Source: Syncephalastrum monosporum B8922 (lineage: Eukaryota; Mucoromycota; Mucoromycetes; Mucorales; Syncephalastraceae). Taken from it: a DNA stretch of 41,589 bases. Positions 1-41,589 of the stretch are shown here, piece by piece. A program made the position numbers and the translations under genes. Numbering within the stretch: position 1 is the first letter of the stretch; every line of letters begins with the position of its first letter. The notes below the pieces were generated by a model that saw only the letters and a program-made list of their open reading frames with translations, did not search any database and was not told the DNA's origin. The stretch covers positions 1 to 41,589 of the forward strand of contig JNEN01000880.1 in NCBI GenBank assembly GCA_000697355.1. Reading direction: 5' to 3'.

Positions 1-1
1 C

Positions 2-994
2 AACAACACGACCTCAGCCGCGCCAAATACAGATGTAGAAGAAGAGAATCAAGTGCTGCCACCTCTGCCTGAGAGCGACGATGCGAGCCTGATCGGTACG
101 GACCATACAGATCACACAGACGATGCAGTGGATGATACACCACTGACGTCGGCGGCTGGATCTGTAAAAGAACATGACGAAAAGGAAAATAATATCGGAG
201 GAGAGCATCCGGGCACCGCGGATGCCATGCCTGTCACCAGACAACCAGAGGTCCAGGCGCCTCGTCCGATTAACCAGGATAAGCAATCAGACGACTCATC
301 CGCAAACGATGATAATTCAAATTCCACTGAAGCAACCTCAGCACACACCACCAGTGCCAAGCCAGAGGCAACTCCCAACCCGAGTGATACGCTCACGACA
401 CCGCCTTCCTCGGCCGAATCAGTCAAGGACCGAATGGCCAAGACGGACGTGCCTCGCGCACCTGAACAAACTCAATCACCTCCGGCACCGGTAGCAGTAA
501 TCAAATCGGCTGAAACAGATGAACCAGGAAATAATGAAGATACCGAAAAACGAACCTTGTCCGATACCACAGCCCAGCCACGAACAACCGTGGATGAGGT
601 GCATACCTCGCATATGCTGGAAGCACACCAAGACAAACAAAAAACGCCCTCCATCGCTGATGAGAGAACTGCGAGCCCGTCTCCGCTTGCAAAGTCCAGC
701 CGACTGTTGTCCAAACTCAGAAGCCACCACCAGGACGACGCGGTGAGCTTGGCCAGCCAAAGCACCAGTACTCATGAGCCACAACCAACGATGACGCCCT
801 CTCAAAGCCTTTCCCGTGTCAAAGGTAAATTGTTCCGATCCGGTACGCTCTTGGGCAAAAAGAAAAGCAGTGCCAGTGTAGCCGATCTTCAGCAGCAGCA
901 AGAACAGCAGCCTGCAGGCGGTCCACGACCAAGTCATTCTATTTCCCTGCGATTCAAGAACTCGAAGAAGCGTCTCTCTAGTATCTTCCACTGA
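2..994 (+). CDS. C-terminal part of an unrecognised Ser/Thr/Pro/Glu-rich protein
   Basis: The reading frame is open from the left edge to a TGA at 992-994, so only the last ~330 residues are visible and the start lies outside the window. The visible part is low-complexity and hydrophilic, rich in Ser, Thr, Pro, Asp and Glu, with no membrane segment and no domain I recognise. The last ~110 residues turn basic and Ser-rich (KLRSHHQ, KGKLFRSG, GKKKSS, a Gln run and a final KNSKKRLSSIFH). Such tails are common in phospho-regulated cytoskeletal or signalling proteins, but that is only a guess. The + strand frame is preferred over the antisense ORFs because it is the longest and runs through to a plausible 3' UTR. 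Confidence 0.65.
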   Translation, partial: NNTTSAAPNTDVEEENQVLPPLPESDDASLIGTDHTDHTDDAVDDTPLTSAAGSVKEHDEKENNIGGEHPGTADAMPVTRQPEVQAPRPINQDKQSDDSSANDDNSNSTEATSAHTTSAKPEATPNPSDTLTTPPSSAESVKDRMAKTDVPRAPEQTQSPPAPVAVIKSAETDEPGNNEDTEKRTLSDTTAQPRTTVDEVHTSHMLEAHQDKQKTPSIADERTASPSPLAKSSRLLSKLRSHHQDDAVSLASQSTSTHEPQPTMTPSQSLSRVKGKLFRSGTLLGKKKSSASVADLQQQQEQQPAGGPRPSHSISLRFKNSKKRLSSIFH

Positions 995-1567
995 ACATAT
1001 GTCCTTTTCTTTCTTTCTTCTCCGTTTTTTCTCTAGTACGCCCTTTGTTCTTCTCTTTGTATATATACATCATTTCAAATTCACATTTTGGGTTGCACAG
1101 CAGCTGCATCAGAAATTGGTACCAATCATTAGTCCTATTTCTGTGCTGCCATCACGAATTTAGGGAGTCTGTGTAAGTTTGGTTTAGACATACCAGGGCC
1201 ATGTGCCAAAGCGATAGTACCCGCGTAAAAAAAAGTGATACGCCGTGTGCTTCTATCCGCATTTGTATTGGGGATGCGTTTACGGTGAGCAGTAGGTGGA
1301 TATGTTCGGTGTGCGTATGTGTGTATGGATGCGAGCGGAAGCGCGCTCCGTGCACGGCGACACAAGATCAAAATAAACAATTTCGTCAGTGCCAGTGATC
1401 TATCCTTGGCGTGATGTAAGTATCTGCAGGAGAGACAGACGCGCTGCATTGGTACTAACGACTGCATAGAGTAGCAAGAAGAAAAAGAAAACGCCAATAA
1501 ATCGTGAGCTCCTGAACAAGTTCAGTGCTGTATTGCTGCGTTCGTCCTTTTTTTATTATTATTGTTA
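995..1567. other. Convergent 3' intergenic region
   Basis: This lies between the 3' ends of the partial + gene and the - strand EI24-like gene. A T/C-rich tract follows the stop codon at 1003-1060. AATAAA at 1372-1377 is a candidate poly(A) signal for the + gene, and another occurs near 1495. The short antisense ORFs here have no recognisable similarity. I see no gene. Confidence 0.5.
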
Positions 1568-3096
1568 CTACTCGAGCTTGGCCATCTTCTTTTCCTCAGA
1601 AACAATCGAATCGGCATGGACACCACCCACGAGACGCACAAGTAGAATGACGAGGTTATCCAGTTTGCGCACACCATAAAAGAGAGGCACTTTGTTGGGC
1701 AGCGAGAACTCGACACGGGAACCTCCGGAAGAGACGGGCTGATCATAAGGCGACGAAGGTTTGGGAGTTGCCATGGTTGCCATGATAACATACTACATGG
1801 ACATGAGGAAAATGAGCGACAAGAAAGTGAAGGAAGGCATATATGCCTTTGTTAATGAGTGACGTACGCATGGATAGATCAAACCGAAAAGAGCTCCGGA
1901 GTATAGTGTTGGAAGGAAGAAGGTTAAGACGGTGAGTGGGAGACCTATCGATATGATGGACAGTGATATCGTCATCCAGTGAGTCAGAGAAAGCGGCTTC
2001 TTTTGCCTCCCCTTCCCCTCCTACATACCGAAGCCCAGGAAGAAGGACCAATGTTGTTCAACATAGGATAATCTACGTTCGAGCGTCCAACCCATGTAAA
2101 GCCATTTGTACCTAGAGATTTTAGATGGTTATACATATACGTTAGCCCACTTGAGTTCTTTCGTCTTTCTCTTTGTATGCCGTACTCGAAGCAGTAATAG
2201 GCCATGACGGCGCAGTTCATCAGAAAGGCGAGCCAGAAACCAAAGTAGGGAACGAGTGAGCGGATAATGGCGGCAAAGACAGAGCAGTTGATGTAGAAGA
2301 TGGCAGTGTAAATGGTAGACGCCATGCTGCTGACGATGTTTGTGTTGACCGAGCGGTTGTTGTTTCGTGCCTGGACTTGGTATGCCTTCTCGGCGATGGG
2401 GCCAAAGAATTGGCCATTGATACCCAGGAGCGTGAGGTACATCGGGTATCCTGCCAAATTCTGGGCCAAGTCCGAGACATCCCGCCATACATATACATAG
2501 CAGCCATAATAAGGTTATGGTCAAATACGCGCGCGTCGACTCTACCCTTACCATGTAGGAGCATCCAAACAGCCTGTGGTGCGGCTCGTTGTAGAAGGTC
2601 TGGATAAATACAAGGCCGCCAAAAAAGATGACGCCGTTGAACAGTAAGGTTTTGAACATGGCCTTTTGAATGGTGGTCGATCTGTTACTGTCAGTCAAGA
2701 CTATTCAGCCGAGATGGGGCGATACTTGCGAGTAGAAGAGAATAAACGTCTTTGGCCAGTTGAAGGCCTGCTCGACACCATTGAGAAAGTAGGACCAATG
2801 AAGGGAAGCAGACGCCTGGGTGGTGGTTGCCATTGTATAGACTGTGTACGCCAAAAGGACGGTGGTCCCGCGTCTCTGAAACCACTCAGCCAAAAGTATT
2901 CGATTTTCGTGTCACATGATCGAATGCATGGATGTGTGTGACCCCACTCTCCCTTCATCTGTCTTCCTTTGCTGTCTAGTTCTTCTTCTGTTGTCACCCT
3001 ACGGTATGCGCTGTTGTCATTCTCTAGGTCTTGCCTCTCTATCTCCAATACATGTACATGTTCGGGTAATACGACATCTTTCGCGTATAGGATCAT
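1568..3096 (-). CDS. EI24: EI24/PIG8-family ER membrane protein, multi-exon
   Basis: Exons that keep frame, read leftward on the - strand, are 2730 upward (5' end uncertain), 2552-2681, 2186-2460, 2029-2111, 1868-1944 and 1568-1792. Joining them gives a multi-spanning membrane protein whose core matches the EI24 family: YYCFEYKW, a following LERRLSYVEQHW, then FLGFGLPL. The segment YPMYL...IAEKAYQV aligns with the conserved stretch before it. In animals EI24 is an ER protein that supports autophagy and binds importin-beta. The intron at 2682-2729 appears to begin with GC (GCAAGT) rather than GT. The N-terminus is unresolved. ATG 3094-3096 opens a hydrophilic ORF that may supply the basic N-terminus through another intron, while an internal ATG at 2830-2832 would still give ~297 residues (human ~340). 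The family assignment is fairly firm; the start is not. Confidence 0.7.
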
Positions 3097-3397
3097 GTAT
3101 GGGGAGGATATCGCTCATATGACTAAATCATAGGCTATGCCCATAGACATAGACCTCCGTGATATATAGCTCCACGTAGCTTCCTCCCCTATAGCTTAAC
3201 AGGTAGAATGCCGCTTTGTATCCATAGCCGTAGAGAATTACTGCGATAAGTGTACGAAACGCGTGTGCCATTGGACAGAAATAAAATCGGGCTTGAATCG
3301 CTGCTGCGGCGAAATGGGGTGCCCCCCCCTCGTGGCTTGTAATTCTACTTTTTAAAGGCTCTGCTCCGCGTAAGTGGCAGTGTTCAACTTATTCACC
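3097..3397. other. Divergent promoter region, EI24-like (-) / eIF5B (+)
   Basis: These 300 bp separate the 5' ends of two divergently transcribed genes. A TATA-like GATATATAG occurs near 3160-3170, and TTTTTAAAGG lies about 45 bp before the eIF5B ATG. A tRNA A-box-like stretch near 3190 was considered and rejected. I see no gene here. Confidence 0.4.
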
Positions 3398-6300
3398 ATG
3401 GGAAAGAAGAAGGGCGCTAACAGAAAGAAGGACGATTACTGGTAATTATATTAAATCGTGCACCGGTTTGGACGTGGATCCTGATGACAGATGGCAGGGA
3501 CGAAGAATTCGAGAACGACGTGGGTGGCAGCCCTGCGCCCGAGGAGGATACAGAGACCTTTGAGAAGCGTGCGGCCAACTTCAATGCCCTGGCCGACATG
3601 GGCGAAGAAAGCGACGACGGGTAAGCCTCTTCTCCATCGGTTGGATCGCCTTGCTTTGTTTTGTTTTGTTTGTATGCTCAACACACTATTCTAGTTTGAT
3701 GGCCATGGTCAACAAGGCCGCCAAAAACAAAGTCAAGAAGAACAAAAAGAAGAAGGCCGTCGTAGAATCTGACGACGAGGACGAAGCTCCTGCCCAGAAC
3801 ACGCCACCACCACCCCCGCCTGCCGCCGACGGTGACGAGGAAGAGGAAGAGGACGACTTTGGCTGGGCCAACGACAACAAGAAGAACAAGAAGAAAAACA
3901 AAAAAGCCCCTCAGACCCCTCCCCAGCAACAGGAACCTCAGGACAACGAGGATGGTTTCCGCGTCTTGTCCAAGAAGGAAAAGGAGAAGCTGAAGAAAGA
4001 GCGCCAGAAGGAAGCCAAGCGTTTGGCTGCCCTTGAAAAGAAGGCCCAGGAGGAGGCCGAGGTCGCTGAAATCATGAAGGACGAAGAGCCTGAGGAGGCC
4101 CCTGCTTCGAAATCCAAAAAGAAGAAGAACAAGAAGAAGGGCAAGGCTGCTGAGCCTGAGGAAGAGCCTGAGCCTGAGCCCGAGGCAGCGCCTGAGCCTG
4201 AGCCCGAGCCCGAGCAGGAAACCCAGCCCAAGGCCGGGGGCAAGAAGAAGAAGGGTCCCGCTGGCGTGGCTGCTCTCCGAGTAAGTGTCATGAATTTGAC
4301 GATCAAGTGGGGGCAGTACTGACACGAATCTATAGAAAATGCTGGATCAGCAAAAGAAGGCTGAGGAGGAGGCCAAGCGCAAGGAAGAGGAGGAGCGCAG
4401 ACGCATTGAGGAATTGGAGCGACTGGAGGCCGAGGAAGAAGCTCGCCTTGAAGAGCAGCGTCGTCTCAAGAAGGAACGCGAGGCTGCCAAGAAGGAGCAG
4501 CTTCGCAAGGAAGGCAAGCTTCTGACGAAAGCCCAGAAGGAAGCTCAGCGCAAGGCTCAGCTGCGTCATCAGCAGCTGGTCGAGTCTGGCCAAGTCAAGA
4601 TCTCTGCTTTGCAAGAGGAGGCCGAGGAGCCGGCTGGCGAGAAGAAGAAGGTCGTCTACAGCACCCTGAAGAAGAAGAACAAGAAGAAGGGTCCCAGCCA
4701 GGAGGAGATCGAGCGCCAGAAGCGTGAAGAGGAGGCCAAGCGTAAGGAAGAGGAAGAACGCAAGCGTAAGGAAGAGGAGGCCAAGAAGGCCGCTGAAGAA
4801 GAATGTAAGTAGACCGAATGGCGCTCGCGTTCTGTTTCTGACTCGTCTCTTTAGCCGAAGATGATGACTGGGAGAAGGCGGCTGACAGCACCGAAGAGGA
4901 GGACAATGTCAAATCGGATTGGGAGGCCGAGAGTGAGGATGAGAAGGCCGCGGCCAAGGAGGAGAAGGCGGCCAAGAAGGCCGAAGACGAGTCTGAATCG
5001 GAGGAGGACTCTGACGAGGATTCTGATGAGGACTCTGACAGCGACTGGGATAGCGATTCGAGTGAAGAAGACCTGTCGCCTGCCCAGCGCGCCGCCCTTA
5101 AGAAGAAGGAAGAGGCCAATGCCCGTCGTATGCAGCGCGAGAAGGATGCCCTGGCCGCTCGATCCAAGGACGATCTTCGTTCGCCCATTTGCGTTATTCT
5201 GGGTCACGTCGATACCGTAAGTTTTCTTCTGTTGTCATACCGGGACATGCAATCATGCAAATATTCACTCGCTTTTAACAGGGCAAGACCAAGCTGCTCG
5301 ATAAGATCCGTCAGACCAACGTCCAGGAAGGCGAAGCAGGTGGTATCACCCAGCAGATTGGTGCGACCTACTTCCCCTCGGACGCTATCGAGAAGAAGAC
5401 CGCAGTTCTGAAGGACAAGGTCGAAAAGTGCAAGGTGCCCGGTTTGCTGATTATCGATACACCCGGACACGAGTCGTTCACCAACCTGCGCAGCAGAGGT
5501 AGCTCCCTCTGTAACATTGCCATTCTGGTCGTCGATATCATGCACGGTCTGGAGCCTCAGACTCTTGAGTCGATCCGTCTTTTGCGTGACCGCAAGACGC
5601 CATTCATTGTCGCCTTGAACAAGATTGATCGTCTCTTCCAGTGGGACCCCCGTCCTGACAACTCGTTCCAGGACTCCCTGCAGCGCCAGAAGAAGTCCGT
5701 CAAGCAGGAATTCGAGAACCGTCTGCAGCAAACCATTGTTGCTTTTGCCGAGCAGGGTCTCAACGCCGCGCTTTACTACAAGAACCCCAACTTTGCCCGC
5801 TACGTGTCACTCGTGCCCACGTCTGCCCACACCGGCGAAGGTATCCCTGATATGCTCAACTTGCTTATCAGCTTGACTCAGCAGCGCATGAGCGAGCAGC
5901 TGATGTACGTCTCGACTCTGGAGTGTACCGTCCTCGAAGTCAAGGTCATTGAGGGTCTGGGTACGACCATCGATGTTGTCCTTGTGAACGGTTACCTCCA
6001 CGAGGGTGACAAGATCGTGGTGTGCGGTCTGAACGGCCCCATCGTGACCCAGGTGCGTGCGCTTCTGACGCCGCAGCCCCTCCGTGAATTGCGTGTCAAG
6101 TCGCAATACGTCCATCACAAGTCTGTCAAGGCCGCCCTCGGTGTCAAGATCTCTGCTCCTGATCTCGAGAAGGCTATCGCGGGTTCGCGTCTCCTTGTGT
6201 GCGGTCCTGATGACGACGAGGAGGATCTGATGGAAGAAGTCATGTCCGACCTGACGAACCTCATGAGCACGATCGATCGTACCGGCCATGGTGTGTGGGT

Positions 6301-7045
6301 GCAGGCCTCGACACTGGGTTCGCTCGAAGCCCTGCTCGAGTTCTTGCGCACGAGCAAGATCCCTGTCTCAGGTATCAACATTGGTCCTGTCCACAAGAAG
6401 GACGTTGTCAAGGCGAGTGTCATGCTCGAGAAGGCTCCTGAGTACGCTGTGATGCTCTGTTTCGACGTCAAGGTCGAAAAGGAAGCCGAGGATATGGCTG
6501 AGGAAATGGGCATGAAGATCTTCAAGGCCGAGATCATTTACCACTTGTTTGATCGCTTTGTCGAGTACAACAACGCCATGACGGAGCAGAAGCGCAAGGA
6601 GCAGGCCCCCACTGCTGTCTTCCCCTGTGTGCTCAAGATGGTGCCCCGTGCTATCTTCAACAAGAAGGATCCCATCATTATGGGTGTCGACGTCGTCGAG
6701 GGTACGCTGCGTCTCGGTACACCCATTTGCGTTGTCCGGCCCAACCCTGAGACCAAGGAGCGCGAGGTCACGACCCTTGGTAAGGTGACCTCCATTGAGC
6801 AGAATCACAAGACGCTCGAGATGGTCAAGAAGGGTGGCGGAGGTGGTGGTGTTGCCATCAAGATTGAACAGCCCGTCTACGAGAATTCCAAGACCTACGG
6901 CCGTCACTTCGACGAGAACGACGAGTTCTATTCCAAGATCACTCGCCAGTCTATCAACGTGCTGAAGGAGTCTTTCCGAAACGACCTTTCCAAGGAGGAA
7001 TGGGCTCTTGTCGTCAAGCTGAAGAAGGTTTTGGGCGTTGACTAA
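3398..7045 (+). CDS. FUN12: Translation initiation factor eIF5B (IF2-type GTPase)
   Basis: eIF5B is the GTPase that joins the 60S subunit to the 48S complex at the end of initiation. Six exons fit: 3398-3441, 3498-3620, 3695-4280, 4336-4804, 4855-5216 and 5282-7045, giving 1115 residues (yeast 1002, human ~1220). The first ~490 residues are a Lys/Glu-rich low-complexity tail, as in all eukaryotic eIF5Bs. The GTPase core has G1 GHVDTGKT (residues ~524-531), a G2 region [10 protein letters not shown]3 DTPGHE (~587), G4 NKID (~641) and G5-region SAHTGEG. Domains II-IV follow, with MGVDVVEG near the end. The last intron falls exactly inside the G1 P-loop, between DT and GKT. Start ATG 3398 gives MGKKKG, typical of the family. 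AATAAA at 7141-7146 is a likely poly(A) signal. Confidence 0.95.
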
Positions 7046-7140
7046 ATCGACCCCGTCTCGTATCTATTTTTTGTTCCTCACTGTCTACTCGCACGCTCAC
7101 ACACACACTCACGCTCACACACTCACACACGCAAAAGCAT

Positions 7141-7146
7141 AATAAA
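7141..7146 (+). terminator. Candidate poly(A) signal of eIF5B
   Basis: AATAAA lies 96 nt after the eIF5B stop and just past a CACACTCA-type simple repeat (7090-7133). It sits ~20 bp before the convergent INTS11 stop, so the two 3' ends nearly abut. Confidence 0.5.
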
Positions 7147-7166
7147 CCATACCATTCACGCAGTCA

Positions 7167-8803
7167 TTACATTTTCTTCACCTCTGTTAATCCTAATCGG
7201 TTATCGGGGCCAATAACAAGCTTGCCATGTACGACCATTTCGGTTGTCCTTGAGATAGCACTTGCAGGGCCGTTCTGTTTGCTCCATTCGGAGCGTTCGT
7301 TTGTCTGTTCAGCCAGTACGGATTGCAGCATATGCTTGTCCACGGCCGCTTTGCGACCCTTTTCGTCGTTAAGCGTGATCGTCTCTCCGTTCGCAGGGTT
7401 AAAGCAACCAATGCCAAACTCCTTGATGACGTTCTTTTTGAGGAACTCTTGGGCACCTACTTCACCATGCACGAGCACCACGTTCTGGGGCGCGCAGTTG
7501 CGAATCAGCTGCATGATACCCTTGGCGTCGGCGTGTGCGCTGAAACTGAGGTTCTGGACTTGGAGGTTGACGTTGATGCGCGTGACGTTGTCGACTTGGA
7601 TCTCTTTGGCCCCTGCGAGCACATACGCACCGACCGTGCCCGCCACACAATAACCTGGCAAGATGACCATGTTTTTCGGGTCGCCTGCCCATTTTTTGAA
7701 CGTCTCCAAGGAGAGGCCAGAATGAAGCATACCGGGCGTAGCAAAGAAGACCATGGGTCCCGGCATGCTCTCGACACCGTGTTGATAGGCGCTGATGTGT
7801 TTGTAGTCAAAGATATTGCGGTCAATGTACATAGATTTGGCGCGCTGATTCGTCCAGTTGATGAAAAGCTTGTAGTACTCTGTTGCACGTTGAGAAAGGC
7901 CGGCGGAAAAGAAAATGGGTATATTGAGGCCCATGCGCTCCCAGTACGCATCAATGAGGATACAGAGCTCTTGCGCGCGGCCGAGGGCGAAGCAGGGAAT
8001 GAGGACCTTCCCGCCTGCAGCGACGCAGTCGTGCACTTTGCGCAGAAAGTCATGCTCACGACTTCGCTTCGAGTCACGGATGGTATGGCCATATGTACTT
8101 TCGGTGATCAGGACCGTAGGGCGCATTTTGTCGATCCAGGCCGCACCCAAGTGGCGATCTGGGGTCATGTTGAAGTCACCGGTGTAGACAATCGAGTCGT
8201 TGCCGCTTCGTATGTAGAACATGGCGGCGCCCAAGACGTGGCCAGCGTAGTAAGCTCGTATCTCCAGGTCGTCGTCGACCTTGAGTGTTTCGTGGAGGCT
8301 GATAGGGATGACTTTCCGCATGCACGTCTTTATCATCTCGGATGTGTAGAAGTTTCTGATGCCTTTGCGTTCGACGGATACCTTGCGGTAGTCTTCCAGA
8401 AGGACAGGACACATGGATTTCGTAGGCAGTGTCATGTAAATAGGTCCGTCGTAGCCGCACTGCTCTGTGAAATAAGGCAGCGCCCCGCAGTGATCCAGGT
8501 GGAAATGACTGACGATCACTGCATCGATCATTTGCGTATAGTTTGACGCTTTGCTTATGAAGGTGAAATCAGGGAAGCGGCGCTCGTCGTTGTAGCCCAT
8601 GTGCATGCCTACTACGGGTCAGCATTTCTTGCGATCGCTTGTTTATTGAGTGCATACCGCAGTCGAGCATTATGTTGCGCTTGCCTATACGGACGAGAAT
8701 GCAACTTCGGCCGACATCCTGGCCTGGACAGTATAAGTAAGAAGACAGGCAGGTTCCATATTGGCACGGTACCTGCACCCAAAGGCGTGATATGAATTGT
8801 CAT
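7167..8803 (-). CDS. INTS11: INTS11-type (CPSF73-like) metallo-beta-lactamase RNA endonuclease
   Basis: Exons 8773-8803, 8658-8723 and 7167-8608 join in frame to 512 residues starting [17 protein letters not shown]. This is the catalytic subunit of the Integrator complex, which cleaves nascent snRNA and other Pol II transcripts. The metallo-beta-lactamase signature HFHLDHCG (His67 first), [23 protein letters not shown] and the beta-CASP region with [10 protein letters not shown] are all present, so the active site looks intact. The wording [15 protein letters not shown] and [14 protein letters not shown] is INTS11-like rather than CPSF73-like. It stops shortly after a [12 protein letters not shown] segment, so it lacks most of the ~100-residue C-terminal dimerisation region found in animal INTS11 (~600 aa). 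It shares a ~180-bp divergent promoter with the RAB6 gene. Confidence 0.9.
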
Positions 8804-8981
8804 AAAAAGGAGACACGCTGCATTGACAGAGAGCGCGGTGGACTTTTTTTTTAGCTGCTGGAAAACTCCACTCTCTGCAGTTGACTTTCCCTCCTTTCTG
8901 CTCCGCCTTTTTTTTGGCTCCTCTGTATTCCAGTTCTTTCATTCTTTCTTCTTTCATTGTCTTCCTATTTTGCATCCCAGC
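8804..8981. promoter_or_regulatory. Bidirectional promoter between INTS11 and RAB6
   Basis: Only 178 bp separate the two start codons, which face away from each other. The stretch is strongly pyrimidine-rich on the + strand (CTTTTTTTTGG and TTCTTTC runs at 8890-8975), a common fungal promoter feature. No canonical TATA box is evident. Confidence 0.55.
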
Positions 8982-10006
<1,025 letters not shown>

Positions 10007-10090
10007 GAGAAAAGAAATGAGATGATCGGAGGATGGGTTGCTTTTGCTTTGTTTCTTTTTTTTTTTTTCTTTTGTTATAGATGCTTTTCC

Positions 10091-11641
10091 TTAATTCACT
10101 TTGACCAGCTTGACCTAGATAGAGAAAATTGTTTTGATGAATACCAACAAGCTTTTTATATCCACTATATCTAATTTTTTGTGGTTCCTTGTTTTTTGTT
10201 TTCTTACCTCAAAAACAAGAGTCGCGTTTGGCGGGATATCCGGGGGAGCACCGCGCTTGCCGTACGCCAAAGCAGCGGGGATCGTCAGTTTGCGCTCGCC
10301 GTTGACCTTCATACCCTCGACACCAATGTCCCAACCACGAATAACCTCACCACGGCCAAGGCCAAACACAAAAGGCTTGCCGCTCGTGTTCTTGTCAAAG
10401 ACGCGGCCGTTCTTCTGGAGCTTGCCAATGTAACGCATACCGACACGGTTGCCGCGCTTGGCCTCCTTGCCATCACCAATCTTGAAGTCTTCGATAGTGA
10501 CACCGTTCTTGACATAGCTCTTGACCTCCTTCTTCTCCTGCTGCTTCTTCTTTTCAGCCGCAGCCTTTTCGGCGGCAGCCTTCTTCTCGGCAGCGGCCTT
10601 CTTGTCAGCAGCAGCCTTCTTCTCGGCAGCAGCCTTCTTCTCGGCAGCCTTCTTCTCAGCAGCGGCCTTCTTTTCTGCCTCCTCAGCCGCCTTCTTGGCC
10701 TCAACGGCCTTTTCGAGGGCCTTCTTGGCCTCGGCGCCCTTCTTTGCTGGCACATCCGCCTTTTGCTTCTTGGCAGGCTTCTCGTTTACGGCCTCGATGG
10801 TGCGCTTCTTGGGGGTAGGCTCTTCCTCCTCCTCTTCCTCCTCTTCCTCCTCCGAGGACTCCTCCTCATCCTCATCCTCGTCCTCGTCCTCTTCCAGACC
10901 AACTTCATCCGAGTCGATTTCCTCATCGTCCTCTGACATGTCCTCGTCCGAGTCACCATTCAGGCCCTGCTTAGCAAGGAGCTTCTTGAAGCTAGTACAG
11001 GGGCCATGGGTCAGTCTAATAAGCGACGGGCTATGCGCTGACTTACGTTTCTTCGTCGATCTCGTCGTCCATATCCTCGTCCTCCTCGTCCTCATCGTCC
11101 TCGAAAACGTAGTTGCCAGTCAGATGGATGGTGCTGTTATGAGTAAAAATGAGTAACATCCCATGGGAAAGAAGCAAGACGTACTTGGCACCGACGATGG
11201 AGAAGGAAACTTCCTCGCCCTCGGTGAAGGAGAGATCGAGCACCTGCTGTTCGGTCTATTCTTCGCGCGTCAGCTCGGTTCATGTATTTTTAATGCATCT
11301 GATTTTTTTTTTTTTGCTTTTTACCTTGTTGGGCGTCAAGCTGCAAAGAGTGAACTCTTTCTTGTCCACACGCACGACAAGACTGGTGCGCTTGTCGTTC
11401 TTGGGGGCATCGGCCAGCGCAGCCTGTGCAAAGCGAGAGCAAAGCGTGAGCAATGATCCAGGTGCCACTCTTTTTTTTCTTTTCTTTTCTTTTCTTGATC
11501 ATTACCATGGTCAAACGGAAGGGCGCGGCCACGATCTGCGAATAGCTCTTGTCAGGATTCACCTGAAGACCTATACAAAGTGTTAAAGCACGAAAGGAGT
11601 GCTGTGATCACAAACATACCCCAAAATCCTTGCACGCTCAT
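10091..11641 (-). CDS. FPR4: Nucleolar FKBP-type peptidyl-prolyl isomerase (Fpr3/Fpr4-like)
   Basis: Seven exons fit: 11620-11641, 11506-11570, 11325-11423, 11185-11255, 11047-11133, 10208-10991 and 10091-10114, giving 383 residues. The order of parts is the Fpr3/Fpr4 architecture. First comes a nucleoplasmin-like N-terminal domain beginning [15 protein letters not shown] and including [17 protein letters not shown]. Next are Asp/Glu-rich stretches of the histone-binding type, then an Ala-Lys-Glu coiled segment. The C-terminal FKBP domain has [28 protein letters not shown] and [17 protein letters not shown]. Such proteins act on histone tails and in rDNA chromatin. The final exon is only 24 nt. 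The encoded C-terminus, VKLVKVN, is the expected end of an FKBP fold, which supports that splice. Fpr3 and Fpr4 cannot be told apart here. Confidence 0.92.
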
Positions 11642-11959
11642 GTCAAGTAAGGTTGTCAGTTAGTGGTGAAAATTATTTTTTTTTTCTGTCCTTTTTTGCC
11701 CAAAAAAAAGTTGATGGGTTTGAAATATACAGCACCCGCTGGTCAAGTCGCAACTCTCATGACTTTCGCGTACCAGCGACTTTTGCTGCTAATGTTTCTG
11801 AACGAGGACCCTCAGATTAACTATAAGTATAATTTATTATATGCTATGGAATTAAATATTCTGCTATTGATTTGGTGATCTATGGATGTCGACCTAATCA
11901 CCACATTATAGGATATACATATATATGTATGTATATCATTGTGTATATAGAAGAAGAAT
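11642..11959. other. Intergenic region: FKBP promoter / PMT2 3' end
   Basis: This is 318 bp between two - strand genes in tandem. The part near 11810-11955 is very AT-rich, with an ATACATATATATGTATG-type palindromic stretch at about 11914-11937. No coding sequence is seen. Confidence 0.4.
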
Positions 11960-14648
11960 TTACAAGGTGTCGAGCATATTCCAGCTCTTTAGCCATCGTA
12001 AACTAGCATAGTCTTCGATGGGGCCTTCCATGCCATACGCTACTGGGTGCAGCTGAAGGAAAGCCAAGATCACAGCAACAAAGGCAGCACCAAACACCAA
12101 GCGACTGGTGCGCTCCGAGCAGTGTCTCGTAAGGTGTTCCAGAACAAAGGGGACCATGAATATACTGAAATAAAGGGCTGGAAAGTAGTGATGAAGATAC
12201 ATCACACGGCCCATGATAAAGAAAGGCACATAGTGCAAGAACCATCCCATAAAGATCGTCTTGCCCACATACATGAATTGCTCCCGCTCGCCTATATTCA
12301 CATGTCAGGCACGTATCTAGTTGATCGTTTCTTTGACTTACTCGGGGACAAATTTGATGGGAGTTGCCGCCGTTGACGCACGTTATAAGTCGCAGCTATC
12401 AAGACAAAGATGGCCAGACTCACCGTGCTGGACCACCAAACGATGGGATTACCCAGCAGATAATACTTGATGTTATCATCAGCCCAACCACACATGCGCA
12501 AACCGACAGATACCAGGGGCCATTGCGTTGGTGTCGAGGTCAGCAGATCATCCTTGTCAGGGTCGGGAATCAGCGCGTTATTTGAGCGCCACATGGCCAT
12601 GTTGAGCTGCAAGAAGTCGTGGAGGAAGCGGGATCGATAGGTATTGCGTGGCGCAGGTGGCACTGGATCCAGAGTACCATTGCGTTAAACAAAACATAAG
12701 CATATCTTTGCCCACTTACGTCTTGGGTTGCGGTGCTCCTCAATGTTCCACCATGTATGTGGGTCATCCTCGCGTTTGGATGAGTCACAGGTCACTTCGA
12801 CCTGGCGGAACCCCCACTCAGGCAGCTGCTTGTTGTCGGCCGCAAGAAGGCATCCCAGCTGAGCGTGCCGGAATCGGACGCGTGTGCTCAGTGCATGGAT
12901 ACGCCCCTGCGCGATGATATCCGTGTCCATCAGGTCACTCACAACTTCGATACGCCAGTCGGCGCCCTCATCGCTCCTTCCCCCTTCGCCGTGCCCACTC
13001 ACTTCAAAGTGAGCCGGTGTCAAGGGTGCCCGGTAGTGACTTGCATGGAGGTTTCGTCCTGTTTGATCATGTACGAGGCGAATTATATCCCCGTCCTTGA
13101 TAAAGTGCACTGTCTCATCTTCATCATCTGCGTTCTTCTCGTCATCCGCTTCGTCCTCTTCATAGTCGTACTCGTCCTCCTCGAACTCGATATTGCTTTG
13201 GCCGTGGCGCGGCTGGAAAACCCATTCATTATTGTTGTCTTTGTGATGGTAGCAGGTCACTTGCTGCTGCTTTGACCCTTCAGGGTACTTTTGTACGTGC
13301 GAATGGAGTAGACCACCACCATAGGCGAAGTTCTTGATCGTCACTCGAGATCCGAGGGCGATATCTATAAAATAAATATGAGATATCATGAGGGCGCAGC
13401 CTTTTTTTTTTTCTTACCGAGTGGGTTCTCGCTAAACGAATTGCCCTGTAAATGTGCTTGAAAAAGGGAACTCATCTGAGTATCACCAGTTCCGGATTTG
13501 TTGAGGATGATAAAATGTGCCTTGAAGGACGCCATGTAGATTGCCATGGGCAAGCAAAGCAAACATATGACACGCGCTACCCAATGCGAGATATAAGTGC
13601 GCTTGGGCATGCTGAGATCGCCGAACATATCCCAGAGTTCCTCGACTGTATAAGTGCCCACAAGCGCAACCGCAAATAGACCGACCCATTTTACACTGAT
13701 AAAGCGTGAGTTGCGCGGCCAGAGAATAGAGAAACCCCTACCTTAATACACAGCCCAGGGAGGCACCCGTGAGTCCCATCCAGGTCCACCATTTGACCGA
13801 AAAGGGTCTGTGCAAAAATTGAGTCAGAACAAGACGTGATATTAAAGACCATTTACCTGGATCTCACGTTGCGGAAGACAGAGAGACAGTAGAGCGAGGT
13901 ACACGTAAAGAACAAAAGCATCGAATCAAGGAGGATGAATCGACTGATGCAGAGATAGGCCGTATCTGATCCCACGCATGAGCAAGATAAATATAAATAC
14001 ATAGATTACGTACCGAGGAGCACCATCGTGGAAGTCAAAAGACTGGCGCGTTGAGAGAAATGAAATTGGCGTGCAGTCATATAGGCCAAGGGCACCAGGA
14101 ACGCGCCCCAGGCAGCGTTGAAAATGCGCATAAACGTGTAGTTGAGGTCCTCGGGGTACTCTTTTCCCGACTCGAAGCCAAATGAGCCATCGTAGCCTGC
14201 AAGATAGCCGGACAATCCCACCAGCATTTTGCCCAATGGCGGGTGTACATCAAAATAAAACTCGTGTTTCAAGTAGTAGGAGCCAAACTAGTCAGTGTGA
14301 GTGATCCACGTCTTATGTGCGCGCGAGAGCATACCTTGCCAAAATGTGCTTCGTCCCAGACGACAGTGTTTGCTTTGCCAATTACACGAAAGCGAGTCCA
14401 CAGTGCAAGAAGGGTCATACTCAGCACGGACAGGGCATCTTGTTGTCGCAATATACGCAGTAGCTACAGAAAATAGGTTTGTCAACGCAGCAGATGCGTA
14501 GACGAAAGTGTACCTTGGTATTGGACCAGGACATGCGATGTTGTCGGGTTTTAACTACATCCGGGTCGTAGTGGTCCTCGAGTGAGATAGGCTCGTAGTC
14601 GTCAGCGGGGCACGTACTCGTGATGTGCCTCCGTTTCAGATTTTCCAT
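11960..14648 (-). CDS. PMT2: Protein O-mannosyltransferase, PMT2 family
   Basis: This ER membrane enzyme transfers mannose from dolichyl-phosphate mannose to Ser/Thr of secretory proteins. Early exons are clear: 14514-14648 (MENLKRRH start), 14335-14463, 14014-14287. About ten exons are needed overall, down to the stop at 11960. Recognisable segments in order are: [20 protein letters not shown], with the conserved Asp-Glu of the first luminal loop; [33 protein letters not shown]; the pre-MIR loop ending [16 protein letters not shown]; a MIR-repeat region; and the C-terminal membrane block with [10 protein letters not shown]. Wording such as [10 protein letters not shown] and SGTGDTQM fits PMT2 rather than PMT1 or PMT4. 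One oddity is a run of about 30 mostly Asp/Glu residues inserted in the MIR region (13103-13195 on the DNA). Downstream exon joins were not all resolved. Confidence 0.9.
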
Positions 14649-16319
14649 GGGTGAAAAGGTAAAAGAAAGAGAAAAAGAAGATGAAAACAAGGGCTAGTTT
14701 GTTGTCCACAGGATATGTGTCTTACCGCTTTATAAGGAAACAGAGGACACGGACACAGCTCACCCCTGGCCATACTTTGTGTGGATGGATCTCAAAAATG
14801 CTGGCTACATTGCTCAGCCTTTTGATCATAAAAGACGACAGCAGCAGGGAAAAATGGTCACATAGGGTGAGATAACTTTTTTTTCGTTTGCCCATGATCT
14901 TTGTAGGCAGGAATCTTCTATTCGCGCAAGAGCTTCAGAGGATGTCCGCCTTGATCTGCGCATAAAAGATCCATATCTTGTCGCATGTGTGAAGTGTTTT
15001 ATCCTGTATACATAACGTTTAGATATAAAAATTATGGCAGATAGACTAATTCAAAGTATTTACGTTAGTTCGTCGCAGCTTTCTATACAATGAGGCTGTG
15101 AACGGGAAGGTGGAACTATGGAGAAAACAAATATGACACCAATTGAGATCAGAACCAGGTATGTCATTGTGAATCCCAGGAACAGCGGTATTGCTTGCAT
15201 GTAATTATTTGGACCGCCTTGTGTTACTTTTCTCTGCTATGCATTTTATTCTGCGTTGCGACCATCCTATTTTTTATTATCCAAGCCTGATTGTCATGAT
15301 TTTGCTTCTTGTTTGTAATAGATTCATGTCACTTGCAGGCACACCACACAGAATTATACTCGCAACATCTAACTGTGCTAATTTGTTATGGGAAATCTGA
15401 CCAGAATATGTCATCTTATATAATCGTTTTTTACAAATACCTTTCATTTGCAACTTGTGCATCATGCACGCACATGATTTCATCGCCTTACGGCCAGCAA
15501 CAAAGGTACGATTCAGCCCACGTGGCTACGCCTGTTCATGATCGGTAATAGGAAAGAGAGCCATCCATAGACGGTACTTCACTGCGATGACAGTCGTTGA
15601 AAAGGAGGAAAGAAAAAAAAAGTTTCCAAGGTAACGAGAGATCGACTGTCTATATCGGAGAGGGAAAAAGAGGGAAAGACATGCATTTTTTTAGGCACCA
15701 TTTGTGCTCCAAGGTCGCACCAACGTGGAACAGATCCGTTGCGTATGTACGACGCACTAAAAAAGAAAGGGGAACGCACTCATATGAAAAGTGCACCAGT
15801 ACCATCACTGTTATTGATTTCAAAGCTCGTTTTTTATCGCAAACGTGGCTCTTTTTGGGCCAGTCAATCCAAATGACAATGCCGTGGCCAATTCATATTA
15901 CTTCAATATTAAACTCCCGTTTGTGGCGTGCCGATGTATGCGGGGTTTAATAATGTGGTGTGTGAGGTCTTGCAGGTACCAGCAAGACAAACAACATGAC
16001 CATATGATAAGCAGTAGAGTAGACACATAATGTATTGACCTGTAAGGTGAAAGTGCAAAACAAGTGAGAATGAATATGCTGGTTTGGGAATTGAGGAAAT
16101 TGAAAAGAAACAAGTGGCGTGTTTGGTTGTGTTGTTGGGCGGAGCACCGAGATCAAAGGATCTCACCGGTCCTGGGGGAAAAGATTTCACCTCCGCGACC
16201 AATCAAATGTTTGGAAGTTAGTTACTAGATTGCTTTTGAGTCGAAAATCAAGTAACCACGGATAAACAGAGTCCTCCCTCTCTCTTTCTTCCGTTCTTTC
16301 GCACTCTCATTCACTAGTC
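14649..16319. other. Gene-poor stretch between PMT2 and desaturase promoters
   Basis: This is 1.67 kb between the divergent starts of PMT2 (-) and the desaturase (+), by far the longest gap in the left two-thirds of the window. The ORFs here are short, lack recognisable motifs and show no convincing spliced arrangement. It presumably carries both promoters. A CCAAT at 16199-16203 and a palindromic block at 16139-16196 lie close to the desaturase. An unannotated non-coding RNA cannot be excluded. Confidence 0.45.
16139..16196. promoter_or_regulatory. Palindromic block upstream of the desaturase
   Basis: An outer GCGGAG (16139-16144) is the reverse complement of CTCCGC (16191-16196). Inside it, GAGATC (16149-16154) and GATCTC (16159-16164) flank a 4-nt AAAG, and ACCGGT (a palindrome) follows. 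A CCAAT motif sits immediately downstream at 16199-16203. It could be a composite regulator-binding site or a folded 5' leader; neither is shown. Confidence 0.35.
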
Positions 16320-17909
16320 ATGATCTTGGAAGGTAAGAAAAGCAACAGAGACAGCTCAGCTGCACCACGGAATGGGAGAAAGGGTCATCTTGCTAAGCTC
16401 GTCAACAGGATCGCGGATCTTCACTCGTCAGGAGTTGAGCGAACTCAACCAGAGCATCAAGGATGGCGATGAATCAGCGAAGAAGTACCTGATTGTGGAC
16501 GGCAAAGTGTATGACGTGACAGAATTCGCGGACGAGCACCCCGGTGGTGCTGCTGTGCTCTTGACACATGTTGGCAAGGATGCCTCAGGTAAACAAAAAT
16601 TCTCATTACTCTAATTTTTTTGTCACATGCATTTGCGTGTATGATTCCTTACAAAAAAGCCTTGGGCCCCCAAATTAGCACCTGATCATGTCAATTCATA
16701 TATACATACATATATTCGTTAGATGTCTTCCATGCGATGCACCCAAGCTCGGCCTACGAGTTGCTGGCCAACTACTACGTGGGCGACATGGAGGCTCCGG
16801 AGGAGATGACCCGTGCACAGAAATCAGCCGCTTTCGCCGAAGAAGTCCGCGACCTGCGTGACAAGCTGAAGAGCCAGGGCTACTTCCATGCGAGCCGCCT
16901 CTACTACGCTTACAAGGTCATCTCGACGCTGAGCATATGCGCGGCTGGTTTTGCCCTGCTTGCCTTGTACGGCCGCACCTCCACGATGGCTGTCATTGCT
17001 GCCGGCGTCTTGGTCGGTCTGTTCTGGCAGCAGTGCGGCTGGCTCGCCCATGACTTTGGCCATCATCAGTGCTTCGAGGACCGTTCGATTAACGATATCC
17101 TCGTCGTATTCCTTGGTGACTTTTGCCAGGGTTTCTCGCTCTCGTGGTGGAAGAACAAGCACAACACGCACCACGCGAGCACCAACGTCGACGGCCATGA
17201 CCCTGATATTGACACTGCCCCCATCCTGCTGTGGGACGAGATCGCCTCCGCCAACTACTACGGCTCGCTCTCGGACGAGCCTGGTACCTTCTCCCGCTTC
17301 ATGGCCGAGAATGTCTTACCCTACCAGAGCCGCTACTTCTTCTTTATCCTGGCATTTGCCCGCCTGTCCTGGGCCATCCAGTCGTTCCTGTACGTCCTCA
17401 CCGAGGGTCCGGTCAACAAATCGCGCAAGCTCGGTATTTTCGAAGTCATTTGCCTCTCACTCCACTGGACCGTCTTCACCCTCGCTGCCGTGTTCTGGAT
17501 CGGCAGCGTCACCAACATGCTTCTGTTCTTCTTTGTCAGCCAGACCACGACCGGCTACTGCCTCGCCCTCGTCTTTGCCCTGAACCACAACGGCATGCCC
17601 GTGATCAGCCAAGAGAAGGCCGAGTCCATGGAATTCTACGAGATTCAGGTGATCACCGGTCGCGACGTCGAGTTGAGCCCCTTGGGCGACTGGTTCATGG
17701 GCGGTCTCAACTACCAGATCGAGCACCACGTTTTCCCTACCATGCCCCGCCACAGCCTCGCCAAGGTCAAGCCTATGCTGAGATCGCTCTGCAAAAAGTA
17801 CGACATCAACTACCACAACACGACTTTCCTCAAGGGTACCATGGAGGTGCTCAATACCCTCGATGTTGTGCAGAAGCTCTCTTTGCGCCTGAGCAAGAAG
17901 TCCTTCTAA
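16320..17909 (+). CDS. Delta-6-type fatty acid desaturase with N-terminal cytochrome b5 domain
   Basis: This is a front-end desaturase, which inserts a double bond between the carboxyl group and an existing one, for example linoleate to gamma-linolenate, in the ER membrane. Exons 16320-16332, 16409-16588 and 16723-17909 join to 459 residues, close to Mortierella delta-6 enzymes (~457). The cytochrome b5 haem motif DEHPGG is at ~46-51. The three His boxes are HDFGHH (~174), HNTHH (~211) and QIEHH (~396). Gln in place of the first His of box 3 is the front-end hallmark. The first exon is inferred: ATG 16320 followed by a perfect GTAAG donor and CAACAG acceptor. An unspliced start at ATG 16372 is also in frame and would give a slightly longer N-terminus. 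Delta-6 regiospecificity is by family resemblance; delta-5 or delta-8 cannot be ruled out. Confidence 0.92.
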
Positions 17910-18110
17910 AATACTAGACACCGTCTTTTTTTTTCTTTCTCATCTATTACTCGCAACCCCATCTACCTTCTCATCTCCTTCTTACCCTCTGCACAATCTT
18001 ATCTGCACGCTCGACATGTTCCCTTCCATGTATTTTTCCTTTTTTCCTTTTTTCTTTGCTTTTCACCCTATCACACATAACCTGTTCACACACAGTTTCC
18101 CTTCTATCGG

Positions 18111-18116
18111 AATAAA
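18111..18116 (+). terminator. Candidate poly(A) signal of the desaturase
   Basis: AATAAA lies ~200 nt after the desaturase stop, following long T/C-rich tracts (17926-18060), and 72 bp before the convergent SHO1 stop codon. Confidence 0.4.
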
Positions 18117-18187
18117 ATTGACATTAGAATTACAAAGTATATGAATTAAGAAGTAGCAAAGCAGAAAAGGAAAGTTGTAGATGGCGT

Positions 18188-19295
18188 TTAAGCAAAATAG
18201 TTGGAGGGAATGATGCCGACGGTGCCGTCCATCTTGCGTGCCTGCCACCAGTTACCCTTGCGTTCGACAACATCAAGTGCTTCGCCCTTCTTGAACGAGA
18301 GCTCATTCGGATCGTCTGGGCTAGCGTCATCTAAAAAAAAAAAAAGGCGTGTGCGGTGATGAGATAAAAAATCACGAAATCCAGGGCAAGGGATGAGCCG
18401 TAATTGCAAAGCTTACAATCGTGCAACGCCTCAACACGCTCCGTGTAGTCCAGGTTGGGTTGAGGAGCTGTCGAAGCTGCAGCTGGATGCGAAGCAGCGG
18501 CCGAGCCACCCGCAGCACCCGCAGCCACACCCGTGGCAGCCGCAGGATAGTCTACCATCGTCTTGTCACCTGCATGCTGAACTTGAGGCGGTGTCGTGAT
18601 CTTTTCGCTCATGCCGTGGTGCTCGACGCTGTTGTTCATGGACGACCAGCCATGACCAAAACGACCGAGGTAGCTGTTGGGCTCACTGCCAAAGACAAAC
18701 ACCCACAGGAACTAGTCTCTCGTTTCAGTTTGGGGGGAGGCTTTTCTAGAATTGCTTTGCTTTTGCTTCTCACCTGGACAATGATCAAGATGATGTAACC
18801 CGCCGCAAAGGCACCCGCGCCACCTTCCGCATGGGCAACCGCTAAACCGGCATCAATTTGGGTGGTGAGGAGCGAGATACTGATAGCGAGAAGGGCGAGG
18901 AGCTATGTTTCATTGTATGCGAACAATATGGAAATTTCAAGAGTCATGAGCTCGTGGGTTACACCGATTCTCATAAATTCTGTTGCAATAATACGCACCA
19001 CCATCCTGTAGTGCAAGAACGTGCCGGACATGAACACCAGGACGGTGCCAACCAGGAGCAGCAGTTCGTACACAATGATCCACCAAACGACGCCGCTCTT
19101 TGCGAAAGCGGCCGCGCCTCCCAACGCAATGATCCACGCACACTGTGAACAAAGAATAAAGTCAGCTGCCCGGGCCTGTCTCTTTACTTCTGTTTTTTTA
19201 TATATGAAGGCTTTTTAGAAGTATCCACGTACGATGGCGAGGGCTGCGCTGGTAATGAGGAAGATATTCTCAGTCAACCGGTTGATGTCGAACAT
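18188..19295 (-). CDS. SHO1: Sho1-type plasma-membrane osmosensor with C-terminal SH3 domain
   Basis: Five exons (19233-19295, 18999-19142, 18774-18902, 18417-18711, 18188-18330) join to 257 residues. Four hydrophobic segments occupy the first ~130 residues, starting MFDINRLTENIF. A Ser/Ala/Pro linker follows, then a C-terminal SH3 domain: ALHDYDASPDD, ELSFKKGE, NWWQARK, GIIPSNYF. The ALYDY-like, WW and SNY positions are all kept. This order (four-TM module, linker, SH3) is that of Sho1, which in yeasts activates the HOG MAPK cascade through Pbs2 and also works in filamentous growth. The intron after ALHDY interrupts the SH3 domain at its first strand, and the splice restores the motif, supporting the model. 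The gene is followed closely by NTE1 on the same strand. Confidence 0.9.
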
Positions 19296-19434
19296 GCGAC
19301 GCAAAAGGTACAGTAAAGAGAAGAAAAGAAAGAGAGGAGGAAAAAGCGAAAGGGAAGGAGGGGTCCCAATCCAAACCTTGACATAATAAAGGCGGTATTT
19401 CAATATGTGCCGCGAATTTTTTTTTATTTTTATT

Positions 19435-22400
19435 TTAGATACTATTTCTGCGTCCGTGTTTGCCCTTGACCTGTTGGCCCTGAGGCAAGCCTTCTTCTGT
19501 TTCTTCGAGCAAACGCCCCGAGGCAAAGCCAGCTTTGCGCCATTGGCTCACGACCTCTCCGCCTACCTGGTAGCCGAGTTGCATGATATCAGTGAACTTG
19601 TTAAATTCGAGCGTGCCCCATTGCTGGACGGGCAGTTTGATGTACAGCGTGCCATTGATCATCTTGGCTTCTTGGAGCTTCGACACGCTACTGACGTAGG
19701 CAAGACGGCTCTGGATCTCAGCGATGCTTGGCACGTTGTAAGACCGGAACGGGTTCACGTTGTACAAGAGCGCCCACCAGCCACTGATCGAGTCACCGTA
19801 GTGCACGGGACTTGTGTCGTCTTCGGAAGCGACGTCGACGGCAATGATAATGTCAGCCCCCATCGATTTGGCGACCGAGACTGGCAAGTTGTCCATGTAG
19901 CCGCCGTCGACGAGCATGTTGCCGTTCTCGCAGATCGGCGGGATGTAGCCCGACAGGGACATGCTGGCGCGGATGTAACGCCAGGCGTATCCGGTGGTGT
20001 GAACCTCCATGCGGGACCAGGTGATGTTGGTCGTCACCGCAAAATAGGGCAGCCAAAAGTCTTCGATCTGGCTATCCCCAAAACACTTGTAGATGGCGCG
20101 GTTGAACTCGTGGCCGGTAAACCATGCCGTGACAGGATAGGTGAGATCCATCAAGTTCCGCCAAATGGACGCAACCCGGCCCGAAAACATCTTGGTGCGC
20201 GCGATCGTCGATACCAAATCCCGGTTTTTGGCATACAGTCCGCCCACAAAACTGCCAATGCTTGTACCACCAATAATGTCGATCGGAATGCCTTCCTCTT
20301 CGAGGGCCTGAATGAGGCCGATATGGCTGATGCCGCGCGCGCCGCCACCGCCGAGCACGAGTGCGACGGACTTGCCACAGAGCCGTCGTGCGAGGCGTGC
20401 AAAGTCATCCCGCGCGGCGTTGCTTACGCTGCCGAGCTGCGACGCACCATTCTTTTTCGAGAGCAGACCACTGAAGGTCGGCACGGCGCTGTAGTACTTT
20501 TGGAGCTGGCCCTTGACGTTTTTCATCATGTTGATTGAGTTCTCCGTCATCTTGCGTCCCGTCTCGGTCAGCCACGGCGGCCGGACACGTGCGAGCGTGG
20601 CCGCATGCTGGCGCGTCGGCATAAACAGATGGTGGTGCGCCTGGATCCAGAGACGATTCTTGAGCCAGTTCTGGGTGGTCCCGGTCGCGCACGAGCGCTC
20701 GCTGTGGAGAAGGACGAGCTCCTTGCGCGCGGTGGTCTTCATGTTGATCAGGAACCGCTCATAGTCACCCACAGAAGGATCGCCATCGCCAAGGCCCACC
20801 AAAAGAATACAGTCGGCTTGGCGAATGCACGTCCGGGTCCACTGCGAGGTCACGCCACTGTCCGCCAAGTAAAGCACGATGCGAAACTTTTCCTCCTGCT
20901 CAGCAAGCCAAGACGCGAGTTTGAGTTTGCCAAGCTGGGAGAAGGCATGCTTTCCCATCACCGTCGTGATGGTAGCGCTGTTGAGCAGCACACACGTGGC
21001 TCGCACGGTCTGGTTCAGCGCCTGCTTGAGATGCTCAGCAAACTCGGTGACGGGCACTGAGCTGTTGACGGGCAAGATGCCGATGGTCTTGAGGTTGGCA
21101 TTGTTGTGACCGTACAACTCGGGTGCGACGGGATTAAGCTTTTCGCCGGCGATGCCGGTGACCTGGAGAGAGCGGAGCGCAACCATCCTGGATATCTGCA
21201 GCGTGATTTCCGGGTGACGTAAAGAGAGGGCATTGAACAATGTCTTTGGCATACGCGCCAACTCACTGTCTCGGATGGCGTGGAGTGTCGTGGGCGTAGG
21301 GATACCGGCTAATGGAATCGCATGTGTGAGTTGCATAGCAACGATGTTTTATGTCATTTTACCTAGCGCTTCGAGCTCGCCAACGCTGTCGCCATGGCCG
21401 AACTCGCCCATAATTTCGATCCCACCTTCCTTCTTCTCGCGGATCGTACGCAGTCGACCATGCAACACGATGTAGACCGAGTCGCTCGGCTGGCCCTCAC
21501 GGCAAATGATTTGACCTGCATTGACCTGCATCCATTCGAGGGCGAGATCGATATGTAAAACTAAATAAAGAAAATTTGAAAAAAGAGGGTTAGCCTATCC
21601 TTTAGAAAAAGTAGAATCACTCTATGAGAAGAAACTCACTGAGGGGACTCAACAAGCCAACGAGGCGTTTGGCCAGTTTAAGCATGACAGTCGGGTGCTT
21701 GTCGATGATACGGTCCATGCATTTACGCGACACGTAGCCGACGTAGGTGTCTGTCTTGGCCCGGATCTCAACAAAGCTCGAATAGCCCGTTAGGGACGCG
21801 AGATCCCCCGCCATGCCGCCCGGTTTAATGACAAAGAGTGGTTTCTTCTGCTTGCGCTCGCGACGTTTGCTTTCCTCCTGGGGCATTTCCCGGCCGGCCG
21901 GGGGGCGCGAGGCCTGGACCTTATCTTCGGGTTTGCCGCCCTTCGCGGGCGGCGTACCCGCTTGGAGGCCGCTGAGGGAGGAGCTGGAAGAGGAAGGGGA
22001 TAGCTTGTAGTCCTTGGTTTTGCGCCGGGTAGATTTGGTGGTAGGCTCGGCTGCATTGCGCTCGAGCGAGAGATCCTCGCCCTCGCTAGGCGTCATGGAC
22101 ACATCGAGCAAACCGTCAATGACGAAGAAGAGACCCGTGTTGTGCTCGCCCTCCCGAACAAGGACAGCATCCTTCGGAAAGTATAAGATCTGGATATCGT
22201 TCGAGGAGACAGCCTGTTCGTGGCTACTAAAGAGATCGCTTCCAGACTGGACGGATGAGATGGTCGAGATACCGTCCATGTCGTCGTCATACGGTACGCT
22301 CAAGGCACCGACGGAGGGCGAAGCACTGGCGTCCACCGTGCCTGCATGCGAGAACAGGTCCATGGGGTAATAGCGCGTGTTGGGCTTGAGAGTTTCCGAG

Positions 22401-24249
22401 GTGGACGCAACGGGTTGGCGCGCGACACGCGGCGAGGACTGACGCGGCTCGGTGGATGGCTTGGTCTTCATACCCAAGCTATCGGCGAGGCAGTCCATGA
22501 CGGCCGCACGGAGATGCTCGTCGTCCTCGACCGTGTACTCGTCGCTCCGGTCGTCCTTGTTGGGTGCGGGCGACTTGGTGCTCGGCGAAGACGCGCCATC
22601 GTGGATAGAGGGCGTGGAGGGGATATCCATGGCCTGGATGATGCCGCTCGGGGTTTTTGTGGGGCGCGCTTGTTCATCTTCCGGTGCGGCTTCCTCCTCC
22701 TGCTTGGAAAACTTGCGACGGAGGCGGTCCATGCCGCCTGGCGCGAACAGCTCGTGCGGTGCGCTCGAGATGCTCGCCGAGTCGTTTACCATTTTCTCAA
22801 GACGGAGCAACTCTTTGGTGAGACCGAGATAACGATGCCCTGTCATGAGCGTGACGCGCTGGAAGCGGGTGAGGATGACCTGGACAATGTGCGCGGCCGC
22901 CTTGGGGAATTTTTGAGTGAGCTTATGGAAGGCCTCCTCGGGAATGACTGTAAGAATAATCAGTATCGAATTGACTTTACACAACGTGTGTGCCTACCCG
23001 CCAAGGTGGTATCGACCGTAGCACGTGCGACAATGTTGGGATGCACGGAACGGTATGGCTTGTGTGGCAGTGGGGGTGTGCTGACACGGCTGAGGCGAGG
23101 ACGAGAAGATTTGCGGTCGTGCAAGTCGACAAAGTAACCGCCGACCTCGTCTTGGTCGTCAACCGCCGCAGCGTCGTCTCCAAAAGCAGCCTCAGACGAG
23201 GCAGCCGAAGCCGACAAAGGCAGCTGCTGCTGGCTGAGCGGGTGCATCAGCGACCGCGAGCGCTGTCTTTCTTCGGGATCCAGATTCGGAAAGACGGAGC
23301 GCCACTCTTCGTTCTCCTGGTCGCGGATGTCGGCGAAGCTAGGCGAGCCGGGCGTGGTGCTGGAGGGCGTGCTGGTGGCGTCGAGGTGCTGGCGCATGAG
23401 CTGGGCACGGCGGCGCTGGTGGGCCTCCTTGGCCTCCTCGCGGTGGAAGCTCTCGCGGAAGATGGAGAGGATGGTAAAGAGGCTGGACAAGGTGCCCCCG
23501 GCCCCGACTTCATTGATGAGGGTATAATTGCGGAACTTGTCGCGGGGCGAGTCGTCGGACTCGAGCGTTGTTTCTCGCTCCTCTTCCTGCTCCTCATACG
23601 CATCGCCGTCTGACTTTGCCTGGTCGCGGCGGGCGTCGTCCGGCTCGACAAACAATTGCACGTGTCCGTGCACGACAATGTAAAACGAGCGCTCCTGATC
23701 AGGGTTTCGAAACAAAGTGTCACCTGCCAGGAGCTTCTTGGTTTGCAAATGACGGGCCAACTCGTGAAACACGTGCTGCTCCAAGTACCCAAAGATCTTG
23801 ATCGAGCTCAGGAAGGCCGAGAGAAACTCGTCCGGGTAGTTTTTGATGGGCTTCTCAGCGTCTTCCTCGTTCGAGTCGTCCGGGTGCAGATCGAAGAACG
23901 ACGAGGTCGTCTTGCTCGGCTCTTCGGACCGAAGACGCGAGTACTTGTTGAGGTAGCGGTATCGCACAATGAGCCAGGTCGCAGTCGCAGTGAAGCCGAG
24001 AATGACGAGCATAGAAGAGAAGTTCAGGTGCAGTGTAAAGGACCATGTCAGGACGCGGTAGAAGAAGAGCGGCAACGAGATCGTGGCGAGGCTGATTAGA
24101 CGGATCAGCGCCGTCGGCAGAAACCCGGCAATCGTTGCCAGCGTCGACCTACTCGTCACCGTCTCAACCGCCGCCGCAGTGGCTTCGGTCGTGCTCGCCA
24201 GAAGCGCAGAGGTGGTGGCCTCCAGTGCAGCGCCTGAAGAAGACGACAT
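19435..24249 (-). CDS. NTE1: Lysophospholipase NTE1 (neuropathy target esterase family)
   Basis: Four exons (22998-24249, 21640-22947, 21363-21560, 19435-21308) join in frame to 1543 residues, the usual size for fungal NTE1. The enzyme deacylates phosphatidylcholine at the ER to glycerophosphocholine. The N-terminus has hydrophobic segments (~35-105). Cyclic-nucleotide-binding-like domains lie around 160-210, ~690 and ~865-919. The last has FGHGDSVGELEAL, and long Ser/Pro/Glu-rich linkers separate them. The patatin domain carries the oxyanion motif GGGGARGISHIG (~1235), the nucleophile motif GGTSIGS (~1268) and the dyad DGGYMDN (~1387), so the Ser-Asp dyad appears intact. Only ~140 bp separate its stop from the SHO1 start region. 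Several large antisense ORFs overlap it but show no family resemblance. Confidence 0.95.
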
Positions 24250-24638
24250 GTAAGAGTGTCAATGGAATGGTTGTATGGATAGAATACAAAAGAAAGAAAG
24301 AGACGCAGAATAATCTCGTGGGTTCATCCCACCATTGGCTCACATTGCTTGTGTCACCATCATCTACCCGAAAGGAGTTCATGACATCGTTTCAAGCGGA
24401 ACCCCATGTTCGACTCGCTCAGTCCAAATAGAGACTTATATGTCTGTGTAGCATGCTTTTCTATTCTTCTATTCTATGGCTAATGTGCAGTATCTTTGGC
24501 TTTAACTTTGACTTCGTATATGCCACTGTAGTACCCGCCTCTGTCTAGACCGTACCTGGCATTGATAATTGTCAAGTATCTATCTATACATATGCACGTG
24601 TCTATATACAGTATGTTCAGGCTGTATTCTACACCGTA
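24250..24638. other. Intergenic region: NTE1 promoter / AspRS 3' end
   Basis: This is 389 bp between two - strand genes. A purine-rich AAAGAAAGAAAGAG stretch (24288-24303) lies near the NTE1 start. TATCTATCTATACATATG-type AT-rich sequence lies near the AspRS stop. No gene is seen. Confidence 0.4.
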
Positions 24639-27142
24639 TTAAGCCTGTTTCTCGGATAGCTCCAGGCCGTACTCTTGCAGTTGCTTTGGCGTGATAGCCG
24701 ACGGGCTTTCGACGACCATGTCTCTTCCGCCCGATGCCTTGGGGAAAGCAATCACATCCCGAATCGATGGAGAGTCGCACAGAATCGACATGAGCCGGTC
24801 AAAGCCTATATTTGGATTGAGTATTTTTGGTGAAGGAAGAAAACAGAATAACAAAGCACTGCGCTTACCTAAAGCAATGCCACCATGAGGCGGACATCCA
24901 CAGCTTAAGGCATCGATGAGATGATCAAAGCGCCGATATTCGTGCGATTCCAACTATGCATAACAAAATCATATATATAAATAAGAAAAAACATGTCTTT
25001 TAAAAAAAAGCCAGTGAAATGATTAAGTACTGTACCTGCAGCACCTTGTCAAAGATAAAATTTTGCATGGTAGGCGAGTGGATTCGAATGGAGCCACCAC
25101 CAATCTCCATGCCGTTTAGCACGAGGTCATAATGCTGCCCACGCACCTTGGCCGGATCGGTGGCAAGCAACGGGATATCTTCATCAAAAGGAGCTGTAAA
25201 CGGATGATGTGTCGCCTGCCACGTGCGTACACCTTGCTCATCCGGTGTGAACAGCGGGAACGATTCGACCCAGAGAAACTTGTACTGGTTTGGATCCATC
25301 GGTAAGAGACCTGCACCCAACACACACACACAAAGAAAGAGAAGTCAATCGGCAGGCCAATGGCTTCAACCTCTTACTTTTTACCTTTTTGACGCAGCTT
25401 ATCAGCCACATGAAGTCGAATTCGGCCCATCAGAGTATTGCCGCCATAGAGATAGCGCGACCGCTTATGAACAAGCACCAGATCACCCGGTTGCACGTCC
25501 AAATGCTGCCAGCCTTTTTGCTCAGCAGAATACTTCAGGTAGCCGCACTTGGATGGCCAAACATTCGCGTTATTCTCATTGACCTTGACAAACGCAAAGT
25601 CCTCGTCGTCCTGAATCTCGAGCTGCTGCCGCATGTCCTTGATATCACCACCCGTCAAGACAGAGCCCTGCTTGATCACCAAACAGTCCAGCGCATGTGC
25701 ATCGCCGGCAATATCAGGGAAGTGGGATGAAATGTCTTGGATTTTCAAATCGAATCGCACATCCGGCTTGTCGGAACCGTACTGTTGTCGCCTTGAGTAT
25801 ATATTATCCCAACGCTTCTTTTTCCACTTACCGTAGCCATGGCTTCCTGGTATGACATGTGGGGAAACGAGGATGAGTCGAGCGTCACTCCTAAGGCCTT
25901 CTGCCACACAGCTGTGACCATGTCCTCAATCACTTGTTGGATATCTTTTGCCGTGACAAATGACATTTCAAGGTCGATCTGGGTGAACTCGGGCTGTCGA
26001 TCTGCACGCAGGTCCTCATCACGGAAGCACCGAGCGATCTGGAAGTATCGGTCAAAGCCAGCCGCCATCAACATTTGCTTGTGCTAAGACAGAGAGTCAG
26101 CCACCCCCTCCGACGGATCAAAGACAGACGTACCTGTTGCGGACTTTGCGGAAGAGCATAGAAGAGACCAGACTTGCGTGTAGGGACAACAAATTCACGG
26201 GCTCCTTCCGGGGTAGACTTGAATAACGTGGGCGTCTCGATCTCAGTGAAGCCTGCATGGACACGTGTCAGCGAGAGAAGCGCTTCACACAAGGACACAC
26301 ACCTTTGTCAATAAGAGTTTGACGCACGGTATTGGCCGTGATGGAACGCAGGCGAATATTCTTCTGCAACTCATCGCGGCGTAAGTCCAGGTACCGATAC
26401 CGCATACGGACTTCTTCATTTGGCTACGAGAAAAGAAAAAAATGAGTTCAAACACAAAAGACAGGCAGAACATACCAGTTTTGCTGCGGATTGCGAGGGC
26501 CAGAACGGGAGATGAGAGGCAGGGTTTAAGCAATAGACTGAGGTAAGTTCTACTTCGATATCGCCCGTGGCTTGCTGTGGATTGCGCATGCCGTCCGGCC
26601 GTGTGCGTACAACGCCCTCGGCACAAATGACACTCTCGTTCGTTAAGCGCTGAAGCGCGGCCTTCAACGCAGGGTCGGTGGCAGAACCCGCCCGATAGAC
26701 GAGCTGCGTAGTGCCTGAAGCGTCTCGAATGGGTAAAAATATGAGGTCTTGCGAGAGGGACCTAGGACCCATGCTGTCAGTACGAGTGTCTCTCGCAATA
26801 ACTGCCAGCGTACCGTTGTGACTGTACCCAGCCGCATAAAACGACATGCTGGCCGTCATGAGAAGAACGCAGCTGACCGCACAGGTGTGTCCGGGCGGGA
26901 TAGGGTCCTTCTCTGCATTAGACGTGCATGTACTATCGTAGCTTAGGACGATAACACGACTTACCGTGGTGACGGTCAGCATCTTTATAGCCGTGCGTCA
27001 CTGTGGTGTTTAAAGTGCGGCGACTCGCGGGTTGACATGGCAATGACCGCTGAAGAAGTACACGGGGAGCGACGAGCCGAATGCGTGGGGCACTCAAGTA
27101 GCAGAGATTTCGAGAGGCAAGACGCCGGGTCAATGTTGCCAT
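24639..27142 (-). CDS. MSD1: Mitochondrial aspartyl-tRNA synthetase (class II, bacterial type)
   Basis: This charges mitochondrial tRNA-Asp. The start is taken at ATG 27140-27142. The first ~30 residues are Arg/Leu/Ser-rich with no acidic residue, as in a mitochondrial targeting peptide. After an intron ending near 26909 comes the anticodon-binding OB-fold: [25 protein letters not shown] 52-nt intron (26762-26813) follows, then [21 protein letters not shown]. Motif 1 is [17 protein letters not shown]. Motif 2 is [18 protein letters not shown] bacterial-type GAD insertion lies around 25390-25740. The HHPFTAP and [16 protein letters not shown] segments follow, and motif 3 is GIALGFDRL. The C-terminus [14 protein letters not shown] is the bacterial/organellar AspRS ending. 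About nine short introns are needed. It is divergent from TRM11 with only ~106 bp between starts. Confidence 0.92.
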
Positions 27143-27248
27143 TCGTTTTGAGTAGACAAAAGCTGTCAAATTCGGGCCGACTGGGTCAAAGTGGCTCAGA
27201 TAGCATTATATCCACGCTCTTTTCTTTTTTTTTATAACTTTATTTTAT
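27143..27248. promoter_or_regulatory. Bidirectional promoter between mitochondrial AspRS and TRM11
   Basis: 106 bp separate the two opposed start codons. The stretch contains CATTATATCC (TATA-like, ~27202-27211) and an AT-rich T-tract just before the TRM11 ATG. Both genes act on tRNA. Confidence 0.55.
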
Positions 27249-29135
27249 ATGCCCACCTTCCTCGTCCAATTCGCTCAGGCATGTCTCGATTCGATGCCGT
27301 CTTGATTCAGTTGCTGACGATCCACTTATCTGACAGTTCCACGAGGATTTCAGACTCCCAGAGCTTCAATCGTTGGCCCAGTTTGAAAAACTGAATCTTG
27401 GCTACAATGAGAGCGATTACAGCCTAGACGTATGTTTTACTTTGGCACTGTCTGTGCTATGCCTGCTAACTGTCCATGAAGTGTCCTTATTTCAAAGTGA
27501 AGCTTGACTCGGCTGAGGACGCCCAGCGACTTATCCGGCGCGCTATCCTGATCAAGTAATCCTTTGATCCGTATTCGTACCTTTTGATAGAGGTTACTAA
27601 CCTGTGTACCACGCCCAGGAACATAGTCGAGTTGTGGGGAGAAGGTAGAACTTATGAGGAAGTGCATCAGCAAGTTAAGGCGCATCCTGAACGCTGGGTA
27701 TGGCAATAATGTTTTGAGGTATGGCTATAAGTACTCATTACACTTATTATTTTTTCTTGTGTATATTTGTGTGCGTGTGGGTGTGCAGGACCTCTACAAG
27801 GACGTGTCTTTCAAGTTTGTTGTATCTGCCTACAACTCAACCGTCTCCAACAAAGAGCAGCTGCGAATTATCAACTCATTCTCTTATCTGGGCTTTGATG
27901 GTCCCATTGACATGAAGAACCCTGACGTGCAGTTCAATGTCATGGAAGACTATGGCTCGGCTGCACCCCGGAAAGACGTTACACCCGAACGACAATGGAT
28001 CTATTTTGGTCGTTTGGTCGCCTCAGGCAGTCGTGATCTAGTACAGAAATACAATCTCAAGAAACGCAAGTACCTGGGCACGACGTCGATGGATGCCGAG
28101 CTGTCGCTGGTCATGGCGAACCAGGCTTTGGCTGCACCTGGCAAACTGATCTACGACCCCTTTGTCGGCACCGGTAGTTTCCTCTTTACGTGTGCCCATT
28201 TTGGCGCTTATACCTTGGGATCCGATATCGACGGACGCCAAATTCGTGGTAAGCCGGGTGCGACCAGCGTTCAATCCAACGTGGAGCAGTACAACTTGCA
28301 GGGCCGTGTATTGGATTCACTCGTATTCGATGTCTGCCACCACCCATGGAGGGTGGATAACTGGCTCGACGCCATTGTCACAGGTAGGTTATATTGGATG
28401 TTCTATGAGCTTTTTGATTGACCTGTTGCTGTATCAACTAGATCGTAAGTTGGGATAAGAAAAAAGATACCCTGAAAGGATGCATTGACACGAGTATAGC
28501 ACCGTATGGTGTGCGTGCCGGCGCCAAGACGCTCGGACGTAAGGATGGCAAACCTCTCGCGATGCGTACTTATGATGGTGTACCAATGCACACGTAAGTT
28601 TTACATTTCTGTATGTGATACCAACTGATATTGGAAACATGCAGACGCGAAGATTATTACCCTCCCACCAAACCGTATGAAATGTCTGAAGTTCTTGACG
28701 ACCTGCTGGATTTCAGCTCCAAACAGCTGCGCGTGGGAGGACGACTGGTCTATTGGTTACCCACGGTCGTGGATGAGTGCGTCTTTATATCCAATGCGAT
28801 AGATTGTCAATTGATTGTTATTCTTATTTCTAGGTACGCACTCACGGACGTGCCTCAGCACCCCTGTATGAAGCTGGTATCCAACAGCGAGCAAAATTTC
28901 GGTCAGTGGGCGCGACGACTGATCACAATGGAAAAAGTGTGCCAGCCTGGCGAGGCTAAGCCCTCGAGTAAGGAAGACTCGGAGTCCAAACCTGGCCACT
29001 ACCTTTTTCGTGAAAAGGTATACAGAAACGATGACTTGTGCATGGAGATGGCAGTAAGTTCTGATCTGACGCTTTTTATTAAACGATCTACAGTATTTCA
29101 ACTTTGGCCGACAAGATCCAGCAAACGGAAACTAA
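27249..29135 (+). CDS. TRM11: tRNA (guanine10-N2)-methyltransferase catalytic subunit TRM11
   Basis: With Trm112, Trm11 methylates G10 of tRNAs. Ten exons keep frame: 27249-27278, 27337-27429, 27482-27555, 27619-27697, 27789-28383, 28442-28444, 28500-28593, 28645-28776, 28834-29053, 29094-29135. They give 453 residues (human 463, yeast ~433). The N-terminus MPTFLVQFAQ|FHEDFRLPEL fits the family and requires a first intron starting GC (GCATGT). A THUMP-like region follows (ELWGEGR, KFVVSAYN). The SAM-binding fold has YDPFVGTGSF and LGSDIDGR, and the catalytic motif is DPPYGVRAGAK (Asp ~291). The Asp codon of DPPY needs the 3-nt exon 28442-28444; a single long intron would give Ala instead. The C-terminus has GGRLVYWLP, HPCMKLVSNSEQNF and RRLITMEK. 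The ATG at 27281 is in the first intron and is not the start. Confidence 0.93.
28442..28444 (+). other. TRM11: 3-nt micro-exon (ATC) completing the TRM11 catalytic Asp codon
   Basis: The trinucleotide sits between an intron ending CAACTAG (28384-28441, 58 nt, donor GTAGGT) and one beginning GTAAGT (28445-28499, 55 nt, acceptor AGTATAG). Both flanking introns have normal local length and signals. Spliced, the codons read ACA G|AT C|CA CCG TAT, that is Thr-Asp-Pro-Pro-Tyr. Skipping it keeps frame but gives Thr-Ala-Pro-Pro-Tyr. Asp or Asn at this position is required in the (D/N)PPY motif of N2-guanine methyltransferases. Confidence 0.75.
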
Positions 29136-29535
29136 TGATATTTGTGCATCAAAAAAAAAAAAGGTTAAAAGCTTGCATTTATTCTTCAATATTTCTTTGT
29201 AGCATTTAATATCACAGCATGATTTAGACGACATGGTATACGATTTAGTGATGTACGAATGGGTATGCAAAGGCATGTGAGCGAGGGGTGAGAGAAATGA
29301 CAGAAAACGCAGTAATGAGCTAAAAGGATGGAACCATGATTTGGCACTATTTTTAACACAGTGGCACAATAATCTCGGAAATTGGATCTCAGTGGAGGAT
29401 CGTTTGGGGCCCAAAACATTGTCTTTCTTGATACACTCATTCCTTTTCCCCCCCCCCTCCCATTAACACTAACGCTTCTTCTTCCTTGTCCATCCGCGCT
29501 CCTTTCCTTCCTTTCATTTTCACTTTGCGGCAGAC
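29136..29535. other. Promoter region of the KRE9-like gene / TRM11 3' end
   Basis: These 400 bp follow the TRM11 stop. A (C)n tract (29450-29457) and pyrimidine-rich sequence run up to the downstream ATG, typical of a strongly expressed fungal promoter. Short antisense ORFs lack motifs. Confidence 0.4.
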
Positions 29536-32369
29536 ATGAAGCTACCTACCGTGGTCAGTTTGACTGCTACAGCCTCCTTGCTGCTCAACGCCGGCACCTT
29601 TGTTGCCGCGAACCCAATGTTCAACAGCAACACTGCCGCCCATCTCAACGATGCGTCCACACAAGACTCGTGCCAGGGTACACTTCAAGCCATACTCGTT
29701 GTCATCCTTCATTGTGACTCATTCTCCTCGTACTCTCATTTCTAGGCCTCCGCATCACGTTCCCTGCGTCTGCCAGTAAGTACCTTTCGTTCCCCTACCT
29801 TTTATGTGTGCGACACTCGAGAAATAACACTATCTACTTTAAAGGTCTTTCATTCGAAGACGGTACGAAGCACGTCGTCTCATGGCAAGGGCTTGGATCG
29901 TTCAGTCAGGTCAACGTTACTCTTGTGCCTGAATCCGATCCTACTTCTTCCGGTTCTTATATTGGCACCTTCGGTAAAAATTAAAAAAAAAAAAATAGGC
30001 ACTAAAATTTTGTTGATCCTAATGAAAATTCCTATCGCACAGATGCGTCCAAAGGCGCTTCAGGCGAAGTGCCCTTCGAGCTCAAAGGCAACCAACCAGG
30101 TACTTACTGCAGTCTTTTTTGTTTTGCTGAATCCTCTTTGGTTCTCATACGGGTGCTGTAGGATCTTACCACGTTCACCTGACCACGATTGGCGGCAACA
30201 GCAACTGCGAGGTGAATTCGTCCCCTTTCACCATGGAGAAGCGCGCCGAAAATAACGCAGCACAATCGACGTCGACTTTAACCGAGCACGATGACGGCCA
30301 CGTGAATGCAGCTGCACTCGATGCGATTGTTCACGAGATCTCGAAGCCCTCGCAGCACACTGACGACCAAGATTTGGATGCAGTCGTGCAAGATATTGCC
30401 CACGGATCCCATAGCAACGCGGAAGATCTGGACGCTCTTATCCAGAATATTGCTCATGACTCTTCCCGGGCGCAGCAGAGCCATATGAACGACCAAGAGC
30501 TGGACGCACTTGTGAACAGTATCAAGTCAAAGACACACAGCGACAGCGAATGGGACAGCATGCTCGACCGTGTTGGCGGATACGTCCAGTCGGACAAACA
30601 ACATTCAAACGGACAGGCTGATCTGGAGAAGCTGATGGACGAGATCAGACACTCGGACGACCGCAGCCACCAGAACGCTGCGGCCACTTCCGCTTCTTCT
30701 TCTACTTCTTTCGCTTCTGATGCATCTGAGGAGCCCAAGAATTTCGATGCTTATATCAAGGTAAATTCAACCCCTTGTTGTCATTCATCTCTTTCCTCAC
30801 ACTGTGCAGAGTCTCGACCAAGAGTACCGCAAGTATATTGATAAGAACAAGGAGTCCGCGACAGAAACCGTTACCCACAAGAACGAGTCGCACATGGATA
30901 ACCCGTACTTCACCAACGACGATCAGCGTTCACACAAGAATCAGGTGCATAGCGACGCCGCATGGTTTACCAATGACGACCAGCGCCATTCGAACGTGCA
31001 CAGCGACTCCGCGTGGTTCACCAATGAGGACCACCGCCATTCGAACGAGCACCTTGACAGCCCATACTTCACCAATGCTGATCAACGCACCCACGTCAAT
31101 ACCCACCTGAATGACGAGCTGACCCAGCTTGCTCAGACCATTCAACGCACGGATGCCCACACCAACGGTTGGACTGAGTCTCACCAGGACCAGGCTGTGA
31201 ATGGCTGGACTGAACACGCCAACGTTGCTCCTAACAGCTGGAAAGAAGCCATCCATGCAAACCAGGCCGTCGGTGGCTGGACCGAGGGTCATAGCAACGA
31301 AGTAGTGAACGGCTGGGAGAAATCTGAGTCGACGCACCCCAACCAGGCCGTGAGTGACTGGACAGAGCCGCACAGCAACACAGCCATCAACGGATGGACT
31401 GATGGTCACACCAACGAAGCCGTGAATGGATGGGAGAAATCTGAGTCGACGCATCCTAACCAGGCCATGACTGGTTGGACTGAGGGCCACAGCAACCAGG
31501 CCGTGAGTGACTGGACTGAGGGCCACAGCAACCAGGCCGTGAGTGACTGGACTGAAGGCCACAGCAACCAGGCCGTGAGTGACTGGACTGAAGGCCACAG
31601 CAACCAGGCCGTGAGTGACTGGACTGAAGGCCACAGCAACCAGGCCGTGAGTGACTGGACTGAAGGCCACAGCAACCAGGCCGTGAGTGACTGGACTGAA
31701 GGCCACAGCAACCAGGCCGTGAGTGACTGGACTGAAGGCCACAGCAACCAGGCCGTGAGTGACTGGACTGAAGGCCACAGCAACCAGGCCGTGAGTGACT
31801 GGACTGAAGGCCACAGCAACCAGGCCGTGAGTGACTGGACTGAAGGCCACAGCAACCAGGCCGTGAGTGACTGGACTGAAGGCCACAGCAACCAGGCCGT
31901 GAGTGACTGGACTGAAGGCCACAGCAACCAGGCCGTGAGTGACTGGAGCGAAACACACAACGATCAAGCCATCAACAGTTGGACAGATGGCCACACCAAC
32001 GAAGCCGTAAATGGATGGGAGAAATCCGAGTCCACGCATCCCAACCAGGCCGTGACTGGCTGGAGCGAACCGCACAGCAACCAAGGCATCAACAGTTGGA
32101 CTGAGGGCCACAGCAACCAGGCCGTGAGTGACTGGAGCGAAACACACAACGATCAAGCCATCAACGGTTGGACGGATGGCCACACCAACGAAGCCGTGAA
32201 TGGTTGGGAGAAGTCTGAGTCGACACATCCTAACCAGGCTGTCACTGGTTGGACTGAGGGCCACAGCAATCAGGCCGTGAGCGACTGGAGCGAAACACAC
32301 AACGACCAGGCCGTGAATAGCTGGGAAGGTGAAGCCCATGTTGACCGCGCTCAGAGCGGCTGGTATTAA
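29536..32369 (+). CDS. Secreted KRE9/KNH1-like protein with long Trp-module repeat tail
   Basis: Six exons (29536-29677, 29746-29775, 29845-29973, 30043-30099, 30162-30760, 30810-32369) keep frame and give 838 residues. Residues 1-25 form a signal peptide. Residues ~45-145 (LRITFPASA, HVVSWQG, VNVTLVPES, PGSYHVTL) match the KRE9/KNH1-type N-terminal domain of fungal cell-surface proteins. A Lys146-Arg147-Ala-Glu site then looks like Kex2 processing. Next come ~6 modules around LDA(V/I/L)V (about 155-270), about four YFTNDDQR-type modules (~340-410), and from ~437 to the end about 30 modules of the form (S/N/T)(D/G)W(T/S)EGHSNQAV. There is no C-terminal hydrophobic tail, so no GPI anchor; it ends SGWY. 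Secreted or wall location is inferred. I do not recognise the repeat part or know its function. One exon is only 30 nt. Confidence 0.85.
31476..31943 (+). repeat. Tandem array of 13 x 36-bp units, in frame
   Basis: Each 36-bp unit encodes 12 residues, W-T-E-G-H-S-N-Q-A-V-S-D. From the first TGG at 31476 to the diverged unit starting 31944 is exactly 13 x 36 bp. The units are nearly identical; the visible change is GAG to GAA at the Glu codon after the first two. Diverged units of the same module lie on both sides (about 31170-31475 and 31944-32366). On the right side a longer block recurs (modules containing NGWEKSESTHPNQAV). This points to recent expansion by unequal exchange or slippage. 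Confidence 0.95.
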
Positions 32370-33116
32370 CCCATCATAAAAACTCGCCTCCTCTCTCTCT
32401 GTGTTCTCTCTCTCTCTCTCGCTTTCTATTTCTCTCTTTCTATTTCACTCCCTTCTGTCTCCCTTCTGCGTCTCTATCCTCTCTATACTCTTATCTCTGT
32501 GCCTTTGTTATGTCATTTTATCCGACACACCCACACATCACACAACACACTACCACACACATACCAAGCGTCCACCTTCCCTTTTCACCTTTTGTCTTGG
32601 ACAGTCTGTTTTAGATAAATGTACAACTCTTCCTCTTATGGCCGACCGTGAAAGGATGTGCTTTCGAGAGTTCGTTTGAGGAATATCTGTTCCTGGCCAA
32701 GTAAGCCAAGACGAAACGAAAGAGAATGGCTAAAAGTTTAGACCACTTATGTGTGGTTGTGCGACCGCTCCAAGTTCAAAGCTGCAAAACATGTCTTGAC
32801 TTCATCGATTTACATTTACGTAAAATTTGGTGTATTTCACCTGCAAAGGGGCACATAAGAGCTCGGATCTCAGACTTAATACTAAATACCAAACCATTGG
32901 ACAGCGCGTGGACGAGTCTTCTTTCTGTAGGACCATTCCATAATTACCGTGCTTAATCTTATTTCTGTCAGAGTATATAACTGCACGTGTGCCATTGGTG
33001 CGTTTGGGTGCGCGTAAGGAAAAGTGTGCGAGAGTACGGCATGTATGAAAATAGAAAGCGTATGAGAAAGAACGGGATACTAAGAAGGGGCGGGATGGGT
33101 ATATACGACAAGAGAA
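32370..33116. other. Convergent 3' intergenic region
   Basis: 747 bp between the stop codons of the KRE9-like gene (+) and the unrecognised - gene. A (CT)n-rich stretch at 32390-32480 and an AC-rich stretch at 32525-32565 lie in the probable 3' UTR. ATAAATG near 32614 could act in poly(A) addition. No gene is seen. Confidence 0.4.
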
Positions 33117-34530
33117 CTACCAAGACCAGGGTTCTGCAAGACGGTCACGGTCGTCTACATTATTATTGTTGCTCGGGACAAGCGAGCCATAGTCCTCAAA
33201 ATCAATGTAATCGTAGAGGCGGTGCTGGAACAAGGTAGCGGGAGCAGGTGGAGGTGAAGGCGATTGGAAAAGAGAACGACGTGAGCTGTTTGGCCTTGGC
33301 AGCGGCAAGGGCAAAGGAACTGCTCCTGGAAGCGACGGCGGGGGTGATGCTGAGTAGCGGCGACGGCGGTCTGGACGACGAGGACGGGCGGCAGCATCAG
33401 CATTAGCATCTGCATTAGTATCGCCGATAGCAGCTGTAGGATTAATACGGCTAGATGCAGAGCTACCACTGTCGCGGCTCACACTCGCTTGCGTACCAGA
33501 GCTCGCATTCATATTGGCACTGAAGTCGGCGTCCAACGACGAGCGGTTGAGCTCGCACAATTGATTCTGGATACGCTGATGTGCCGTAGCAATGCCGAAG
33601 TCAAGGCGTCGCATGCGACCCGCATAATGTTGGCTTTGCAGGACTTGGTCTACCCGGTCCTGGACACGTTGACTCGACCCATTCAAGGAGGCCATGGATG
33701 CCGCTGTGGCCAGCACCGACGGCAGTTCTTTGAGAAGTAGATGCACAAAGTGGAAAAGAGTGTGAGCAAATAAGGCCGAAATAATAAAAGGCAATGAAGG
33801 TAAGGAGGTAGGAAGGTAGGGCGGATACAATAGTATCTCGCTGGCAACCGAAATGATTACCTTCAGTAATAAAAGAAGGGATGGCCATGAAGTCCGAGCC
33901 AAGAGCCGACCGTGCTGTCAGGAACTGGTCCAGCAAGGAAACAGTGAACTCAAGTTGATTGAGGAGATCTTCCTTCTCGGTCAGTCGCTGATGCACCATA
34001 CGATCTAGATTGTCTGCCCCATGCGTGGGGCTACTCAGAGAACTATCGAGCGAGCGTCGTATAATGCCTAGGGGTGAAATGTCGTCTAGTGGTGTTGCTG
34101 TGGCTGTGGCTGTCGTTGTTGTCGTTGTCGTTGTTGCTGTTGCTGTTGCTGTTCCTGCTGTAGCTGCTGTTGCTGTTGCTGCTGCTGTTGCTACTGCTGC
34201 TGCTGACGTTGGAGGGCGCGACCTGGGCGACATACGACGGGAAGAGGGTGGCAGGGTAGTGTTGGGCCGGTGACCATTCATACGTAGCATGGCAGCAATC
34301 GCACGGGACCGCCTACGGTAATTGCTGCTTGCGTTGTTGTTATGAGGCTGTACCCGTCCGACACGATGGTCTCGTAGGATAACACCGTCTTCTGAGGCGA
34401 GGGCCCGTCGCGCTCGGTTTGTCCCGCTGCCGTTCACATTGTGATGATGCGTTGCAGGTGTAATGTTTGCACGCCGTTGATCTTTTCGTACACTCTCATC
34501 GTCACGAGGTTTCCAGAGTGGAATGCCCAT
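33117..34530 (-). CDS. Unrecognised low-complexity protein
   Basis: Exons 33861-34530 and 33117-33727 (intron 133 nt) join in frame to 426 residues, starting MGIPLWKPRDDES. I do not recognise the family. Residues ~1-95 are basic, rich in Arg and Asn. A Thr/Ala run follows, encoded by a GYT-type microsatellite. Then comes the only well-structured part (~150-270): helical, with HQRLTEKEDLLNQLEFTV, LLDQFLTARSALGSDF, and after the splice LPSVLATAASMASLNGSSQ and QDRVDQVLQSQHYAGRM. The C-terminal ~130 residues are Ser/Pro/Arg-rich with SASPPPSLP and an acidic end. No signal peptide or membrane segment is seen. The frame, the splice restoring a hydrophobic helix, and the long antisense-free coding stretch support a real gene. 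Confidence 0.65.
34091..34205 (-). repeat. Coding trinucleotide microsatellite
   Basis: A (G-pyrimidine-T)n tract of mostly GTT, GCT and GTC on the + strand encodes a Thr/Ala-rich run of about 38 residues in the - strand gene. It is interrupted but clearly slippage-prone, so the run may vary in length between strains. Confidence 0.85.
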
Positions 34531-34570
34531 CGTATGCTCCGAATGTTGAACCGTACGTGAAAAATGTTGC

Positions 34571-34627
34571 GATATAGAGATATAGAGATATAGAGATATG
34601 ATGTAGATATAGATGTAGATAGATATT

Positions 34628-34664
<37 letters not shown>
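34571..34664. repeat. GAGATATA-type repeat and (TG)17 microsatellite
   Basis: A short GATATAGA repeat (34571-34599) is followed by uninterrupted TG dinucleotides at 34631-34664. Both lie just upstream of the - strand gene's ATG at 34530, in its likely 5' leader or promoter. Confidence 0.9.
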
Positions 34665-34667
<3 letters not shown>

Positions 34668-35840
34668 CAACAATCTTTTGCACTTGGAGAAAGAGTTTGC
34701 ACCGTCAGTGAAAGGAGGTCGCAACAAACAAAAAATAGCAATAATAATAATAAACGGAGTGAAAGGTGTGACCGCACAACATTCATCTATTTCATCCGTT
34801 GTTGGTTCGGGAACACTGCCAGAAATATGATGCTCAGGCGTCCTATTATGTGATTTTCGGTATCATCGATGGATATATCCTTTTCCTACAGTGTGCGGCA
34901 AGAGGTGTAGCTCTGATGATGACAAATTTATATAATGTGTAGAATGTTGAGCTACCTGTATATGCATTTCAATACTTGCTGGATTGATGCAAGCTCTGGC
35001 AATATATGTACAATATACTATGGGCCACCAAGTACGGGTGAAGTGATGCACTTTGTAAATGTATTGATGTCTTGACTTGCAAGTAGTACTCCCAAAAACT
35101 GTCTCCTGCCATCGGTGGAAAACATACTTTGCATATTAAAGCGACCATTCGTCACTTTTTATTCTTACTTTTTCAGTATGTCTTCGTTCTCCTTATGTGT
35201 CATGCAGCTGTCACATATTATACCTTTCACCAGACAAAAACATGATTCTTCCTCTCTTTGTAGCTCTTCGCTAGGGTTGTTCTTAGAGCTCGGCGCCGTC
35301 AGTGGTCTGGCCTTCTTTTTTTGTACTTCTTGTCAACCGCCACAGTTGAGCTATTCAAGCTTACTTATTACGAGCACTCCTGAGCTAGATCACACTGAGG
35401 GATTCCGCGCTCACTGTAGGCTGCCTTTTTCAAGCTGAGCTTCCCGCTTGCGTGCTACCCAGATGCTTGATATGTTTTTTTTAAGATCCCCTAGTTTTCA
35501 GATAGATGAAGTTTGCTTACGGATCATACATGCTAAACGTCTATACCAATGACATTCACTTAAATATTGCTTGTCCTTCGATATCAAAGCTCATATCAAG
35601 CGAGGATAGCGTGTGGAGCTGAGAAGAATATTGCACTTTGCAATAACAGCTGTACAGTACTGTACGCACAGTATAGAGTATATAGATTTACACATTACAT
35701 TCGTCGTACACAGTGATTTTATTTTTTCCGAGGGACAACTGAGCTGCTGGCGTTATTTGCGCTTATTTCTTGAGCCCATTCCCGTTTGTATCCGCCTCGT
35801 GATCAGAGAAAGCAATATATAAGGAACAGTACATAAGCCG
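34665..35840. other. Divergent intergenic region before the Zn2Cys6 gene
   Basis: About 1.2 kb of AT-rich sequence between two divergent starts. ORFs are short and without motifs. A TATATAA at 35816-35822 lies at the right end. I see no gene. Confidence 0.4.
35816..35822 (+). promoter_or_regulatory. TATA box of the Zn2Cys6 gene
   Basis: TATATAA lies only 19 nt before the ATG at 35841. A transcript starting the usual ~25-35 nt downstream would exclude that ATG and favour the in-frame ATG at 35862 (Met8). Confidence 0.45.
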
Positions 35841-36743
35841 ATGCAAGGCAACAATGCAAGGATGTCCTATAGCCAACAAGTACATCAGCCCATGCAAGAA
35901 AAACAAGATCATTCACCTCCCTCGCCGCCACCTCCGCCTTCAGCAGAAGAACCCCCACGAAAAAAACGGGCCAAGATTGTAAGTGCGTGCGGCGAATGTC
36001 GACGCAAGAAGACAAAGTGCAATGGGGAGCATCCGTGTCGTAGCTGTGCCAAGTCAGGAGCAGCATGCACGTACCCGTCCGCAACGCAAGGCCACGACGA
36101 CAAGCGCAGCGGACCCAGTAAAGCCGCCCTCGAGGCTATTGAGCATCGCCTGAAAACGATCGAGGACATGCTTCACGCGATTTTACAGTCTCAACAAGCG
36201 CCTAATAACTATGTGGATGCGCAGCTCCTACATCAATTCATCAATAACGCGACGACCCGTCAATCCACTGCCAGCTCTGTCTCTTCGGCCGCCTCCAACT
36301 CCCCACCCTTACCGCCTTCTTCGTCGTCGACTGCCACATACCATCATCAGCCTTCCCATACTGACACTAATACCACTTCCACCGCCATGGCTATCCCTCC
36401 TACTACGACTACTACCACCACTACCACTACTACTACCATTACCACTGCCTCTTCTGCTGCTGGCTCTCCACCACCTCACCCTTCCTCTTCCCTTCATCAT
36501 GACTCTCCTCCTCTTGATGTACGACTCCCCTCTATCTATAACCTTCCCCGCACTGAAAGACATGGCCAACCTGTCTCGCCTCCGTCTGTATCGCAATATG
36601 ACTATCTCTCCTCCTCCGCGTCTTCTGACCTCCCTCGTCTATCCTATCATCCGCCAAACCTGCCACCACAAGTACCTTATCCTCCGCCCCCCGAACACGA
36701 AGAATTCAGCGCTTTTCACCCGGTCAAGAAACATGACAGATAG
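35841..36743 (+). CDS. Zn2Cys6 (fungal binuclear cluster) transcription factor, short
   Basis: Single exon, 300 residues (or 293 from Met8). Residues 50-76 hold the six cysteines of a Gal4-type cluster, ACGECRRKKTKC then NGEHPCRSCAKSGAAC, with spacing C-x2-C-x6-C-x5-C-x2-C-x6-C. A basic PRKKRAK precedes it and may add nuclear localisation or DNA contacts. After it, LEAIEHRLKTIEDMLHAIL (~94-112) could be a dimerisation helix. The rest is Ser/Thr/Pro-rich, with a long Thr run (~190-206) and poly-Pro near the end. There is no fungal-specific middle homology domain, so this is much shorter than typical family members. The target genes are unknown. Confidence 0.85.
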   Translation: MQGNNARMSYSQQVHQPMQEKQDHSPPSPPPPPSAEEPPRKKRAKIVSACGECRRKKTKCNGEHPCRSCAKSGAACTYPSATQGHDDKRSGPSKAALEAIEHRLKTIEDMLHAILQSQQAPNNYVDAQLLHQFINNATTRQSTASSVSSAASNSPPLPPSSSSTATYHHQPSHTDTNTTSTAMAIPPTTTTTTTTTTTTITTASSAAGSPPPHPSSSLHHDSPPLDVRLPSIYNLPRTERHGQPVSPPSVSQYDYLSSSASSDLPRLSYHPPNLPPQVPYPPPPEHEEFSAFHPVKKHDR

Positions 36744-36979
36744 AACCCAACTATATAGCAACAGCGGTTGGTGTCTTGGATGAGTTTTAGATGGTATTAC
36801 GCTGAAATACTTCATGGACCTTCTTCCTGTATGTAAATGATAGACGTAATTAAAGCTACAGGAAAAGCACCGATATAAAAGTCGGAAAAGAGCCATACAC
36901 TATATTCTGTACGACAGGATGGTAATCTCCAATGTGCGTGCATGTATACACCACACGGGTGGTTTTCATCCAACATGGC

Positions 36980-37840
36980 TCTTCCCATTTTGCAACACTC
37001 TGGCCCCTTGCCTGGTCCAATCTCTCCCCCCCCCCTCCCTCTGGCGACCACAGTTCCATAACCAATCCCACTGGTCCGTCTTCTTATCGTCCCCCTCGCT
37101 CACCCCAGCCGAAATATGGCAGAGTTTTCGACACCATGCCCGCACCGCACCAGCCCAACGTGAAACCGTCTTTCGAGACACCGAGGCACAGGCCGTTGTA
37201 GACCGTTCGCGCGCAGAAAAATTCGGGTTCGCTCGGCAGAAGCGAACAGCGCAGTTTTCACCGTGGCAGCTCATCGCGAAATGACCCCGGCGACGTTCGT
37301 TGAGCGCCTGCCGACAATTTGCCCTGAGGCCGTAGGCCTCATTCCCAGCCCACACTCCCCATCTTGCGCAACCGTCTCTTTCGACTCTGAAGAGGCCCGC
37401 GACAAAGCGTGTACAGAAAGCCTTACCATTGATGGTTTACTGTTAATGGTAACCCCCACGTTGGACACTGAGAGTAGTGTCGGCTGGCCCTAGAGAAATT
37501 GCCTATTTACGTGTTGAAGCGTTAGGTCCTATGGTCAGCTGCTACGGAAAAGTTTTGCATGTGCAATTATGCCTCTACTCCGCAGGAGGGCTGCTTAATT
37601 CAAAAGGCTTTGCCATGATTGATACTTCTGCCGAAACGGCAAATGACACCCCCCTGCAAGCTCTTGAGCATGAAACTGAGGCTAATGTCAATGGGTGCAA
37701 ACGTATCATTACCGCCCGCTGGCGTGGCATGCCAATCCATTGTAACTATTGCAAAAAGAGGGGCACAGAGTTCGTGAATGCCCCAAGCATAAAGCCCGAC
37801 AGACGGGAAAAAAGATGTTACTCTCGTAAGTCAGCCTAGA
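36980..37840 (+). pseudogene. Decayed retroelement ORF1/gag-like gene with broken zinc knuckle
   Basis: Coding-looking sequence runs across several frames with no intact ORF: VVDRSRAEKF near 37200, then AAHREMTPATFVERLPTICP (37266-37325) and ATVSFDSEEARDKA in a second frame, then REIAYLRVEALGP onward (37486) in a third. It ends in RWRGMPIHCNYCKK (~37720-37758), where a CCHC zinc knuckle begins. The remaining His and Cys appear only in another frame (GHRVRECP, 37760-37785), so one base has been lost or gained there. The layout (acidic or neutral domain, then W-x-GM-x-x-x-CxxC knuckle) is like ORF1/gag proteins of fungal retroelements. Whether it belongs to a LINE or an LTR element is not settled. 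Confidence 0.5.
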
Positions 37841-38089
37841 ACTTGGTGGCCAATTGTCCCCACGCCAAGCCCCGCTCGTTGCCTTCGAAACGCGGCCGCA
37901 CCGAGCTTACCGGAGAACACTTCCAAGCGCAACAGGCGCGAGATAACCCAACAACTCCTCCAGCCACCGTGGTCCTTACTGGTGCTACAATGTCCGGTGA
38001 CACTCCAGCAATTACAAGCTTGGCACCGTCCACTCGGATTGGTGGATCCATGTCCTCGCCAGAACTCCTTTCGACAATAGTTACCATCC

Positions 38090-38955
38090 GATACGCCCCA
38101 TCAGTGCATATCTACCATGCGATCACTGGGCTATAGATCTAGCAGGACCCTTCAAAACGACATTTACGGGTAATAATTATGTATTAGTCTTAATCGATTA
38201 TGCACACGATTTTGTATTCTCAGACCAATCTCGGACAAGCAATCAGATACGATTGTCAAAACGCTAGTGCAAACATATTGTGATTTCGGATTCCCCAGAT
38301 ATCTACAGAGCGGCAACTGAACAGAGTTTGTCAACTCACTTGCAAAGAAGTTAGCTGAAGCAACGGGCTTTGAGCATAGTCTAGTCTAGTCACACCATAT
38401 CACCCGCGTGCGAATGGAGTAGCGGAGCGATGGGTGCAATCTGCAGTCAGAACGCTGAAGAAGTGTATCACAGGTGCCGTTAAGGATTGGGACATTTCTG
38501 TACCAGCAGTGCAATTATGCCAAGGTGTCAAAGAGACACGAAACAGCGCCATATACGCTTATGTTTGCACGAAAACTTAACGGATTTGAGGACTATAGCA
38601 ATCATACGGGAAGGAAGCCATTAATCCAAAATTATTTGGAACAAAGAATTAAGAATATGGAAGAAGCAGTAGTCCCTGCGATTTGCGAAAGGGCTCAAGC
38701 TCTTTTGAATGCACAGAAGCAGAACTTTGAAAAGAAACACCACATCACTGATATACCTGTGGACAGTCAAGTAATGATTAAATTACAGCAACACGGTAAA
38801 TTAGATCTTATACTGTAACACGCAAGACAAGAGGTGGATCTTACTCTCTTCAAGACGAAAAGGGTGACACGCTACCTAGAGACTACCCACCTTCTGCATT
38901 AAAATTAATTTCTCAAGACAAGATTATGAGATGTAGAGAGAGAAAGTGACAGGTA
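38090..38955 (+). pseudogene. Decayed Ty3/gypsy integrase to chromodomain-linker fragment
   Basis: The stretch is similar to the - strand pol further right but inverted and full of stops and frameshifts. It keeps CDHWAIDLAGPFKTTFTGNNY (~38117-38175), VTPYHPRANGVAERWVQSAV (~38389-38448), an intact ORF with KVSKRHETAPYTLMFARKLNG (38519-38583) and finally YPPSALKLISQDK (~38885-38925). The catalytic Asp and Glu regions are interrupted, so it cannot be active. It seems to start abruptly near 38090, right after the zinc-knuckle relic. Confidence 0.8.
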
Positions 38956-39352
38956 AAAGGAACAAGAGAGTAAGTGAGACTGAACTTATATTAAAGTTGA
39001 GTATGATATGATCTGTCTACGTCTAATTATTAGGAAGTCTTTTATAGACTTCAATATGTTTCATCCAGCTGAATAAAGAGAACCAGTGATAAGATAATAA
39101 AATATTTTCATCAGGGACGATGTGCCTGTGATTGAATATACAATGGCAGATGCAGCTTGCATATGGAGCTGTGCCATTAGATAAGAGTAGCGGTACGGAA
39201 TACTTCTTTACGGTTTCATATGCAGTAATTGAGCCGGCGATGGAGGAGTTGAATAAGTGCATGATAGAAACCGATACAACGATTGGGTATAGAGGCAAGT
39301 CTAGACTTTCTCAACGAGGACACAATTACCCGACGGGTGATGGTTTACCACA
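38945..39352 (-). repeat. Candidate 3' LTR of the - strand Ty3/gypsy element
   Basis: Downstream of pol on the - strand there is a purine tract, GGAAGGGGGC (39355-39364), followed by TATGTGG; an LTR could start with TG at 39352. Inside, TATAAAAGAC on the - strand (39038-39047) would serve as the LTR promoter. The region is non-coding and AT-rich. The inner end, near 38945, is only a guess, because no second LTR copy is in the window for comparison. Confidence 0.4.
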
Positions 39353-39434
39353 TAGCCCCCTTCCAGGTTGCGTACATGTCGTCAACTGGAGTTATCATAA
39401 CTTTGTACAAGTATATCACATGTTGATCATGGTA

Positions 39435-41589
39435 TTACTTTATGGGTAGCTTGGGTATGTATAACCATTGGTATAAATGCATCTGGGTGCGTACCTTATC
39501 GTCTGGCAATGAGTTTCGAAGATCGGGTCGTGACGCTGCTTCCATTCTTACTCGTGTTACGATTGGTCTTGGTATTATATTTCCTAGAATCACTCTTTGT
39601 GTTCTTTTTAGAATCACTTCTTTTAGTGATAGTCTTACAGTAGGTGTTTGAATTGGTATGGCGTTACGTGGAGCCATAACTTGCTTCTTGTTAGGCTCTT
39701 CGCCTATTCTTTTCCAATAGTCAGCGATTGTACGTCTTTGCGTAAATGCATCTGCTACTTCCCACGTATCGTGGTTTTCATCGTAACCTTTCCATCGAAC
39801 TTTGTACTCGTAATTACCTGAGGTAATTTCTTGGTGAGCAATAATTGCTTGTACCTCAAAAAGCTCGTCACAAGGAATTACTTCATCTTGTGAAATTAAT
39901 TTAAGCTGGGATGGTGCATATTCACGAGTTAATACATCGTTCTTTTCATCTTTCAATATACTGTATATGCACCTCCTTGGTTCTTTCTTACTACCGTGTA
40001 GGGACCTTCATAAATAGGGTCAAGTTTGCCTACTTGTTCGGTGATTTTGGCCATTACTTGGCTACCAGCTGGGAAGTCTACTTGTACGTGCTTCTTATCA
40101 AATATGTTTTGCTGTGCTTTGATTACTGCCATAATTCTCTCTTTGATTGCAGGGAACACTGTGTCTTCCATCATGGTAATCCTGTCAACCAAGTCTTTCT
40201 CGGAAGCCGGAGTCAATTGGTGGTCTTCCGTATACTGTAGTCTTTGAACCCATTAATTTTGCGGGCGAACATAAGTGTGTATGGGGCAGTATTGTGACGC
40301 TTAGATACTTTAGCGTTTAAGGATAATTGCACGGCAGGGACAAATAAATCCCAATCTTTGAGGGCTCCTCTTATAAACTTCTTTAGAATTCTGATTGAGG
40401 ATTGTACCCAACGTTCCGCTACACCATTCGCTCTTGGGTGATATGGCGTTACTAGGCGGTGGTCAAAACCAATGGTTTCTGCTAAGAGTTCAACCAGGGA
40501 ATTGACAAACTCTGTGCCATTGTCAGACTGCAAATAGCGCGGAAAACCGAAATCGCAAAATACTTGGATCAATGCTTCAACAATGGTATCCGATTGCTTG
40601 TTGGGAATAGGTCGTAGAACGCAGAATCTTGTGCAGATATCGACCATGACCAGTAGATAATTATTTCCCTGATATGTTGTTTTCATGGGGCCAGCTAAGT
40701 CAATAGCCCAATGGTCTCCAGGTAAAAATGAGTGTACTGGGCGTAAAGGATTAAATCCTTGTCTGACAATATTAAATTTTTGGCACTCTTTACATTTCTT
40801 TACTGTCTCTGCAGCATCATTGTTAATTGTTGTCCAATGTATGCCCTCTCCATGTAGGTGTTGGCTCATAGCTTCTGCACCAAAGTGACCTAAGAGATGT
40901 GCATCTAAAAGAATCTTGGTTCTTTCCTCAACTGGTGGGGTGAGCATCTCCCTATATGGGTTCTCGATTTGTGTGCTACGATGCATAATGTTGGTCACCG
41001 TGGTACACGTGTGACTTTTCTTTGCCTTTTTGGCCGGCCGTATTTCACAGCCCCCTTCCAGCTCTTTTTCTCCCGGAAAAAGGCGAGAAAGCTGGTCGGG
41101 CAAAATGTTGTCGAGCCCAGGTAAGTGCACAATGTCGAAATCGTAATCGAGGATTGTGTCAAGCCACTTGATCATCATCGCATTCGCGATGCGTTGCGTG
41201 TGCAGGTAGGTAAGCGCGCGGTGGTCCGTGTAAAGGGTGAACTTTTGACCCCACAAATACTTATGGAACTCTTCCAGCGCGTAGACAACAGCGAGCAGTT
41301 CTCTGCGAGTGACCGAATAATTACGTTCCGATTTTGTTAACGAGCGAGCCATAAAACCGATATGAAAAGTCTGTCTGTCGATAACTTGGTACAAGGCGGC
41401 TCCTATGCCTACGTTCGATGCGTCAGTTGCGACACAGAACGGATGCTCTTCTCGTGGGAACGCGAGCACTGGGGCATTTAATAATGCAGCAATCAGGCTC
41501 TCAAATGCGCGGTCATGGCGAGGCGTCCAAAGCTTCTTGAGCGAACCAGCGTTGCGCAGCGCGTCTAGCGGCGCAGTCAAATATGATAT
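39435..41589 (-). pseudogene. Ty3/gypsy pol (RNase H, integrase, chromodomain), frameshifted, 5' cut by window edge
   Basis: The frame is open from the right edge to 40213. It encodes the end of reverse transcriptase and RNase H (FCVATDASNVGIGAALYQ, TRRELLAVVYALEEF, YTDHRALTYL, LPDQLSRLF). Integrase follows: zinc-binding HLLGHFGAEAM...CKECQKF, catalytic Asp in WAIDLAGPM, Asp in QSDNGTEFVN, Glu in HPRANGVAERW. Two single-site frameshifts break what follows: one near 40237 (after GFKDYS) and one near 39957, where a GTATATTG looks like a TA duplication. Beyond them lie a linker and a chromodomain, EVQAIIAHQEITSG, YKVRWKGYDENHDTWE (39650-39860). This is the chromovirus-type order. The copy is young-looking but probably inactive. 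Reverse transcriptase proper lies outside the window. Confidence 0.88.

Follow-up and report, generated by a model that had tools for sequence, protein, structure and literature searches.

Ultra-small exons in fungi and plants

Ultra-small exons are already known, and the TRM11 exon described here stands out by lying within a catalytic motif and by its inferred depth. One of the closest systems is the 1-nt micro-exon of the CYP621A P450 genes of Fusarium, which was confirmed by SRA reads (PMC12940212). Both cases concern a fungal, ultra-small exon that completes the codon of a conserved motif between short flanking introns and creates a problem for gene assembly, and a joint intron exceeding twice the median length, which raised the suspicion of the CYP621A exon, is a further likeness to TRM11 (PMC12940212). 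Omission of the 1-nt CYP621A exon breaks the frame, whereas omission of the 3-nt TRM11 exon, in a catalytic motif, is silent in frame; moreover, the former is reported from Fusarium and its teleomorphs, whereas the latter appears to extend over several phyla, judging from genes and protein models. Micro-exons of 1 nt were likewise described for the plant genes APC11 and VPS55, with RNA-seq and RT-PCR support (PMC8831610), and these are deeply conserved and absent from reference annotations, as the TRM11 exon seems to be. The VPS55 donor is GTRAGT, as in the TRM11 case, and intron loss removed the APC11 exon from some lineages, but both exons differ from that of TRM11 in being 1 nt long and in coming from plants.

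Regulation and compact intron pairs have fungal precedents as well. Xlr2 of Trichoderma virens contains a regulated, glucose-dependent micro-exon for which two isoforms are described (PMC11121469); here too, the formation of a working domain depends on the inclusion of a fungal micro-exon, while the TRM11 micro-exon, in contrast to this glucose-dependent one, is read as essentially constitutive. Stwintrons, known in fungi, resemble the TRM11 arrangement in that two short introns are closely joined (PMC9024468 and PMC6616335), yet in a stwintron the outer intron has a splice element interrupted by the inner one, which is not so in the TRM11 pair (PMC6616335). Among the titles listed in literature searches, which in two cases covered 40 of 735 and 12 of 441 matches, none concerned a TRM11 micro-exon or a 3-nt exon in Mucorales. 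A 3-nt exon within a catalytic motif would offer a natural test of the smallest exon that intron-definition splicing can handle, and the intron pair would offer one of how long introns 3 nt apart persist.

A TRM11 gene in Syncephalastrum monosporum

The window is a stretch of 41,589 nt from Syncephalastrum monosporum B8922, and its locus at 27249-29135 on the plus strand encodes a fungal TRM11, the predicted catalytic subunit of the tRNA m2G10 methyltransferase, as judged from sequence and structural comparison. With the 3-nt exon ATC included, the joined exons give a protein of 441 aa that aligns over its full length, at equal length and 96% identity, with the Syncephalastrum racemosum protein P0001, which is annotated with DPPY. 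Several close homologues among the best 120 of 3527 protein matches carry the name tRNA (guanine(10)-N(2))-methyltransferase, and the PF01170 profile matches the 441-aa protein with 39.9 bits. A search of the assembly itself (27.5 Mb in 198 contigs, with match counts to be taken as lower bounds) gave at least 6 protein matches, all inside this single gene, and TRM11 is apparently otherwise intact and single-copy.

All exons lie on the plus strand. Exon 1 (27249-27278) encodes MPTFLVQFAQ, identical to the N-terminus of P0001, and the removal of intron 1 (27279-27336, CAG/GCATGT) reproduces that N-terminus exactly. Translation and alignment with P0001 place exon 2 at 27337-27429, exon 3 at 27482-27555, exon 4 at 27619-27697 and exon 5 at 27789-28383, the last of these also found in the assembly search and ending in DAIVT plus G, the first base of an Asp codon. 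The micro-exon ATC (28442-28444) is placed by sequence, splice enumeration and cross-species comparison. The exon after it (28500-28593) starts with CA CCG TAT and supplies the rest of PPYGVRAG..., and further exons at 28645-28776 and 28834-29017 precede the last exon, which holds the stop (29094-29135); these four again rest on translation and on the P0001 alignment. Intron 1 is of the rarer GC-AG class.

An AlphaFold2 model of P0001 has a mean pLDDT of 82.8, and its best PDB match is 6zxw, the Archaeoglobus Trm11-Trm112 complex with sinefungin (E 8.7e-21, 16% identity). Around the motif, residues 296-311 have pLDDT below 50 and the block 291-300 stands at 55, so the model is uninformative on the motif itself; in the alignment, the motif Asp obtained with ATC included falls on the Asp within the ATDYPYL of both 6zxw and 6zxv. 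The (D/N)PPY motif is required for activity in the TRM11 family, as its conservation also indicates, and in this protein it is present solely when ATC is included. Since the available parts of PMC8999500, PMC10415138, PMC5372719 and PMC9957541 contain no Asp mutant data for Trm11, the need for the motif rests on family knowledge and conservation. Yeast lacking both trm11 and trm1 is reported to grow poorly (PMC10415138).

The 3-nt exon and its reading frame

The 3-nt micro-exon ATC in TRM11 is very probably real. Intron 5 (28384-28441, 58 nt, GTAGGT...AACTAG) and intron 6 (28445-28499, 55 nt, GTAAGT...GTATAG) are both in phase 1 and divide the motif as G/ATC/CA, so that ATC holds bases 2 and 3 of the Asp codon GAT together with base 1 of the Pro codon CCA, followed by CCG TAT. 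ATC is thus internal, 3 nt long and bounded by GT-AG introns on both sides. Its inclusion gives VTDPPYGV, while skipping it gives VTAPYGV, in frame, without a stop and one residue shorter; retention of intron 5 leads to a stop 12 residues after Thr, and retention of intron 6 to one 5 residues after. The sequence-only reading had described two adjoining introns of 58 and 55 nt with standard ends and only ATC between them, inclusion giving Thr-Asp-Pro-Pro-Tyr and skipping leaving the frame open, all of which agrees with the coordinates and translations found here. It had also given the skip product as Thr-Ala-Pro-Pro-Tyr, which is wrong: because one codon is lost, translation yields Thr-Ala-Pro-Tyr.

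Splice sites were ranked against introns collected de novo in the window and a further 200 kb, a set that grew to 891 'introns' and whose model missed or shifted several TRM11 introns, so the percentiles are rough. Against this noisy reference, the donors of introns 5 and 6 stand at the 97th and 91st percentiles, the acceptors at the 20th (weak) and 44th, and the lengths at the 26th and 21st. A stricter earlier set of 58 introns showed the same intronic donor consensus GTAAGT, which its filter had partly imposed. Both introns contain a TTGAC branch-like element, 20 and 11 nt from the acceptors of introns 5 and 6, respectively. The micro-exon donor is preceded by ATC instead of CAG, which, like the weak acceptor of intron 5, speaks against the micro-exon, with the caveat of the noisy reference.

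We read the locus as an old, essentially constitutive micro-exon, formed by two phase-1 introns 3 nt apart that would be spliced in turn and often be misannotated, with a probability of about 0.88. Two ordinary GT-AG introns within the (D/N)PPY motif would leave ATC as a coding exon, which would thus owe its existence to the 3-nt spacing of two intron positions. An acceptor and a donor 3 nt apart can hardly be bound simultaneously, and this makes sequential, intron-defined splicing likely. The order of removal of introns 5 and 6 would be free, and after removal of intron 5 the ACAG-ATC/GTAAGT join would still present a normal donor. The main mRNA would then keep ATC and encode a DPPY enzyme, while gene finders would usually fail to place a 3-nt exon and would join across it, giving the published TAPY.

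Other splice routes and chance

No single intron restores the motif. There are 144 candidates with GT-AG, GC-AG or AT-AC ends; an open frame results from 30 of them and the motif from none, and with any ends allowed, 0 of 19805 give [DN]PP[YFW]G. When pairs of introns were enumerated (GT or GC to AG, each at least 30 nt), 5 of 1111 combinations gave [DN]PPY; their second intron is 28445-28499 in every case, and among them the ATC solution alone keeps the conserved DAIVT. The earlier claim that ATC is needed for (D/N)PPY is therefore borne out, as no other tested splice choice both makes the motif and keeps DAIVT.

As Asp-Pro requires an exon of the form AYC, chance was estimated for AG/AYC/GT in dinucleotide-preserving shuffles of the interval 28384-28499 with the outer sites kept, a test framed after the site had been seen. 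AG/AYC/GT with both introns at least 40 nt long arose in 540 of 200000 shuffles (0.27%), and with YAG and GTRAGT sites in 2 of 200000. In 200 kb sampled from this genome, with both strands counted, YAG/AYC/GTRAGT occurred once. The cross-species evidence for the micro-exon is stronger than the shuffle figure.

The catalytic motif among homologues

The homologue set (n = 165) pools three protein searches, two of which contributed their best 120 of 3527 and best 120 of 2344 matches; a region-limited search gave 38 proteins, 5 of them new, and a search from Saitoella, aimed at Dikarya, added 40. DPPYG was found in 146 of the 165 listed homologues, 142 by script and 4 by eye (P0117, P0121, P0122 and P0123, left unclassed as too short for the rule). 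Exactly VTAPYGV stands in 14 and VTEAPYGV in one, from Phycomyces, and another 4 listed proteins are otherwise odd at the motif and were also left unclassed by the script, namely P0043 and P0109 (odd models), P0124 (a read-through) and P0125 (ending before the motif). All 40 proteins added from the Saitoella search have DPPY, and none bears the skip mark. VTAPYGV occurs in Dichotomocladium, Apophysomyces, Cunninghamella, Radiomyces, Halteromyces, Lichtheimia, Absidia, Gongronella and Hesseltinella, which we take to be Mucorales, and further in Endogone (Endogonales), Calcarisporiella (a phylum of its own) and Thamnocephalis (Zoopagales), as placed by taxonomy lookup, and in two Syncephalis, presumably also Zoopagales.

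VTAPYGV appears to mark gene models that miss a 3-nt phase-1 exon. A TAPY model with GT-AG sites implies an upstream exon ending in G and a downstream exon starting with CN CCN TAY, and hence an Asp codon that is contiguous on neither side; VTEAPYGV would fit the same omission with a tandem acceptor. On the strength of their protein models, the TAPY species, too, would thus carry the micro-exon in their gene structures. Leaving ATC out of TRM11 lowers the PF01170 score from 39.9 to 26.6 bits; P0001 scores 40.3 bits, and the 4 of the 14 TAPY proteins that were tested score 23.5-26.5. Among the best 120 of 3527 matches, the precomputed PF01170 is absent from 6 proteins, all of them TAPY models (P0010, P0011, P0020, P0033, P0038 and P0083). 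A de novo intron finder blind to micro-exons joined 28383 to 28500, as the TAPY models do. Because sister taxa differ, P0001 has DPPY and this crude finder made the identical join, errors in gene models seem a better account of the public TAPY forms than real transcripts do.

What is new is the use of the recurring VTAPYGV/VTEAPYGV in homologues from several fungal groups as the mark of a missed exon. By this mark, 15 of the 165 listed proteins appear wrong at the catalytic residue; database variants such as TAPY should not be taken for dead enzymes, and screening for the change from [DN]PPY to APY could reveal further misannotated proteins. Two other odd models are probably gene-model errors of another kind: P0043 (Basidiobolus meristosporus) reads VTGSAHPPYG while P0039 (B. 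ranarum) has DPPYG, and P0109 (Rhizophlyctis rosea) reads NIVSDLGKPPYG while P0080 of the same species has DPPYG. One idea for the P0043 model was a U12-type AT-AC origin; introns 5 and 6 of the window start with GTAGGT and GTAAGT. No locus related to the TRM11 micro-exon region was present in the viral contigs scanned.

Read-through frames and the age of the intron pair

Open reading frames that run into intron positions give a separate view of the two introns. P0124 (jgi source) groups with Umbelopsis on the tree and is identical to P0029 (Umbelopsis ramanniana) in 222 of 231 aligned positions, apart from an insert of 24 residues that follows VTD. This insert starts with RKL and ends with LPLP before APYG, which fits a 72-nt intron read as GAYC/GTAAG...CCAG/CACCN, although R and K allow other codons, so that GTAAG and CCA are required by the splice reading and not proven by the protein. 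In the window, too, the frame continued into intron 6 begins with DRKL. P0124 ends in MHE where the next intron would begin and therefore looks unspliced; it fits a gene in which AYC is coding and the second intron exists alone. It was rejected as direct proof of the micro-exon, for what an unspliced-looking frame can show is limited to the second intron and to AYC as coding. P0028, from the Umbelopsis group in which the second intron alone is proposed, is a 469-aa ORF with DPPYG on a 1464-nt contig and thus appears mRNA-like. P0121-P0123, Mucor-like by eye, have DPPYG contiguous and apparently continue into an intron farther on (REKV...), which suggests that they lack both introns of the pair, and P0125, Lichtheimia-like by eye, apparently runs into the donor of the first intron (VTGKS...).

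A quick tree was built from 66 of the 165 listed proteins, with a motif mask that worked only with Thr before and YGV after, so that CDPPY-type rows and P0124 kept their motif. On it, the distribution of the 15 skip rows takes no fewer than 9 changes, 5 of them forced by starred branches; shuffled labels gave a mean of 13.7, and none of 500 shuffles was as low as 9. The skip label is clustered and therefore not pure annotation noise, and the clusters would fit clades that keep both introns beside clades in which one or both were lost. Sister rows differ nonetheless, as in Phycomyces TEAPY versus Spinellus DPPY and Absidia or Halteromyces TAPY versus Chlamydoabsidia DPPY, and the nine rows of the Mucor-Rhizopus clade all have DPPY, as would suit a clade that lost one intron or both. 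Both intron positions are, we infer, present in Mucorales, Endogone, Calcarisporiella and Zoopagales, and both look old; the exon would then be homologous between phyla. One early origin followed by losses is the simplest story, which the tree does not separate from repeated or parallel gain.

Alternative explanations

A regulated switch would let skipping produce an in-frame, presumably dead TAPY enzyme, lowering m2G10 or tying up Trm112. The open, stop-free skipped frame, the 14 TAPY homologues clustered on the tree and a 116-nt joint intron with usable outer sites agree with it, but every 3-nt exon skips in frame, so the frame is uninformative on a switch, and some sister taxa differ in having a TAPY or a DPPY model, as annotation error predicts. 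With an inner donor that ranks near the outer one and the Asp kept in nearly nine-tenths of the listed homologues, we consider such a switch very unlikely, and the active-versus-dead enzyme proposed from the sequence alone is unsupported. It is likewise quite unlikely that the exon has been kept since before the Mucoromycota/Zoopagomycota split as a used one-codon switch, with a dead TRM11 that still binds Trm112 and tunes m2G10 and the Trm112 supply by condition.

That the TAPY fungi truly make TAPY enzymes, having lost the Asp, with ATC in the window a product of chance, takes the deposited models at their word. This account calls for a minimum of 5 to 9 separate changes, each with the identical one-codon loss, against a 96%-identical Syncephalastrum protein with DPPY, an Umbelopsis-like ORF that fits AYC as coding and the rarity of AG/AYC/GT in the shuffles, above all with consensus sites; we regard it as extremely unlikely. 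Excision of the interval as a unit, through a stwintron (a nested intron) or a true recursive site and with the Asp supplied otherwise, is hardly credible: stwintrons do occur in fungi and 116 nt is about two introns long, but neither intron interrupts a splice site of the other, each intron has its own donor, branch-like element and acceptor and could be removed alone with the other left intact, and no single excision restores the Asp. Recursive splicing, raised by the same early reading, does not match in its usual form, as the sequence CTAG/ATC/GTAAGT has its donor 3 nt past the acceptor and no AG/GT ratchet point.

Other features of the locus

The last TRM11 intron (29018-29093) has two possible donors, of which 29018 gives REKYFNFGRQ as in P0001, while 29054 would add 12 residues. 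The next gene downstream starts at 29536 with an N-terminus that looks like a signal peptide by eye, and it contains a 30-nt exon (29746-29775) between GT-AG introns that codes for part of GLRITFPASAS.
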